The notes beneath the pieces were generated by a model, which made no database searches, was not told where the DNA came from, and saw only the letters and a program-made list of their open reading frames with translations. Below, piece by piece: positions 1 to 60,701 of a DNA stretch of 60,701 bases (position 1 is its first letter; every line of letters starts with the position of its first letter). The DNA is from Candidatus Zixiibacteriota bacterium (GTDB lineage: Bacteria; Zixibacteria; MSB-5A5; JAABVY01; JAHJOQ01). Location of the stretch: the NCBI GenBank assembly GCA_018820315.1, contig JAHJOQ010000105.1, forward strand, positions 1 to 60,701, in the 5' to 3' direction. The position numbers were made by a program, and so were the translations under genes.

Positions 1-1
1 G

Positions 2-235
2 ACACCTCAGCAGATCGTATCGCAGCAGGCATCGCTGGAGTTCTACGGCTTTCCGCCGGATGAATTGACAAAGAGAATCGAGGAGATCAAGGCTGTGACA
101 GTCGAGGACGTGAAATCGGCTGCTGCCAAATATCTCCATCCTGATGACTTAATTGTGATCGTGGTCGGAAACGAAGATCTGTTCGACAAGCCGTTGTCAA
201 CGTTCGGCCTGGTGACAAATGTGAAGATCGAGTGA
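2..235 (+). CDS. M16-family zinc peptidase, C-terminal end (partial)
   Basis: The window opens inside this gene; 77 codons remain before TGA at 233-235. The reading F-Y-G-F-P-P-D-E-L followed by V-T-V-E-D-V-K-S-A-A-A-K-Y-L-H-P-D and I-V-V-G-N is the typical end of the inactive C-terminal half of M16 (insulinase/PqqL/mitochondrial-processing-peptidase-like) proteins. In this family the catalytic HxxEH site lies in the N-terminal half, outside the window, so activity cannot be judged. A strong hairpin at 318-350 closes the transcription unit. Family assignment is good; the exact member is unknown. Confidence 0.75.
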   Translation, partial: TPQQIVSQQASLEFYGFPPDELTKRIEEIKAVTVEDVKSAAAKYLHPDDLIVIVVGNEDLFDKPLSTFGLVTNVKIE

Positions 236-317
236 CAGGCATTCTGTGAGCAGATGTGGAAATCTGCCGCACACTAAGGAGCACAACTCTTGTGTGCACT
301 TTATCCTCTGATAATAG

Positions 318-350
318 AAAGACCGCAGAGACTCAGTCTCTGCGGTCTTT
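318..350. terminator. Bidirectional intrinsic terminator
   Basis: A perfect 14-bp inverted repeat (318-331 and 337-350, loop CTCAG) begins with AAA and ends with TTTT, so it can work in both directions. It lies between the convergent M16 gene (+) and the bactofilin-like gene (-). Confidence 0.85.
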
Positions 351-392
351 TCAAGTTCGTGAGTGTCCGGCCTAATTGTCAAGCCTGAACTG

Positions 393-1604
393 TTATAGCC
401 CTGTTGCTCCCGGCGCATTCGGAGGATCGGTTATGTATATCTTCTCCGGCTCCGGTTTTGCCTTTCTGCAGCGATTGAACGCCATCAGTATCGAGCCGAG
501 TCCCACCATCACGGTCAGCAGGTAAAGCATCCAGCCTATGTAGGGGAGGTTGAACAGTATGGTCAGAATGACCAATCCGATAAGAAGTGCCAGAGCCTGC
601 GACTTCGGGCCGGGGGATGATGAAAGGGTGCTCAATAACTTATCACCGATAGCCAGTGCCACGAACAGTTTAGAGACATAGAAGAGGATGACATAGAGAA
701 GCAGAGCCACTACGCCTACCGGGATTCCAATTACTGTGACCAGTGCCAGTACGAGTGCGATCGGCACAACGATGAACAGCACGAGGCCGAATCCGAAAGA
801 TCTGGGCAGATCGGACAGTATAATATCGCGAGTGGAACAGCACGGCCTTCTGCAGAAGCCGATCAGGAACAGCCCCACAATGTACGCGCCGATGAAGAGG
901 ATCGCAGTTTCGAAGAAGGAGCTGAATGCGTCTTCAGTGTCTCCGGCTGTCTTCTTCTTGTACTTGGTATCCCCCTCAATCTGTGCGCCATCGGCTATGG
1001 TCGCTTTCTCCGGAGATGAATAAGTCAGGTTGCCCAGAATCACTGCCGATCTGTCGATAGTGACTTTGCCCGCGGATATATCGACGTCGCGATCGACTGT
1101 CCCCGAAATCACAACCTCGTCAGCATCAATCTGGAGATTCCCAAGAACCGTTCCGTGTACGAAAGCCTTGCCGGAAGAAATGAAAACGTCATTCTGCACT
1201 TCGCATGTGGAGCCGACTCTGGCAATTCCTCCCATAAGCATCAAGTTGTTCCCGATGCGTCCATCCGCAGTGACCTTGTAGCCTGCCAGCCTTACCGACC
1301 GGTAAACGAGCCCACCCGCTTTCACGGTGTAACCCGCGGCGTTAATATTGCCGTCCACGGTTCCGTCGACGACGATGTCCATGCCTGCGGCAATCACATC
1401 GCCATGAATTTCACCGTCGAACTTGACGTCGGTGCCACCCAGAAGCAGGTCATCATTGATTTTTTCTGAAACATAGACCTCGTCGCCGCCGCGAGTCTCC
1501 AGCGCGTGTGCATTACTTGCCCAGATGACGCCGAGACACGCACACAAGAGCACGAGGCCGATTGGGGTTGAGAGCCCGGACATTTTCTTGGTTTCTTTTA
1601 TCAC
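393..1604 (-). CDS. Exported polymer-forming (bactofilin-like) protein with C-terminal membrane segments
   Basis: The protein has about 403 residues. An N-terminal signal/TM segment (L-V-L-L-C-A-C-L-G-V-I) is followed, at about residues 45-215, by short beta-helix-type repeats with alternating G, D and V (for example D-V-K-F-D-G-E-I-H-G-D-V-I-A-A-G) of the polymer-forming cytoskeletal (bactofilin) type. The last 170 residues contain several hydrophobic helices. Bactofilins are normally cytoplasmic scaffolds; here the signal sequence and membrane tail suggest a surface or periplasmic repeat domain on a membrane anchor. I prefer the GTG at 1604 as start because AGGTGG lies 5 nt upstream. An in-frame GTG at 1613 and an ATG at 1583 are alternatives. 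It stands alone, convergent to the M16 gene. Confidence 0.7.
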   Translation of the reverse strand: MIKETKKMSGLSTPIGLVLLCACLGVIWASNAHALETRGGDEVYVSEKINDDLLLGGTDVKFDGEIHGDVIAAGMDIVVDGTVDGNINAAGYTVKAGGLVYRSVRLAGYKVTADGRIGNNLMLMGGIARVGSTCEVQNDVFISSGKAFVHGTVLGNLQIDADEVVISGTVDRDVDISAGKVTIDRSAVILGNLTYSSPEKATIADGAQIEGDTKYKKKTAGDTEDAFSSFFETAILFIGAYIVGLFLIGFCRRPCCSTRDIILSDLPRSFGFGLVLFIVVPIALVLALVTVIGIPVGVVALLLYVILFYVSKLFVALAIGDKLLSTLSSSPGPKSQALALLIGLVILTILFNLPYIGWMLYLLTVMVGLGSILMAFNRCRKAKPEPEKIYITDPPNAPGATGL

Positions 1605-1669
1605 ATTAACCACCTACTGTGTTTACGTTCTCTTCCGAATATTGTTGCGATCAATCGGATACAAACTAA

Positions 1670-1698
1670 TTGTTGAAATACTCAGAGTGTTGTATAAT
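1670..1698 (+). promoter_or_regulatory. Sigma-70-type promoter for cstA
   Basis: TTGTTG (1670-1675), a 17-nt spacer ending in TG, and a perfect TATAAT (1693-1698) lie about 40 nt upstream of the cstA start codon. Confidence 0.65.
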
Positions 1699-1739
1699 TT
1701 ATTCAAAAAGACCCCTGGATCAACAAAAAACAGGGTACC

Positions 1740-3500
1740 ATGAATATTCTGCTGCTGCTTGGCATCACTCTGACTCTGTTTTATCTGGGCGTGAGATTTT
1801 ACTCGCGCTATGTGTCAGACCAGATCGGCTCGGATGATGCCCGCGTACCGCCTTCACTGGAACGATCCGATGGCGTCGATTATGTCCCGACACGTCCCTA
1901 TGTAGTTTTCGCACATCATTTTTCGACAATTGCAGGCGCAGGTCCAATAATAGGCCCAACGCTTGCGATACTCTTTGGATTCATGCCTGCCTGGCTCTGG
2001 ATAGTGTTCGGCACCATTTTGATCGGTGCGGTACATGACTACACCGCGCTGTTCGCTTCCATGCGTGAAGGCGGGAGATCGATGTCGCAGATCGCGGCCA
2101 GGACCCTCGGTCGGGACGGGTTTGCGCTCTTCATTTTATTCACGATTCTCATGATAGTCCTGGTTACGTCGGCATTTCTCAAACTGACTGCAATGTCTCT
2201 CACTTCTATGTGGCCTCTGGCGGACATGTCACTTGCCCCGGACCAAACGCTGCTGCGGACCGTGATGGATGGCGGCGTCGAAAAGGCCGTGATAGGTGGA
2301 ATTGCGTCGACATCTGTAATTATCATCACTCTGTTTGCTCCGATCATTGGATTTCTGATCTGCAAACGTCAACTCAGAACCATCTATACATATTTGCTGG
2401 CTGCTGCAGTCTGTATCGGGTCTATTTATCTCGGGTTCAAACATCCGGTTACTTTGTCGCCGAACACCTGGATGATTATCATGTCTGTCTACACGTTTGT
2501 TGCTGCCGGGATTCCCGTATGGATAGTGCTGCAGCCTCGCGATTTCACGAATGTCCAGATATTGTATGGAGGGATGGCTTTCCTTGCAGTTCTTGTCATC
2601 GTCGCCGGACTCGGCGGAGCGGTGGTGCGCTTCCCATCATTCAATGTCTCAGAAGGGGCTCAGCATCTCGGCTTGATCTGGCCGATGCTGTTTATCACCG
2701 TTGCCTGCGGCGCAATCTCCGGCTTCCACTGTCTTGTATCATCAGGCACAACCAGCAAGCAGATCAGTTCCGAAGGCGACGCCCGCAGGATTGGGTATAA
2801 CGGCATGGTGTTGGAAGGTGTTCTCGCAACACTGGTACTGCTCGCTATCGGCGCCGGGCTGGACTCGTCAGACTACATGGGAATTGTCTGGAATGCGGAC
2901 GAAAAATCCAACCCGATTCTGGCATTTGCTTTGTCGGTCGGCAACCTCTCGCATTCCGTGTTCCCGTTCATCTCTGTCGCTCTCGGATCTGTTTTCGGAA
3001 TCCTTATGATTGAGGGGTTTGTAGTCACCACTCTCGATTCGGCGGTGAGGCTGAACCGCTATCTCTTCGAGGAACTCTGGACGCTAATCTGGGGAGAGGC
3101 TATCCCCACGTTCATGAGAAGATACTGGTTCAACTCGGGTCTCTCTGTTATCCTGATGTTTCTACTCGGCTACTTCAATGCGTTTACTCTCATCTGGCCG
3201 ATATTCGGCAGTGCCAACCAACTACTCGCAGCGCTGAGCCTGATTGCCGTGTCAGTTTGGCTGTATTGGCGCGGCAAGAAGAACTGGTTCACGTTGTTAC
3301 CGGCTGTTTTTATGATTGTCACTACACTCGCCTCCCTGGTATTCCTGCTGTTCGATAAATATATGCCTGAAGGCAATGTGGCGCTAATAGTGACAGATCT
3401 CCTCCTAATCGCCCTCTCTCTGGGAGTCGTCGTGCTGTCAGCCCGAATGGCGTACTCGTTGTATTCCAACAAGTTAAGCGGAATCATAAAACAATCTTAG
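1740..3500 (+). CDS. cstA: CstA-family carbon-starvation transporter
   Basis: The protein has 586 residues and roughly 14-16 hydrophobic helices along its length. It carries recognisable CstA family blocks: R-P-Y-V-V-F-A-H-H-F-S-T-I-A-G-A-G-P-I-I-G-P near residue 55, G-A-V-H-D-Y near 97, and G-F-H-C-L-V-S-S-G-T-T-S-K-Q near 330. Members of this inner-membrane family are induced on carbon starvation and take up pyruvate or peptides; the substrate here cannot be read from sequence. It is shorter than E. coli CstA (about 700 residues) but similar to many CstA proteins from other phyla. It is monocistronic or the first gene of a unit with the GGDEF gene, from which it is separated by 72 nt. The promoter at 1670-1698 should drive it. 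Confidence 0.9.
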   Translation: MNILLLLGITLTLFYLGVRFYSRYVSDQIGSDDARVPPSLERSDGVDYVPTRPYVVFAHHFSTIAGAGPIIGPTLAILFGFMPAWLWIVFGTILIGAVHDYTALFASMREGGRSMSQIAARTLGRDGFALFILFTILMIVLVTSAFLKLTAMSLTSMWPLADMSLAPDQTLLRTVMDGGVEKAVIGGIASTSVIIITLFAPIIGFLICKRQLRTIYTYLLAAAVCIGSIYLGFKHPVTLSPNTWMIIMSVYTFVAAGIPVWIVLQPRDFTNVQILYGGMAFLAVLVIVAGLGGAVVRFPSFNVSEGAQHLGLIWPMLFITVACGAISGFHCLVSSGTTSKQISSEGDARRIGYNGMVLEGVLATLVLLAIGAGLDSSDYMGIVWNADEKSNPILAFALSVGNLSHSVFPFISVALGSVFGILMIEGFVVTTLDSAVRLNRYLFEELWTLIWGEAIPTFMRRYWFNSGLSVILMFLLGYFNAFTLIWPIFGSANQLLAALSLIAVSVWLYWRGKKNWFTLLPAVFMIVTTLASLVFLLFDKYMPEGNVALIVTDLLLIALSLGVVVLSARMAYSLYSNKLSGIIKQS

Positions 3501-3572
3501 TCTCGATTCGCACTTAAGTCGATAATCCACAAAAGGAATCGCCGACTTTGCCGAAAATCCCTAGTAAGAAGG

Positions 3573-5150
3573 GTGTTTTGCACAGTCATGGGAAGAAAGT
3601 CTGTTAGGTCTATTTTCCCTCGGATCGAATCGCTTTATATTACTTCCCGCATGCTGATGACCGTAGCCATCACAGCGTGGATGGTATTCGAATCGGTTTC
3701 CGGATCCGAGAGGATAGCTGTAATCATTCTGATTGCGGCATTGCTTTCACAAACGATACACTTCTACGTGTACGCTGTCCGGCTGGGCAAATCGTACGAG
3801 CGCCTATTTATAGCTTCCCTCATATTCGACATAGTCTTTATCTCATTTCTGACTCACTTCACTGGAGGGATTCACAGCAATTTCTATCTGCTCTACTACA
3901 TGACCGTAGCTTTCGGCGCGTATTTCATGGGTCCGCAGCCTGGAATGATAATTTCGTTCGTGGTCACGACTGTATATTCGTTGATGATTTCCCAGAGATC
4001 GGATGAGATACCGATTGTCGATCTGCTGGTACGGTGCGCGTTTGCATGGTCGTTAGCGTATATCGTTGGAGTCGTGTCGAAGCATATGAAGCTGTCCGAA
4101 TCTAAGCTTCTCAAGCTGCTCGATACTCTTAATGTCCGTACGACCGAGCTCGAGCGCATGCAGGTGCAGATTGAGAATATTTACGATACTTCACTAACGC
4201 TTGGAGAAATCCTGAATCCGAGACAGCTTCTCGATGAAATAAACAGAATGGCTGACACTCTTTGGGGTTACGCCCTCTTCGAGCAGATTCTGGTAAACCC
4301 GGAAACCGGGGTGCTGGAACTTTGCGCGCGGATCAAGTATGGTAATCGGGAGATTCTCGATCCTCCGGTGCCGGTAAGGACTGACGGTGTCGTCGGCCGG
4401 GTGGCGAACACCGGCATTAGTGAAAGGATTGTTGATGTAAGAACCTGTTCATACTATATTGAATCCCTGGAAGATGCCAGGTCCGAGATGGCGGTGCCAA
4501 TGATCTCACGTGGACGGGTGGTAGGTGTGCTGAATGTTGAATCCAAAGATGTCGGCAGGTTGACGGGGCGTGATCAGGAATTGGTCTCGATCCTTGCTAG
4601 CTCGGCCGCAATGGCGGTGGACAACGCTCGTCTCCACTCTCAGATATCCGAGCTCGCTGTCATTGACGAACTTACCGGAGTATACAACTACCGGTACTTT
4701 GCAGAGCGCCTTGGTGAAGAAAGAAGACGATCCGAGAGATATGAACTCCCGCTGTCTCTCATCATGGTGGACATTGACTGGTTCAAGAAGACAAATGACA
4801 CGTATGGTCACGAGGTTGGCAATGCCATTCTCAAAGAACTTGTCGGCGTGATCAAGGAGTGCATCCGCGATACCGATCGACTCTGTCGCTACGGGGGAGA
4901 GGAGTTCATCGTTATTCTGCCACAGACATCCTCGCCAGATGCACTGATAATCGGCCAGCGCATACGTGAGCGAGTGGACATTCACGAGTTTGGAGGCTAT
5001 GCAGGCACTCCCAAGCTTCACGTCACAGTGTCAGTCGGAATAACCAGCTATCCCGACAACGGCCTCGAAACCGCCGAGCTTATCTCCGCCGTTGACTCCG
5101 CTTTGTATCACGCCAAAGGCTCCGGGAAAAACCAGGTCTGCTCGGTCTAA
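3573..5150 (+). CDS. Membrane-anchored GAF-GGDEF diguanylate cyclase
   Basis: Residues about 15-165 form five or six TM helices of MASE type. A short coiled linker follows, then a GAF domain at about 195-345 and a GGDEF domain at about 355-520. The active-site loop is G-G-E-E-F near residue 441, in the accepted GG(D/E)EF form, and an RxxD inhibitory I-site (R-D-T-D) lies five residues before it. The protein should therefore make c-di-GMP and be subject to product inhibition, responding to a ligand or membrane signal through GAF or the TM domain. No EAL domain is present. The GTG at 3573 is taken as start; the ATG at 3588 is nearly as likely because AAGAAGG lies just before the GTG. The next gene (NagZ) begins 4 nt after its stop. 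Confidence 0.9.
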   Translation: MFCTVMGRKSVRSIFPRIESLYITSRMLMTVAITAWMVFESVSGSERIAVIILIAALLSQTIHFYVYAVRLGKSYERLFIASLIFDIVFISFLTHFTGGIHSNFYLLYYMTVAFGAYFMGPQPGMIISFVVTTVYSLMISQRSDEIPIVDLLVRCAFAWSLAYIVGVVSKHMKLSESKLLKLLDTLNVRTTELERMQVQIENIYDTSLTLGEILNPRQLLDEINRMADTLWGYALFEQILVNPETGVLELCARIKYGNREILDPPVPVRTDGVVGRVANTGISERIVDVRTCSYYIESLEDARSEMAVPMISRGRVVGVLNVESKDVGRLTGRDQELVSILASSAAMAVDNARLHSQISELAVIDELTGVYNYRYFAERLGEERRRSERYELPLSLIMVDIDWFKKTNDTYGHEVGNAILKELVGVIKECIRDTDRLCRYGGEEFIVILPQTSSPDALIIGQRIRERVDIHEFGGYAGTPKLHVTVSVGITSYPDNGLETAELISAVDSALYHAKGSGKNQVCSV

Positions 5151-5154
5151 TCCT

Positions 5155-6132
5155 ATGTCTCGAAACGAGAGTCAGATCGGCGAATTGTTCATGCTCGGTC
5201 TTGACAACGAGCAGCTCGGTCTGATAAAGAATTTTCACGATGCGTTTGGCTTGGGCGGAGTGATTCTATTTGCGCGGAATTTCGAGTCAGTCCACGATAT
5301 CAGAGAGCTGATTTCAGAAGTAATATCGCTCACCAGCAATGATCTCATAATCGCCGTCGATCAGGAGGGAGGGGGCGTTGTGCGAATCTCCGGATCCGAA
5401 TTTCCGGTTTTCCCTTCTGCCGCTAGCTACGGTTCCAGGGGTGATCTCAAAGGCGCAATTCATGCCGCTGAAGTGACCGCCAGATGTCTGCTTGATCTTG
5501 GAATCAACATGAACCTGGCTCCTGTGGCTGATGTGCTTACGAATCCTGCCAATGATCTCATGAGGACTCGCTGTTACTCCAGCGACACGGCTGCTGTCAG
5601 CGACTATGTCAGAGCGATGGTCGGTGCATACAACCGTTCCGGCGTCGCCTCCTGCGCCAAGCATTTCCCCGGACTCGGAGACTCCGTAATCGATCCGCAT
5701 GTTCGCCTGGCCGTCTCAAACCGATTGGAGGCGTTCTGTTCGGAGAAGATGTACCCACCTTTCAGAGTGGCTATCGAGGAGAGCTGCCCGGCGATCATGA
5801 CCACTCACCTCAAGGTAAGATCGCTCGACAGCGACAATCCGGCTACGTATTCACGGTCCATCGTGACGGAGATACTGCGCAACTCACTGGGCTTCAGCGG
5901 TGTGATTCTGACCGATGATCTCGATATGGGGGCGATTGACGATCTCGACGATGCCGTGCCGATGGCGCTCACTGCCGGACATGATATGGTTCTTATTTGC
6001 CACTCATTCGACAAACAGATATCTTGTGCAGAGCGCGTGCAGGCGCTTGTCGCATCCGGGGAGCTCGATGGCGTTGTCATCGAGCGCAAAATCGAGCGCG
6101 TAAGAAACCTTAAGCAGACCTTCAAGAATTAG
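5155..6132 (+). CDS. nagZ: Beta-N-acetylhexosaminidase, GH3 family (NagZ)
   Basis: The protein has 325 residues, the normal size for a cytoplasmic NagZ. The GH3 hallmarks are visible: D-Q-E-G-G-G-V near residue 66, K-H-F-P-G-L-G-D-S-V-I-D-P-H near 169 (the K-H-F-P-G-H-G loop with the catalytic His/Asp pair region) and L-T-D-D-L-D-M-G-A-I near 257 containing the nucleophile Asp. In the G-x-G part of the loop the usual H is replaced by L, a mild deviation. NagZ removes GlcNAc from anhydro-muropeptides imported during wall turnover. It is followed at once by AnmK, which acts on the released anhydro-MurNAc, so the two form a recycling pair. The start is ATG 5155; no clear ribosome binding site, so translation is probably coupled to the GGDEF gene. 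Confidence 0.88.
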   Translation: MSRNESQIGELFMLGLDNEQLGLIKNFHDAFGLGGVILFARNFESVHDIRELISEVISLTSNDLIIAVDQEGGGVVRISGSEFPVFPSAASYGSRGDLKGAIHAAEVTARCLLDLGINMNLAPVADVLTNPANDLMRTRCYSSDTAAVSDYVRAMVGAYNRSGVASCAKHFPGLGDSVIDPHVRLAVSNRLEAFCSEKMYPPFRVAIEESCPAIMTTHLKVRSLDSDNPATYSRSIVTEILRNSLGFSGVILTDDLDMGAIDDLDDAVPMALTAGHDMVLICHSFDKQISCAERVQALVASGELDGVVIERKIERVRNLKQTFKN

Positions 6133-6135
6133 TTG

Positions 6136-7284
6136 ATGAAGTTCTCCATTGGAAAGAAGCTGAATGAGAGATTCACTCTCGGGATGATGTCCGGGACATC
6201 GCTCGACGGTGTCGATCTATCTCTTGTGAAATTTGGACGGAATTATGCCATCAAAGAGTGTCATAACTCATACCTCAAGTTTCCACGCGGACTCAGGAAC
6301 GCGCTGTATCAGATTGCAGAGTCAGATGAGGTCTCCAAGCACAACTTGATGCAGGCAGACAGAAGGTTGGGCGAGTTCTATCGTGACTCTGCTCAGGATT
6401 TCACTAAGTCTTTCGGCAGACGCGGGGTGCCGGTCGATCTTGTTGGCTGTCACGGCCAGACGGTGCATCACTTCGGTAGCGGTCCGGAGATCGGTACTAC
6501 CCTGCAGATCGGTTTTCCTGACGCTATTGCGCATGGGCTTGGAATACCGGTTGTCTCTGATTTCAGGTCTGCAGATATGGCAGCTGGCGGCCGAGGAGCT
6601 CCGTTGACGCCGATAGCCCATTTCTACTTCTTTGACAGGCCGCGATGCAGGCAGATGATTGTCAATATCGGAGGCATCTCTAATGCGACATACCTGCCGG
6701 GGAATTGCAACATGGATGACATTCAGGCTACCGACTGCGGCCCAGGGAATATGCTGATCGACCAGTTGTGCGAACGGCTTTTCGGAAAGGCATTTGATAG
6801 AAACGGGAACATCGCTCGAAGCGGGACAGTAGACAGGCGACTGCTGAAGCACTTGACGAATATGAGTTTTCTTCGCAGACGGTTGCCTACTGCTCTCGGA
6901 AGGGAGCAGTTCGGCAAAGAAGTTGTTGAATCGATAGTCAGTCAGGCAGAACGGTTGGGTATCCAAAAGGAATCCATAATCACGACGACATCCCATTTCA
7001 CAGTCTATTGTATTGCGAGAGTGGCACGCAAATATGGCATATTGGATCGAGTTTTAATTTGCGGCGGAGGAAGCCACAATATATTCTTACGCAGTCAATT
7101 GACAGAGCTATTGAATGGAGCCGAAGTGGAAGACACGTCAGTAGAAGAGATCGATCCTGACTTCGTTGAGTCTGTTTCGTTCGCGTTGCTCGCAAATCTG
7201 GCAATTGATGGCATCCCTGCAAACGTCCCGCAGGTGACTGGGGCGAGGAAGAGCGTCATTCTCGGAAAGATTACCCCCGCATGA
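6136..7284 (+). CDS. anmK: Anhydro-N-acetylmuramic acid kinase
   Basis: The protein has 382 residues. The ATP-phosphate loop reads G-M-M-S-G-T-S-L-D-G-V-D at residues 16-27, and later blocks include G-C-H-G-Q-T-V-H-H, D-F-R-S-A-D-M-A-A-G-G-R-G-A-P-L, N-I-G-G-I-S-N and C-G-G-G-S-H-N, all typical of AnmK. The enzyme opens 1,6-anhydro-MurNAc with ATP to give MurNAc-6-phosphate in the cytoplasm. Its position directly after nagZ supports this. The start is ATG 6136, 3 nt after the NagZ stop, with an in-frame TTG just before it. Its own stop overlaps the next start (ATGA at 7281-7284), indicating translational coupling to the SpoIID-domain gene. MurQ, the usual next enzyme, is not in the window. 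Confidence 0.92.
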   Translation: MKFSIGKKLNERFTLGMMSGTSLDGVDLSLVKFGRNYAIKECHNSYLKFPRGLRNALYQIAESDEVSKHNLMQADRRLGEFYRDSAQDFTKSFGRRGVPVDLVGCHGQTVHHFGSGPEIGTTLQIGFPDAIAHGLGIPVVSDFRSADMAAGGRGAPLTPIAHFYFFDRPRCRQMIVNIGGISNATYLPGNCNMDDIQATDCGPGNMLIDQLCERLFGKAFDRNGNIARSGTVDRRLLKHLTNMSFLRRRLPTALGREQFGKEVVESIVSQAERLGIQKESIITTTSHFTVYCIARVARKYGILDRVLICGGGSHNIFLRSQLTELLNGAEVEDTSVEEIDPDFVESVSFALLANLAIDGIPANVPQVTGARKSVILGKITPA

Positions 7285-8522
7285 GAATCCCAATCGCTTT
7301 TGTTTTGTCGAGCCTGCTCTTGATTTCAGGTTGTGCCAGGTTCTCGTATGTCGAGAAGAGGCTTGGATACAAGAATCTGAAGCGGCCATACGTGAGAGTC
7401 AGGATCATCGAAACATCCCGCCTGGAAATAAGATGCACCGGACCATATGAGCTTTACTGCACATTTCCGGAAGGTAAGACGACCGACTATTTCTCAAACT
7501 CCGGAATTGTCATATCGAGTCATGGAACACACATGTCCGTGAAAGAGAGAACGGGTCTGCCTCTCGAGAGTCGATTGAAGAGAGTCGTTGCCCTTCCTGC
7601 CGACAGAAAGAATCATCTTCTTTTGAACGGGAAGGCGTTCCGTGGAATCGCAGATGTCATAATCGAGAATGACAGTCTGGCTGTAATAAATGCAATCTAC
7701 ATGGAAGACTACCTGAAGGGAGTGCTGCCTCCTGAGATTGGAAGACATGGACGAGATGAACTGGAGGCAATCAAGGCTCAGGCAGTTGCCTCAAGGACAT
7801 ACGCTCTTTCCCGTTTCAGGCGAGATTTGTCAAGGCCGTATGACGTGGTCAATGAGGTTGCCGATCAGGTTTATACCGGAATGGATATTGAGGATCGTTG
7901 GATCAACACTGCTATCGAGAGGACGAAGGGAGAAGTCCTGCTATCTGGCGATGACCTCATCACAGCTTACTACCATTCGACTTGTGGCGGTGCAACAGAC
8001 AACATAGAGGATGTTTGGGAAAAGCAAGCGCAACCTTATCTCAAGGCTCGACAGGACAATCTCTACTGCAGTTGGTCTAAATTCTACAGGTGGTCGGTCC
8101 AGTGGTCACTTGGCGAACTTGAGAAGTCAATTGCTGCGTATCTGAAGTCCAAAGGAAGACTCAAGAGTGGGGATATGAAGCTGACCAATCTCGAAGTGAT
8201 AGACAGGCTCAAATCAGGCAGGATTCGAATCCTGAAGGTCACGACAGCTTCGGAGGACTTCCTTCTATTCAAGGATCAGATCAGATGGGCGCTGCTTCGA
8301 CCCGGCACCACCGGCGCGATCCTTCCGTCGACGAACTTCGAGCTTGCATTCGAGCGGGGCAATGATGGACTCATTACGGCTGTGACCGCTGACGGATACG
8401 GCAATGGCCATGGAGTCGGCATGTGCCAGTGTGGTGCACTTGGGCGGTCCAGGGAGGGTCTGGGATATCGCGAGATTCTATTGCACTATTATTCTGGTGT
8501 AGCCGTTACTGCAGTCTACTGA
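7281..8522 (+). CDS. SpoIID/LytB-domain lipoprotein (peptidoglycan remodelling)
   Basis: The protein has 413 residues. The signal ends in the lipobox L-I-S-G-C (Cys18), so the mature protein should be a lipoprotein. The SpoIID domain is recognised from M-E-D-Y-L-K-G-V-L-P-P-E-I-G (about 140), L-E-A-I-K-A-Q-A-V-A-S-R-T-Y-A-L (about 160), Y-H-S-T-C-G-G (about 230) and the terminal block G-H-G-V-G-M-C-Q-C-G-A-L-G. In spore formers SpoIID is a lytic transglycosylase acting on denuded glycan. Homologues are widespread in non-sporulating Gram-negatives, where they are thought to bind or cut denuded glycan strands. Coupling to anmK and nagZ by ATGA overlap links it to wall turnover. Confidence 0.85.
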   Translation: MRIPIAFVLSSLLLISGCARFSYVEKRLGYKNLKRPYVRVRIIETSRLEIRCTGPYELYCTFPEGKTTDYFSNSGIVISSHGTHMSVKERTGLPLESRLKRVVALPADRKNHLLLNGKAFRGIADVIIENDSLAVINAIYMEDYLKGVLPPEIGRHGRDELEAIKAQAVASRTYALSRFRRDLSRPYDVVNEVADQVYTGMDIEDRWINTAIERTKGEVLLSGDDLITAYYHSTCGGATDNIEDVWEKQAQPYLKARQDNLYCSWSKFYRWSVQWSLGELEKSIAAYLKSKGRLKSGDMKLTNLEVIDRLKSGRIRILKVTTASEDFLLFKDQIRWALLRPGTTGAILPSTNFELAFERGNDGLITAVTADGYGNGHGVGMCQCGALGRSREGLGYREILLHYYSGVAVTAVY

Positions 8523-8558
8523 TCCATCGCGCTACAGATTTTGCTTGCAAATCAACAC

Positions 8559-8570
8559 TAAAACGTTTTA
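8559..8570. promoter_or_regulatory. 12-bp perfect palindrome upstream of the OmpA gene
   Basis: TAAAACGTTTTA is a perfect palindrome with a central CG, 15 nt before the OmpA-type gene start. Central-CG palindromes containing AAACGTTT are common operators of LacI-family repressors. No such regulator is encoded in the window, so binding is only a possibility. Confidence 0.35.
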
Positions 8571-8585
8571 ATCAAGACTATTGTG

Positions 8586-10013
8586 ATGTGTCGAATTGTC
8601 AGAAATACGGTGATATCTGCCTGCCTTCTGCTTCTGTTTCTGCTGTCCGCTGAACTGTCTGCACAGCACGTTCCCGGACGGTGGTCCGCGCAGTTGAGTG
8701 GAGGAATCAGGCAACCGACCCTCAATCAGAAGCACCAGCCATGGGCTGTCTCGCCATCGTTCGACGGCAGGCTTTGCTACAGGCTGACCAAATCAGTCTC
8801 AGTCGGTGGATTGCTTTCATACTCCAAGATCTACAACGATTCGGTGTCCACCTCTACATTCAAGATTGGCCGCGAACAGGCCAATGAATACTGGAAGAGC
8901 GTGAATCTTGGTCTTGTGATTGTCGTTCACATCGACAATTCGAGTCAAACATATCCCGGGCTGAAATTCGGGATAGGGATTTCATCCTGGGAAGCAAATC
9001 GTGTCGAGAACGACAAGCCGGTTATCGTCAGCAGACCCGATGGCAGTGAAACGGACTATAAGGCGTCAGAGCTTTTCCTTATGACCGGCATCGGCGGAGA
9101 AACGCCCATACATCCGCGATGGGGTATCACGTACGACATTGATTTGTACGTCATGCCCGGATTCGGCGCCGACTTCGACAGTCGAACTAATGATTACAGA
9201 TCTCACGGATACGCGAATCTGAGAGTGGGGCTTGCATTCCATTTCGGCAAGTGCGAAAAGACATTGTGGGAACGCTGGAGAGAGGATGAAAAGGAAGAAT
9301 CGCAGCAGAACGAGCCATCACCGTCGGCCGAGTATGACGCTGACAGGGATTCGACGGAAGATGGAACGCAGATCGAGGATTATCTCGACTCCGACAATGA
9401 CGGTGTGAAAGATGGAGTCGATCTTTGCCCGAATACTCCGGCGGAAGCCGCCGGATTCGTCGATGAGGCCGGCTGCCTGATCGATACTGACGCAGATGAT
9501 GTTGCCGACTACCTTGATAGCTGTCTGAACACGCCAATAGGAATGAGTGTCGATTCTGTCGGATGTTCGATCGACGAAGATTCGGATGGTGTCACGGATA
9601 GTCTGGATGAATGCCCCGGAACACCTCTCAGATATCCCGTTGACAAGATTGGTTGCATCGACAGAGCGTCTCTGTTCAAGAAGAAAGTCCTGCATGTCAA
9701 ATATCAACCTGGCGGGTCGGATGTAGACACACGGACGAGCATATATCTTGATACGCTCGTTCAGATGCTGAACCATTTCGACGATGTTAAGATCAAGATT
9801 ATCGGCTATACTGATAATATCGGAAACGAGAATGCGAATCTGAAGCTCTCTAAGAAACGAGCGGACAAAGTCTTCATATACCTTGCGGCCAGTGGTGTCG
9901 ATCAGCACAGGATGGTGGCTATTGGGAAGGGTGAGACAGACTTCATTGCGACAAATGCAAACAAATATGGACGGGAGCTCAATCGTCGTATCGAGATCGA
10001 GTTTGAGTATTGA
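8586..10013 (+). CDS. OmpA-family outer-membrane protein with thrombospondin type-3 repeats
   Basis: The protein has 475 residues and a signal sequence ending A-E-L-S-A-Q near residue 24. Residues about 25-220 are probably a small beta-barrel. An acidic linker leads to three calcium-binding type-3 repeats (D-S-D-N-D-G-V-K-D-G-V-D-L-C-P, D-T-D-A-D-D-V-A-D-Y-L-D-S-C and D-E-D-S-D-G-V-T-D-S-L-D-E-C-P). The C-terminal OmpA domain carries G-Y-T-D-N-I-G and L-S-x-K-R-A-D-K-V plus E-L-N-R-R-I-E-I. This fold binds peptidoglycan. The role is structural tethering of the outer membrane to the wall. ATG 8586 is chosen; a GTG lies one codon upstream. Confidence 0.9.
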   Translation: MCRIVRNTVISACLLLLFLLSAELSAQHVPGRWSAQLSGGIRQPTLNQKHQPWAVSPSFDGRLCYRLTKSVSVGGLLSYSKIYNDSVSTSTFKIGREQANEYWKSVNLGLVIVVHIDNSSQTYPGLKFGIGISSWEANRVENDKPVIVSRPDGSETDYKASELFLMTGIGGETPIHPRWGITYDIDLYVMPGFGADFDSRTNDYRSHGYANLRVGLAFHFGKCEKTLWERWREDEKEESQQNEPSPSAEYDADRDSTEDGTQIEDYLDSDNDGVKDGVDLCPNTPAEAAGFVDEAGCLIDTDADDVADYLDSCLNTPIGMSVDSVGCSIDEDSDGVTDSLDECPGTPLRYPVDKIGCIDRASLFKKKVLHVKYQPGGSDVDTRTSIYLDTLVQMLNHFDDVKIKIIGYTDNIGNENANLKLSKKRADKVFIYLAASGVDQHRMVAIGKGETDFIATNANKYGRELNRRIEIEFEY

Positions 10014-10127
10014 TCTGCATATATTTAGCGAGCCGCGAGCGGATGTTCAGGGCGTTTTATGCTTCAAATATCCTGCAACCGAACAACATTTTTGTGTATA
10101 AATAGAAAACTGTGAGGGAAGGATACG

Positions 10128-11882
10128 ATGCGTAAATATTTGACAATTCTGCTTCTGTTTATCATTGCTGCTGCTTCGGTTCCGGAAGTCGTGGCAGGTC
10201 CTTACGACTGGTCTCTGAGCTATACCTTCAAAGTGGCAAACCCATTGAGAAAGATCATCGAGATTGAGGCTGAGTACACTTTTCCGTCTACTGCGGACGA
10301 AGTGACATTTCAGTTGGACGATTTCGACAGCCACTATACACGCGGCTACAGAGAGCACATCAGAGTATTCAATCTGACAGACAGCAAAGGCGACAAGGTC
10401 GAAGTCGCGTCCGATTCTCCGGGAGCCTACCGAGCATCCGGCCTGAAAGGAACCTACAAGGCACATTACAATGTTGTGATGGATCATTACTTGTCGCAAA
10501 GTGAATTGGGCATTGAGGACACTCCTCTGCTGTGGGGGCCGGTCGCGGTTTTCCCCGGAGCATCTGTAATCGTCTATCCGAAAGATCTCGGGGGGAGCCG
10601 AATCGGGAGCATTGACGTGCGATTTGTCGGCAACGACGAGGAAGTTTTTGTAGTGCCATACGAGAAAGTTGGGAGAAATCACTACAGAGTTGAGAGCCTT
10701 GCGCTTCTGAAGAGTGAATTCTGGTCGATTGGACTCTTTGATGAGTACGTGTATGAAAAGAATGGTGATTCTCTCATCTACTGCATTGTGAAGGAGGGCA
10801 TCAGTTATGATCCTGATTCGCTGAAGTCCAGGATTGACCTCATTCTCGATTTCTACACTCAGATGTTCGGTTCTCTACCGGTTCATAGGCTCAGCATGTC
10901 CGTAATCTTCACTCCAACTTCAGCCAAAACGCGGGGCATGAACAGCTTTGGTGCGGTCGGGTTTCAGAGCTTCAATTGTCTTCTGGATGAAAAAGTTGCC
11001 GACAAGGACCTCGATTCGCAGATGGGATTGATATCATACAACTTAATGTCATTTTGGACGCCGGGACGCTTCCGTCCCGACAACAGCTCGCAGCTCGACT
11101 GGTTCACCACGGGCGTTATGAACTACTCGCAGCTGAAGACCATGTTGCGGCTTGGGTTTATCGATGACAATGAATTCATGGATAGGTTGAGCAGGACCTA
11201 CTCAGCGTACCGAGATCAACTCGATAGGCGCGGTCTGTCACTAAATGCACTCCTTAAACTCGCGAATTCCAACGACAGGACTGTCTACGAGTTTATGATT
11301 TGCGCAATGCTCGATCTTTCTCTCATCGCCGAGACGGGAGGAGAAGCATCACTGGATGATGTGCTGGTCAGTCTTTATCATACTTTCAGAGGGACAGCGG
11401 GCTACAGCGAGGCCGACCTTCACGGTCTATTTAGAGAGTTGGGTCTGACTGAAGTGGACAGCCTAATGGGGCGCCATTTCAGAGAAGCGTACCCCATAGA
11501 ACTGAAAGAACTGCTGCGGGCCTTCGGGTATACTTCCACATTGGCGTCGGCTGGCCAGGTTGACATCGGTCTCAGGCTCACTGGTCCTGATAACTTGAGT
11601 GTGGACTGGGTGGATCCCAAAGGTGCTGCAAAGAAAGCCGGAATTCAGCCGGGAGACATTCTTTCACAGGTGCGCGGATTCAAGATAGACAAGGCTTCAG
11701 ATCTTCCAAAACTGATTTCGAATCTTGACGCAGGCTCCAAGATAGAAGTTACCTATATCCGCAACGGCAAGGAGCGTGATACGGAAATCACACTTGCCAG
11801 GAGGATGATACAGCGCATCTCACCGATTCAGCCACTGTCATCTTCGGCGAAATCGCTATGGGAGAAATATAAGTCAATCTAA
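10128..11882 (+). CDS. M61-like (glycyl aminopeptidase) PDZ protein lacking the zinc site
   Basis: The protein has 584 residues, a signal peptide (cleavage near V-V-A-G at residue 24), a beta-rich N-terminal domain, an alpha domain and a C-terminal PDZ domain (A-A-K-K-A-G-I-Q-P-G-D-I-L, about residue 505). This order and F-G-x(13)-M-N-S-F-G-A-V-G-F match the M61 family. Where M61 enzymes have H-E-x-x-H followed by W and R-x-R-P, this protein reads L-I-S-Y-N-L-M-S-F-W-T-P-G-R-F-R-P, so both His ligands and the Glu are absent. The downstream Glu ligand position reads W-F-T-T-G-V-M-N-Y instead of an E-G-F-T-x-Y-Y type block. I infer a non-catalytic, exported substrate-binding relative. The start ATG has GGAAGGA 7 nt upstream. 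Confidence 0.75.
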   Translation: MRKYLTILLLFIIAAASVPEVVAGPYDWSLSYTFKVANPLRKIIEIEAEYTFPSTADEVTFQLDDFDSHYTRGYREHIRVFNLTDSKGDKVEVASDSPGAYRASGLKGTYKAHYNVVMDHYLSQSELGIEDTPLLWGPVAVFPGASVIVYPKDLGGSRIGSIDVRFVGNDEEVFVVPYEKVGRNHYRVESLALLKSEFWSIGLFDEYVYEKNGDSLIYCIVKEGISYDPDSLKSRIDLILDFYTQMFGSLPVHRLSMSVIFTPTSAKTRGMNSFGAVGFQSFNCLLDEKVADKDLDSQMGLISYNLMSFWTPGRFRPDNSSQLDWFTTGVMNYSQLKTMLRLGFIDDNEFMDRLSRTYSAYRDQLDRRGLSLNALLKLANSNDRTVYEFMICAMLDLSLIAETGGEASLDDVLVSLYHTFRGTAGYSEADLHGLFRELGLTEVDSLMGRHFREAYPIELKELLRAFGYTSTLASAGQVDIGLRLTGPDNLSVDWVDPKGAAKKAGIQPGDILSQVRGFKIDKASDLPKLISNLDAGSKIEVTYIRNGKERDTEITLARRMIQRISPIQPLSSSAKSLWEKYKSI

Positions 11883-11988
11883 GTATTGTCTGCAGTGAAC
11901 ATCGTGACTGGTGTTCTGCGAAGAGTCACAGTGGCAGGATTCGATAGCGTCGGTGACGACGTTGTAATCTGTCGCAATCATTCAAGCG

Positions 11989-12019
11989 AACGGCTGCCTC
12001 TGAGTTAGAGGCAGCCGTT
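11989..12019. terminator. Bidirectional intrinsic terminator
   Basis: A 13-bp perfect stem (11989-12001 with 12007-12019, loop GAGTT) begins with AA and ends with TTT. It separates the convergent M61-like gene (+) and the beta-propeller gene (-). Confidence 0.8.
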
Positions 12020-12041
12020 TTCAAGTTCTCGATTCTGCGCG

Positions 12042-13142
12042 TTAATTTACCAGCGCGAAGAACGGGACCTCGATCATCTCAGGTTCAGGATTGATATTCG
12101 TTACAGTTTTATCTTCGGCTACATACATGCCTTCGCTTCGCGTTCCGACGATTACCATGCCATTATCAGCAGCGATCGATGATACTTCCAGAGCTTCGGA
12201 CCAGTCCATCGGATTGACCCAATCCTCGAAGATCTCATAGTAACCCCAGTTTCTCGTGCCCACCAGTATCTTCCATCCGTTGAAGGCGACTGAGGTGATG
12301 TCACATACAAGAAGCCCATCGTCTGAATCGTATAGATTCCAGCTTCCACCATCGAATACGTAGAGACCTTCCGGAATCCCGACATAGAGTCGATCATGTC
12401 TGTAGCCGAGAGTTGAAACGTGATCGAAAGCTGTTGAGTCAGACTCGAGGAAGCGTTTTCGGAATTTGATGCCATCATAGAAGAAGAGACCCTCACCTTC
12501 GGAGGCGACCCACATCAAACCACCGCCGAACTGAATCGCGGTGATGCTGTTCTTCTCAAGAAGAACGGATGCGCTGTCGTTGGCGAGTTTGATGAGACCA
12601 TCCCAGGCAGTACCGAGATAGACAGCGTCCCCATCCTTTGCAATCGCGGTGATTTCAGATTCGATTTCGGGGACCATCCTCGTAAGAATTCCGCTGCTGT
12701 CGCGCAGATAGAGTCCCAACTTTGTGCCAATATAGAGATCGCTTCCATCAGGATAGAGTGCTGTTACATGGTGATCGACGAGGCCATCATCGGCAGAGAG
12801 CAGATCGATGGATGAATCTGCGGGATCATAGATGATGAGGCCACCATCGGTGCCGGCAATTGCTTTGTCATTCGCAACCGCGACACAGTTAACTTTCGAA
12901 TAACCGACAACGAGCGTATCGAGCGGAGCATCATCCAGCAACAACTCTGATGCTGCCGGTGTGTCTGAGTGTACGACTCCCATACTGTGCTCATATTCTG
13001 AGTTCAGCGCTTCTTCTGCCACACGAAGCTGCATCTCAGCTGGCGTGATGACGACCCTCTCTTCGACACTGAGCACAAAGATTGCCACAACGACAGCCGC
13101 TACGGCAACCAGCCCTGCTGCAAATAGGATTCGATTTCTCAT
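12042..13142 (-). CDS. Membrane-anchored beta-propeller protein of unknown function
   Basis: The protein has 366 residues. One TM helix (about residues 5-24) is followed by a short linker and a series of about seven blade-like repeats containing Y-I-G-T-K-L-G-L-Y-L-R-D, V-Y-L-G-T-A-W-D-G-L, L-M-W-V-A-S-E-G-E-G-L-F and L-Y-V-G-I-P-E-G-L-Y-V-F. These resemble the regulator-propeller repeats found in periplasmic halves of hybrid two-component sensors, but no kinase or HTH follows, so the propeller stands alone. It would face the periplasm. ATG 13142 is preceded by AAAGGAAAATGTC. It is probably monocistronic. The substrate or partner cannot be told. Confidence 0.65.
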   Translation of the reverse strand: MRNRILFAAGLVAVAAVVVAIFVLSVEERVVITPAEMQLRVAEEALNSEYEHSMGVVHSDTPAASELLLDDAPLDTLVVGYSKVNCVAVANDKAIAGTDGGLIIYDPADSSIDLLSADDGLVDHHVTALYPDGSDLYIGTKLGLYLRDSSGILTRMVPEIESEITAIAKDGDAVYLGTAWDGLIKLANDSASVLLEKNSITAIQFGGGLMWVASEGEGLFFYDGIKFRKRFLESDSTAFDHVSTLGYRHDRLYVGIPEGLYVFDGGSWNLYDSDDGLLVCDITSVAFNGWKILVGTRNWGYYEIFEDWVNPMDWSEALEVSSIAADNGMVIVGTRSEGMYVAEDKTVTNINPEPEMIEVPFFALVN

Positions 13143-13356
13143 GACATTTTCCTTTCGGTTGAGGTTTGTTCATTTCGTTCTGATGATTGCTATTGCATAT
13201 GCCATGCCATGAGTCTATCACCTTGGGGTACTGTGACTTATGGTTATTGGGGATGTTTTCGATTCGGCTGTTGTGTGTCAGATGGGACACATATTGAGTG
13301 ATGCCGATAATGATTCTTGACAATGGCAGAGAGTGGACTATCTTATGCAGTCTGAT

Positions 13357-13430
13357 CGGGGTGTGGCGCAGTCTGGCAGCGCGCTTGCTTTGGGAGCAAG
13401 ATGTCGGAGGTTCGAATCCTCTCACCCCGA
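13357..13430 (+). tRNA. tRNA-Pro (anticodon TGG)
   Basis: The acceptor stem CGGGGTG (13357-13363) pairs with CACCCCG (13423-13429) and the discriminator is A at 13430. The anticodon stem CTTGC/GCAAG encloses TTTGGGA, giving TGG (Pro). The T arm GGAGG-TTCGAAT-CCTC is standard. CCA is not encoded, so it must be added post-transcriptionally. Confidence 0.96.
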
Positions 13431-13663
13431 TTTTGAATTCCCCCCCCGAATCATCAAGCGATACATGAGACTGGCGACTACTTACAGAGTTTCTGTGAGA
13501 TGCAGTTTAGTAAGCCTCGCCGTCAAGGGTGGCATGTGGTAAAAGGACACTATTGAATGTGCCACGGATTCGGCACGGTCAACGGCCTTCGGTTTGTCTG
13601 ATCACCAGATGTTTTCGTCGAAGCTGCTGCGATGTCGGCACGATTTTAGTTGCAAGTCACGAC

Positions 13664-13675
13664 TATGATATCATA
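13664..13675. promoter_or_regulatory. 12-bp palindrome overlapping a candidate hydrogenase promoter
   Basis: TATGATATCATA is a perfect palindrome 29 nt before the hydB start. It overlaps a possible promoter TTGCAA (13650-13655), 16 nt, CATAAT (13672-13677). A site placed over the -10 would suit a repressor. Neither element is proven. Confidence 0.35.
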
Positions 13676-13704
13676 ATTGCCCGATATTCGTTGGGGTGTT
13701 GATT

Positions 13705-14859
13705 GTGAATAGAAGCAGGACGCTCGACAAATACCGGAAGCAGTCAAGTGCGTTTGTTGCTTCCCTCGTTGATCTTCAGCGGTTGGTTGACATCTTCCGC
13801 GAACAGAACTTCTCTGTGCTCGGTCCCACCGTCATCGATCATGCAGTATGTTATGACAAGATTGAATCGATCGATCAACTGCCGTCAGGTTGGCGCGAAT
13901 CTCAGGATGGCGGAAGATATCGTTTGATACAAGAGGGTGACGGTGCGCTGTTCGCGCACACGATGGGACCACAGTCGTGGAAGCGCTTTCTCTTTCCTGC
14001 GAACCAGGACACAGTCTGTGCCAGACAAGAATCATGCGGCATTGCTCTGTCGTCAACCAGCATTGAGCCTGCACCGAGTCAGGTATTTCTGGGAGTAAGA
14101 GCATGTGAAATAGCTGCGTTGAAGATTCTCGACAAAGTATTACTCGAAGGCCCATTTGTGGACTCTGTGTACCGCGAACGGCGCCGGAATTCGTTTATCG
14201 TTGCGGTCAACTGTACCCGCGCCGGGGACACCTGCTTTTGCGCTTCAATGAATACCGGACCGTATCTGACCGATGGGTTTGACTTGGGGTTGACCGAGCT
14301 GTTGGAGGCGAATCAACATTTGTTTATTATCGAGGCCGGTACAGAGCGAGGACACGAAGTTGTGGAAGGGATGGGGCTGCCATTGGCAACGGACGAGCAG
14401 CGGAGGACTGCGAAGAGTGCAGTAGATGATGCGGCGACATCGATGGGTCGCGTGGTTGACACAGAGAATCTGCCGGCAGCTCTGAAGACTTGTCTGGGTG
14501 ACTACCACTGGGAGGAAATCGCCAATCGGTGTCTCACGTGCGGCAACTGCACACTCGTATGTCCGACTTGCTTCTGCTCCAATTACGAGGACTCCTCCGA
14601 CTTAGTCGGCGCTGCGGCAAGTCGTACGCGCCGCTGGGATTCCTGTTTCTCTGTTGACTTTTCATACATTCACGGCGGCAGCACTCGGGCCACCGCAATG
14701 TCCCGGTACCGACAGTGGATGATGCACAAGCTGGCCTATTGGCCGGAGCAATTCGGATCTTATGGCTGTGTAGGGTGCGGTCGCTGCATTACCTGGTGCC
14801 CCGTGGGTATCGATATAACAGAGGAAATCACTGTATTTCGTAAAAGAGTCACGAGGTAA
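13705..14859 (+). CDS. hydB: Group 3b-type [NiFe] hydrogenase (sulfhydrogenase) beta subunit, 4Fe-4S protein
   Basis: The protein has 384 residues. Typical HydB blocks are [17 protein letters not shown] near residue 130 and [12 protein letters not shown] near 170. Two 4Fe-4S binding sites lie in the C-terminal half: [16 protein letters not shown] (about 274) and [12 protein letters not shown] (about 353). It relays electrons between the hydrogenase small subunit and the FAD subunit. The GTG at 13705 is chosen because GGGG lies 10 nt upstream; an in-frame GTG at 13696 has no spaced ribosome binding site. It opens a five-gene operon (beta, cNMP-fold, gamma, delta, alpha) with the gene order of archaeal hydBGDA apart from the insertion. 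Confidence 0.9.
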
Positions 14860-14864
14860 GACAT

Positions 14865-15332
14865 ATGGAAAACCTGGAAAGAATCTTGAGCGCGCACCCG
14901 TTCCTAAGCGGTATGACCGCGCAGCAAATCGAAGTGCTGGTAGGGTGTGCCTCGAACGCAGTTTTTAAGCCTGGAGAATTCATCATACGAGAGGGACAGC
15001 CGGCTGATCATTTCTATTTCATCCGGCACGGACTGGTGCAGATCGAGACCCACATACCGCAGAGGGGAGCGCTAATCATACGAACTCGCCACGAAGGTGA
15101 GGTCCTGGGCTGGTCGTGGATGATACCGCCCTATCGGTGGCACTTTGATGCTCGAGTGTCCGAACTTACACGGGTCATCGCGATGGACGGGAAATGCCTG
15201 CGAGACAAATGCGATCGTGATCACGACCTGGGTTATGAAATTATGAAGAGATTTTCGCTGATAATCGCGGAGCGACTGGAGGCAACGCGGTTGCAGTTAA
15301 TGGACGTCTATGGAAATTCTACGACCAAATGA
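14865..15332 (+). CDS. Stand-alone cyclic-nucleotide-binding-fold protein in the hydrogenase operon
   Basis: The protein has 155 residues and is only a CRP-type cNMP-binding beta-roll ([23 protein letters not shown], about residues 35-57) and the following alpha helix; no HTH domain follows. The phosphate-binding cassette is unusual: after G-E-V-L-G-W-S-W the sequence is [11 protein letters not shown] instead of the cyclic-phosphate-binding R-S/T-A, so classical cAMP binding is unlikely. It starts 5 nt after hydB and its last 23 nt overlap hydG, so it is clearly part of the operon. I infer a regulatory or structural accessory of the hydrogenase; this is not shown by sequence. Confidence 0.8.
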
Positions 15333-16179
15333 AGATATAGCAATCGGCTCTGCGCCAGACGCCATGTTGCCGCGACCGTATGCTATTCGAAAGCTGACCA
15401 ACGAGACGCACGACACCTTCTCGCTTGAACTGCAACCGGATTGTGATGATCAGGGATTTTCATTCTCACCCGGACAGTTCAACATGCTGTATGTGCTGGG
15501 CGTTGGTGAAGTACCTATATCGATTAGTGGAGACCCCGCGAAACCTGAGAGATTGACTCATACTCTGCGCGAGGTTGGTGCTGTCACAAGAGCCATGCGA
15601 CGCCTGAAAGCCGGCGGCTGGCTGGGTGTCAGGGGTCCTTATGGCAGCAGTTGGCCGATCAGCAATGCCGAAAGAAAGGACGTGGTTCTGGTGACCGGAG
15701 GCATTGGCCTTGCACCGCTACGTCCGGTAATATATCACATCCTGGCGAATCGTGATCATTACGGCAAGATCGTTCTGCTCTACGGCGCTCGAACGCCCGA
15801 TGACATTCTGTACGAGAAAGAGCTGGAGAAGTGGCGCTCGCGATTTGATCTTGAGATCCATATTACGGTCGATCGTGCGACAGGGTCATGGTGTGGCAAC
15901 GTGGGAGTTGTGACGCAGCTAATCACACGTTCTCCGTTCGATGCGAAGAACTGTGTAGCGATGGTGTGCGGACCGGAGATCATGATGCGCTTCACAATAC
16001 TTGAGTTGGAGAGGCGCGGTGTTAACCTCGACAACATCTATGTATCCATGGAGCGCAATATGAAGTGCGGGATTGGACTGTGTGGCCATTGTCAGGTGGC
16101 TGGATCGTTTGTGTGCAAGAACGGGCCGGTTTACCGCTATGATGAATTGGGCAACCTGCTTATGCAGAGGGAAGTATAG
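15310..16179 (+). CDS. hydG: Sulfhydrogenase gamma (FAD/NAD(P)-binding diaphorase) subunit
   Basis: The protein has 289 residues. A ferredoxin-reductase-like FAD domain (F-S-P-G-Q-F-N-M-L near residue 58) is followed by the NAD(P) domain ([14 protein letters not shown] near 126) and a C-terminal 2Fe-2S site ([13 protein letters not shown], with the fourth Cys in F-V-C-K-N-G-P-V). This is the layout of HydG in group 3b hydrogenases, which exchanges electrons with NAD(P)(H). The FAD motif has P-I-S-I-S-G rather than the common R-x-Y-S. The ATG at 15310 lies within the end of the preceding gene. The next gene begins 2 nt after its stop. Confidence 0.92.
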
Positions 16180-16180
16180 C

Positions 16181-16960
16181 GTGACATCAAGCAAGAAAGC
16201 AAAACTGGCGGTGTGGAAGTTTGCATCGTGCGACGGTTGTCAGTTGTCGATTCTCGATTGTGAGGAGCAGCTATTGGATATTGCCGGGGCCGTGCAGATT
16301 GCGAATTTCGCTGAGGCGACAAGAGCCGTCATCAAAGGTCCCTATGATATATCACTGGTGGAAGGGTCGATCACGACCCCGCACGACGCTGAACGAATAC
16401 ACAAGATCAGACGCAACTCCAAATATTTGATCGTTATCGGTGCTTGCGCAACGGCAGGCGGAATCCAGTCGCTGAGGAATTTCGCAGACGTGCGCGAATA
16501 CACTTCGCTTATCTACGCTCATCCCGAGTACATTGAAAGCCTTGGCAAATCAACACCGATCGCAGACCACGTGTACGTGGATTTTGAGTTACGGGGCTGT
16601 CCTATCAACAAGTACCAGTTGCTGGAAGTGCTTAGCGCTAAGCTGGCAGGCCGCAAACCATGCATTCCGACCTACAGCGTGTGCGTCGAGTGCAAGCGAA
16701 AGGGAAACGTGTGTGTTATGGTCGCTCTCGGAGTTCCCTGCCTCGGCCCGGTAACGCAAGCTGGATGTGGTGCGCTGTGCCCATCCTATCAGCGGGGCTG
16801 TTTTGCCTGCTTCGGTCCCAAAGAGACACCCAATGCTGAGTCGCTTGCAAGCAAGCTAGAGAAGAGCGGGCAGACTCGTCAGGAAATCGTCCGTGCGTTC
16901 AGAGGATTCAATGCATTCGCCGAATCGTTCCGCAAGCAGAGCGAGGCATATGAAAGGTAG
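16181..16960 (+). CDS. hydD: Sulfhydrogenase delta ([NiFe] hydrogenase small) subunit
   Basis: The protein has 259 residues. The proximal cluster motif C-D-G-C is at residues 17-20, followed by [19 protein letters not shown] and R-G-C-P-I-N-K-Y, all conserved in group 3 small subunits. Further Cys blocks ([34 protein letters not shown]) supply the remaining Fe-S clusters. There is no Tat signal, so it is cytoplasmic, as expected for group 3. The GTG at 16181 is chosen: AGAGGGAAG lies 7-8 nt upstream and it sits right after the hydG stop. An open frame extends further upstream but only as a shadow of hydG. It overlaps the large subunit by 11 nt. Confidence 0.92.
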
Positions 16961-18239
16961 AAGCATCAAAGTCGATTACCTTGCCCGCGTGGAAGGGGAG
17001 GGTGGCTTCCAGGTCAAGATCAAGGGTAATGAAGTTACCGAAGCCAAACTGAATATCTTTGAGCCGCCACGGTTCTTCGAGGCATTCCTGCGCAATCGCC
17101 ACTTTCTTGAGGCACCGGATATTACGGCTCGGATATGTGGCATCTGTCCGGTGGCATATCAGATGAGCTCTTCATATGCCATGGAACAGGCTTGCGGCGT
17201 CAGTGTCATCGGACCGCTGAGGGATCTGCGCCGTCTGATCTATTGTGGCGAGTGGATTGAATCCCACGCGCTGCATATCTACATGCTGCACGCTCCCGAC
17301 TTCCTCGGATATGAGGATGCTATTCAGCTTGCGAAAGACTATCCCGACATTGTAGGACGCGGACTGAAGCTCAAGAAGATCGGCAACGATCTCATGATAA
17401 AACTGGGCGGACGCGAAATCCATCCTATCAACCCTCGCATCGGCGGGTTTTACAAGACACCCACCAGAAAGGAACTGGACAGTTTCATTGAGCCTCTGGA
17501 GTGGGCGCTCGATGCCTCGCTGGAGACTGTGCGCTGGACGGCCAAATTGACGTTTCCTGAGCTGGAGCGGGACTATGAGTTTGTGTCTCTGAGGCATCCG
17601 GATGAGTATCCTATTTGTGAAGGAAGAATCGTATCTAACAAGGGCATTGATATAGAGATCGCAGACTTTCTCAAGGTCTTCGAGGAGGAACACGTCGCAC
17701 ACTCAACATCGCTGCAAGCCCGAGTCAGGGACCGGGCCGACTACCTTGCAGGACCTCTGGCGCGCTACCACAATAGTTATGACAAGCTTCCGGAGATTGC
17801 TCGAAATGCTGCTGTCGAGGCAGGGCTGGGAGAGTCGTGCCGCAATCCCTTCAAGAGCATCTCTGTGCGTGCGGTCGAGCTGGTATTCGCTTGCACCGAG
17901 GCGCTACGACTGATCGGTTCGTATTCGGAACCGGACACGCCATATGTTGAGTGTACTGCTAGAGACGCGGTGGGTCACGGATGCACTGAGGCTCCTCGCG
18001 GGCTACTGTACCATAGATATCATATTGACAATCGGGGGCTAATCAAATCGGCTCGCATTGTGCCGCCAACGTCTCAGAATCAGAAGGCAATTGAAGCAGA
18101 CCTTCGCTCTTTCGTGCAACGCAATCTGCATTTGCCGAAGGACGAACTTACCTGGCAGTGTGAGCAGGTTGTCCGCAATTATGATCCATGTATATCCTGT
18201 TCCTGCCACTTCCTCGACCTGCAGTTTCAGAAGGAGTAG
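16950..18239 (+). CDS. hydA: Sulfhydrogenase alpha ([NiFe] hydrogenase large) subunit
   Basis: The protein has 429 residues. The nickel-binding motifs are complete: R-I-C-G-I-C-P (Cys63, Cys66) and D-P-C-I-S-C-S-C-H (Cys414, Cys417, His420). Nine residues follow His420 (F-L-D-L-Q-F-Q-K-E), the C-terminal extension that the endopeptidase removes after nickel insertion. N-terminal R-V-E-G-E-G-G-F is also typical. Together with hydB, G and D this gives a cytoplasmic H2:NAD(P)+ oxidoreductase of the group 3b type, which may also reduce sulfur or polysulfide. The start is ATG 16950 with GAGG upstream, inside the end of hydD. The maturation protease gene begins 9 nt after its stop. Confidence 0.95.
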
Positions 18240-18248
18240 GTTGAGGAT

Positions 18249-18740
18249 ATGAGGGGCGACACTCTGGACATTGTTGTCATTGGCTTAGGCAACCCTCACC
18301 GTGGTGATGACGCCGTTGGTCCTGAGGTTGCAAACATGCTGTCTCAGCAAGATCATCCGTTCCTGCGCGTCTGCACTTCCATGCCGGATGCGACATCTCT
18401 TCTGGATTGCTGGCAGGGGGCTGATCTTTGCTTTGTCGTTGATTGCTCTGTGTCGGGTTCACGCGAGGGAGCTGTCCAGCGAATCAATGGGCTTGCGGGC
18501 GGCATTCCGGAGCGATTCCTGAATTCCACCTCAACTCATACGCTGTCAGTAGCTCAAGGGCTGGAGCTTGGTCGTGTTCTGGATAGGTTGCCGCATCGAC
18601 TAATCATCTACGGCATCGAGGGAGTTCAGTTTTCGCATGGCGCACCGATGAGCCCTGCGGTGCGGGATGCCGTGGATCGAGTCGCTGCTGCCATCATCAA
18701 AGAAATCGAAGAAATAACAAATGAGGTGGCTGTTGAGTAG
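18249..18740 (+). CDS. Hydrogenase maturation endopeptidase (HycI/HyaD family)
   Basis: The protein has 163 residues. It contains the family blocks G-L-G-N-P-H-R-G-D-D-A-V-G-P-E-V (residues 12-27, with the nickel-binding acidic residue), C-F-V-V-D-C-S near 61 and T-S-T-H-T-L-S near 96 with the metal-binding His. The enzyme senses nickel in the large subunit and cuts the C-terminal peptide after the conserved His. It lies directly after hydA, its probable substrate. The first 18 codons of hypF overlap its end. ATG 18249 has TTGAGG upstream. Confidence 0.88.
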   Translation: MRGDTLDIVVIGLGNPHRGDDAVGPEVANMLSQQDHPFLRVCTSMPDATSLLDCWQGADLCFVVDCSVSGSREGAVQRINGLAGGIPERFLNSTSTHTLSVAQGLELGRVLDRLPHRLIIYGIEGVQFSHGAPMSPAVRDAVDRVAAAIIKEIEEITNEVAVE

Positions 18741-21063
18741 GGTATCGACCAGTAAAACCAATCCTCCTGATGAGGCAGGCCGGATTGAACGGTGGCGCGT
18801 GACAATATCAGGACGTGTGCAGGGGGTCGGGTTTCGGCCGTTTGTGCATCGACTGGCGACCGAACTGAAACTTGCCGGAACGGTCTGTAACAGTTCTGAG
18901 GGGGTATATGTCGAAGTGCAGGGAGCGCCTGCACAACTGGAGCAGTTTCGATCCAGACTCGAAACGGATGTCCCACCGTTGGCGGAGATAGATTCCTTGG
19001 CGGTTGCCTCTCTCGATCCTGATGCCTCTCGAGTGTTTCGAATCAAACCCAGCCGACATTCGGATCGCGCAACTGTAATCGTTCCTCCGGACGCAGCGAT
19101 TTGCGACGACTGCAAACGGGAGGTTCTTGATGCCAGTGACCGTCGCTACAGATATCCATTCACGAATTGCACTAATTGTGGCCCGCGTTACAGCATTATT
19201 GAGGGTCTGCCGTATGATCGCCATCGAACAAGCATGCGGCATTTCACAATGTGTGATCGATGCCGGGAAGAGCATGACGATCCGTCCAGCCGCCGGTTCC
19301 ACGCTCAGCCTAATGCCTGCCCGGACTGCGGTCCGCAATTGACTCTATTGGACGCCAAGAATATGAAACTCGCAGAAGGCAATTCGGCTTTGGGGCTAAC
19401 GAATCAAGCAATCACGGCTGGCTTCATAGTGGCTCTTAAGGGTCTTGGCGGCTACCAGCTCATTGTTGATGCGCGCAACGACTCAGCGGTCCGACGTCTC
19501 CGATCTTTGAAGAGACGCCCTCACAAACCTCTTGCAGTCATGTATCCATCTACCGAGCTTGTAAAGCAACACTGCTCGATGTCACCGTTGGAGCAGAAGT
19601 GGCTTCAATCGGCGGTGGCTCCGATCATCCTGTTGCAGCGGTTGCAGAAGACCGAACAGCAACATCTTCCCTGTGAGTCTGTATCTCCCGGACAAAAGAC
19701 ACTTGGTGCAATGTTACCGTATACGCCATTACATTTGTTGATACTGGGCGATTTGGGATTTCCTGTCGTTGCGACGAGCGGCAATCTAAACGGCGAACCA
19801 ATATGCATCGATGATAACGATGCGATGGGCAAACTCTGTGGAATTGCCGACCTGTTTCTTGTTCATGATCGCGCCATCGTACGACAGGTGGACGATTCTG
19901 TTATTCGCTTGGTTCATGACCGGCCTGTTGTTCTCCGCCTGGGTCGTGGTTTGGCGCCGGCAGTGATCGCACTTGACGATGAAGCCACACCGGCTTTGGC
20001 GACGGGGGGTCATGAGAAGAGCGCTTTCGCGATCACGGTCGGAAGCAACATCATTCTGAGTCAACACATCGGTGATCTGGATTCTCCCGTGTCTCGTGAC
20101 GCTCTCGCGAAAAACATAGATAGTCTGATTTCCATTTATGATATCAAGCCTGCTGTCATAGTCTGCGACGGCCACCCCGACTATGCCAGTTCGAGAGTTG
20201 CGGAGTCACGCGATGAACACCCAGTTCGCGTGCAGCATCATCTCGCGCACATTCTCTCCTGCGTTGCGGAACAGCGGATTGAGTGTCCGGTGCTGGGCGT
20301 TGCCTGGGACGGCACTGGTCTGGGCGATGATGCAACAATCTGGGGTGGCGAATTTATAGAGGTGACTCCATCAGGCTACCGAAGAGTGGCTCACTTGCGC
20401 CCGTTCAGACTACCCGGAGGTGAGAAGGCGGTCAGAGAGCCTCGCCGCGCATCAATCGGTGTTCTTTATGAGATGTTCGGACAGAGCTTCGCCTTGAGAC
20501 TTCAGCCGGAAGTTAAGAATCAGTTTTCATCTCAGAAGATAAGAGTACTGACGCAGATGCTGACGCGGCATGTCAATTGTCCGGTTACGACAAGTGCAGG
20601 TCGGCTCTTTGATGCTCTCGCATCGCTGATGGGCATTTGTCATATCGCCAGCTACGACGGTCAGGCCGCGACTGCACTGGAGAACACGTGTGCTTCGCTG
20701 AAGAATGTGCTGCCGTATGAGTTCTCACTTACGGCCGATCAGCCATCCGCCATAGACTGGCAACCGATGGTCGAAAGCATCCTCGCCGGCATGTCGGAAC
20801 GCATAGATGTGGCAACAGCGGCTGAACGTGTGCATGTCACGCTGGCTGAGATGATTGCAGCGGTGGTGGTACAGAGCGGCTTGCGAACGGTAGTCCTGAG
20901 CGGTGGTTGCTTTCAGAATGCTCTGCTTCTCTCGATCTGCGCCAAGCGATTAGAACGCGAAGGCATAGCGGTACACTGGCCGCATCGAATTCCCATCAAC
21001 GATGGCGGACTGGCCGTCGGCCAGATGGCCGAGTCAATTCGTCGACTCGGGAAGGGGTGCTAA
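18721..21063 (+). CDS. hypF: Carbamoyltransferase HypF (hydrogenase cyanide-ligand synthesis)
   Basis: The protein has 780 residues, full length for HypF. Domains in order: acylphosphatase (G-R-V-Q-G-V-G-F-R-P-F from residue 31), two zinc fingers of C-D-D-C/C-T-N-C and C-D-R-C/C-P-D-C type (about 125-210), a YrdC-like domain (K-G-L-G-G-Y-Q-L near 240; R-L-G-R-G-L-A-P near 400) and a Kae1-like domain (V-Q-H-H-L-A-H near 500; G-G-C-F-Q-N near 725). It makes the carbamoyl group passed to HypE and turned into the CN ligands of the NiFe site. The start ATG lies within the protease gene. Confidence 0.95.
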   Translation: MRWLLSRVSTSKTNPPDEAGRIERWRVTISGRVQGVGFRPFVHRLATELKLAGTVCNSSEGVYVEVQGAPAQLEQFRSRLETDVPPLAEIDSLAVASLDPDASRVFRIKPSRHSDRATVIVPPDAAICDDCKREVLDASDRRYRYPFTNCTNCGPRYSIIEGLPYDRHRTSMRHFTMCDRCREEHDDPSSRRFHAQPNACPDCGPQLTLLDAKNMKLAEGNSALGLTNQAITAGFIVALKGLGGYQLIVDARNDSAVRRLRSLKRRPHKPLAVMYPSTELVKQHCSMSPLEQKWLQSAVAPIILLQRLQKTEQQHLPCESVSPGQKTLGAMLPYTPLHLLILGDLGFPVVATSGNLNGEPICIDDNDAMGKLCGIADLFLVHDRAIVRQVDDSVIRLVHDRPVVLRLGRGLAPAVIALDDEATPALATGGHEKSAFAITVGSNIILSQHIGDLDSPVSRDALAKNIDSLISIYDIKPAVIVCDGHPDYASSRVAESRDEHPVRVQHHLAHILSCVAEQRIECPVLGVAWDGTGLGDDATIWGGEFIEVTPSGYRRVAHLRPFRLPGGEKAVREPRRASIGVLYEMFGQSFALRLQPEVKNQFSSQKIRVLTQMLTRHVNCPVTTSAGRLFDALASLMGICHIASYDGQAATALENTCASLKNVLPYEFSLTADQPSAIDWQPMVESILAGMSERIDVATAAERVHVTLAEMIAAVVVQSGLRTVVLSGGCFQNALLLSICAKRLEREGIAVHWPHRIPINDGGLAVGQMAESIRRLGKGC

Positions 21064-21066
21064 GAT

Positions 21067-21315
21067 ATGTGTCTTGCGGTCCCCGGACAGATTGCATCGG
21101 TCAAAGATGAAGGCCGCTTCAGCCGTAGCGGCAAAGTGAGTTTTGATGGCGTCATGGTATCTGTCAATCTATCCTGTGTGCCTGAAGCGGATATCGGCGA
21201 CTTTGTCCTCGTGCATGCAGGAGTGGCAATCGGCAGAATCAACCAGGATGAAGCGCGTCGAACGCTGGCATTACTGGCGCAAGCTTTCGATGACAACCCG
21301 GGTGGGAAAGAATGA
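21067..21315 (+). CDS. hypC: Hydrogenase assembly chaperone HypC
   Basis: The protein has 82 residues and begins M-C-L-A-V-P-G-Q, the HypC signature whose Cys2 binds iron and the large-subunit precursor. Conserved blocks V-S-x-x-C-V-P-E-A and G-D-F-V-L-V-H-A-G-V-A-I follow. It starts 3 nt after hypF and overlaps hypD by 4 nt (ATGA), so HypC and HypD, which act as a complex carrying the Fe(CN)2CO unit, are translationally coupled. Confidence 0.95.
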   Translation: MCLAVPGQIASVKDEGRFSRSGKVSFDGVMVSVNLSCVPEADIGDFVLVHAGVAIGRINQDEARRTLALLAQAFDDNPGGKE

Positions 21316-22442
21316 AGTTCCTGAGTGAATACCGCGATGCCGGATCTGTTCTCAAGCTGATCGAGCTAATCCATCGGAATACGACTCGTGATTGGCGGAT
21401 CATGGAAGTGTGCGGTGGACAGACAAACACGATTCTCCGTTATGGCCTGGATCAGTCCATTAGAGAGTGCATCACTTTCGTGCACGGACCCGGATGTCCC
21501 GTCTGTGTCACACCGGCTGAGACCATTGACTTGGCTCAAACGCTTGCGACCCGCCCTGATGTCATTCTCTGTTCGTTTGGAGATATGCTGAGGGTGCCCG
21601 GATCAAAGCATACGCTACTTGACATCAAGAGTGTCGGGGGGGATGTGGTGATGCTCTATTCGCCGCTTGACGCACTTAGACTTGCTCAGGAAAGACCAGG
21701 CCGCGAAGTCGTCTTCTTCGGAATTGGGTTTGAGACAACTGCCCCACTAACTGCTCTTGCGATTCTCCGAGCCAGAGAAGTCGGGTTGCGGAACTTCTCT
21801 GTGCTGTGTGCTCACGTGCTGATACCTCCGGCTGTGGATTCTGTAATGCGCATGCCGTCGGCGCGAATCGATGCTCTGCTTGCTCCGGGTCATGTCTGCA
21901 CGATCAGCGGCATTCGAGCTTATCAGCTACTTAGTGCCCAGCACAAGATTCCAATCGTAGTAACAGGTTTTGAACCCGTCGACATTCTTCAAGGTGTGCT
22001 TCAATCAGTTGAGATGCTTGAGCAAGATAGAGCTGAAATGGCTATTCAATACCGCCGCGCCGTTGCGGCTACCGGCAACCCGGAGGCTCAGCGCCTGGCC
22101 GAAACTGTATTCCGACCTGCCGACCGCGAGTGGAGAGGTCTGGGCATGATTCCGGGCAGTGGTCTCGTGATTGCCCGTGAATTTCAGCAATATGATGCCG
22201 AGCATCGATTCAGCTTAGAACGAGCCAGTATCCACAGCGCTCATTCGGAGCCGTGTGGGGATGTACTCACGGGACTCGCAACGCCGCCAGAGTGTCCTCT
22301 GTTTGGGCGGCAGTGTACACCTGAACATCCGGTGGGGGCTCCGATGGTGTCGTCCGAAGGCACATGCGCCGCATATTACCGCAGTCAAAGATATGCAGCC
22401 ACTGCTTCGACAGTGATTGAAGACGCTCCGAGAACTCGTTAG
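21312..22442 (+). CDS. hypD: Hydrogenase iron-centre assembly protein HypD
   Basis: The protein has 376 residues. The HypD motifs M-E-V-C-G-G-Q-T-N-T (about residue 31), H-G-P-G-C-P-V-C-V-T-P (about 57) and G-F-E-P-V-D-I-L-Q-G (about 220) are present, as are the C-terminal Cys residues of the 4Fe-4S site (C-P-L-F-G-R-x-C-T-P and G-T-C-A-A-Y-Y). It is the scaffold for Fe(CN)2CO assembly together with HypC and HypE. It sits between hypC (overlap) and hypE (2-nt gap). Confidence 0.95.
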   Translation: MKFLSEYRDAGSVLKLIELIHRNTTRDWRIMEVCGGQTNTILRYGLDQSIRECITFVHGPGCPVCVTPAETIDLAQTLATRPDVILCSFGDMLRVPGSKHTLLDIKSVGGDVVMLYSPLDALRLAQERPGREVVFFGIGFETTAPLTALAILRAREVGLRNFSVLCAHVLIPPAVDSVMRMPSARIDALLAPGHVCTISGIRAYQLLSAQHKIPIVVTGFEPVDILQGVLQSVEMLEQDRAEMAIQYRRAVAATGNPEAQRLAETVFRPADREWRGLGMIPGSGLVIAREFQQYDAEHRFSLERASIHSAHSEPCGDVLTGLATPPECPLFGRQCTPEHPVGAPMVSSEGTCAAYYRSQRYAATASTVIEDAPRTR

Positions 22443-22444
22443 GT

Positions 22445-23482
22445 ATGCCCGTTATGAAAAATGTGAACGACAAATCCACTGATGTAGTCCAGTTGGCTCA
22501 CGGAGGGGGAGGCCGCATGATGCATCAGTTGATAAGCGAAGTGTTCGCATCCATCTTTGATGCCAGCGGTCTGGACTGCAGCAATGACGCCGCTCTCCTG
22601 CCCGGCCAACAATCCCGCATCGTCTTTACGACAGATTCCTACGTAGTCGATCCCCTCTTTTTCCCCGGCGGAGACATTGGTTGTCTTTCCGTCTACGGTA
22701 CGGTGAACGATCTGGCCATGCGCGGTGCGCGACCTGCATATATGAGTGTTGGTTTCATCGTTGAGGAAGGTTTTCCAATCAATGACCTCAAGAGGATAGC
22801 CGAGTCAATGCGAGCATCTGCCCAACATGCGGGTATCAGCATTGTCACCGGCGACACAAAAGTCGTGGATCGCGGGCACGGCCACGGTCTGTTTATCAAT
22901 ACTGCCGGTATCGGTTTCGTCGACCACGATCTGGTGATAGGTGTTGAGAATGTTCAACCGGATGATGCCATCGTTCTCAGTGGAGACATTGGCCGACATG
23001 GCCTCGCGGTCATGGCATGTCGGCAGGAACTTGCTCTGGAGACTTCGATAGAGAGCGACTGCGCATCACTTGCCGAGCCGATTCTCAAGTTGATCGACGC
23101 ACGCATTGACATACACTGTCTGCGGGATTTGACGAGGGGCGGTCTCGCTTCGGCCCTGGTTGAAATCAGCGAATCATGCCGGGCGGAGATTGTCCTCAAT
23201 CAGGCCGGCATAAAAGTGCTGCCTCAGGTCGCGGCGGCATGTGAGATTCTTGGTCTTGATCCGTTGTATGTTGCCAATGAGGGTCGCTTTGTGCTGTTCC
23301 TCCCGGCCGAGCAGGTGAATCTCGCTCTTGAAGTCATTGACAGATCGTGTGCAGACTCCAAACCAGTAGTCGCCGGGCGCGTCTCTGCCGTTGGCAATCC
23401 GCGTGTGATTCTGCGCAACGAATACGGCACCGAGCGCGTGATTGATATGCTGAGCGGTGATCAATTGCCCCGAATCTGCTAA
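22445..23482 (+). CDS. hypE: Hydrogenase maturation protein HypE (carbamoyl dehydratase)
   Basis: The protein has 345 residues. The AIR-synthase-like fold is seen from H-G-G-G-G-R-M-M-H near residue 20, T-T-D-S-Y-V-V-D near 60, and G-D-T-K-V-V near 135. It ends with the invariant P-R-I-C, whose terminal Cys carries the thiocarboxamide/thiocyanate that donates CN to iron. ATG 22445 is used; an ATG three codons later (22454) has better spacing to AGG. The stop overlaps the stop of hypB on the opposite strand by 4 nt. Confidence 0.95.
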   Translation: MPVMKNVNDKSTDVVQLAHGGGGRMMHQLISEVFASIFDASGLDCSNDAALLPGQQSRIVFTTDSYVVDPLFFPGGDIGCLSVYGTVNDLAMRGARPAYMSVGFIVEEGFPINDLKRIAESMRASAQHAGISIVTGDTKVVDRGHGHGLFINTAGIGFVDHDLVIGVENVQPDDAIVLSGDIGRHGLAVMACRQELALETSIESDCASLAEPILKLIDARIDIHCLRDLTRGGLASALVEISESCRAEIVLNQAGIKVLPQVAAACEILGLDPLYVANEGRFVLFLPAEQVNLALEVIDRSCADSKPVVAGRVSAVGNPRVILRNEYGTERVIDMLSGDQLPRIC

Positions 23483-24174
23483 CCACCGAAATTTGACGAA
23501 GGATCGGAGCGCTTGGCTGCAGCCTCTGCTTTGAGCCAGTCATACCATTGTTCCATACCTTCGCCGGTGCGGCAGGATAGCTCGAGTATTGTCAGTTCTC
23601 CGTTAATCTGGAGAGCGTTTTTCCTGGCTGCATCGAGCCTGAAATCGGACATTCCAAGCAGATCGGTCTTGTTGATGATCAGAACCGAAGAGCGGCGGAA
23701 CATGGCAGGGTATTTCAGCGGCTTGTCGTCCCCCTCGGTAGTGGATATCAGAACTACCTTCATATCCTCACCCAGATCATAACTTGACGGGCAGACAAGG
23801 TTGCCGACGTTTTCCAGAAAGAGTACGTCAAGATCATCTATATCGATCTTCTGCATGGCTTCAGACACCATTTTGGCGTCAAGGTGACAGGCTCCTCCCG
23901 TAATGATCGGATGAACGATCTTTCCACCCGATGCCTCGAGCCTCCGGGCGTCGTTTTCCGTCTGCACATCGCCGACAATCACACCGAGTTGCAGGGAATC
24001 CGAAATCGTCTTCAGAGTGTTTTCCAGAAGGCTGGTCTTGCCCGATCCCGGGGAACTTACAAGATTGAGAGTGAGAACGCCTTGACGGATCAGTTTATCG
24101 CGATTCTGCCCCGCTATCCGATCGTTTTCGGACAGCACTTTCTGGTTCATGCTTACTTGCTTCTGATTGGTCAT
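23479..24174 (-). CDS. hypB: Hydrogenase nickel incorporation GTPase HypB
   Basis: The protein has 231 residues. The P-loop S-S-P-G-S-G-K-T-S is near residue 40, G-D-V-Q-T-E-N-D-A near 68, and G-G-A-C-H-L-D-A near 92 with the dimer metal-site Cys and His. N-K-T-D-L-L near 167 gives guanine specificity. The N terminus lacks both a His-rich nickel store and the C-x-x-C-G-C high-affinity site of E. coli HypB, so nickel probably comes from HypA only. AAGGA lies 5 nt before the ATG. It is the second gene of a two-gene hypA-hypB unit, opposite in direction to the rest of the cluster. Confidence 0.94.
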   Translation of the reverse strand: MTNQKQVSMNQKVLSENDRIAGQNRDKLIRQGVLTLNLVSSPGSGKTSLLENTLKTISDSLQLGVIVGDVQTENDARRLEASGGKIVHPIITGGACHLDAKMVSEAMQKIDIDDLDVLFLENVGNLVCPSSYDLGEDMKVVLISTTEGDDKPLKYPAMFRRSSVLIINKTDLLGMSDFRLDAARKNALQINGELTILELSCRTGEGMEQWYDWLKAEAAAKRSDPSSNFGG

Positions 24175-24195
24175 GGTCCTTCTACCTATTGGTTT

Positions 24196-24537
24196 CTACT
24201 CTGCGCTGAATGACTTGACCTCAATTTCCTGTCCCCCGATTACTTCTATCTTGTTTGATCCACAATCAGGGCATACGAACATCAGATCGACAACTTCGAA
24301 CGTGCGGTTGCAGTCCCGGCACTCGCCGGTGGTTTCAATCCAGTCGACATTCAGAGAACTTCCTTCGAGAACGGTCCCGGCGCAAGCTGCTTCATAGCTG
24401 AAGGTCAACGCCCCCGGATTGATGCCGCTCAAGGCACCGATTCGAACATCTACGCTGGTCAGTTTCGACAGTTTCTGCCGAACCATCTCCTGTTCGACAA
24501 GCTCAAGAATCCGTCCTGCGATCTGGAGTTCATGCAT
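24196..24537 (-). CDS. hypA: Hydrogenase nickel metallochaperone HypA
   Basis: The protein has 113 residues and begins M-H-E-L-Q-I-A, where His2 and the free N terminus bind nickel in this family. The zinc site is C-R-D-C (about 73-76) and C-P-D-C (about 90-93). The reading frame is open for 17 codons further upstream, but the conserved M-H-E start fixes the ATG at 24537. It lies 21 nt upstream of hypB. A possible promoter reads TTGCCA (24626-24631 complement), 17 nt, GTTAAT (24603-24608 complement). Confidence 0.93.
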   Translation of the reverse strand: MHELQIAGRILELVEQEMVRQKLSKLTSVDVRIGALSGINPGALTFSYEAACAGTVLEGSSLNVDWIETTGECRDCNRTFEVVDLMFVCPDCGSNKIEVIGGQEIEVKSFSAE

Positions 24538-24552
24538 TTGCAGTCTGTCTTG

Positions 24553-24566
24553 TTGATTGAATTCAA
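24553..24566. promoter_or_regulatory. FNR-like box upstream of hypA
   Basis: TTGAT-TGAA-TTCAA matches 9 of 10 defined positions of the FNR/Crp-class consensus TTGAT-N4-ATCAA. It lies 16-29 nt before the hypA start codon. If the candidate promoter at 24603-24631 is used, the site is downstream of the transcription start and would suit repression. No FNR gene is in the window. Confidence 0.4.
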
Positions 24567-24847
24567 CGACTCCATGCTTGTGTCGCAAACATGCACATCT
24601 GAATTAACCACAAATGCGGTCTCCATGGCAAGGGGAAATGTGAGTCGGGTTGCGAAGGAGTAAGAATCGACGCACAGCAGGCTCTTGGTTGGCTGAATAA
24701 CAAAAGAGCGATAGTCTCAAATACTACCACACCTATCCTGAGTAAACTCCATGATCCGTATGCGCATAGGCCACATTGACGACGATGCTTTGCGGAAGAT
24801 GTAACGCAAAGATCGCTCACCGGCCTCCTGCGACTCGCAGAATTATC

Positions 24848-24875
24848 TTGACACGCGTTCAGTGCAGAATATATT
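24848..24875 (+). promoter_or_regulatory. Strong sigma-70-type promoter
   Basis: TTGACA (24848-24853), 16 nt, TATATT (24870-24875). Predicted transcription start is near 24882. It is the only good + strand promoter seen upstream of the lipoprotein gene at 25089. Confidence 0.65.
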
Positions 24876-24881
24876 CTCTCG

Positions 24882-25043
24882 CGATCATAATACACAAGGA
24901 GGGACTCTTCTCCCACCAGACGTCGGTTGGCGTTATCGGGGGATGGTTTGTTTGATCCGAGTGGACAGAGTACTGAGGTAAACGCTATCTCAGTGATTAA
25001 ATGAGGCGTACACACTGCGGCTTGGTGTGTGTGTCTTTTTTTT
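24882..25043 (+). ncRNA. Candidate small RNA or attenuator leader
   Basis: About 160 nt run from the predicted start of the 24848 promoter to a hairpin with eight T residues. No convincing reading frame lies inside. A perfect 6-bp stem ACTGAG/CTCAGT (24972-24977 with 24989-24994) and a GGGA/TCCC stem near 24902-24914 are visible. TACACA at 24891-24896 could pair with the TGTGTG arm of the terminator, which would be an antiterminator arrangement. It is either a free small RNA or the attenuated leader of the lipoprotein gene that starts 46 nt after the T run. Confidence 0.45.
25008..25043 (+). terminator. Intrinsic terminator with T8 tract
   Basis: ACACAC (25010-25015) pairs with GTGTGT (25025-25030), with G-T pairs extending it outward, and TTTTTTTT follows at 25036-25043. 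The stem is AT/GU-rich and only moderately stable; the T run is strong. Confidence 0.5.
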
Positions 25044-25088
25044 GGGTCTCGTCATAAGGCGCGACTACTGGCCGAAAGGAGAGTTGAA

Positions 25089-25691
25089 ATGAGGAAACGA
25101 GTGTCGTTGATTCTGATGGCATCCTTCCTCGTAGCTTTCGTCGCTGGTTGCGACGATTCGCCGGTTACGCAGATGGATGAAGGCAAGTCTACGCTGAAGA
25201 GTGCGCAGCTCGCTGAGGCAGAGCTGTACGCGCCGGAGCTGTACAAGATGGCTATGGATTCGTTGAGCGCGGCCGAGGTTGAGATTCAGAAGCAGGATGG
25301 AAAGTTCTCGGTATTGCGGGATTACGATCGGGCTAAGGAGTTAATTGCCGCTGTTTCGAAGATATCCCTTGATGCTGAACAGAAAGCGATTGCCGAGAAG
25401 GACAGGGTCCGTGTTGCCGACAGTGTGCTGATTGTCGAGATTGATGCTTTGATTGCCGAAAGCAGCACCGCTTTGGCGAAGGCGCCGAAGGTGAAGGGCT
25501 CACGTGTGGATCTGAAAGTGCTCCAGGCGGATATCGACGCGGTCAAGGGAGCTCTTACTACTGCAACTCAGACTTATCAGAGCGGAGCGTTCTCTTCCGC
25601 GAAGTCGCAACTGGAAGCGGTAAAGGCTCAAATTACGGGAACAAAGAGTCAGATCGAGGCGGCCATTACGAGTGGCGCCAAAAAGAAGTAG
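25089..25691 (+). CDS. Small helical lipoprotein (DUF4398-like)
   Basis: The protein has 200 residues. The signal ends in the lipobox F-V-A-G-C. The mature part is almost all alpha-helical and rich in A, K, E and S, with A-E-x-Y-A-P-E-L-Y-K-M-A near residue 50, a block usual in DUF4398 lipoproteins of Gram-negatives. Such proteins are envelope-anchored and of unknown role. ATG 25089 is fixed by AAAGGAGAG 6 nt upstream; an open frame upstream has no ribosome binding site. It is followed by an intrinsic terminator and then the L,D-transpeptidase operon, so it is probably its own transcript. Confidence 0.75.
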   Translation: MRKRVSLILMASFLVAFVAGCDDSPVTQMDEGKSTLKSAQLAEAELYAPELYKMAMDSLSAAEVEIQKQDGKFSVLRDYDRAKELIAAVSKISLDAEQKAIAEKDRVRVADSVLIVEIDALIAESSTALAKAPKVKGSRVDLKVLQADIDAVKGALTTATQTYQSGAFSSAKSQLEAVKAQITGTKSQIEAAITSGAKKK

Positions 25692-25713
25692 GATTCGATT
25701 CTCACTGCATTTG

Positions 25714-25735
25714 GAGGGTCGGGTTTCCGACCCTC
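25714..25735 (+). terminator. Intrinsic terminator after the lipoprotein gene
   Basis: GAGGGTCGG (25714-25722), loop GTTT, CCGACCCTC (25727-25735), followed by TATTTCGATTT. A 9-bp perfect GC-rich stem. Confidence 0.75.
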
Positions 25736-25772
25736 TATTTCGATTTGAAGAGGCATACTCAAGGTTAGTACT

Positions 25773-26882
25773 TTGAGCCACGGAGGCACGCTGCGACGGA
25801 CACTGTCATTCGGTCTGTGGAGTCTTGCTTTGCTGCTGATACTATCAGCGGGAGCTTGGATTGTCTCCCGTCAGCTTAGACAGCCGCCTCTCAGCAGCCT
25901 GCAGCGGGCGCTGGATGGACTCGCCTCGGCACGAGCTGCCGGTGCTGATCAAAAGGCTCGGGATCTGTATCTCAATGCTGAGAGCTGCCTGAGTTCAGGC
26001 AGAGAGGCGCTTCGAGATGCTAATGATGCATTATGGCCATTTGGTGTCTACGAACTGCCTGATTCGCTACTGAAAGAATCAACCCGGTTTTCTGATCTCG
26101 CATGCATGGCAGCAACTGAGTCGGTCAGTCTGCGCAGGAAGGCAGTGCTAGCTCGGCTTGGTGCGCTTTCTGACAGTCTCTCTGAATGGAGAAGCACTCT
26201 GGCAAACGGTTTGTCCCGTACCGATTTCAAAGTCATGTACCGGTCAGCCAGCGTGAGACTGGATATTGCGGCACGACTCGCACAAGAGGGATCCGTCGAG
26301 ACGGCCAACGAGAATCTCGATAGTGTCCAGAGCATACTTGCGCTTCTAAGCCGCAGCAGGACGGACCACGAAGCTACGGTAGTTCAGCGATCCGAAGAGA
26401 TGCGGCAGTGGATATCGGAGACTTTGGAATTCTCGAGGGTTCAGAAGAAAGTCGCACTGATAGCAGACAAGGCAGCACACCGATTACATGTAATCAGGAA
26501 CGGTGTCGTGGTTGAGTCGTTTAGCTGTGATCTGGGATATAACGCCGGCTACCAGAAAGTCAGAGCTGGAGATGGAGCGACACCGGAAGGGATGTATCGT
26601 GTGACGGAGATCAAACGCCGAAGCAAATTCTACCGCGCACTGCTTCTGAATTATCCGAACGAGAACGACCGAGAGCGATTCCGGCGGAATCTGGCGGCAG
26701 GCGCAATTCCGCCCGGCTCCAAGATTGGCGGTCTCATCGAAATTCACGGCCATGGCGCCAGAAACGAAGATTGGACCGATGGTTGCATTGCTCTGGATAA
26801 TCGAGATATGGATAAGCTCCTTAAGCTCTCTGCGAAAGGCACACCTGTGACCATTGTCCGATCGTGGGATGGCGCTCGATGA
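25773..26882 (+). CDS. Membrane-anchored L,D-transpeptidase (YkuD family), long form
   Basis: The protein has 369 residues. One TM helix (about 10-32) is followed by about 190 residues of helical, probably coiled-coil region and a C-terminal YkuD domain. The active-site block reads I-E-I-H-G-H-G, nine residues, T-D-G-C-I-A-L, with His325/His327 and the catalytic Cys338; this is the ErfK-type T-x-G-C form, lacking the His just before G-C. Such enzymes make 3-3 cross-links or attach proteins to peptidoglycan in the periplasm. The start is TTG 25773 with AAGG 9 nt upstream. The stop overlaps the next start (ATGA at 26879-26882), coupling it to a second YkuD protein. Confidence 0.85.
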   Translation: MSHGGTLRRTLSFGLWSLALLLILSAGAWIVSRQLRQPPLSSLQRALDGLASARAAGADQKARDLYLNAESCLSSGREALRDANDALWPFGVYELPDSLLKESTRFSDLACMAATESVSLRRKAVLARLGALSDSLSEWRSTLANGLSRTDFKVMYRSASVRLDIAARLAQEGSVETANENLDSVQSILALLSRSRTDHEATVVQRSEEMRQWISETLEFSRVQKKVALIADKAAHRLHVIRNGVVVESFSCDLGYNAGYQKVRAGDGATPEGMYRVTEIKRRSKFYRALLLNYPNENDRERFRRNLAAGAIPPGSKIGGLIEIHGHGARNEDWTDGCIALDNRDMDKLLKLSAKGTPVTIVRSWDGAR

Positions 26883-27508
26883 AGATGTGCCGGAATATTG
26901 TATTGGCGGTTATGTTCACTCTGCTGACGGTTGTCTCGTGTGGCAGAGAAGATGCACTAGAAGACTCAAATGTGTCCGCCAAGCTCAAACCTGGAAAGTC
27001 GCAAAGTACGGTCAACTCCTCCAGTGGGTCTGGGAAAGGTGTTCATGACGACAATCGTAACGGGAAGAGGGTGCCTTATATTGTCATCGACAGATATTGC
27101 AATCGGCTTTTTCTGCGCACGGCCGATTCCATCTTGCTTGATGCAGACTGCTCAACCGGATCAGGCGGCGAGTTGTTCGATAATGCGACCGGGCGCCGAT
27201 GGAAATTCGACACACCGAGCGGTGTCTTTACGGTGAGTTCAAAGCAGAAGAATCCGTGGTGGCGAAAACCGGACTGGGCGTTCATCGAAGAAGGAGAGCC
27301 GCCACCCAAATCCAATTCTGATCGGCTTGATGCAAATATGATGGGAGATTATGCTATCGGGTTTGGGGATGGATTTTTCATTCACGGGACCATTTACGAG
27401 CGCCTGATAGGCGTTGCAGTTACTCATGGCTGCGTCCGAATGGAAGCTGCAGATCTCAAGAAGCTATATGAAAAGGCCACAATCGGCACCAGGGTCTATG
27501 TATACTGA
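26879..27508 (+). CDS. L,D-transpeptidase lipoprotein (YkuD family), short form
   Basis: The protein has 209 residues. The signal ends in a lipobox-like V-V-S-C, followed by a Ser/Gly/Lys-rich linker and a YkuD domain. The catalytic motif is canonical: F-I-H-G-T near residue 168, then V-T-H-G-C-V-R-M with His183 and Cys185. ATG 26879 overlaps the stop of the preceding transpeptidase. Its stop overlaps the start of the following unknown gene by 11 nt, so the three are one translationally coupled unit. The two transpeptidases differ in anchor and active-site form, suggesting different acceptors. Confidence 0.87.
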   Translation: MKMCRNIVLAVMFTLLTVVSCGREDALEDSNVSAKLKPGKSQSTVNSSSGSGKGVHDDNRNGKRVPYIVIDRYCNRLFLRTADSILLDADCSTGSGGELFDNATGRRWKFDTPSGVFTVSSKQKNPWWRKPDWAFIEEGEPPPKSNSDRLDANMMGDYAIGFGDGFFIHGTIYERLIGVAVTHGCVRMEAADLKKLYEKATIGTRVYVY

Positions 27509-28199
27509 CAACCAAGAATCCGACTCGCGATTCAGATGGCTCGCAACTGGAGCGCCTCTTTTGATCCTGATTGGCATAATGTACCTGAGCGCAGAAGGTC
27601 CCAGCTTAGTCGACTTGCGAGATACACGCGAAATCAGTTCAGCCGACAGCATTCGCCTTGGATACGGCTCAGCAGGTGAGGGCGAGGATCGTCGGAATCG
27701 GACGAATGGATCGGCTTCGCTTGCACTTGACTTCAATCGGAATAAGCTTCATATCAAAATGGGAAACGTGTTGCTACGAGACTGTGACATGCAAGTTCTG
27801 AGTGATAGCGCGGCTGCCGCAGCACTGCTCAAAGCTTGGCAGAAGGCAGACTCGCCGGATCGGGTAATAAGCCGGGTTCATCTCTTTTCGGCGGTTCCTG
27901 TTTTGCCTCAAGCAGGATTGAATGCTATTTCAGAGACATTTGGCATGAGTGAGAAACTGGTGCAGCGCTATATTCCGGAGAACATGATGATTGAAACCGC
28001 CGGAGATGTGAGCATCTGGATTATCACTGATGCCGCTGGTGAATCGCTTTCCACGCTCGGAAATATCATAGAACATGTGCATCTGATATGGGAGCGATTG
28101 ACCGGCATGAAATCTGTCCGCATCCATCTCGCGGAATCCGACGCGATGTCAGTCTTCGGCCTCTGCCTTAATCATCCGAAGCTGATCATCGAAGGCTGA
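27498..28199 (+). CDS. Unknown single-pass membrane protein in the L,D-transpeptidase operon
   Basis: The protein has 233 residues and I do not recognise it. A TM helix at about residues 18-38 is followed by a soluble domain with a Ser/Gly/Arg-rich stretch (about 55-85) and a mixed alpha/beta region. The N-in topology would place the domain in the periplasm. Only a few Cys are present and no catalytic motif is visible. ATG 27498 has AGGG upstream and lies within the end of the transpeptidase gene, so it is probably a partner of those enzymes. Frames upstream of this ATG only shadow the transpeptidase. Confidence 0.6.
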   Translation: MYTDNQESDSRFRWLATGAPLLILIGIMYLSAEGPSLVDLRDTREISSADSIRLGYGSAGEGEDRRNRTNGSASLALDFNRNKLHIKMGNVLLRDCDMQVLSDSAAAAALLKAWQKADSPDRVISRVHLFSAVPVLPQAGLNAISETFGMSEKLVQRYIPENMMIETAGDVSIWIITDAAGESLSTLGNIIEHVHLIWERLTGMKSVRIHLAESDAMSVFGLCLNHPKLIIEG

Positions 28200-28375
28200 G
28201 GAGTGTCTGTTCAGTTCCGCTCACCGGCATTTTTGTCTTGCGCATATTGAATTCAGATGACACATTGCGGTTGGAAGACTGCTGAGTGCCCGAAAGGCTC
28301 ATTGACCAGACATCAAGGTATCAGAAAAAGGGTAAAGGCAGGAGGTGTGTTCTACATCAAAAAAGGAGGAGACAG

Positions 28376-28753
28376 ATGGATCCGAATCTGTTTCATGTCG
28401 ATTGGGGCAGGTTGTCAGAGGTGCTGATCGCAATAATTGTGCTTTCCTTTGTCATCGAACGCGCTCTGTCAGTGCTGTTCGAGTCGAGGTTCTTCATCAG
28501 CCGATTCAAAGAAAGAAGCCTTAAAGAACTCATAGCGTTCATCGTAGGAGCAGTTGTCTGCTGGTACTGGGATTTCGACGCGGTGAGCATGATCTTTCTG
28601 AGGGAGAATGTTACGGTCTGGGGTGCGATTATAACGGGTGCTGTTGTTGCGGGCGGAAGCAAGGCATCGATCAAACTGTTTCAGGACTTGATGAATGTGA
28701 AGAGTACCGCAGCCAGGGCTACCGATGTAGCAGCGAGTGGGAAGACACCGTAG
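28376..28753 (+). CDS. Small membrane protein, holin-like, unknown function
   Basis: The protein has 125 residues with three hydrophobic segments (about 14-30, 53-70 and 85-105) and a Gly/Ala-rich end block G-A-V-V-A-G-G-S-K-A-S-I-K-L-F-Q-D-L. The overall form recalls small holin-like or phage-type membrane proteins, but no phage genes are nearby. The start is fixed by a perfect ribosome binding site AAGGAGGAG 6 nt before ATG 28376. It lies between the transpeptidase operon and the secreted nuclease, in the same direction, so co-expression with the nuclease is possible. Confidence 0.6.
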   Translation: MDPNLFHVDWGRLSEVLIAIIVLSFVIERALSVLFESRFFISRFKERSLKELIAFIVGAVVCWYWDFDAVSMIFLRENVTVWGAIITGAVVAGGSKASIKLFQDLMNVKSTAARATDVAASGKTP

Positions 28754-28809
28754 TATCCTATTTGGAGCACATCATACAGAATGTGCACCAAGGAAAGGAG
28801 ATGAGCAGA

Positions 28810-29874
28810 ATGAAGTTGTCAATTGGCTTTGCCTCGCTAATGCTGCTGGCTCAGATCTTCGCGTCCACTGCAACTGCCGACTATCTCGAAGTGAGCAGAT
28901 CCGCAACGATCAGAGCAGAGCCCGTCAGCGGCTCACAGATCCTCGAGCGGGTTGGTGCGGGAACGGATCTGCAGCTATTGGATGAAGGAGAGCAGACCAA
29001 AGGCTATTATCACGTCCTGACAGTATCCCAGGGTCTACCTGGTTGGATCTACAGAACATTTGTCCGCCGCTACTACGGTGAGATTCCCATACCGGTCGAT
29101 GATGCGGAATTCACAGATCCCATGGTCGACAAGACATGCCGATTGACCACAGAGCAGAGGCAGTATGCACTGCGTCACTTGAGTGTCGGCAAGCCTCAAG
29201 CGGTCTACGAGCGAGTGCGTGAGGGGTATGTAGTTGGTCAGGATGCACGGCTCAAGATACCGCTGTGGGTGCAGTATCAACTGACCCGCGACGATTTGTA
29301 TGGGACAGTTGCGAGAGAGGAGGAGGCAGACTTTCGTCCCGATGCCTCGATCCCGTATGGCTACAGGGCCGAACCGCGCGACTATGAAGGCAGTGGATTT
29401 GATCAGGGACACATGACGCCAGCTGCCGATATGACTCGCAGCAACCGAGTGATGTCGGAGAGTTTCCTGCTCTCGAACATGGCACCGCAAGTCGGAGTGA
29501 ATTTCAACCGTCATATTTGGAGTTATCTCGAGAGTTCGGTCAGAGGTTGGGTGGAGCAGCGCGGCACGCTGACCATTATTACGGGACCGGTGTTCGAAGT
29601 AATATCGGACGGGTGCACTTACCGGGTGATCGGCGATGATCACGTTGCCGTTCCGACTCACTTCTTCAAGATTATAGTTGATGCGAACGATCCACTCAAT
29701 GTCGAAGCGCTTGCGTTCCTGATGCCGAATGAGCCTATTGTAGACAGAGATATTGGAGATTTCCTCACCTCGATAGATGAATTGGAGAATCTGACCGGGC
29801 TCGACTTCCTCACTGCTCTACCGACTCAGGTTCAACAGGAAGTGGAGTCGGAAGTCGCCGGGCAAATCTGGTAA
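28810..29874 (+). CDS. Secreted DNA/RNA non-specific endonuclease with N-terminal SH3 domain
   Basis: The protein has 354 residues. A signal peptide (to about A-T-A-D at residue 24) is followed by a bacterial SH3 domain (about 25-90, ending G-L-P-G-W-I-Y-R-T-F-V) and a NUC1 (Serratia nuclease-type) domain. The active-site block reads G-F-D-Q-G-H-M-T-P-A-A-D-M; the general-base His is kept, but the usual D-R-G-H has Gln for Arg. The metal-binding N is seen in N-x-x-P-Q-V-G-V-N-F-N. It should degrade DNA or RNA in the periplasm or outside. ATG 28810 is chosen since AAAGGAG lies 9 nt upstream; ATG 28801 overlaps the ribosome binding site. Confidence 0.85.
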   Translation: MKLSIGFASLMLLAQIFASTATADYLEVSRSATIRAEPVSGSQILERVGAGTDLQLLDEGEQTKGYYHVLTVSQGLPGWIYRTFVRRYYGEIPIPVDDAEFTDPMVDKTCRLTTEQRQYALRHLSVGKPQAVYERVREGYVVGQDARLKIPLWVQYQLTRDDLYGTVAREEEADFRPDASIPYGYRAEPRDYEGSGFDQGHMTPAADMTRSNRVMSESFLLSNMAPQVGVNFNRHIWSYLESSVRGWVEQRGTLTIITGPVFEVISDGCTYRVIGDDHVAVPTHFFKIIVDANDPLNVEALAFLMPNEPIVDRDIGDFLTSIDELENLTGLDFLTALPTQVQQEVESEVAGQIW

Positions 29875-29999
29875 CTTGAAAGAACATCTCTGACTTTCTC
29901 AGCAGAGATAGTTGATATTCCGGAACCAGTCATAGCTTCTGGTGTTAAACAGGATGGAAGTAGTTGGCAATTAGATAACATTTACATCCTGGAGGAAGC

Positions 30000-30536
30000 A
30001 TGATTAGGAAATCTGCTCTACTTATCGTTCTCGTTCTGTTCGCGTTTTCATTGCCCGCAATGGCGTGTGACTTGGGCAAGTCCGGCGTGAAGACGACGAC
30101 CGCTGATGCAGATAAGGCGGCATGTTCTGCTACTACGATTGCTGATAAGGCCGCTTGCGATGGCGTCAAGGCTGGCAAGGCATCTGGTACTGATGCTATT
30201 GTCAGACAGGCGAATTTTGATGGCAAGCTTGTCTGCATGGGCTGTGATTTGAAGAAGGCCGATGGCGCTGGCGCAGCGTGCAGCGCCTATGGACACAAGT
30301 ATACCGTCAAGACCGCAGATGGACGTTACATCAATTTCCTCGAGAACAAGCAGTCTGAGGACCTTGTTAGTGGTGAGAAGTATCACAACCAGGACGTCAA
30401 GGTGCAGGGTGTCTTCTATGCAAATGCGAATCAGCTTGAAGTGAAGACATTTGAAGTCGATGGCAAGACGATGAGCTGGTGCGACCACTGCAAGGGTATG
30501 GATGCTTGCATGTATGGTAAGGCTGATACACAGTAA
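30000..30536 (+). CDS. Secreted Cys-rich protein of unknown function
   Basis: The protein has 178 residues. The signal ends at A-M-A-C near residue 23. An Ala/Asp/Lys-rich linker with single Cys residues leads to a globular part (about 67-150) beginning F-D-G-K-L-V-C-M-G-C-D-L and ending W-C-D-H-C-K-G-M-D-A-C-M. The C-x-x-C and C-x-x-C-x(5)-C pairs suggest metal or thiol chemistry. The middle resembles secreted proteins with an OB-like beta fold that carry C-x-x-C-D-L-K motifs; the role is unknown. ATG 30000 has TGGAGGA 5 nt upstream and a terminator follows directly, so it is monocistronic. Confidence 0.7.
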   Translation: MIRKSALLIVLVLFAFSLPAMACDLGKSGVKTTTADADKAACSATTIADKAACDGVKAGKASGTDAIVRQANFDGKLVCMGCDLKKADGAGAACSAYGHKYTVKTADGRYINFLENKQSEDLVSGEKYHNQDVKVQGVFYANANQLEVKTFEVDGKTMSWCDHCKGMDACMYGKADTQ

Positions 30537-30570
30537 AGCGATCTCACACTTTCTTGAATAGTCAAATGAA

Positions 30571-30593
30571 GAGCCCGCCACATTGGCGGGCTC
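30571..30593. terminator. Intrinsic terminator
   Basis: GAGCCCGCCA, loop CAT, TGGCGGGCTC: a 10-bp perfect stem followed by TCTTACTT, 34 nt after the Cys-rich protein stop. Confidence 0.8.
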
Positions 30594-30685
30594 TCTTACT
30601 TCGAATCCGTACTCTCAGACCCGCAAATCGAATGGTCAGACAGATGTATTTGTTGCTTTTCTTCAGATAACGCTTAGAATCAGAT

Positions 30686-30713
30686 TTGTCGCAGCTTATA
30701 ATCTGAGTATGAT
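30686..30713 (+). promoter_or_regulatory. Candidate promoter for rho
   Basis: TTGTCG (30686-30691), 16 nt, TATGAT (30708-30713). A TATAAT at 30697-30702 is an alternative -10 without a clear -35. It lies 60 nt before the rho start codon. Confidence 0.4.
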
Positions 30714-30772
30714 CCAATCGTAAGGTGACCTTACCTGAGAAACATCAACTCATGTAGTGAGGATATTCCGAC

Positions 30773-31882
30773 ATGAATGACATCGTAGAAGGAGTCTTGA
30801 AGATCGGCAAGAAGGGTGACGGGGAATTGCGTGATTTTGCGCGGTCACTCCAGCCCGGCCCGGATGACACTATTGTACCATCTGATATAATCAGAAAATA
30901 TAATCTCCCCGAGGGAGCGGCAGTTGCCGGTCCGTGCAAAACTGTGAGAAAGCGGAATGTGATTGCTGACGTGAACACTGTCTGCTGTCTCGCACCCGAT
31001 GAGTTCGCCAAACGTCCTTCATATCAGTCGCTGATTGCTATTGATCCGTGTGAGCGCTTCGACTTGTCGGTCACAGGCGATGTCAGTATGAGAATCATCG
31101 ATCTGGTTGCGCCAATCGGCAAGGGAACACGCGGGATGATTGTGTCGCCACCTAAGGCCGGTAAGACAATGCTTCTTGAGAAAATGACCCAGTCAATCAG
31201 AGTCGGCAATCCTGACACAAGAATTATCGTATTGTTGATAGACGAACGCCCGGAGGAGGTGACGTGGTTCCGTCGTGCGGTCGATGCCGAGGTGCTCGCA
31301 AGCACCAGCGATCAAAGCATCGAAGAGCAGACCGATTTGGCGGAACTTGTGCTTGCGCACATCCGCACTGAACTCGAATGTGGTCATGATGTGGTTGTGT
31401 TCGTCGACAGTCTTACGCGCATGGGGAGGGCGTTCAATCAGAAGACTCCCGACAGGAAGACAAAGAACAGGATTATGTCTGGTGGCCTCGGCGCACGCGC
31501 GATGGAAATCCCGCGCCGCTTCTTCGGACTCGCTCGCAATATCGAGAATGGCGGCTCTGTGACGATAATCGCGACTGCTCTGGTCGATACCGGTTCGCGG
31601 ATGGATCAGCTCATATTCGAAGAGTTCAAGGGGACCGGCAACAGCGAGCTTGTTCTCGACCGGACTCTTGCCGATGCTCGGATATTTCCCGCGATCAATT
31701 TGCTCGAAAGCGGAACGCGCAAAGAGGAGCGCCTCTACGGTCCCGATGATATCACCGGCATCACGATGCTGCGCCGCACGCTCGCAGATCGACGACCCAA
31801 AGAGATCATGACCTATATGCTCGATCTGGTCAACGAGTATCCAACAAATAAAGAGTTGTTAGCCAGTCTGGCAAAGGCGTAG
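30773..31882 (+). CDS. rho: Divergent transcription termination factor Rho
   Basis: The protein has 369 residues, about 50 shorter than E. coli Rho; the N-terminal helical Rho_N domain is missing. The RNA-binding OB domain is residues about 5-75, and the ATPase part carries P-P-K-A-G-K-T-M-L-L (Walker A), D-E-R-P-E-E-V-T, V-F-V-D-S-L-T-R (Walker B), an S-G-G-L Q-loop region and G-T-R-K-E-E-R-L. The hexameric helicase core looks intact. In the OB domain, however, the conserved G-F-G-F-L-R reads G-D-G-E-L-R, so both aromatic residues that stack on RNA are acidic. It could be a second, specialised Rho or a lineage variant. It is convergent with the mop gene. Confidence 0.88.
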   Translation: MNDIVEGVLKIGKKGDGELRDFARSLQPGPDDTIVPSDIIRKYNLPEGAAVAGPCKTVRKRNVIADVNTVCCLAPDEFAKRPSYQSLIAIDPCERFDLSVTGDVSMRIIDLVAPIGKGTRGMIVSPPKAGKTMLLEKMTQSIRVGNPDTRIIVLLIDERPEEVTWFRRAVDAEVLASTSDQSIEEQTDLAELVLAHIRTELECGHDVVVFVDSLTRMGRAFNQKTPDRKTKNRIMSGGLGARAMEIPRRFFGLARNIENGGSVTIIATALVDTGSRMDQLIFEEFKGTGNSELVLDRTLADARIFPAINLLESGTRKEERLYGPDDITGITMLRRTLADRRPKEIMTYMLDLVNEYPTNKELLASLAKA

Positions 31883-31945
31883 GTTTCCACTCACCAGATG
31901 CCCCTGACATCTGTCCGGGATTCATCGAAACAGGCTTTTAACTCG

Positions 31946-31968
31946 GACGAATGCCCTGGGCATCCGTC
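31946..31968. terminator. Hairpin between convergent rho and mop
   Basis: GACG-A-ATGCC, loop CTG, GGCAT-C-CGTC: a 9-bp stem with one A/C mismatch and no T tract. Possible weak terminator. Confidence 0.35.
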
Positions 31969-31992
31969 AGTTGTATACAGAAATCTGGATTG

Positions 31993-32202
31993 CTATTCTT
32001 TTACCAGCAGCACATTGACTGCTTTGACGACGACTTTGACCGTGTCGCCCTCTTTGATGCCGAGTTCCTCCAATGAATCGACAGTGATGACAGAGCTCAT
32101 CATTGACTTCGCGGGAATTTGAAGCTTGATCTGGCTCATCACGCCCCCCTTCTTGATCTCTACGACCTTGCCCTGCAACTGATTCCTTGCACCGTACTTC
32201 AC
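31993..32202 (-). CDS. Molbindin-type molybdate-binding protein (single TOBE/Mop domain)
   Basis: The protein has 69 residues and is a single Mop domain: A-R-N-Q-L-Q-G-K-V-V-E-I-K-K-G at the start, S-V-I-T-V-D-S-L-E-E-L-G-I-K-E-G-D-T-V-K-V-V-V-K-A-V-N-V in the second half. Mop proteins assemble to hexamers that store or buffer molybdate in the cytoplasm. The start is GTG 32202, fixed by AAGGAGGG 6 nt upstream; the longer open frame has no such site. It follows the EF-G gene on the same strand by 123 nt. No molybdoenzyme is in the window. Confidence 0.85.
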   Translation of the reverse strand: MKYGARNQLQGKVVEIKKGGVMSQIKLQIPAKSMMSSVITVDSLEELGIKEGDTVKVVVKAVNVLLVKE

Positions 32203-32325
32203 GTCATCCCTCCTTGGCTTTTGAACAAATGGCACTAGACTTTGGCAGGCTTCGGGGAATCCTGCCCTTCGATTACGACATATTGTGGTCAGTGTACATG
32301 GTCGCATACCGACACGTCGAATATA

Positions 32326-34407
32326 CTACTTCTTAGCGAGTTTTTCGCGTTTGTCTGCAATAACTTTCTCTTCGATGTTCTTCGGCAGGGGTGAATACTT
32401 CAGGAATTCCATCGAATAGCTTGCGCGCCCACTCGACACGGTCCTCAAGGCGGAAGCATACCCGAACATCTCCATCAGTGGAACGGTACCGTTGACTTTC
32501 TGCGAGCCTTTTCGGAATCGCCGCATATTCTCGACTTTGCCACGTCTGCGGTTGATGTCGCCAATGATATCACCGAGATATTCATCGGGGGTGTTGATCT
32601 CGAGTTTCATGATCGGTTCAAGGAGATGCGGTGCAGCTTTGTGGACGACATCTTTCATCGCCAGCTCGGTACAGATTCTGAAAGCCATCTCGCTCGAATC
32701 AACCGAATGAGAGCTTCCATCGATTAGCACAAATCTCACATCCACCATCGGGTAACCGGCAAGCAGCCCATCTTCGATGACCTTGCGGAATCCCTTCTGG
32801 ACAGCAGGTATGAATTCAATCGGGATATTTCCGCCCTTGACGAGATTCGTGAATTCGATCCCTCCCCCGGAATTTGGCTCAATCCTGAAATCAATGTGTG
32901 CGAACTGTCCCTTACCGCCGGTCTGCTTCTTATATTTGTAATCGTGCCGCACTTCGCGGCCGATAGTCTCACGAAATGCCACTGCAGGCTCACCGACGAC
33001 GACTTCGACCGAGTGTTCGGTCCGTAGGCGGTCGACTATTACTTCGAGATGCAATTCTCCCATGCCGGAAATGATAGTCTCCTCGGTTTCATCGTCAAAC
33101 CGAACCTTAAACGATGGGTCTTCAAGCGCGAGTTTGTTGAGAGCGATCGATAGCTTGTCCCGCTCCTTAGCACTGGGCGGATCGATTTTCATGTCGAGGA
33201 CAGTCTCGGGATAGAATATATTCTCGAGCAGGATTGACTTCTCTTCGCTGCAGAGGGTATCCCCGGTCGAGGTGTATTTCAATCCTATCAGAGCGCCTAT
33301 GTCACCGGCTCTGAGCGCCGGAAGTTCCTCACGGTCCTTGGCATGGACACGCATGATCCTTCCAATTCGCTCACGCTTGTTTCTGGTCGAGTTCTGGATG
33401 TAGCTGCCGGCCTTCAACTCACCTGAATACACGCGAATGAACGTCTGCTGGCCGACATATGCATCGTTGATGATCTTAAATGCGAGAGCAGAGAATGGCT
33501 CGGTGTAGGATGGCTTCCTCGATATCGTAATCTCAGAGTTTTCGACATCGACGCCGCTCACTATTCCTCGGTCAACAGGCGACGGTAAATAGTCCACCAC
33601 AGCATCGAGTAGAAGCTGCACACCTTTGTTCTTGAAAGCGGCACCACAGAACACCGGCGTGATGCATAAGCTGAGAACGGCCCGTCTGGCCGAGGATTTG
33701 ATTTCATCTGCGGTGATTTCGTCTCCATCGAGATATTTTTCCATCAATGCATCATCGAACTCGGCGAGCTTCTCAACAAGTTTCTCGCGATGCCTAATTG
33801 CAGACTCCAGGAACTCGGGAGGAATCTCCGATATCTGTCGTTCAAGTTCCAGATACGTGATCAGTTTCATGGTGACCAGATCGACAATACCGGAGAACTT
33901 CTCTTCCGATCCTGTAGGCAATTGAAACAGCAGAGCGTTTGCTCCCAACATTTCGTCCATCTGCTCAACAGTTTGAAACAGATCGGCTCCCTGACGATCC
34001 ATCTTGTTAATGAAAGCAATCCGGGGCACTTTGTATCGATCTGCCTGATGCCACACTGTCTCGCTCTGAGGCTCGACTCCACCGACGGCGCAAAACACCA
34101 TGACGATACCATCGAGAATGCGCAATGACCGCTCAACTTCAAGCGTGAAATCTATGTGGCCGGGTGTGTCTATAATATTTATCTGATGATTGTTCCACTC
34201 GGTGGTGATGGCTGCTGAGGAGATCGTAATTCCGCGCTCCTGCTCCTGTTTCATGAAATCCATCACAGCCTGTCCGTCATGGACTTCGCCGATCTTGCGA
34301 GTTCTTCCGGTGAAAAACAGGATTCGCTCGGTTGTGGTTGTTTTCCCTGCGTCGATGTGCGCAACAATCCCGATATTACGAATTTTCTGTAGCGTCGAAT
34401 ATTCCAT
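32326..34407 (-). CDS. fusA: Elongation factor G (stand-alone EF-G-like GTPase)
   Basis: The protein has 693 residues, full length for EF-G. GTPase motifs: [13 protein letters not shown] (G1), G-I-T-I (switch I Thr), D-T-P-G-H (G3) and N-K-M-D (G4). Domains II to V follow, with [13 protein letters not shown] in domain IV. It catalyses ribosomal translocation or, in some paralogues, recycling. It is not next to rpsL, rpsG or tuf, and domain IV ends in a lineage-specific way, so it may be a second copy (EF-G2). ATG 34407 is chosen with GGAG 9 nt upstream; a TTG five codons earlier is possible. Promoter at 34436-34463. Confidence 0.9.
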
Positions 34408-34435
34408 ACATAATTTCTCCAATTAAAGGCCGCCC

Positions 34436-34463
34436 AATATATCGAATATCCACTGTAAGTCAA
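34436..34463 (-). promoter_or_regulatory. Sigma-70-type promoter for the EF-G gene
   Basis: On the minus strand TTGACT (34458-34463 complement), 16 nt, TATATT (34436-34441 complement). It lies 29 nt before the EF-G start codon. Confidence 0.65.
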
Positions 34464-34718
34464 CGGATTTGTAAGAGTTCCCCAAAGTGAACGCTTTTTG
34501 TGATCTGCCAGCACATACTTTCGACCGCCACATCGGTATATCCGTTACTCTGAATCTCGTTTCAGTAGCGGTGATTCAGTGTCGCAATTATCAGAAACAC
34601 AACTCCAGCGTGCTAAGTCATGATTGCATTGTGGCTTGCGTGGGAATGTCGAGATCTGTGGAAAACATCAGCACTCGAGCGGAGAAACAATATTCGACGA
34701 TTTATGTTATATGGGCGC

Positions 34719-34859
34719 GTTGAAAAACCCCGGCAGTCGTCACTGCGAGCGAAGCGTGGCAGTCTTGCTGTCTCACCACGGTGTTGCTTCTCATAGAGAT
34801 CGCCACGTCGCTCCGCTCCTCGCGATGACGAGGTTTGACGCGCTCTGTAGTTTTCCAAC
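34719..34859. repeat. Palindromic MITE-like element with nested inverted repeats
   Basis: The outer ends GTTGAAAAAC (34719-34728) and GTTTTCCAAC (34850-34859) are imperfect inverted copies. The inner arms start GTCACTGCGAGCGAAGCG (from 34739) and, read from the other end, GTCATCGCGAGGAGCGGAGC (complement of 34829 upward). The GTCA-yy-GCGAG-CGAAGCG arm resembles a non-coding dispersed hairpin repeat found in many copies in unrelated bacterial genomes. No gene lies inside. The stretch from 34464 to 34718 upstream of it shows nothing else I can name. Confidence 0.65.
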
Positions 34860-34918
34860 AAACCCCATAGGCCGGAGTGGCAGCAGAAAAAGCCACTTGA
34901 GAAGTTGGGAGATGTATT

Positions 34919-35494
34919 ATGAGTAGAAGAATGTCAAACATACCGCTTTTGTCCGTCGCTGTCTTGCTTTTTGGAGTGATTGTGTTTAGTATCATGCAGA
35001 GACCGCCGGAGGCTGTCCGTGCTGATATGGCTGGAGTCGCAGCCAACACCCCTATCGAGAAGGGTGCTGATATGTCAGGGAAGGTAGTGAAGTCCGATCA
35101 GGAATGGAAGTCGATCTTGACAGCCGATCAATACAGAATAACTCGTGAGAGGGGCACCGAGCCGGCGTTTACGGGTGAGTACAACAAGCACAAGGCAGGT
35201 GGTGTATATAAGTGTGTTTGTTGTGGCGAAGAACTATTCGATTCCAAAACGAAGTACGATTCCGGTTCAGGCTGGCCCAGCTTCTGGGCGCCGGCTTCTG
35301 AGAATGACATCAGCGAAGTGGCTGACAACAGCTACGGAATGACGCGAATCGAAATTACGTGCAGCAAATGCGGAGCTCATCTTGGCCATGTTTTCGATGA
35401 CGGACCTCAGCCGACCGGTCTGCGCTACTGCGTCAATTCAGCGTCACTGAAATTCGATGATCGCGAAGAACCACAAGGAGGGGAAAATGAATGA
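34919..35494 (+). CDS. msrB: Membrane-anchored peptide methionine-R-sulfoxide reductase MsrB
   Basis: The protein has 191 residues. A TM or signal segment (about 8-26) is followed by a linker and the MsrB domain. Zinc sites are C-V-C-C-G-E-E-L-F and C-S-K-C-G-A-H-L-G. The blocks S-G-S-G-W-P-S-F-W and [11 protein letters not shown] are present, the latter with the catalytic Cys. It reduces methionine-R-sulfoxide in exported or membrane proteins. GGGAG lies 8 nt before ATG 34919. Its last 8 nt overlap the next gene, so MsrB is co-translated with an exported hydrolase. Confidence 0.93.
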
Positions 35495-36296
35495 AGTGAG
35501 GACATTGTCTGTCGTGCTTTCTGCTATCGTGATGTTGCTCTGTATGTCGAGCATTCCGGCGATTGCCTCCGGAAGCATTCACAGCGAGTATGTGGAGTAC
35601 CGCGCCGGTGACACCGTGCTCGAAGGGTATCTGGCTTATGACAACACACTGGAAGGCGCCCGGCCCGCGGTAATGATCGTGCACGAGTGGTGGGGACTCG
35701 GTATGCATCCGAAGCGCAGTGCGGAACGTCTCGCCAAGCTCGGATATGTCGCGTTTGCTATCGATATGTACGGCGTGGGCAAGCTCACCGATTCAGTGGC
35801 ACAGGCGGCTGAATGGTCGGGTGCCTTGAAGAATGACCCTGCTCTGGCGATCAAGAGGTTTGAAGCTGCAATGGTAGCTCTAATGGCGAATGCTGTTGTT
35901 GATTCGACGAGAATCGCAGCGATCGGTTATTGTTTTGGTGGAACGATCTGCCTTGAGATGGCAAGGGCGGGTGTGGAACTCGCCGGAATCGTCAGTTTTC
36001 ACGGCGGACTCGATAGCGTGCTTCCGGAGGAAAAAAGAAATATCAACGCCAAGATACTTGTTTGCACCGGAGCCGACGATCCTTATGCTCCGCCTGATCA
36101 GGTGATTGCATTCGAAGATGAAATGCGTCGGGCCGGAGCGGACTGGCAAGTCATATCTTACGGTGGTGCAGTTCATAGTTTCACGAATCGCGACGCCGAC
36201 AAGCATGGAATCCCGGGCGTAGCCTACAACGAAAAGGCGGACCGGCGTTCATGGGAAGCTATGATGACATTCTTTCACGAGTTGTTTAACAAATAA
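35487..36296 (+). CDS. Exported dienelactone hydrolase-family alpha/beta hydrolase
   Basis: The protein has 269 residues. A signal peptide (to about I-A-S-G near residue 29) precedes a dienelactone-hydrolase fold. The oxyanion block is V-H-E-W-W-G-L-G, the nucleophile elbow is G-Y-C-F-G-G with Cys as nucleophile, and the Asp and His are in T-G-A-D-D-P-Y and G-A-V-H-S-F-T. The natural substrate is not clear; family members cut enol-lactones and small esters. The start ATG has AAGGAGGGG 4 nt upstream and sits within the end of msrB. Confidence 0.85.
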
Positions 36297-36339
36297 TCAT
36301 CTGACCTCTCTCTATCCAGGACCCCGGTTATGGCGGCTG

Positions 36340-36356
36340 GCGGGGCGCCGCCCCGC
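36340..36356. terminator. GC-rich hairpin between convergent genes
   Basis: GCGGGGC, loop GCC, GCCCCGC: 7 bp, no T tract. It lies between the hydrolase (+) and the DsrK-like gene (-) and may stop either transcript weakly. Confidence 0.4.
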
Positions 36357-36397
36357 TGAAGCCTGTATGCGGTTTCCCCCGGAATGGGTTGCGAGTA

Positions 36398-37756
36398 TCA
36401 CATCACGATCGCTTTCATCAGCATGTCATGAACGCCACCAATCGTCACATCTCGTTTATGATGTTGCATGAGTTGCAGCAATTGCCGTTTGCAGTTAGAG
36501 CAGGGTGCGGCGCAGAATTTCGCACCGGTGTCATCTATCTGCTTGAGTTTCATCTTTCCGGAAACATTCATGCGAAACTCATAGATCGAATCCATGGCTG
36601 ACAGTCCGCCTCCACCACCGCAGCACCAATTGAGATGTCGATTGGGCGTCATCTCCCTGAAATCCGCGCAGCAGGCCGTCATTATTGTTCTCGGCTCTTC
36701 AACGATGCCGCAGCTTCTGCCGAAGTTGCACGGATCGTGATACGTGACCGGGTCTGGATTCGCGCTTTTGTCGAGCTTGATAGCCCCGTCTTCAATCTTA
36801 CCGGCAGTATACTGCAGGATATTACCGATTTCGAATGGAAGTTGTCCCCACCATCCCGCTTTCTCCATGATGAACTTCATGATTCGATGAGCATGACCGC
36901 ATTCGCCCATCATGAGAGTCTTGCACTTCAGGCGCTTAGCTTCGTCGACATAGAGTTTGTTGTCCTCTTTCATAGATTTATCGTCACCGGTGAATAGGCC
37001 GTAGTTGGCACCATCAAATGCCTTTGAACTCAGCGTCCATGATACTCCGAGTTTGTGAAACATCTTGGCCATACCCATAGTAGCTTCCGGGTTCACCAAC
37101 AGATCGCCTGAAGGAGGCACAAGAAATATCTCGGCGCCTGCTTTGTCGAAAGGTATCCTCACATCTATGCCACAGTCATCCTTGATCTCTTCTTCAAGAA
37201 AGGCGACCACATCTTTGAAAGCTGTTTCGCTGGCACCATCCGTATTACCTGTTTCGAGTGAAATCGCGACCACCTTCTGCAGTTGCTCCGGCGTGTAGCC
37301 GAGAGTGTCCGCGATTGCCCGACCCTTTCTGGTAACAACTGAATTATCAATGCTCATCGGGCAGAACGTTGCACATCTCCGACACCCGGTACATTCGTAG
37401 AATGCATTGACGAATGTCTCCATATCGCCGTCAAAGTCGCTGGCTCCTACGATAGGTCCGGCTAGCTTGCCCAATAGCGTTTTGTGTTTCTTGAAAACAG
37501 AGCGAATGAGATCGGTCCGTACGGCAGGATTACGCAATTCGGTTGGATCTCCTTTATATACAGGACACTGCTCCGCGCAAGTGCCGCATCTTACACACAT
37601 CTCCATGTAGAGCTTCAACACCCGTGGTCCGTTGTCTATTCCACTGATGGAGTTTACAACAGCTTCCCGCAGCGCTCCTCCGGTTACTTTATTCGATTTG
37701 ACTTCGGCTGCGTGACCGGTAGCCGTTCCACTATTTACTGCATCACTTTGAGACAC
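36398..37756 (-). CDS. DsrK/HdrD-like Fe-S oxidoreductase (CCG-domain protein)
   Basis: The protein has 452 residues and no signal peptide. Two 4Fe-4S motifs, C-V-R-C-G-T-C-A-E-Q-C-P and C-T-G-C-R-R-C-A-T-F-C-P, lie in residues about 54-145. The C-terminal part has the CCG site: D-P-C-N-F-G-R-S-C-G, then W-C-C-G-G-G-G-G and C-A-A-P-C-S-N-C. In DsrK, TmcB and HdrD this site binds the special 4Fe-4S cluster that reduces disulfides such as DsrC or CoM-S-S-CoB. It follows the DsrM-like gene by 15 nt and should dock on it at the inner membrane, facing the cytoplasm. The start is GTG 37756 with AAAGGAG 8 nt upstream. Confidence 0.88.
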   Translation of the reverse strand: MSQSDAVNSGTATGHAAEVKSNKVTGGALREAVVNSISGIDNGPRVLKLYMEMCVRCGTCAEQCPVYKGDPTELRNPAVRTDLIRSVFKKHKTLLGKLAGPIVGASDFDGDMETFVNAFYECTGCRRCATFCPMSIDNSVVTRKGRAIADTLGYTPEQLQKVVAISLETGNTDGASETAFKDVVAFLEEEIKDDCGIDVRIPFDKAGAEIFLVPPSGDLLVNPEATMGMAKMFHKLGVSWTLSSKAFDGANYGLFTGDDKSMKEDNKLYVDEAKRLKCKTLMMGECGHAHRIMKFIMEKAGWWGQLPFEIGNILQYTAGKIEDGAIKLDKSANPDPVTYHDPCNFGRSCGIVEEPRTIMTACCADFREMTPNRHLNWCCGGGGGLSAMDSIYEFRMNVSGKMKLKQIDDTGAKFCAAPCSNCKRQLLQLMQHHKRDVTIGGVHDMLMKAIVM

Positions 37757-37771
37757 AACAGAGTCTCCTTT

Positions 37772-38470
37772 CTAAGATTTCTGAATGATGGCTTTGGTGA
37801 AGAAGATTCCTCCGAAGTGCATGACTTTGCTGAACGGAATGACCATTATGAGAATCTGTGCGAGCAGGAAGTGAACCATGAGCATGCTGGCCTGCGGCAC
37901 CGCAGAGGCCGTCAGAGAGAATGTGAGCAACTGTGAGAAGTATGCCCGTGTAATCTCGAGATTGAAGTGTTCACCAAACCTCATCAGATTGCCGGTCGAT
38001 AGAATGGCGACTATAAGAAGCAGAGCAAGGAAATCGGAGAGATTAGAGACTTCCCGAACACGAAGCACCGTCATTCGACGAAAAATCAGAAGCAGAGCGA
38101 AAATCGTAATGATCACGCCCGCCGTGCCACCAGAGATAGCGCTCATCTGATCCGCGTTGATACCAAGCGCGTTCCACAGCGCAGGGAAATCCGTAAACAC
38201 GCGAACGTGGCCGATCACGATCAGTGCGAGAGTGGCGTGAAATATCCAGGCAAATACCCAGAGAAGCTTGTCTCCCCTGAAAAGGCCGGGGAACAGAAAT
38301 GCTTCCTTGATTACATTGAAGAATGAGGATACTCCACCGCTTGGGGCGGGGAACAATGTAAGCGCTCCCGGTTGAGGGGTCTTGGTCCAGACATAGAGCC
38401 TGCTGATCATGCCTCCCGCAAACAGGACTATTGTTATGTATGGCAAAATGCCAAAAACGAAGTAATTCAA
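37772..38470 (-). CDS. DsrM/NarI-like membrane cytochrome b subunit
   Basis: The protein has about 232 residues and five or six TM helices. His residues suited to heme b lie in F-A-W-I-F-H-A-T-L-A-L-I-V-I-G-H and M-V-H-F-L-L-A-Q-I-L. This is the NarI/DsrM/TmcC type of quinol-oxidising subunit. The start is not certain: no ATG exists in frame near the beginning. I choose TTG 38470 because AAAGGAAG lies 7 nt upstream and the conserved helix begins there; the open frame further upstream only shadows the DsrC-like gene. Together with the DsrK-like protein it would move electrons from menaquinol to a cytoplasmic thiol carrier. Confidence 0.8.
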   Translation of the reverse strand: MNYFVFGILPYITIVLFAGGMISRLYVWTKTPQPGALTLFPAPSGGVSSFFNVIKEAFLFPGLFRGDKLLWVFAWIFHATLALIVIGHVRVFTDFPALWNALGINADQMSAISGGTAGVIITIFALLLIFRRMTVLRVREVSNLSDFLALLLIVAILSTGNLMRFGEHFNLEITRAYFSQLLTFSLTASAVPQASMLMVHFLLAQILIMVIPFSKVMHFGGIFFTKAIIQKS

Positions 38471-38553
38471 GACATCTTCCTTTCGTACTTCTTTCAGTTT
38501 CAACGCATTGCCCGGCAGTATCTTCGATTGCCGGAACCATTCAACGTCGGCGA

Positions 38554-38871
38554 TTACAGGCAGCCATATGGTCTTGGAAGACCGGCGAGGCGATAGGCGC
38601 CTTTTGCGACTCCGCACGGGAACAAATCGCAAATGTGCTTGGAGCTGAACCCAGTGCACTTACCAATCTTCACGATTGGCGGGCCTTCACCCGTTTTGAG
38701 ATAGTAGTTCTTCACGAACTCAATAATCTTCCAGTGATCATCAGTCAATGGCCCAAGATTGTTCTTGCGGGCAAGTTCCTCCGCAACATCTCGAGACCAG
38801 GACGACATTTCCCTCAGAAAGCCATCCTCATTTTCCAGCTGCTCTGAACTTGTAGAGGCGTCGCTTATCAT
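38554..38871 (-). CDS. DsrC/TusE-family sulfur-carrier protein
   Basis: The protein has 105 residues. L-T-D-D-H-W-K-I-I-E-F-V-K-N-Y-Y near residue 42 and the C-terminal arm A-K-G-A-Y-R-L-A-G-L-P-R-P-Y-G-C-L identify the family. The penultimate Cys104 (CysA) is kept. The second conserved Cys of true DsrC (CysB, 11 residues before) is Tyr93 here, as in TusE-type members, but extra Cys lie at 72, 81 and 86 (F-P-C-G). It is the first gene of a DsrC-M-K-like operon, so its role is probably a redox or sulfur shuttle and not tRNA thiolation; no tusBCD or dsrAB is in the window. ATG 38871 has GGAGG 4 nt upstream. Confidence 0.88.
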   Translation of the reverse strand: MISDASTSSEQLENEDGFLREMSSWSRDVAEELARKNNLGPLTDDHWKIIEFVKNYYLKTGEGPPIVKIGKCTGFSSKHICDLFPCGVAKGAYRLAGLPRPYGCL

Positions 38872-38990
38872 GAGTCCTCCCATGTGTTGATACTGCGATT
38901 CGATAATTCCAAACTCTGTCGGAAATGATCAGCCTGCTACCTGTCGACAGCGCTAGGAAATCGGGGAGGAACGCAGAATGCTCAATCTTA

Positions 38991-39018
38991 TTGACTAATT
39001 CGCATTCGGATGTATACT
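38991..39018 (+). promoter_or_regulatory. Strong sigma-70-type promoter, opposite to the dsrC-like operon
   Basis: TTGACT (38991-38996), 16 nt, TATACT (39013-39018). It faces away from the DsrC-like gene and toward the 3' end of the regulator gene on the other strand. The predicted start near 39025 falls at the foot of a structured segment. Confidence 0.6.
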
Positions 39019-39022
39019 TAGG

Positions 39023-39120
39023 GCGAAGCGGGTGACTTCCGGAACATCCCGGAATGCCATTCCCGCATCGCTGGGCTTGACGGGCTGGACTTGGTCGTTC
39101 GCGCCCGTCGAGCCGGCCTA
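39023..39120 (+). ncRNA. Candidate structured small RNA between the regulator and the DsrC-like gene
   Basis: Two long stems follow the 38991 promoter. The first pairs GCGA-A-GCGGG (39023-39032) with CCCGC-A-TCGC (39062-39071), with TTCCGG/CCGGAA (39037-39054) inside it, which competes with GGAAT/ATTCC (39051-39063). The second pairs GGCTTGACGGGC (39074-39085) with GCCCGTCGAGCC (39103-39114), 12 bp with one G-U. A TATTTCC follows. On the minus strand the same sequence would be in the leader of the dsrC-like operon if it is read through from the regulator gene. No known RNA family is recognised. Confidence 0.45.
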
Positions 39121-39220
39121 TTTCCTCTCCCGAGAATTCGTAGAACTGCTCTGGCTTCTACCTCCTTCCCGAAGAATCATTCCATTCGCATCACCAGTCT
39201 ATTCTCTCTCGATTCGATAG

Positions 39221-39976
39221 TCAGGACGCGCCATTGGCGATGAGCTTCGATAACATTGCCATCGAGAACGGCCGTTCCATGAACGCAAATACAACCTTGT
39301 CACATTTCTTTGGAAGTTCGCCACGGTTTCCCGCAAGGATCACTCTCACGAAAGGTATTCGGGGATCCTCACTAAGCAAGCTAGCAAACTGCTTGCTTCT
39401 CTGGACGCCCATCGAGCAATCGATCACAACATAATCAGGCCGGAATCCCTCCACCACCATCGAGCACCGATATTCACAGTCCGTCACTTGAAGACCAAAA
39501 TCTGCTTCCTTGGCTTCCTTTTCAAGTGCTGCCTTGAGTCGATTCCTATCGGTGACAACGAGCACATTTGGGCGATGCCCATGCACCGTTCGGTAATAGT
39601 CGCAGTCCTGACACGTACCATGGCAGAAGAGTCGCGCATGGCCGATCTCTGCAGGTAGATCGCTCATTTCATAGCAGCGAAGCGTTTTTGATTTATAAAC
39701 GACGCAATTCAGACAATCCTCTGGAATCTCACCGGTTTTCGAATTAAACTCCCAACAGTATTGAAACTTGGCACTGCGGTCGTCCCGATCCTGATTCTTG
39801 TCGCTTCGGAGGAACTCCAACAGAGCATCATGTGGAATCCTATGATGTCCACCCGGAGTCCGGACAGCCTGAATCTTGCCAGATCGTATCCACTTGAGGA
39901 CAGTATCGGGCGTGACTGAACATATTCCTGCTGCCTGTCCCGTTGTCAGATAGTTGTTTGCAGGAAAATCTCGCAT
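39221..39976 (-). CDS. One-component regulator: excisionase-type HTH, Cys cluster, receiver-like domain
   Basis: The protein has 251 residues. Residues 8-58 are a MerR/excisionase-type HTH (Y-L-T-T-G-Q-A-A-G-I-C-S-V-T-P-D-T-V-L-K-W and G-G-H-H-R-I-P). A Cys-rich middle has C74, C88, C91, C101, C118, C122 and C125, able to bind metal or an Fe-S cluster. Residues about 137-250 look like a receiver fold (N-V-L-V-V-T-D-R-N-R, Y-V-V-I-D-C-S-M-G), with the acidic pocket incomplete, so probably not phosphorylated. It lies upstream of, and in line with, the DsrC-M-K-like operon and is its likely regulator. ATG 39976 has GAGGG 6 nt upstream. Confidence 0.8.
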   Translation of the reverse strand: MRDFPANNYLTTGQAAGICSVTPDTVLKWIRSGKIQAVRTPGGHHRIPHDALLEFLRSDKNQDRDDRSAKFQYCWEFNSKTGEIPEDCLNCVVYKSKTLRCYEMSDLPAEIGHARLFCHGTCQDCDYYRTVHGHRPNVLVVTDRNRLKAALEKEAKEADFGLQVTDCEYRCSMVVEGFRPDYVVIDCSMGVQRSKQFASLLSEDPRIPFVRVILAGNRGELPKKCDKVVFAFMERPFSMAMLSKLIANGAS

Positions 39977-40030
39977 AGAGACCCTCACGCGGGTTATCGA
40001 AATTATCTATTTTATCGGTTCTATGGGTTC

Positions 40031-40059
40031 ATGATAATGGATAGCTACACCCATGTCAA
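40031..40059 (-). promoter_or_regulatory. Sigma-70-type promoter for the Cys-cluster regulator
   Basis: On the minus strand TTGACA (40054-40059 complement), 17 nt, TATCAT (40031-40036 complement), 55 nt before the regulator start codon. The rest of 39977-40278 shows no gene. Confidence 0.7.
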
Positions 40060-40278
40060 GTGGAAAATCGAGAATCATACATGGTTTTTTCGAAGTGTTC
40101 CTCTGCTGTTCTTCCTCCAACTTTCGATCATCGTTACGAATCGGTACAATGATTCTTCACCTATACTGAGAACCGGCTCATCTGTCGGTAGCCCAGCGCA
40201 TTGTTTGTTATTGACAGCAGAGACACCACGAAGCACATTGCGGTATCTGATCCGAATACTCGCAGGTGGAGAGCGGCC

Positions 40279-41157
40279 TTGAAATATGGTTCACAATCGG
40301 AAGTGGGCAGAGTCCAGAGTATTCTGCTTAAGCATCCCAGGGACGCATTCATCGATCAGGAAAATGTCGACCGCCAGTGGAAGACATTGAATTATATTTC
40401 CCCGCCAATTTACAGGAAAGCAATCGAAGAATATGACAGATTCATCGAATTGCTGAGTCGGGATATCCCGGGAATTCACTATCTGCCGAGCGACTCGAAT
40501 ACAAGCCTCGATTCGATTTATGTGCATGATCCAGTCGTCATAACTACCGCCGGCGCGATTCTCTGCAACATGGGAAAAGCACAGCGCACCGGGGAATCAA
40601 AGGCTTTCGGAGAGCATCTTGGTCATATTGGAATACCGATCCTCGGGTCTATCAAGGGCGGCGGTCGATTGGAGGGAGGCGATATCGTCTGGTTTGACGA
40701 GCGCACACTCGCGATCGGCGAAGGCTACCGAACAAATGCGGAGGGCATACGCCAGTTGAAAGAGCTGACAAACGATCTGGTGGATGAATTTATCATTGTG
40801 TCTCTACCTCACTGGAACGGTCCCGACGACGTGCTGCACTTGATGTCAATGATCAGCCCGATCGACCGAGATCTTGCCGCAGTTTATTCACGATTGATGC
40901 CGGTTCGATTCAGGGAGTGGCTTCTCGCCAGAGGAATAGAACTCATAGAGGTTCCCAATTCGGAATACGATTCGATGGCGTGCAATATTCTCGCGACTGC
41001 ACCCCGCAGATGTGTGATGCTTGCAGGAAATCCGATCACGAAGCGATTGCTCGAAGAAGCAGGTGTTGTCGTAAGAGAGTATGTCGGTGACGAGATATCG
41101 AAGAAGGGCGCCGGTGGACCGACTTGCCTGACAAGGCCGTTGCTGCGTAGTTCATAA
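40279..41157 (+). CDS. Amidinotransferase-fold hydrolase (dimethylarginine dimethylaminohydrolase-like)
   Basis: The protein has about 292 residues. It has the guanidine-modifying pentein fold: S-E-V-G-R-V-Q-S-I-L-L-K-H-P at the start, G-G-R-L-E-G-G-D-I-V-W near residue 135, the catalytic His in L-P-H-W-N-G-P-D-D-V-L-H-L near 182 and the catalytic Cys in G-G-G/A-G-G-P-T-C-L-T-R-P at the end. DDAH enzymes release dimethylamine and citrulline from methylarginine; arginine deiminase and arginine-handling relatives have similar motifs, so the substrate is open. TTG 40279 is chosen because GGTGGAG lies 7 nt upstream; a TTG at 40201 has no such site. It is monocistronic. Confidence 0.82.
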   Translation: MKYGSQSEVGRVQSILLKHPRDAFIDQENVDRQWKTLNYISPPIYRKAIEEYDRFIELLSRDIPGIHYLPSDSNTSLDSIYVHDPVVITTAGAILCNMGKAQRTGESKAFGEHLGHIGIPILGSIKGGGRLEGGDIVWFDERTLAIGEGYRTNAEGIRQLKELTNDLVDEFIIVSLPHWNGPDDVLHLMSMISPIDRDLAAVYSRLMPVRFREWLLARGIELIEVPNSEYDSMACNILATAPRRCVMLAGNPITKRLLEEAGVVVREYVGDEISKKGAGGPTCLTRPLLRSS

Positions 41158-41362
41158 GCCAATTCACAGCCCTAAGGCGTGATGGCATAGCAAAATGCTG
41201 ACGCCGTCGGCCCTTGGGAATCGCCACATCGTCAATGAACATCGAAAAGAGTTGAGCGCCGGTAGCGCGTCTTTGGGCCGCTTTCGAATTACGGCACATG
41301 AAGATATCAACCAACATAGAGACAATTCCTCGAATATAGACTGGCTTCATCCTAAATAGTCC
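41158..41362. other. Intergenic stretch without recognisable feature
   Basis: Between the amidinotransferase gene and the promoter at 41363. I see no gene, RNA or clear repeat. Confidence 0.5.
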
Positions 41363-41390
41363 TTGACACAGAATGACAATCAATTATCTT
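41363..41390 (+). promoter_or_regulatory. Promoter of the M36/M4-like dockerin protease gene
   Basis: TTGACA (41363-41368), 16 nt, TATCTT (41385-41390). The 12-mer ATAGTCCTTGAC (41356-41367) recurs exactly at 45474-45485 in front of the other dockerin-tailed gene. Confidence 0.6.
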
Positions 41391-41483
41391 ATAACGAGTT
41401 AGAGGTTTCTCGTGACTAGTGAGGAACCTTGCTACTATACTTCATGTCTGATTAACAGTGAAGCGATTACATCCGGAGGAACA

Positions 41484-44267
41484 ATGTTTAATCGTACAGT
41501 AGCAGTATCATTGATGATCCTGATCACCTTCCTGATCTCTGCCACCCAAGTATCTGCATCTGACCAGAACAAAGCGGAGTTTGCTTTCGAGCGACTCAGC
41601 GTGGATTATCCCGAAGTGAAGGCTTATAGCGAGGATGGTAGGATAACCAAACTGTACGGGCGTGCATTCGGTTCAGGCGCTGACGTTTTGAGTTCTGCCG
41701 ACCAATTCCGCACCCGGCATTCTGCTGTGTTCGGAGCAGAGCCTTCCGATCTGGTACCGAGCAGCCTGCTCAAAGATGGCAGGCGCACCCAGCAGCTCAT
41801 GTACAACCAAGAGACGGGCGAATACAAATTCACTCTTGTGTATTATTCCCAACAGAGGAATGGTATCCCGGTATTTCGATCTGATCTGAAGATCCTTGTT
41901 CGCAACGAGCCGGGGTTTCCCGTCGTTCTTGCCGGTTCCGCTCTCAGAGACCTCGGAGACTTCGTCCCGACCCAGAAATCCAGTGTGCACTACGATCTGG
42001 CTCAGAATGTTGTGCGAGTATCGCATCCCGAATTAACGGATTTCGGCGAACCGGAGACAGTGATATGGGCGGGATATGATGAGATCAACTCCGAGCCGGT
42101 TCTGTCGATCACATTCGAAGCTACAGGCAAAGATTATCAGAAATGGATGTTTGTCGCCGACGCTCAGACCGGTGAGATACTATACGAAGAGAATCTCGTC
42201 ATATTTGAAGACATAGTTGGCAACGTGAGCGGCTATGCGACCGAAGGCATTGCTTCCGGCGATTGTGAAGAGGAGGTCGTTACGCCTCTTCCATATGCCC
42301 GCGTGACCAGAGGATCTTCAGAGACATACACTGATGTTAACGGTGATTTTGTGTTGCCCAATGCCGGGTCGACTCCTGTCATCGTGTCATCAACGATCTG
42401 GGGCGAGTTTTTCCAGGTGTTGAATGCTGCAGGGGAACCGTCATTACTCACATCTGCAGTCACTCCTCCGGGACCTGCTAATTTCATTCACAATCCAGCG
42501 AACGGAGAATTCACGAGAGCTGAAGTAAACGGCTACTATCATGCGAATGTTGTGCGGGACATGGTGCTGTCTTTCAATCCGGAGTTCCCGACTCTTTCAG
42601 AACAGACCGGCTTTCCCGTCCATGTAAATCGCAGTGATGGATACTGTCCCGACAACGCCTGGTACAACGGCTCTTCGATAAACTTCTGCAAAGGAGAATC
42701 CGGGTATCCAAACACAGCCTATTCGACGGTCGTACATCATGAATATGGGCATCACGTGGTCGCAGAGTCCGGCAACGGGCAGGATCAGTACGGAGAAGGC
42801 TATGGCGATGTGATGGGTGTTTTGATTACCGACGATTCCGGGCTTGCGTACGGCTTCTACGGTTCAGGATACTGCAATTACCCGCTCAGAAACGCGGACA
42901 ACTCTTTTCAGTATCCGTGCAACGGCGAAGGGCATTACTGCGGCAATCTCATTTCAGGTTGTGTCTGGAGCACACGCAATGAACTTCTTGCGAGCTATCC
43001 TGAGACATATCGCGACATTCTGGGAAGTCTCGCGATCAATTCAATGCTGCTGCACTCCGGAAACAGGATAACTCCACAGATTACGATAGACTGGTTGACT
43101 CTGGATGATGATGATCCGATAATTGCTAATGGCACTCCACACTATCCTGAAATTTGCGCCGGATTCGGAGCACACAATATGGATTGCCCTGCTCTGTCCC
43201 CTGTCTGGTTCGAGTATCCTGACGGATATCCTGCAATCGCTGCACCTGAACAGGAAACAGTATTCAGAGTGATAGTGCATGCCGGGACTGTTGAACCGGT
43301 TGCCGGTTCCGGAACACTGTACTACTCAATCGACGGTGCTCCTTATCAGGGTGAGCCAATGGGCATTCTTGGCGCTAATGAATATGAAGCTATCCTTCCC
43401 GGTGCTCTCTGTGAAAGCAACATAGACTGGTACGTCAGTTCAGAGGCTGAAGGAGCGGGAGTTACATACGACCCAATAGATGCGCCGGTGAGTGTGTATT
43501 CGGAGACGGTGCCTCCCGAAGCGACTGTGTACTTGTCTGATGACTTTGAGTTCGACAATAGCTGGACCGAGAGTGGTACAGCCATTTCCGGTGGCTGGGA
43601 GCGCGGAGTCCCATCAGGCGGCGGTTCCTATGGCGATCCCACCAGTGACTACGATGGTTCCGGCAGCTGCTACCTCACGCAGAACGATGCTGGCGAGTCC
43701 GATGTTGACAATGGCTCTACAGAACTCATGTCACCGGCTTTACAGCTTGCGGGATTTGACGCATCCATCAGTTATGCTTACTGGTATTCAAATGACCAGG
43801 GGGGAGCTCCCTCAACAGACTACATGTCAGTTGATGTTTCGAGTGATGACGGGGCGAGTTGGAAGACGGTGAGGATCATCGGTCCTGTCGTGAACGCATC
43901 GGGTGGGTGGTTCACTGATGAATTCATCGTAAGTGATCATGTAGCACCGACTGATGTGGTAAGGTTGAGATTCGTCGCGTCCGACATGGGTGATGACTCC
44001 AATATCGAGGCTGCAATCGATGCCGTGATGGTGATTGCTCTTGAATGCATTAACTATATGTGCGGTGATCCTGATGCAAGCGGCGATGTCGACATAGATG
44101 ATATTGTATACTTGATAGCATACATATTCTCGGGCGGATCTGCGCCGAACCCCATCGCTTCAGGCGATGTTGACTGCACAGGCAGCCCCGACATCGATGA
44201 TGCCGTCTACCTGGTACACTTCGTCTTTTCGGGCGGACCGGCACCATGCGCTCAATGCAGCAATTGA
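41484..44267 (+). CDS. Secreted zinc metallopeptidase with C-terminal dockerin-like repeats
   Basis: The protein has 927 residues. A signal peptide (to about V-S-A-S near residue 24) is followed by an FTP/PepSY-like propeptide (about 30-250), a carboxypeptidase-regulatory-like beta domain (about 255-320), and a peptidase domain with V-V-H-H-E-Y-G-H-H (near 418) and G-E-G-Y-G-D-V-M-G (near 438), which supply the two His and the Glu ligand of M4/M36-type gluzincins. A jelly-roll-like domain (about 690-860) and two dockerin-type repeats (D-P-D-A-S-G-D-V-D-I-D-D-I; D-V-D-C-T-G-S-P-D-I-D-D-A) end it. ATG 41484 has CGGAGGAA upstream; open frame upstream is not used. It probably degrades extracellular protein. 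Confidence 0.85.
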   Translation: MFNRTVAVSLMILITFLISATQVSASDQNKAEFAFERLSVDYPEVKAYSEDGRITKLYGRAFGSGADVLSSADQFRTRHSAVFGAEPSDLVPSSLLKDGRRTQQLMYNQETGEYKFTLVYYSQQRNGIPVFRSDLKILVRNEPGFPVVLAGSALRDLGDFVPTQKSSVHYDLAQNVVRVSHPELTDFGEPETVIWAGYDEINSEPVLSITFEATGKDYQKWMFVADAQTGEILYEENLVIFEDIVGNVSGYATEGIASGDCEEEVVTPLPYARVTRGSSETYTDVNGDFVLPNAGSTPVIVSSTIWGEFFQVLNAAGEPSLLTSAVTPPGPANFIHNPANGEFTRAEVNGYYHANVVRDMVLSFNPEFPTLSEQTGFPVHVNRSDGYCPDNAWYNGSSINFCKGESGYPNTAYSTVVHHEYGHHVVAESGNGQDQYGEGYGDVMGVLITDDSGLAYGFYGSGYCNYPLRNADNSFQYPCNGEGHYCGNLISGCVWSTRNELLASYPETYRDILGSLAINSMLLHSGNRITPQITIDWLTLDDDDPIIANGTPHYPEICAGFGAHNMDCPALSPVWFEYPDGYPAIAAPEQETVFRVIVHAGTVEPVAGSGTLYYSIDGAPYQGEPMGILGANEYEAILPGALCESNIDWYVSSEAEGAGVTYDPIDAPVSVYSETVPPEATVYLSDDFEFDNSWTESGTAISGGWERGVPSGGGSYGDPTSDYDGSGSCYLTQNDAGESDVDNGSTELMSPALQLAGFDASISYAYWYSNDQGGAPSTDYMSVDVSSDDGASWKTVRIIGPVVNASGGWFTDEFIVSDHVAPTDVVRLRFVASDMGDDSNIEAAIDAVMVIALECINYMCGDPDASGDVDIDDIVYLIAYIFSGGSAPNPIASGDVDCTGSPDIDDAVYLVHFVFSGGPAPCAQCSN

Positions 44268-44311
44268 TCAGAAACAACTGTGACTATGCGCTAACAGATA
44301 TTAAACAGAAG

Positions 44312-44340
44312 AAATCGCCGGGGATGCTCCCCGGCGATTT
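44312..44340. terminator. Bidirectional intrinsic terminator
   Basis: AAATCGCCGGGGA, loop TGC, TCCCCGGCGATTT: a 13-bp perfect stem between the convergent peptidase (+) and VOC (-) genes. Confidence 0.85.
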
Positions 44341-44360
44341 TATGTGCGGCAATTCGTATG

Positions 44361-44747
44361 TTATCTGGAAGCGAGGGTGATCAATGATACAGTCGCCCCG
44401 GCCGGATCGTTAATCACTGCGAATCTTCCGATATTCGGGATGTCGGTTGGTGGTACACATACCTTCCCTCCAAGCGATTCGACTTTGGCAGCGACACCAT
44501 CGACATCAACAACGGTGATATATCCCATCCAATGCGAGGGGGCGTCGCCCCACTCTTCAGTCATCTGAAGCATTCCTGCTACTGACTTGCCGTCTACCTG
44601 AAATTCCGTGTACTTCATGTCATCAAATTCAGACTCTTTCGTATCCCAGCCCAGCAACTGAGTGAAGAAGCTCTTGCTGGCTTTAGCGTCTTTGGTTGTC
44701 AATTCGTTCCAGCAGAATGTGCCAGCTTTCGGCATTCCGTTACTCAT
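44361..44747 (-). CDS. VOC-superfamily (glyoxalase/bleomycin-resistance-like) protein
   Basis: The protein has 128 residues, one VOC module pair. F-C-W-N-E-L-T-T-K-D near residue 11, F-F-T-Q-L-L-G-W, P-S-H-W-M-G-Y-I-T-V-V-D-V-D and I-N-D-P-A-G-A-T-V-S-L match the family in which such proteins are annotated as VOC of 27-kDa-antigen/CFP30B type. Metal ligand positions are Glu and His in part; the substrate is not known. AGGAG lies 6 nt before the ATG. It is monocistronic. Confidence 0.82.
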   Translation of the reverse strand: MSNGMPKAGTFCWNELTTKDAKASKSFFTQLLGWDTKESEFDDMKYTEFQVDGKSVAGMLQMTEEWGDAPSHWMGYITVVDVDGVAAKVESLGGKVCVPPTDIPNIGRFAVINDPAGATVSLITLASR

Positions 44748-44942
44748 GATGATCTCCTAACTGAAAGTATGAGTGTTTAGACATTCTTCTGTCTCAGAAA
44801 ATCAGTGTCCTTAACCAGCCTCGCGATTCTCCGTCCAGCGGTCTAATGTCGACCGTATTAGTCCATTACGATCTGAATGTCTGATATGTTTCCATCCAAC
44901 GACATAAATGTGGGAAGGTGTGTAGCGGGGGTACAAGCTTCT

Positions 44943-45386
44943 CTATTGCACTATATATTTCAGGATTTCAATCAATTGTTCCTCCGTCTCTGCAACTGCG
45001 CACGCGGCTGTGTCGACCTCTTTCAGTGCATGATTGTATTCCGGAGGATGTTGGACGATCAGCGGTTTGTTCAGTGCGGCTGCGAAACCTGCGATAAATG
45101 CAGAATTCCACTGCTTGTACTTGTCGCCAAAGCGTACTATGACAATATCTGAGTCCTTAATCAGAGTCCTCGTGCGAATGGCGTTGATACCGGCACCCTT
45201 GACATCTTTCCAGTAATCGGTTTCTTCCTGACCGAGAATATCGACTCCGCAGCTATCGCTGGCAGCATGGTCGGGTACTGGTGAGAAGAACGATATCGGC
45301 AGATTTGCTGCTGTGCATGCCTTACTGATACTGTCCCGCCAGTCGCTATGTATTTCCCCCGAGAGGTAGACTTTCCATTGTTTCAT
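44943..45386 (-). CDS. ytoQ: YtoQ-family protein
   Basis: The protein has 147 residues. K-V-Y-L-S-G-E-I-H-S-D-W-R at the start, F-F-S-P-V-P-D-H-A-A-S-D near residue 34 and D-I-V-I-V-R-F-G-D-K-Y-K-Q-W-N-S-A-F-I-A-G near 80 are typical of YtoQ, a family related in fold to nucleoside deoxyribosyltransferases. The biochemical role is not established. GGAG lies 8 nt before ATG 45386; an in-frame GTG-type extension upstream is not supported. Confidence 0.82.
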   Translation of the reverse strand: MKQWKVYLSGEIHSDWRDSISKACTAANLPISFFSPVPDHAASDSCGVDILGQEETDYWKDVKGAGINAIRTRTLIKDSDIVIVRFGDKYKQWNSAFIAGFAAALNKPLIVQHPPEYNHALKEVDTAACAVAETEEQLIEILKYIVQ

Positions 45387-45480
45387 TCTTTGATCTCCAT
45401 TGAGCAGTCCAACATGACAACCATCCAATTAACTCCGCCGGATCAGGGAATTTGGTGTAATAATCGCCCGAAGATAGTCC

Positions 45481-45508
45481 TTGACTAATTTCTGGCTGGC
45501 ATTATACT
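45481..45508 (+). promoter_or_regulatory. Promoter of the BNR/dockerin protein gene
   Basis: TTGACT (45481-45486), 16 nt, TATACT (45503-45508), about 383 nt before the start codon. The hexamers and spacer length are the same as at 38991. Confidence 0.6.
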
Positions 45509-45519
45509 ACTAATATCGG

Positions 45520-45731
45520 TCAGCTTAGTCAAGCTGAGGACTTGTACTTATCGAAGATTAGCCGTGTTTCAATAGCGCCTGATGGGGAGAAATCTCACTT
45601 GGTGTATACTGTTGTCTTCAGCAGTAGTTTGCGAGGCACGGGATAGTGTGCTCTGTCTCTGGCAGTTGTAATATTGTTTTTTAAGGACTCCCGGCAGCTT
45701 GGGTTGCGTGTTGTCTGCGAATGACAACACG
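45520..45731 (+). promoter_or_regulatory. Structured long 5' leader of the BNR/dockerin gene
   Basis: Right after the predicted start the hairpin TCAGCTT-AGTC-AAGCTGA (45520-45537) occurs, and near the middle a 9-bp hairpin CGTGTTGTC/GACAACACG (45707-45715, 45723-45731). At 45750-45759 AAGGAGGTGA is a perfect match to the 16S anti-Shine-Dalgarno with no start codon at normal spacing. The leader is about 375 nt and carries no convincing gene. Confidence 0.4.
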
Positions 45732-45890
45732 ATAACCATCCTGTGTGCGGAAGGAGGTGACTTATCGGCATCAATCTCGAGGATTGGAGATTTCGCTGAG
45801 AGTGGCGACGGCAAGAGTATCAGGTGGCAGTGCGTGCTCGCGTCTGCCCGGGCGAAATGCAACTGGCAACCATCATTAGAGGAGTAGGAA

Positions 45891-48800
45891 ATGCGGAAGA
45901 AATTACTTATCGCAACGATTCTTGCGGCTTTCTTTCTGACACTGTCCGCTGGATCGGTTCTTGCGAAGCAGTCGGCGAAAGATGCGAGCAGTCGACAATT
46001 CATCCACAAGAATCTGACCGGGGCTGAGGACCTGGATTTGATATCGACAGGCCCGGCGATACCGTACTTCGGGACCACTCAGTCACCCGGACACGACATG
46101 GGCATCACGGTCTACGACTACCAGCACAACGGTACGATGGGTCGCCAAGCGGCTCATCAGCCATTCACACAATACGTTCACTTCACTTGGATGAGACGGG
46201 AGACCGAGACCGGGGATCGCTATCTTCGGTATAATGCTTGGAATCTCACAGCCGGTGCGTTCGCCCACGGGTTTGGACTCACCGGTGGAAAGCAGTTCGG
46301 CGATCTAAATGGCGGATACACAACGTGTGACGTGACTGCTTCCGGAAGTGTCGTAGTGTCTGGTCACTGGGGACAATCGGAGGATAGTTATGGCGTGCAT
46401 GCTGACGTTGACGGCTTTCCATCCGGTGGATTGTTCACTTTTGGACCGGCGGCACCGCCGCCTCCTACCTGTGAGAACTGGAATACCGGAGGCAATGAAG
46501 CAAATAACCAGTATGTATGGCCTGTCGTAGCCTGGCAGGATTCTGCCGGATTGGACATAGTACATGCGGTCGCCGTCGAATTCGCAGCAGAGCTTATTTC
46601 GACAATGGTATATTATCGTAGTGTTGGAGGAAGCGATTTTAATTGGCCGGATTGCGGGACTGCCATCGATTCCATCTATGATACTGCTCCTGTTGTGCGT
46701 GTGAATCATGCCAATCCGGGTGAGCTCGCGATTGTCTGGGCGAAGCCGGCATACTATGCCAATGATCCGAATGATCCATGCGGCCAGTTGCAGTGGCAGA
46801 ATGACATAGCGTATATGAAGTCGTTCGACTATGGCAACACGTGGGGATCGATTGTCAATGTCACGGACTACACGCAGGGCGGAACCGTATCGCCGGATAA
46901 GCTCGCAAACGGTATGGCATACACTGACTTGTCTGCTATGTATGCCACGGACGGGAAACTGCACATTGTATGGAATACTGCATTGCATGATCTGACCGGA
47001 AGTACTCCTTGCGAGCCCGAAGACCAGCAGTCAAGACTCTGGCACTGGGATGACGGTCCGAGCGGCTGTATTTCCATCGTTTATGATGCTGCGAGACCGA
47101 GCAATGGCATTAACCCCGGAGCTTTCAACCTCTCGGCAACCAAGATGAATATCTCCGAGTGTCTTGACACTTTATTGGATGTCAGCCGGATGTACGTCTC
47201 TTTCACTCGGTTTGGTGCTCTCACTGACGCCACAGGTGACACATGTATTGATAACTCGGATGGTTACTTCTCCAACGGTGAAATCTTCCTCGCTGGTTCC
47301 GCGGACGGTGGTGTTACCTGGGGTGAGGCTCAAAACCTGACCAACACGCCAACACCTGACTGTACTGCCGGCAACTGTGAGAGCGATCACTGGTCATCAA
47401 TGGCTATGTACAGTGTCGACTCGGTTCATATCCAGTATATAAATGACAAAGATGCCGGAGGTCAAGTACAGGGCGAGGGAGAGCCAACGCAGAGTCCGGT
47501 CATGTATCTCAGTGTGCCTTGCTTCACGCCGGCGACCTTCTGCAATATCGGATATACACCTACGTCTATCGGCTATCCGACATGGATAGCTCCGAATGAT
47601 GGCTCGACTGGATGTACGGGTGATATCACGGTAACATTTGATCTGGAACTGACTAACACGGGTAACGAGCCTACGAGCTACACTGTCACATCTAACGCTA
47701 CCTGGCTGACACCGGCCAGTGCAGCCGGGTCACTTCCCGCCGGTTGTGGTAACAGCGAATCCGTGCAATTCACTTTCGGACCGATTGTCGACGAAGGGGT
47801 ATATCACACGACTATGGATGTTGAAGCGTGCGGTGGCGCCATATCTGGGGTTATCAATGTTGATCTGTATGTGTTCTGTGACTTCTTCGTCCCGGAGAAT
47901 GAATTGCTCTCCACTGCATGCTGGTCCGTTGGAGTATGGAATGTACCACGTGCGGGACTCTCGACCCGTTCAGAAAAGGGCAATATGTGGTGGTTCGAAG
48001 ACAGCAGCACATTCATGTATGATGAGGGTGTAGTGGTTACTTATGCAAACGACACCACCAATACGTCTTTCTCCATGTTTGACGGTTCTGACTCCAAAGT
48101 TGAGTTCCGCGCTTTGGGTCTTCTGGTTACTGCCGATTCCGGCTCGTATGAATATGCACAGGGATCGTTCTGCACGCAGGACACGGCGATCATCGGAACG
48201 ATTCAGTTCTATGTTCCAAAGCATCCGGATACCTGCGTGATTGTAGAGCGAGTCGAGATATGCAACAACACTGCCGCATCTATGACCCTACACGTCGGTG
48301 AGGGTATCGACTGGGATATCCCGGATGGCGCGGGAGGATCAGAGAACCAGTGCTCCAAGGACGATATGAGGCAGGAAGTGTATCAGTTTGGTCCGTCTGA
48401 CGCAGATCCCGAAGTCAACTACTATGCCACTGTGGGCATTTGCGGAGGCATAGCGGGTGCAATAGTTCTTCAGAACGACGAATGGGTGTACAGCAATGCA
48501 GGCTATCATCCGGCTGAGATCGGAGGTCTGCTCGCCTCGCTCAGTTCATTCACTGCCGACAATCCCGACACAGCTCAGGACTTGAATTCATTCTATGCGA
48601 TCAAGCAGAATGTCACTCTTGCTCCCGGCGCATGCTACAAGTTCTGTAAGGTCAAGGCCGGTTCGAAGACCGGGGTAGTTGATCTGCAGGCATTGATCGA
48701 CAAAGGCAAGGAGTGGATTGCGGCCAATGGGCTGAATTGTCCCGGCTGCGGAAGCGTCGACTGCGTGCCGGGTGATGCTGATGGCAGCGGTGCGGTCGAC

Positions 48801-48989
48801 ATCGATGACGTTGTATATGAGATTGCATATATCTTCACCGGAGGTCCGGCACCCGTTACGGCGGTCTGTTGCGGTGATGCGGACGGCAGCGGTGGACTCG
48901 ACATCGATGACGTTGTGTACTTGATTGCCTACATATTTACAGGAGGACCTGAGCCTGATCCGAATGCCTGTGCCAACTGGCCGGGATGA
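45891..48989 (+). CDS. Large secreted BNR-repeat protein with C-terminal dockerin-like repeats
   Basis: The protein has 1032 residues. Signal peptide to about V-L-A-K (residue 25). Residues about 60-530 form a sialidase-like propeller with Asp-box motifs S-F-D-Y-G-N-T-W-G and S-A-D-G-G-V-T-W-G-E. A beta domain of the Y-T-V-T-S-N-A-T-W-L-T-P (BACON-like) type lies at about 580-660. After an unassigned region two dockerin-type repeats end the protein (D-A-D-G-S-G-A-V-D-I-D-D-V and D-A-D-G-S-G-G-L-D-I-D-D-V). No catalytic residues can be pointed to. GAGTAGGAA precedes ATG 45891. It is monocistronic, with a terminator 33 nt after the stop. Confidence 0.8.
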   Translation: MRKKLLIATILAAFFLTLSAGSVLAKQSAKDASSRQFIHKNLTGAEDLDLISTGPAIPYFGTTQSPGHDMGITVYDYQHNGTMGRQAAHQPFTQYVHFTWMRRETETGDRYLRYNAWNLTAGAFAHGFGLTGGKQFGDLNGGYTTCDVTASGSVVVSGHWGQSEDSYGVHADVDGFPSGGLFTFGPAAPPPPTCENWNTGGNEANNQYVWPVVAWQDSAGLDIVHAVAVEFAAELISTMVYYRSVGGSDFNWPDCGTAIDSIYDTAPVVRVNHANPGELAIVWAKPAYYANDPNDPCGQLQWQNDIAYMKSFDYGNTWGSIVNVTDYTQGGTVSPDKLANGMAYTDLSAMYATDGKLHIVWNTALHDLTGSTPCEPEDQQSRLWHWDDGPSGCISIVYDAARPSNGINPGAFNLSATKMNISECLDTLLDVSRMYVSFTRFGALTDATGDTCIDNSDGYFSNGEIFLAGSADGGVTWGEAQNLTNTPTPDCTAGNCESDHWSSMAMYSVDSVHIQYINDKDAGGQVQGEGEPTQSPVMYLSVPCFTPATFCNIGYTPTSIGYPTWIAPNDGSTGCTGDITVTFDLELTNTGNEPTSYTVTSNATWLTPASAAGSLPAGCGNSESVQFTFGPIVDEGVYHTTMDVEACGGAISGVINVDLYVFCDFFVPENELLSTACWSVGVWNVPRAGLSTRSEKGNMWWFEDSSTFMYDEGVVVTYANDTTNTSFSMFDGSDSKVEFRALGLLVTADSGSYEYAQGSFCTQDTAIIGTIQFYVPKHPDTCVIVERVEICNNTAASMTLHVGEGIDWDIPDGAGGSENQCSKDDMRQEVYQFGPSDADPEVNYYATVGICGGIAGAIVLQNDEWVYSNAGYHPAEIGGLLASLSSFTADNPDTAQDLNSFYAIKQNVTLAPGACYKFCKVKAGSKTGVVDLQALIDKGKEWIAANGLNCPGCGSVDCVPGDADGSGAVDIDDVVYEIAYIFTGGPAPVTAVCCGDADGSGGLDIDDVVYLIAYIFTGGPEPDPNACANWPG

Positions 48990-49021
48990 TATCAGGTTAG
49001 ATTTCTCAACAGAGTCTCTTT

Positions 49022-49046
49022 AGGGAGCGGCTATGTGCCGCTCCCT
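49022..49046 (+). terminator. Intrinsic terminator
   Basis: AGGGAGCGGC, loop TATGT, GCCGCTCCCT: a 10-bp perfect stem followed by TTATAT. Confidence 0.8.
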
Positions 49047-49139
49047 TTATATGGGGGTAAGTGCGGATTGCGTTCACTGTTCAGAGGCTGCAGATCTTGA
49101 ATCTGGCGTGATAGGGTGTTTGTCGGACGCTTAGGCTGC

Positions 49140-49607
49140 CTACTCATGAAAATATAACTTGCGTGACTTCGAGACCAGCTCGCCCAGTTTTACTGTGTTG
49201 GCCTTATCCGTTGTCTGCTTGCACTTCATAGCATAGACAAGCATCTCATGCATCAACTTCAATTGTGTGATGTACTCTTCATAAGCTGCTCCTGAATCAG
49301 GCGAAACCGGCTTGAATCGCTGCGTCAGGAAATATTGACTTACGACTTCCTGAAACTTATCTGCGTGTTCTTCCTTGTTTGTGACCCACCGCACGATCTG
49401 ATTGTAGTTCTTATCTCTTTCGGCTGAGAGCGCGGTGATCTGGTCCATCGATTTCTCGATGGTTGTGGTATACTCGGAAAGCATACCGTAGCGCATGGCG
49501 TCGTCATAGATTCCACACGGAATCTCGCAGTGCGACCATGCCTGATTAGAGAGAACGATCGTTGCAGCGAGCGCCAAGATGATTCCGAGTACTAACTTTG
49601 CTTTCAT
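49140..49607 (-). CDS. sodN: Nickel superoxide dismutase with a Sec-type leader
   Basis: The protein has 155 residues. The nickel hook H-C-E-I-P-C-G-I-Y (His26, Cys27, Pro30, Cys31, Tyr34) is complete, followed by a four-helix-bundle part of SodN size. In this enzyme the ligands are the free N-terminal amine, His1, Cys2 and Cys6, so the leader must be removed exactly before His. The leader here has K-A-K, a long hydrophobic core and A-W-S before His26, which looks like a signal-peptidase-I site; usual SodN leaders are short and cut by SodX. The enzyme would thus be exported. No sodX gene is nearby. ATG 49607 has GAAGG upstream. Confidence 0.9.
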   Translation of the reverse strand: MKAKLVLGIILALAATIVLSNQAWSHCEIPCGIYDDAMRYGMLSEYTTTIEKSMDQITALSAERDKNYNQIVRWVTNKEEHADKFQEVVSQYFLTQRFKPVSPDSGAAYEEYITQLKLMHEMLVYAMKCKQTTDKANTVKLGELVSKSRKLYFHE

Positions 49608-49762
49608 CACGCCTTCCTTTCTGAAGTTTAGGTTCGAACTAACCGCTATAACCACATGATAGTGTATACGGTTCTCACAAATGTCGATGCATCTGCCCTG
49701 GTCACCGTGTCACAGTCGAACTAATATGACGTATGCAGCCGAAGTTAGTTGGCCCAATGAAG

Positions 49763-49791
49763 AAGGCCAGGCTCATCTGGAGCCTGACCTT
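49763..49791 (-). terminator. Hairpin downstream of the YggN-like gene
   Basis: AAGG-C-CAGGCTC with GAGCCTG-A-CCTT: about 11 bp with one mismatch, followed on the minus strand by CTTCTTC. Confidence 0.5.
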
Positions 49792-49851
49792 GTCAGATAG
49801 GATTCTGTCGGGAGGGGCGTAACCTCTGCAACGATTCAAGTCTTATCTATT

Positions 49852-50460
49852 TCAAGTGCCGTCATTATTGTCATCCCAGGCATCTTCCCAGTCGGCAAGC
49901 TCAGGAATTTCATAGACCATTTCATCAAACACATCCTCAAGGTCTGCCGCCAAGTCTTCGATCACTTCCGCTCGTTCTTCAAGCTCGTCAGCCCTCTCCT
50001 GGAGTTCTTCTGTCTGATCATCCAGTTCAGCTTCGAGGTCTTCGAACTCGTATTCGGTGAAAATTGCTTTGAGAACACCGCCGACCGCTTTCAGACCGAT
50101 CCCGGCTCCGATGAGTCCTATCTTCGCGCCTTCAAGTCCGATCTCTTTAGCCTTTTCGACTAATTCCATTGAAGTGGTGTAGCATTCCGCGACGAGCTTC
50201 TCCTGTTCAGGAGTGGTTTCGATGAGTTCACCGTCGACGTACAGTTTGTAGTCCTCTGTGATTTCGATCCGGCTTTTGTGGCGGCCCCGCTGAGTCATAA
50301 TGATGCTGCCGTCCTCAATGTCAAAATCGATGTCTCCTGTTGACCACAGGGTGCCACTCGACCCGTGAGAGCGACTGTATGTGTAACTCTCGACTTCGGA
50401 TGCATTCGCACGCGGCAATATGAGAAGAGCTAACAGAAATACAGTTATGACAGACTTCAT
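49852..50460 (-). CDS. Exported YggN/DUF2884-like protein
   Basis: The protein has 202 residues. A signal peptide (to about A-N-A-S near residue 20) is followed by a small beta domain (F-D-I-E-D-G-S-I-I-M-T; Y-K-L-Y-V-D-G-E-L-I-E-T-T-P-E-Q), an Ala/Gly-rich helix and a long acidic coiled coil (about 135-175, E-L-Q-E-R-A-D-E-L-E-E-R-A-E). The layout recalls DUF2884 proteins such as E. coli YggN, of unknown function. GGAGGG lies 5 nt before the ATG. It is monocistronic. Confidence 0.6.
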   Translation of the reverse strand: MKSVITVFLLALLILPRANASEVESYTYSRSHGSSGTLWSTGDIDFDIEDGSIIMTQRGRHKSRIEITEDYKLYVDGELIETTPEQEKLVAECYTTSMELVEKAKEIGLEGAKIGLIGAGIGLKAVGGVLKAIFTEYEFEDLEAELDDQTEELQERADELEERAEVIEDLAADLEDVFDEMVYEIPELADWEDAWDDNNDGT

Positions 50461-50588
50461 GATTTCCCTCCACGTTTCATTTGCAGGTCCTGACTATATG
50501 ACGGGAAATGGGGGAGGAAGGTTGCAGGAAAAAGCAGATACGTGGACTGATCAGGATCCCATTAGGCAGTCGATTTCCGCCTGGACTA

Positions 50589-51719
50589 TCACCCCAACTT
50601 CTTCTGGAATCGGGCGACACTGAGTGCGAGGATTGCTAGCCCGAACAGGAACATTATCAGTGCCTCATCCCACAGTTCTGCGATTCCGATCCCCTTCAGG
50701 AATATCCCCCTTACGATAGTAAAGAAGTATCTCAGCGGCAGAAGATACGTGTACCACTGAATGATCTTCGGCATATTTTCTATTGGGAATACAAACCCGG
50801 AAAGGAATATCATGGGTTGCATCACGAAAAAGACCGAAGTCATCATCGCTTGCTGCTGAGTCGAAGAGACTGTCGATATAAACAATCCGAGTCCGAGTGT
50901 GGTCATCAGGAATACTGTGCATAGAAATACAAGCAGAAATATGCTTCCCGCCACCGGAATATCGAACCAGAAAGTCGATACAAACAGGATCAGTACTACG
51001 TCTATAATCCCGATTATCGCGAAGGGGGTGAGTTTGCCGATAATGAGTTGTATCGGTCTGATAGGCGTAACCACAAGCTGCTCCATCGTGCCGACTTCCT
51101 TCTCTTTGACTATCGCAAGCGAAGTCAGCAGCATCGTCATGACCATCAGCAGAAGCCCGAGTATTCCCGGCACCATGAAGTTCTTGCTCCTGAGTTCGGG
51201 ATTGTACCAAACACGGATTCTCGCATCGACACCAGCATTGGTAATCCCGGATGTGCCGCTTCTCGCCGCACGTTTTACGGCGATTCTCTTCGAATAATCA
51301 GCAACGATTCCGGAAGCGTATGCGAGCCCGACTGTCGTCAGATTAGCGTCAGATCCGTCAGCAATCAACTGCAGTGAAGCTTGCCGACCTGCTTTGAGAT
51401 CGTCTCCGAAACCGATGGGAACTACGACAGCTAACGAAGCATTCCCTCGATCAATATCTCGATCGATGTCTCTGATATCATCGACATAATCCGTAGCGGT
51501 GAAAAACCCTGAATGCGTGAACTTGTCTACCAACTCGCGACTTGCATGAGACCTGTCGAGATCGCAGATCACTGTCGGTATGTCATTGACATCGAGATTC
51601 GCCGCATAACCTAGAATTATAACTTGAAAGATAGGAGCCACGAAAATGATAGGCAACATTCGCTTGTCGCGCTTCAGCTGCAGGAACTCTTTGCGGATTA
51701 GATGCAGTATCGTATTCAT
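50589..51719 (-). CDS. ABC-2 type exporter permease (YbhR-like)
   Basis: The protein has 376 residues. One N-terminal TM helix (about 24-40), a large periplasmic domain (about 50-175) and five C-terminal TM helices give the ABC2 layout. V-K-E-K-E-V-G-T-M-E-Q-L-V-V-T-P-I-R-P is the coupling-helix block of the YhhJ/YbhR/YbhS type. It is the last gene of the operon and overlaps the preceding permease by 4 nt (ATGA). The two permeases together form the channel. Confidence 0.88.
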   Translation of the reverse strand: MNTILHLIRKEFLQLKRDKRMLPIIFVAPIFQVIILGYAANLDVNDIPTVICDLDRSHASRELVDKFTHSGFFTATDYVDDIRDIDRDIDRGNASLAVVVPIGFGDDLKAGRQASLQLIADGSDANLTTVGLAYASGIVADYSKRIAVKRAARSGTSGITNAGVDARIRVWYNPELRSKNFMVPGILGLLLMVMTMLLTSLAIVKEKEVGTMEQLVVTPIRPIQLIIGKLTPFAIIGIIDVVLILFVSTFWFDIPVAGSIFLLVFLCTVFLMTTLGLGLFISTVSSTQQQAMMTSVFFVMQPMIFLSGFVFPIENMPKIIQWYTYLLPLRYFFTIVRGIFLKGIGIAELWDEALIMFLFGLAILALSVARFQKKLG

Positions 51720-52894
51720 GTCAGGTCTTTTCCGCGTTTCTTAGGTTGTTTCAGGATCTTCGATCTAAGCAGTGTGCCTCTCATTCTCAGAGAGCTCAAT
51801 CCAATAGTCAACAGCGCAAAAGCGAGCAGATATAGCAGCTGATCCCAGAAGGCGGTAATTCCCACTCCTTTGAGCACAATTGCCCGCAGAGCCACCATGA
51901 AAAACCTGGCAGGCACGATATAGGTAACCGCCTGGACCACGATCGGCATATTTCTGATCGGGAAGACGAATCCCGAAAGCAGGAAAGTCGGAAGCATAGT
52001 AGCCATGACCGCTATCTGGAAGGCCACCTGCTGAGAATCCGAAATTGAAGAAATCAACAGTCCGAGTCCCAAACATGCTGTCAGATAGATGAGAGTCACA
52101 AGTAGCAGCAGGGCATAGCTACCCTTAACTGTAACATCGAACAGGACTTGACCGACGATCAGGATTGCGACAGTCGCTACCAACGAGATTACGATATAGG
52201 GAATCGTTTTTCCGAGGATCAACTCGATCGGATTGAGGGGTGAGACGGTGAGCTGCTCCATGGTTCCCCGTTCTTTCTCCCGCACTATCGAGAGTGACGT
52301 CGATACGACCGCTGTAACCATAAGGATGAATCCGATAAGTCCGGGAATAAGAAATTTCGCGCTTTTCAGCTCTGGGTTGAACCAGATTCTCGGCCTGTAG
52401 TCAATTGGAGCAGCCACACCGGATCGACCAACTCGCATCAGCGAATGCGTGATGATCTTGTTCGAATAGCTCTGCACTATTGCTGTCGCATAGCCGACAG
52501 CTGTTGAAGCAGAGGTCGGATTCGTGCCGTCAACGAGCACTTGCACGGAAGATGTCCTGCCCGCAAGAATGCTTTCGGAAAAGCCTATCGGAACGACGAT
52601 AGCAACCAACGCATCACCGTTGTCGAGCAACTCATCCAACTCACGTGGGTCGTTGACAGAGTAGTTCAGGGTGAAGTATTCGGAGTGCAGGAAGCTCTCG
52701 ATGAACTCGCGGCTGCTGGAGGTTTTGTCCTCGTCGCATACTGCGAGCGAAATGTCGCGCACATCGAAATTCAGAGCATAACCGAACATAACGAGCATAA
52801 ATGCCGGAATGAAGAGGAGAATTCCGAGAGTACGCCTGTCTCTCGATATTTGCCGAAGTTCTTTCTTTATGACAGGCTTCAATCGATTTGTCAT
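51716..52894 (-). CDS. ABC-2 type exporter permease (YbhS-like)
   Basis: The protein has 392 residues with the same layout as the next gene: TM helix at about 25-45, periplasmic domain, then five TM helices. The coupling helix block is V-R-E-K-E-R-G-T-M-E-Q-L-T-V-S-P-L-N-P. The C terminus is basic (K-Q-P-K-K-R-G-K). The two permeases are about equally long and clearly paralogous. It starts 41 nt after the upstream ATPase gene. Confidence 0.88.
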   Translation of the reverse strand: MTNRLKPVIKKELRQISRDRRTLGILLFIPAFMLVMFGYALNFDVRDISLAVCDEDKTSSSREFIESFLHSEYFTLNYSVNDPRELDELLDNGDALVAIVVPIGFSESILAGRTSSVQVLVDGTNPTSASTAVGYATAIVQSYSNKIITHSLMRVGRSGVAAPIDYRPRIWFNPELKSAKFLIPGLIGFILMVTAVVSTSLSIVREKERGTMEQLTVSPLNPIELILGKTIPYIVISLVATVAILIVGQVLFDVTVKGSYALLLLVTLIYLTACLGLGLLISSISDSQQVAFQIAVMATMLPTFLLSGFVFPIRNMPIVVQAVTYIVPARFFMVALRAIVLKGVGITAFWDQLLYLLAFALLTIGLSSLRMRGTLLRSKILKQPKKRGKDLT

Positions 52895-52935
52895 CTCAGA
52901 TACTCCGGATCACCTTTGTCAATCGCGTTATGTCG

Positions 52936-53883
52936 TTACGACTTGGCTTGCTCATTGAGTGGCTTCTCTTGTACCAGGTGAATGAAAACATCTTCCAGTG
53001 AAGGCACTATCGGTTCAATTCTCTTGAGAGAGACGGATCTCTCTGCCAGCAAACCCCTGGCCCGGTTCTCAATCTCCTGATCAGCCGTACTGATATGTAT
53101 GAGGTTCCCGAACATTGAAGTCTCCGTGATAGCATCATCTCGTTTCAGAATCTCCAGAGCGAGCAGCACATTGTCACATTCGATTTCATAGAGTGAATCA
53201 GAGATGTATTTGGATTTAAGCTCGCTCGGACTGCCCGATGCCACAATCCTTCCTGCATGAATGAGCACTATATTGTTACAGTATTCAGCTTCTTCGAGAT
53301 AGTGCGTAGTCACAAATACTGTCGAGCCAAGTTCTGAGACTGTGTTGATCAGATCCCAAAAGTCTCTTCGGGAGATCGGGTCGACACCGCTCGTTGGCTC
53401 ATCCAGGAACACGATCTGTGGTTCGTGAATGACTGCGCAGCCGAGTGCGAGCCGTTGTTTCCAGCCACCCGGCAGGGATTTGGTCATGTTGTCCTCCATA
53501 CCTTTGAGCCCTGCCATTTGAACGACCCATTTCATTCTCTCGATGAACCGGCGGCTCTTGAGCCCATAGGTTCCGCCGAAGAACGTGATATTCTCCCTGA
53601 CAGTCAGATCGTCATAAAGAGAGAACCGCTGCGACATGTAACCAATGTTCGCTTTTATCTGCTCCGGTTGTGTGTTGATGTCGAACCCAGCGACTGTTGC
53701 AGTGCCTGAAGTAGAACTGAGAAGCCCACACAACATTCTTATCGTTGTCGATTTCCCGGCACCATTCGCTCCGAGGAATCCGAATATTTCTCCTTTGCGA
53801 ACTTTGAAGTCGATACCATCCACAGCGACAAACCGTCCGAACTGTTTTTTCAACTTGCTGACTTCTATTGCCAGTGTATTCAT
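52936..53883 (-). CDS. ABC exporter ATP-binding protein (YbhF C-half-like)
   Basis: The protein has 315 residues. Walker A is G-A-N-G-A-G-K-S-T, the signature is L-P-G-G-W-K-Q-R-L (a variant of L-S-G-G-Q that YbhF also carries in one half), Walker B is I-V-F-L-D-E-P-T-S-G-V-D-P and the switch His is in V-T-T-H-Y. In E. coli YbhF the two ATPase domains are fused; here they are separate genes with tolC between them. It is 5 nt downstream of tolC. Confidence 0.9.
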   Translation of the reverse strand: MNTLAIEVSKLKKQFGRFVAVDGIDFKVRKGEIFGFLGANGAGKSTTIRMLCGLLSSTSGTATVAGFDINTQPEQIKANIGYMSQRFSLYDDLTVRENITFFGGTYGLKSRRFIERMKWVVQMAGLKGMEDNMTKSLPGGWKQRLALGCAVIHEPQIVFLDEPTSGVDPISRRDFWDLINTVSELGSTVFVTTHYLEEAEYCNNIVLIHAGRIVASGSPSELKSKYISDSLYEIECDNVLLALEILKRDDAITETSMFGNLIHISTADQEIENRARGLLAERSVSLKRIEPIVPSLEDVFIHLVQEKPLNEQAKS

Positions 53884-53888
53884 CAGTA

Positions 53889-55220
53889 TCAGTCCCCTAC
53901 AGCCGAGCGCAGTCTTGCTTGTGCCAGTTGACGATCCACGATCGCGTGCGTGTAGCTTGTCCGGGCATTAAACAGTGCAACTTCGGTATCGAGAAGGTCT
54001 GTTGTGGAAGCTACTCCCGCATCAAACTTGCTTCTAGTGATACGAAGACTTTCATCAGCCTGGGCAACTCCATCAGACGCTACTTTGACGGCCTCGTTGG
54101 CTTTGAGCAGGCTGAGATAATCTGCCGTGATTTCGAATTCGACAGCATCCTTTAGTTGTGCCATTGCGTCTTTGGCCATATTTAGCTGCGCCTTAGCTTG
54201 ACTTGCCTGATGATATGTCCGTCCCCAATTCCAGATATCATATGATACTGCCACTCCGACGCTCCACGAATCGTCCCATTGGTCTCTTGTGGGAAGGATT
54301 CTGGGGTTCGGCTTAGAATAATTGTAGTTTCCGCTAAGCATCACCTGCGGATAGAATCCCGATCTGGCCATCGTGACCGCTGCTTCACCTGCTCTGATTC
54401 GATGCCGCAATGCCTGCAATTCCGGTCTTGCTGTAAGTCCGACTCGCTTCAGTGAGTCAAGGTTGCCAGCTTCTCCGTCAGTGCCAATTGCCTCCGATGC
54501 CAGCACGACTTCAGTCGACAGGGGAAGCCCAATTGTCGAGTTGAGTCCGATCTGAGCTAGCCTCACTGAATTCTCCGTCTCCAACAACATGAGGCGGCTC
54601 TGAGACAATTGTGTCTGCACCTTCAGTAATTCATTCCTGGTCAGAAGCCCCTTATCGAGAAAGTTCTGGGTGTCCCTTAGATGAGCTTCGACGAGTGTGA
54701 CATTCTCTGCAGCAGCCTTCCTAAGTTCAATTGCCTTGTACAGGTTCCAGTAGGCAACTCGAATATCAAACGAGAGGTCGCTACTATCGGCTGTGTAATC
54801 GAATTCGGTGGCGTCGGCGCTCCGTTCAGCCGCTCTGAGCCCGCTGCTCAGGCGGAAACCTGTAAAAAGCGGCTGAGTGACATATAAATCCAGACTGTGG
54901 GAGCTGGTCACTGTCGGAGAGAGAGTGAACTGACCATCGAAAATCGGATTAGGGGGCAACGTGACAATGAAAGGCGGAACCTCGCTAAGCTTGGCATAGC
55001 TCGCGCGCGCAGACACTGTCGGCAATTGGTACGATCTTGCCTCAGCAGACTTACTCTTCGCACTCTGCACTTCCATCATCGATGAATGGAGTTTGTGGCT
55101 ATTCTCGATACCGATATCGACACATTCATCTACTGTGAGAGTCATTGCCTGCCCAGCTAATGTGACCCCGGGCCGAGTTATTAACAGCAAGAGAGCCAGG
55201 ATATATAGAATCTTCCTCAT
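53889..55220 (-). CDS. TolC-family outer-membrane efflux protein
   Basis: The protein has 443 residues. Signal peptide to about T-L-A-G (residue 22), then two OEP repeats with L-T-V-D-E-C-V-D-I-G-I-E-N and long coiled-coil helices (about 150-230 and 340-430), with the Y-D-I-W-N-W-G-R-T block. It should form the outer-membrane duct for the ABC exporter. It lies between the two ATPase genes, 13 nt after the first, so it is part of the operon and the transporter is self-contained. Confidence 0.9.
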   Translation of the reverse strand: MRKILYILALLLLITRPGVTLAGQAMTLTVDECVDIGIENSHKLHSSMMEVQSAKSKSAEARSYQLPTVSARASYAKLSEVPPFIVTLPPNPIFDGQFTLSPTVTSSHSLDLYVTQPLFTGFRLSSGLRAAERSADATEFDYTADSSDLSFDIRVAYWNLYKAIELRKAAAENVTLVEAHLRDTQNFLDKGLLTRNELLKVQTQLSQSRLMLLETENSVRLAQIGLNSTIGLPLSTEVVLASEAIGTDGEAGNLDSLKRVGLTARPELQALRHRIRAGEAAVTMARSGFYPQVMLSGNYNYSKPNPRILPTRDQWDDSWSVGVAVSYDIWNWGRTYHQASQAKAQLNMAKDAMAQLKDAVEFEITADYLSLLKANEAVKVASDGVAQADESLRITRSKFDAGVASTTDLLDTEVALFNARTSYTHAIVDRQLAQARLRSAVGD

Positions 55221-55233
55221 GAATCACCTCACC

Positions 55234-56154
55234 TCAGCCATATCTAACCATTGATATAAAAACATTCTCCAGCGATGGCGCTATTCTCCGTATGCTTTCG
55301 ATGGGAATACCGCCGGTTGCCAGCAATTGTCTGATCTTCTCTTCACTGTTCCCAGAATCCTCGACTACTAAGTGAAGTCTATCGCCAAATGCCTGAATTT
55401 CGGAGATACCCTGCGCCATCTTGAGAAGATTGTATGTTTTTCTGATTTCGGGGGATACCAATTCAAGCATGCTTCCTTTCATGAGCGTCTTCAATTTGCT
55501 CGGCGAATCGCAAACCATGATCCTGCCCTCATTCATCAGCGCAACCCGAGTGCATCGCTCTGCTTCGTCGAGGTACGGAGTAGTCAGGAAAACCGTGATG
55601 CCCTGTTTGAGCAGATCAGCCAGAATCATCCAGAAATCGCGGCGTGAAACGGGATCGACACCGACAGTCGGCTCATCAAGAAATATTAGCTTTGGCGTGT
55701 GGATCAGAGTGCATGCGAGTGCCAGTTTCTGTCTCATTCCTCCGGAAAGCCGCTCCGCAAGCCTGTCTCTGAATGGAGTCAGGCGCGTGAACCGGAGTAA
55801 TTGATTTCTACGCTCAGAGTAGCTGTTTACATTATGAATCTCCGCAAAGAACTCGATATTTTCATCAACAGTCAGATCTCCGTAGAGGCTGAATTTCTGG
55901 GACAGGTATCCGATTTCCTGTTTGATGCCCACAATATCTTCAGCCAGACTGTGACCGAGAACGTTTGCATCCCCGGAATCGGGACTGATGGCGCCGCACA
56001 GCATTCGGATTGTCGTCGTCTTACCCGCCCCGTCAGGTCCGACCAGACCGAACATTTCACCGGCATCGACTGACAGAGAGAGTCTGTCTACTGCCTGGGT
56101 CGATCCAAATCGCTTCGACAATTCTGTTATTTCAACTGCTATTTCCGTCTTCAA
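55234..56154 (-). CDS. ABC exporter ATP-binding protein (YbhF N-half-like)
   Basis: The protein has 306 residues. Walker A is G-P-D-G-A-G-K-T-T, signature L-S-G-G-M-R-Q-K-L, Walker B L-I-F-L-D-E-P-T-V-G-V-D-P; the switch position reads T-T-P-Y, where a His is usual, so this ATP site may be weakened. The partner ATPase (52936-53883) keeps the His but has the variant signature. This complementary loss suggests an asymmetric heterodimer. It starts 24 nt after the membrane fusion gene. Confidence 0.9.
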   Translation of the reverse strand: MKTEIAVEITELSKRFGSTQAVDRLSLSVDAGEMFGLVGPDGAGKTTTIRMLCGAISPDSGDANVLGHSLAEDIVGIKQEIGYLSQKFSLYGDLTVDENIEFFAEIHNVNSYSERRNQLLRFTRLTPFRDRLAERLSGGMRQKLALACTLIHTPKLIFLDEPTVGVDPVSRRDFWMILADLLKQGITVFLTTPYLDEAERCTRVALMNEGRIMVCDSPSKLKTLMKGSMLELVSPEIRKTYNLLKMAQGISEIQAFGDRLHLVVEDSGNSEEKIRQLLATGGIPIESIRRIAPSLENVFISMVRYG

Positions 56155-56178
56155 ATCTCCTGCGAATCAGAGTGACCA

Positions 56179-57177
56179 TCATTCTGTATCGATAGTTGCG
56201 TCTGCCGGCATTCCCGGCTTCAGGATGCCATCGGGGTTCGGGATTTTGACCTTCACTCCGAAGACGAGCTTCACTCTCTCATCCTCGGTTTGAATATTCT
56301 TGGGAGTGAACTCGGCAATCGGTGATATGTACACGACACGTCCGTCAAATTCCCTGCCCGGATAAGTATCGATTCCGACAGTGGCAGTCTGACCCAGCTT
56401 GACCATGCCAAGCTCAATCTCACTCACATAGATCATCAAGTTGACAGTGTCGAGTTTGGATACTGTTACGACGATAGAACCCATTCCGGCGAGTTCTCCT
56501 GCCTCGACGGGTCGATCGGTCACGATGCCCTTGGAAGGGGAGACAATATTGCAATCAGCGAGCGCTTTCGAGAGAAGGTCGCGCGCTGCCTGCGTCTGAC
56601 GGAGCCGCGCTTCTGCGGATTGAATCTCTTCCGGCCGGGCGATAGTTCGTACTTTCTGCAAAGCCTGTTCGGCGGAGCGAAATTGAGCCAGCGCGACCGT
56701 GTACCGTGCCGCAGCATCGTCCCTCTGCTTCTTTGTTACGCTCTGCGTGCTGTATAGCTCCTCCATCCTGTCGGCATCATCTTTGGCGACTTTCAGACCA
56801 GTCTCCGCCTGCGTCAGAGCTTCTTCGGTGTACCTCACATCTTCCGACCGAGCTCCTTTGATCATTAAGCGATACTGTGCATCAGCCAGATCGACAGCAG
56901 CATCAGCCTGCCGGAGCTGCAATGCGTACGCTGTCGTGTCGATCAATGCGATTGTATCACCATGACCGATGTGATCTCCTTCGCTCGTATAGAGCTTGAG
57001 GATTTCCCCGGCTGCTTTCGATGAGACATTGATCTCTGTTGCCTCAATTGTGCCGGATGCAGTGATGATACCGTCGCCCGAATTGCCTGCGCACGAATGT
57101 AGAGTGAGAGCAATCACAAGATACAGCACCGCACATCCCAGCCAACCGGTCAGCCATCGATATTTTCTAACACTCAT
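56179..57177 (-). CDS. HlyD-type membrane fusion protein (YbhG-like)
   Basis: The protein has 332 residues. An N-terminal TM helix ends in L-H-S-C, so it may be either a membrane anchor or a lipoprotein. The lipoyl-type halves are split by a coiled coil (about 95-200, with D-A-Q-Y-R-L-M-I-K-G-A-R and A-E-A-R-L-R-Q-T-Q). The C-terminal part has G-Q-T-A-T-V-G-I-D-T-Y-P-G-R-E-F-D-G-R-V. It links the inner-membrane permeases with TolC. ATG 57177 with GGAG 8 nt upstream is chosen over an upstream extension. Confidence 0.88.
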   Translation of the reverse strand: MSVRKYRWLTGWLGCAVLYLVIALTLHSCAGNSGDGIITASGTIEATEINVSSKAAGEILKLYTSEGDHIGHGDTIALIDTTAYALQLRQADAAVDLADAQYRLMIKGARSEDVRYTEEALTQAETGLKVAKDDADRMEELYSTQSVTKKQRDDAAARYTVALAQFRSAEQALQKVRTIARPEEIQSAEARLRQTQAARDLLSKALADCNIVSPSKGIVTDRPVEAGELAGMGSIVVTVSKLDTVNLMIYVSEIELGMVKLGQTATVGIDTYPGREFDGRVVYISPIAEFTPKNIQTEDERVKLVFGVKVKIPNPDGILKPGMPADATIDTE

Positions 57178-57218
57178 AGATAATTCTCCTCCCTGCGTGT
57201 CCTTTTTCTCCAGTCGAA

Positions 57219-57845
57219 TCAAGTCTGATATTGTGCTCTCGATTTATCAGATAATATCCCTATCAGAAAAGTGTTCATTACTCCCTCAAAAACTTCATGT
57301 GTCGAGTAGGGAAGTTGGGAAACAACTTCCGGGTTTACAACGCCGTCAATCAGTTGCGTGAATATTACCATCAGCAGATTGATATCCATGTCTTTTCTGA
57401 GCAAGCCGGTTTCAATACCTGATTGGAAGAGTGCGCTGAATTGGCTCAGGATCTTTGTCCGCCTGAATTTGAGTATCTTTGTGTAGGTTTCGGGTGAGCT
57501 GCGCTGAACATCCCTGACAAATGGGCTATGAAACCTGGAAAGAGTCTTCACCATCAGAGATACAGACATCTTGAGTTTCTCGACAAAGTCTGTCTCATCG
57601 TCGTGCAGGATGCCTCGAAGTTGAAATGCGGTGTCCGCAAGGAGATCAAAGACCGCCTGGTGCAGGAGTTCATCTTTGCTTGAGAAGTGTCTGTATAGAG
57701 TCTTTTTGCTGATGCCAAGATCTGTGGCAATTTCATCGGTTGTGATCGCGCTGAAACCGAATCGGAAGAACTTCTCTCTGGAAGCTTCAATTATACGCGT
57801 GCGCATCTGGATGTTAGCGGCGTCTCTCTTGGATGTAGTACTCAT
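57219..57845 (-). CDS. TetR-family transcriptional regulator (CecR-like)
   Basis: The protein has 208 residues. The HTH reads G-F-S-A-I-T-T-D-E-I-A-T-D-L-G-I-S-K-K-T-L-Y-R-H-F (about 30-54), which is typical of TetR. The C-terminal domain is all alpha and would bind the inducer. It is the first gene of the exporter operon, as CecR (YbiH) is in E. coli, and very likely represses its own operon. Palindromes at 57866-57877, 57922-57936 and 57940-57967 are upstream. Confidence 0.92.
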   Translation of the reverse strand: MSTTSKRDAANIQMRTRIIEASREKFFRFGFSAITTDEIATDLGISKKTLYRHFSSKDELLHQAVFDLLADTAFQLRGILHDDETDFVEKLKMSVSLMVKTLSRFHSPFVRDVQRSSPETYTKILKFRRTKILSQFSALFQSGIETGLLRKDMDINLLMVIFTQLIDGVVNPEVVSQLPYSTHEVFEGVMNTFLIGILSDKSRAQYQT

Positions 57846-57865
57846 AATACTATAATGGTATACTT

Positions 57866-57877
57866 AGTATTCATACT
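57866..57877. promoter_or_regulatory. Candidate TetR operator
   Basis: AGTAT-TC-ATACT, a 12-nt palindrome 21 nt before the tetR start codon. The distance suits a repressor site in the core promoter. Confidence 0.45.
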
Positions 57878-57921
57878 CAAGACAACATGTCGAGGGCTTA
57901 ATTAGTGCCATTATATACATC

Positions 57922-57967
57922 ATGAGATCACCTCATATTGGAAACTGATATGGTAGCTATCGTTTCC
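57922..57967. promoter_or_regulatory. Two inverted repeats upstream of tetR
   Basis: ATGAG-ATCAC-CTCAT (57922-57936) and GGAAACTGATA, 7 nt, TATCGTTTCC (57940-57967, with one bulged T). Either may be a second operator or a transcript-end hairpin; no T tract is present. Confidence 0.35.
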
Positions 57968-58136
57968 AGAATACGAATATGTAGAGTTTTGTCAAGATAA
58001 ATCTACTGTCGATTAGGATTTGCATTCGATTGAGACTTCTGCAATTTGTCGATGCAGGGCGTGGGAGATGGCGGGCAAATTTATATTGCAATTGCGGTTC
58101 GGCGGGGTTATTATTGCGTGTTCGAATGACAGATGT

Positions 58137-58210
58137 GCCCCCGTAGCTCATCCGGATAGAGCATCTGCCTTCTAAGCAGAGGGTAGCAGGTTCGAGTCCT
58201 GCCGGGGGTA
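58137..58210 (+). tRNA. tRNA-Arg (anticodon TCT)
   Basis: Acceptor GCCCCCG (58137-58143) pairs with CGGGGGT (58203-58209), with one G-U at the end; discriminator A at 58210. The anticodon loop CTTCTAA within TCTGC/GCAGA gives TCT (Arg, AGA codons). CCA is not encoded. Confidence 0.95.
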
Positions 58211-59029
58211 CCTTTTGAACCCCAGTTCAAAACCCGGATTCGAGATCAATCCATCGGTTCACACAGCCATTCACATCGCGCCCGCCTAACCTTTTGACTC
58301 GTTGTGAGTTAACGGAGTGCTGGCACTACGAACAGTTGTACCTTGTGACCGATCCTTTTGAGCGGTCAATAATACTGGGCCGGAAAGAGGCAATTTCATC
58401 GACATGATCTCGGATTCGGTGACATAGATCATGCTTTCAGAAAGCTCTTACAACTAGGCACAGGACGTTCCGTTCGGGTTCAGTATGCTGACCTATCACC
58501 TTAGCTTCGCATTCATAGTTCTCCGGGGTGGAGTTTAGAACATTCTTTATACTGACAGGCGTCAGTCAACTGTAGTTTAGACAGCAAGTCAGACCGGATC
58601 GCTTCGAATCTCAGCCGATTTGAGTTTCGCCGCTATATTGATAATGATGGCCACAGCATTGTCACAAACGAAAGGCCTGCCGAGAATGTAAGTCAGCAGA
58701 AAGTGATGAGGCCATAACACGAACTTCTGAGATGATAACCTGCAACCTCCGAACCGAACTACTCGATGAATCTCTACAGCCCGTAAGATCCGGTATTATT
58801 CTCCTCAGGCTATACCAGTAGCAGCAATATCTTAGTCACGTGTAGGGCATGAGACTTGGGAGTACAGGCAGCTAGGCAACGACTACTCGACCGTTGTGTG
58901 AGAAGTGCATTTACGCATGCTCAGACTTCTGAAGCATCGATATCGCGTAAAGGAAAGAAAGTTACAGAAATGACTCCCTCCTTCAGCTTATACTATCGAG
59001 AGATGTATCGGCACGCCTCATCACCTGTT
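58211..59029. other. Long non-coding stretch after tRNA-Arg
   Basis: Some 820 nt with no reading frame that looks real on either strand. One inverted repeat CATGATC, 17 nt, GATCATG is near 58404-58434. I see no repeat of the tRNA 3' end that would mark an integrated element. It may be decayed sequence. Confidence 0.5.
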
Positions 59030-59935
59030 TCATAATATAGTCACTTCTACTCTAGTAGTGAAGCTTTTGCCATCGTCATTGATCCCCTCCCATTCCTGGT
59101 TGACAGTGTTCGGTCTGCTCTGGCCAGTCTGGTGCAAGTCGTTATCAAGTATGACGGGTGCAGGGCCCCCAATGACAGCCGACCAATCGATATCGATACA
59201 CTTTTCGCAATTCGATCCGGCGTACCAATACTTAAAACTGCCGTGAGCACTCCCTGATGAATCAAAAAACCAGCACATTTCTATTCCTGACTCATAAGGC
59301 TTCGTACATGGCGAAGTGAAGCAGGTTTCATAGCCAACTCCCCTGAGGTCTAACGGCGAACCCCAGGAAACCGTTAAAGTAATCGAAATCCCGCATGAGG
59401 CAGACACACCCTCTATTCTGAACGAATCGAGCCCGCATGGCTCAGTTTGAGACAGCCAGTGCGTTACCAGTTTGCCTTGCGATGTATTTCCTCCCCACTG
59501 CCCAGCGCTGGGGCACGACCATGCGGGGACGGTCACCTCTGCCGAATCAGATTTCGATGGATACTCACAACTGATCGCCTTCACAATTAGCAAGGGATCT
59601 GATGGTATCCAGGCTGGAGCAGTGTACAACCCAGTGGGATTGATCGTCCCCACACTTGCATCGCCATTGGGTATCCCATTGATGGTCCAGTCCACACCTG
59701 ATGCTGCGACGGGTGCTAGTGTTCCTCCAATTGATTGTGAGGCTTCGCAAACCGATGCGGCGAATTGGACTGTCGAGTCCGGAAGAACGCTCGCCGAGCC
59801 AGGGGATAGTGTCACTTCACCGTGCTGGCAACCAGGCGGTGGGGGCGGGTCATCTTTGCGGCATGATGACATACACATACACATAATCATGAGCAGCTGG
59901 ATGATGCCTGCAGGACGTTTGATCGGACTCTTCAT
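59030..59935 (-). CDS. Lipoprotein with Ig-like (Big-type) domain, unknown function
   Basis: The protein has 301 residues. The lipobox is M-S-S-C, followed by a Pro-rich linker D-D-P-P-P-P-P-G. The first domain (about 38-140) has V-T-L-S-P-G-S-A-S-V-L-P-D-S-T-V-Q-F-A-A-S-V and G-T-I-N-P-T-G-L-Y-T-A-P, the bacterial Ig-like type. The second (about 145-301) is Cys- and Trp-rich and not recognised. It would sit on the membrane surface. The ribosome binding site AAGGAGG lies 6 nt before the ATG. Confidence 0.7.
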   Translation of the reverse strand: MKSPIKRPAGIIQLLMIMCMCMSSCRKDDPPPPPGCQHGEVTLSPGSASVLPDSTVQFAASVCEASQSIGGTLAPVAASGVDWTINGIPNGDASVGTINPTGLYTAPAWIPSDPLLIVKAISCEYPSKSDSAEVTVPAWSCPSAGQWGGNTSQGKLVTHWLSQTEPCGLDSFRIEGVSASCGISITLTVSWGSPLDLRGVGYETCFTSPCTKPYESGIEMCWFFDSSGSAHGSFKYWYAGSNCEKCIDIDWSAVIGGPAPVILDNDLHQTGQSRPNTVNQEWEGINDDGKSFTTRVEVTIL

Positions 59936-60132
59936 GGTCGACCTCCTTCGAGATTGTTTAGCGGCTTAACTTCCTCAGTCATTCTATTCGTAACAGTGAA
60001 TTCCTGTTGACTCTTCAAGTTAGTCGTGCAGCTGCAGTTTGCTTGGATGTTTCGGACTCTGATCTCAAAGTTAATAGATAATCTGCATTTCGCAAGTGAA
60101 TCATGAGCGACTACCTTGTCGTAAAGTCTGCA

Positions 60133-60701
60133 TCATCTACCGGATGGCAAATATACTCGTAGCCCTATTTCCCCACCGAAACCGCCAATGCCGAGTTCAA
60201 GGTCAAGACTTGGGTCATCCACTGGTCCTGGAGCCTCGGCAACTGTAAGCAGATCGCTACCTGTGTATCTGGTCAATGAGTAATGTGCTGTGGTCACCAG
60301 AGAAATCGTTGGTGAAATCTGGATCTCCGTTCCGGCTCCGAAGAAAAGACCAATCGCGTTGTCGGATCCTTCCGCGGTCCATGTTGCCGCATCCGAGAAC
60401 GGGTAATACGGGTCTTTGTAATCGACTGTGATCGTGTTGGTCAGTTCGGCTCTCATCCGTACCAGCTCAACTCCGCCCATCAGGAAGAAATGTCCGTTCG
60501 CAGGGTCATATTGGGCCCAGATGTGCAGAGTGTTTTGTGAGAACACCATCCTCGACTTGGAGCCATAATAGAAATTGTCCAAATACTCAGATTTCAGTCG
60601 CTGTGTCTGGCTGCCCTTCTTCTCTGAGTGAAGGCTATATGAAGCCACAAATGCGAGCTTTGGCGATACCCTGTAGCCCGCCAGAGGAGTGAAGCCCTGC
60701 A
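60133..60701 (-). CDS. Outer-membrane beta-barrel protein (3' part only)
   Basis: The gene runs off the right edge; about 189 codons are in the window, reading Q-G-F-T-P-L-A-G-Y-R-V-S-P-K-L-A-F-V at the edge. Alternating hydrophobic residues, F-F-L-M-G-G-V-E-L-V-R, I-G-L-F-F-G-A-G-T-E-I and the last strand E-I-G-L-R-V-Y-L fit an outer-membrane porin-like barrel. No start codon is in the window. The function is unknown. Confidence 0.6.
   Translation of the reverse strand, partial: QGFTPLAGYRVSPKLAFVASYSLHSEKKGSQTQRLKSEYLDNFYYGSKSRMVFSQNTLHIWAQYDPANGHFFLMGGVELVRMRAELTNTITVDYKDPYYPFSDAATWTAEGSDNAIGLFFGAGTEIQISPTISLVTTAHYSLTRYTGSDLLTVAEAPGPVDDPSLDLELGIGGFGGEIGLRVYLPSGR

Follow-up and report, generated by a model that had tools for sequence, protein, structure and literature searches.

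In dissimilatory sulfur metabolism, DsrC with its two cysteines is regarded as the defining thiol/disulfide currency, with CysB as its diagnostic residue. In the cycle established by PMC3397948 and by the D. vulgaris DsrAB-DsrC structure that it cites, sulfur is loaded on CysA, the arm swings in, CysB acts as the resolving cysteine, and DsrMK regenerates the thiols. The window, as we call the whole stretch of 60,701 nucleotides analysed here, from a Candidatus Zixiibacteriota genome, encodes a DsrC-family protein with tyrosine at the CysB place, followed by DsrM-like and DsrK-like genes. Two questions arise: which residue might work against CysA in this protein, named DsrC-Y here, and whether the locus stands outside sulfite reduction, as the first-pass annotation proposed.

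DsrC-Y and its signature residues

The dsrC-Y open reading frame occupies 38554-38883 on the minus strand; we prefer the ATG at 38871, which gives 105 aa, to the alternative in-frame ATG at 38883, which gives 109 aa (Table 1). Residues are numbered as in D. vulgaris DsrC, which has the same length by alignment, and the C-terminus reads ...HICDLFPCGVAKGAYRLAGLPRPYGCL. The protein is a member of the DsrC/TusE/DsvC superfamily by its scores against PF04358 (93.1 bits, cut-off 24.9) and TIGR03342 (82.1 bits, cut-off 53.5). Its AF2 model, with a mean pLDDT of 76.5 and values below 50 for the final three residues, has the DsrC fold, the top PDB match in Foldseek being 2v4j_C (E 1.7e-7). DSSP analysis of the model puts Cys86 in the loop ahead of the helix bearing position 93, and Cys81 in the helix before that.

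Table 1. Features of the dsrC-Y region, numbered by position in the window.
Feature	Position	Strand	Evidence
dsrC-Y, DsrC-family, 105 aa	38554..38871	(-)	ORF, Pfam/NCBIfam profiles, alignment, fold match
Cys104 (CysA) codon	38560..38562	(-)	sequence
Tyr93 codon, CysB place	38593..38595	(-)	sequence, alignment
Cys86 codon (Ser in canonical DsrC)	38614..38616	(-)	sequence, alignment
Cys81 codon (Tyr in canonical DsrC)	38629..38631	(-)	sequence, alignment
DsrK-like: two 4Fe-4S motifs and CCG domains, full Cys set (HDPC, CCGGGGG, CSNC)	36398..37756	(-)	profiles, alignment
DsrM-like cytochrome b subunit, NarI family, ~232 aa	37772..38470	(-)	profiles, relatives' alignment
Regulator: excisionase/MerR-type HTH, seven conserved Cys, REC-like domain	39221..39976	(-)	profiles, relatives
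Sigma-70-like promoter TTGACA-17-TATCAT, upstream of regulator	40031..40059	(-)	promoter pattern
Predicted small RNA: 5' hairpin, conserved 3' hairpin GGCUUGACGGG...CCCGUCGAGCC, pyrimidine-rich tail	39018..39127	(+)	fold, covariation, promoter
Sigma-70-like promoter TTGACT-16-TATACT of predicted small RNA	38991..39018	(+)	promoter pattern

At the four diagnostic positions DsrC-Y has Cys81, Cys86, Tyr93 and Cys104, where canonical DsrC has Tyr81, Ser86, Cys93 and Cys104. It is thus not a two-Cys DsrC (Cys93 and Cys104), for it keeps Cys104 but has tyrosine at position 93 and therefore no cysteine there for the canonical Cys93-Cys104 disulfide or trisulfide. The first-pass annotation had read Cys104, Tyr93 and Cys86 correctly from the sequence; its cysteine inventory stands for Cys86 and Cys104 but overlooked Cys81, likewise without exception in the clade.

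When 133 genomes of the phylum were searched at the protein level, free of motif bias, nine close members came up, the window's own among them, at about 60-70% identity, and all nine carry Cys81, Cys86, Cys104 and Tyr93. A scan of species genomes extended the clade to MAGs labelled Zixiibacteriota, Latescibacterota, Calditrichota, Acidobacteriota, Myxococcota/Deltaproteobacteria, Fibrobacterota, Elusimicrobiota, Planctomycetota, LCP-89 and Gemmatimonadota, that is, to at least ten phyla. Cys81 and Cys104 are invariant in 28/28 sequences, and position 93 is Tyr in 26 and Phe in 2; the cross-phylum scan, and the clade label too, used an FPCG pattern, so that Cys86 is conserved there partly by construction, a bias that does not touch Cys81, Tyr/Phe93 and Cys104. 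Cys81 is absent from all 66 other single-domain DsrC/TusE sequences, and the clade forms one side of a 100/100 branch in the tree. Because two sequences have Phe at position 93, this pattern argues against a catalytic tyrosine hydroxyl. No description of a CysB-less DsrC variant was found in the open-access literature, and we conclude that DsrC-Y is a real and conserved variant of DsrC, undescribed in the searchable literature. One member, in genome G129 (L021/L050, 8632-8910(-)), contains an in-frame TAG, which may mark a pseudogene, an assembly error or a case of recoding.

The cassette and the Dsr system of its hosts

On the minus strand of the window the regulator is followed by dsrC-Y, the DsrM-like gene and the DsrK-like gene, with gaps of about 83 nt between dsrC-Y and the DsrM-like gene and about 15 nt between the last two; the start of the DsrM-like gene is a proposed TTG at 38470, set by alignment with relatives. 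The four-gene order recurs in eight or nine of the nine genomes of the phylum and in most loci of other phyla, where DsrM-like and DsrK-like genes accompany DsrC-Y nearly everywhere, and because of this recurrence the arrangement is not due to chance. The earlier proposals of a DsrC variant heading a DsrM-like/DsrK-like pair, and of a Cys-cluster regulator upstream on the same strand, are thereby borne out.

The DsrM-like protein matches PF02665 with 70 bits and lies under the NCBIfam DsrM equivalog cut-off (90 vs 300 bits), as does the DsrK-like protein under that of NF045796 (352 vs 400 bits, the canonical DsrK of the same genome scoring 727). The cysteines expected of a CCG domain with a non-cubane 4Fe-4S cluster, namely HDPC, CCGGGGG and the final Cys pair, are present in 16/16 aligned cassette DsrK sequences. 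Cassette DsrK also retains both 4Fe-4S motifs, and its complete CCG set includes CSNC at the place of CAID in the canonical DsrK of this genome. The tree puts cassette DsrK on a branch by itself (99/97) and separates it both from canonical DsrK (100/100) and from the DsrK2-type, which these genomes have as a third paralog; the row L188 labelled 'other' falls within the cassette branch and is a second cassette-type copy. The cassette DsrK of G115, a genome of the window's phylum, clusters with Myxococcota and Planctomycetota rows, and this placement points to movement of the cassette by horizontal transfer. A third DsrM/DsrK-like pair of the window's genome (L187, 6083-9158, contig C82) is preceded by an Rrf2-like gene and has no adjoining DsrC.

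In two Planctomycetota cassettes, L068 (6001-11669) and L189, DsrJ-, DsrO- and DsrP-type genes, of which the window's cassette has none, lie between the M and K genes. The cassette run of G145 is spread over two contigs, L189 and L188, and this genome has two cassettes. These JOP genes are the strongest sign that the cassette may build a DsrMK(JOP)-like complex.

The cassette shares with the canonical DsrC and DsrMKJOP of D. vulgaris, A. vinosum and contig C65 of the window's genome the DsrC fold, the flexible arm with its penultimate Cys104, and the pairing of a cytochrome b with a CCG iron-sulfur protein, with JOP too in the Planctomycetota version. It differs in that DsrC-Y has no CysB (Tyr/Phe93), has gained Cys81 and Cys86 and is encoded outside the dsrAB operon, and in that its DsrM-like subunit is shorter and its DsrK-like subunit has an intact CCG Cys set. 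A CCG iron-sulfur subunit with a NarI-like anchor is also found in Tmc and Hmc (TmcB/TmcC, HmcF/HmcE), but their profiles score 233 and 208 bits on the DsrK-like protein against 352 for DsrK, and to our knowledge no DsrC gene belongs to either complex. An extra MK pair beside an existing DsrMKJOP is furthermore reminiscent of DsrMK paralogs without JOP, namely the second DsrMK of Archaeoglobus (PMC3949148), dsrM2/dsrK2 (PMC6018796) and a DsrMK-only clade (PMC10504309); unlike the cassette, these are presented in the excerpts of the three papers with no mention of a dedicated CysB-less DsrC. The DsrK2-type branch, although present in the same genomes, is separate from cassette DsrK.

Contig C65 of the same genome carries dsrA, dsrB, a CobB-type gene (dsrN-like), a dsrL-like NAD(P)-binding protein, dsrM, dsrK, dsrO and dsrP, and, in the dsrAB cluster, a canonical two-Cys DsrC (KGACKVAGLAKPTGCV). 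Because of this canonical DsrC and Dsr cluster, we read the window gene as an additional DsrC copy whose host has the full Dsr system, and not as a lone DsrC outside it. The earlier statement that dsrAB is missing is correct for the window, but dsrAB lies elsewhere in the genome, and the proposed route outside sulfite reduction is not supported. The same annotation had held that a two-Cys DsrC next to dsrAB, serving the complex, would speak against its reading; a two-Cys DsrC does lie in the dsrAB operon, yet it comes with a canonical DsrMK of its own and is no obvious partner of the cassette complex, so that this objection holds only by half. Since the canonical DsrC with its own MK coexists with DsrC-Y, the latter would be a dedicated paralog.

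A dsrA match above cut-off was found in 47/133 genomes of the phylum and in 9/9 of its cassette genomes (naive hypergeometric P ~5e-5, phylogeny being ignored), and in 23/28 cassette genomes examined across phyla. Among the five others, canonical DsrC persists in G142, G145 and G140, accompanied in the first two by canonical DsrK; G143 has a two-Cys DsrC only, without dsrA and canonical DsrK, and G148 has the cassette and a tandem DsrC (see below) without dsrA, canonical DsrC or canonical DsrK, although both are MAGs, in which absence is not proof. Cassette hosts thus almost always already own an ordinary sulfite-reduction system. The DsrD profile (PF08679) gave no match anywhere, not even in the controls, so that this negative carries no weight.

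A predicted small RNA beside the regulator

The stretch that separates the regulator from dsrC-Y contains, on the strand opposite to the cassette, a predicted small RNA that stops short of the 3' end of the regulator gene. Its two hairpins and pyrimidine-rich tail recur in 17 cassettes from several phyla (the window, L043, L044, L045, L047, L048, L052, L055, L058, L059, L063, L064, L066, L067, L068, L070 and L132), with a TTGAC-type promoter ahead of nearly all; within the phylum it is predicted at 6/9 cassettes. Fold z-scores range from -3.1 to -6.9 (11 folded), and in the 3' hairpin four base pairs are altered on both sides, with G-U pairs compatible with the plus strand only. The model of this RNA matched a held-out locus, L132, at E 4e-11, and a strict promoter pattern was present at 14/19 sites against 0.12 expected. 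We considered that the hairpin might serve the cassette strand, as its leader or operator, and rejected this, as the G-U pairs, the promoter and the tail indicate transcription of the opposite strand.

Two more good matches lie beside regulator paralogs without an adjoining dsrC-Y cassette (L204, 5000-5108(-), in G080; L205, 4568-4675(+), in G067, contig 47). Because it is found at such paralogs, the small RNA appears to belong with the regulator rather than with DsrC-Y. A further match in G091 (L206) is a terminator without a regulator and was taken as chance. Rfam has no family for this RNA: the window region gave only isrB at chance level (E 0.25, below gathering), six related loci gave no relevant match, and no description was found in the open-access literature. 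The regulator and the predicted RNA linked with it provide an entry point to the control of the DsrC-Y branch in uncultured lineages.

Possible replacements for CysB

Clade membership, the three invariant cysteines, the conservation of the cassette and its co-occurrence with dsrAB are established from sequence. On this basis we favour, with modest confidence, a reading in which DsrC-Y is a DsrC paralog dedicated to a second, separate quinol:thiol oxidoreductase of the DsrMK type, the two forming an add-on to the Dsr sulfur pathway. At the end of the flexible arm, Cys104 would bind or carry sulfur, or accept electrons. The arm would then swing back to the protein body, where conservation suggests that Cys104 may bond Cys86 or Cys81 as a disulfide or trisulfide in place of the missing Cys93. 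The CCG non-cubane cluster of the DsrK-like subunit would reduce this bond, or in reverse oxidise the thiols, with electrons from the DsrM-like subunit and the quinol pool, and the Cys-cluster regulator, probably together with the adjoining small RNA, would turn the cassette on. That Cys104 probably works against Cys86 or Cys81 is the simplest inference because the resolving Cys93 is gone and two new cysteines are fixed; Cys81, conserved equally with Cys86, is a candidate resolving cysteine in its own right. Against the favoured reading count the sub-cut-off equivalog scores of the DsrM-like and DsrK-like proteins, the neglect of phylogeny in the co-occurrence P, and the two MAGs, G143 and G148, that have the cassette without dsrA or canonical DsrK.

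It is also conceivable, though we regard it as unlikely, that Cys104 alone bears a persulfide, as in TusE, and exchanges sulfur with DsrAB or some other acceptor, with MK as persulfide reductase or oxidase and Cys81 and Cys86 as structural residues. In A. vinosum DsrC, the penultimate cysteine alone binds sulfur (PMC3397948), and DsrC-Y resembles TusE, of the TusBCDE relay, in having CysA alone in its arm. TusE-type proteins have indeed lost CysB, but they have Ala, Ser or Thr in its place (PMC3397948) where the DsrC-Y clade has Tyr or Phe; nor does TusE have an MK partner or the extra cysteines, two of which are new and invariant here. Furthermore, the TusD/DsrE profile (TIGR03012) had no match in the window's genome, while the E. 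coli control was matched; a TusE role with TusBCD is consequently unlikely. Scoring 'CysA only' proteins as TusE would misfile proteins such as DsrC-Y. A sensory role, in which DsrC-Y would read the thiol/quinol state through MK and signal to the regulator to control dsr genes, seems highly improbable to us. The linked HTH/7-Cys/REC regulator and small RNA, and weak fold matches of the DsrC-Y model to helix-turn-helix regulators (E 0.24 and above), are in its favour, but the full MKJOP set in Planctomycetota looks energetic, not sensory.

A partner in trans is suggested by a tandem DsrC of about 220 aa, whose two domains each have CysB and which has no CysA arm, making it the exact complement of DsrC-Y. 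CysA would then come from DsrC-Y and CysB from the tandem protein, and MK would act on the inter-protein redox bond of a heterodimer. The tandem gene, of which we found no description in the open-access literature, is encoded in 22/29 cassette genomes, in most loci right after dsrK-like or nearby, and its clade is well supported in the tree, as is that of DsrC-Y. It is missing, however, from the window's genome and from six other cassette genomes, some of them incomplete, and tandem proteins exist without DsrC-Y, near hydrogenase or cysteine-desulfurase-like genes. With 7/29 cassette genomes lacking it, we rejected the tandem DsrC as an essential partner, and since it is missing from the window's genome, it is there an optional partner at most. 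This pairing is decidedly doubtful, and we give no more credence to its wider form: a split, re-wired 'bacterial heterodisulfide' module in which a second DsrMK(JOP) would have CysA-bearing DsrC-Y and CysB-only tandem DsrC as its redox couple, under the control of the Cys-cluster regulator and the conserved small RNA. Such a module would have passed as a whole from phylum to phylum, upgrading the Dsr pathway.

A widespread CysB-less paralog with two other cysteines and its own MK is an experiment of nature: it can help to tell which cysteine is required by the arm, and whether what MK complexes recognise is a disulfide, a trisulfide or a persulfide. Tandem DsrC genes away from DsrC-Y occur singly or in rows (L121-L127, L052, L065 and others), with up to three in a row at L124; their neighbours, named from sequence reading, are hydrogenase-like at L124 and L126 and cysteine-desulfurase-like at L122 and L125.
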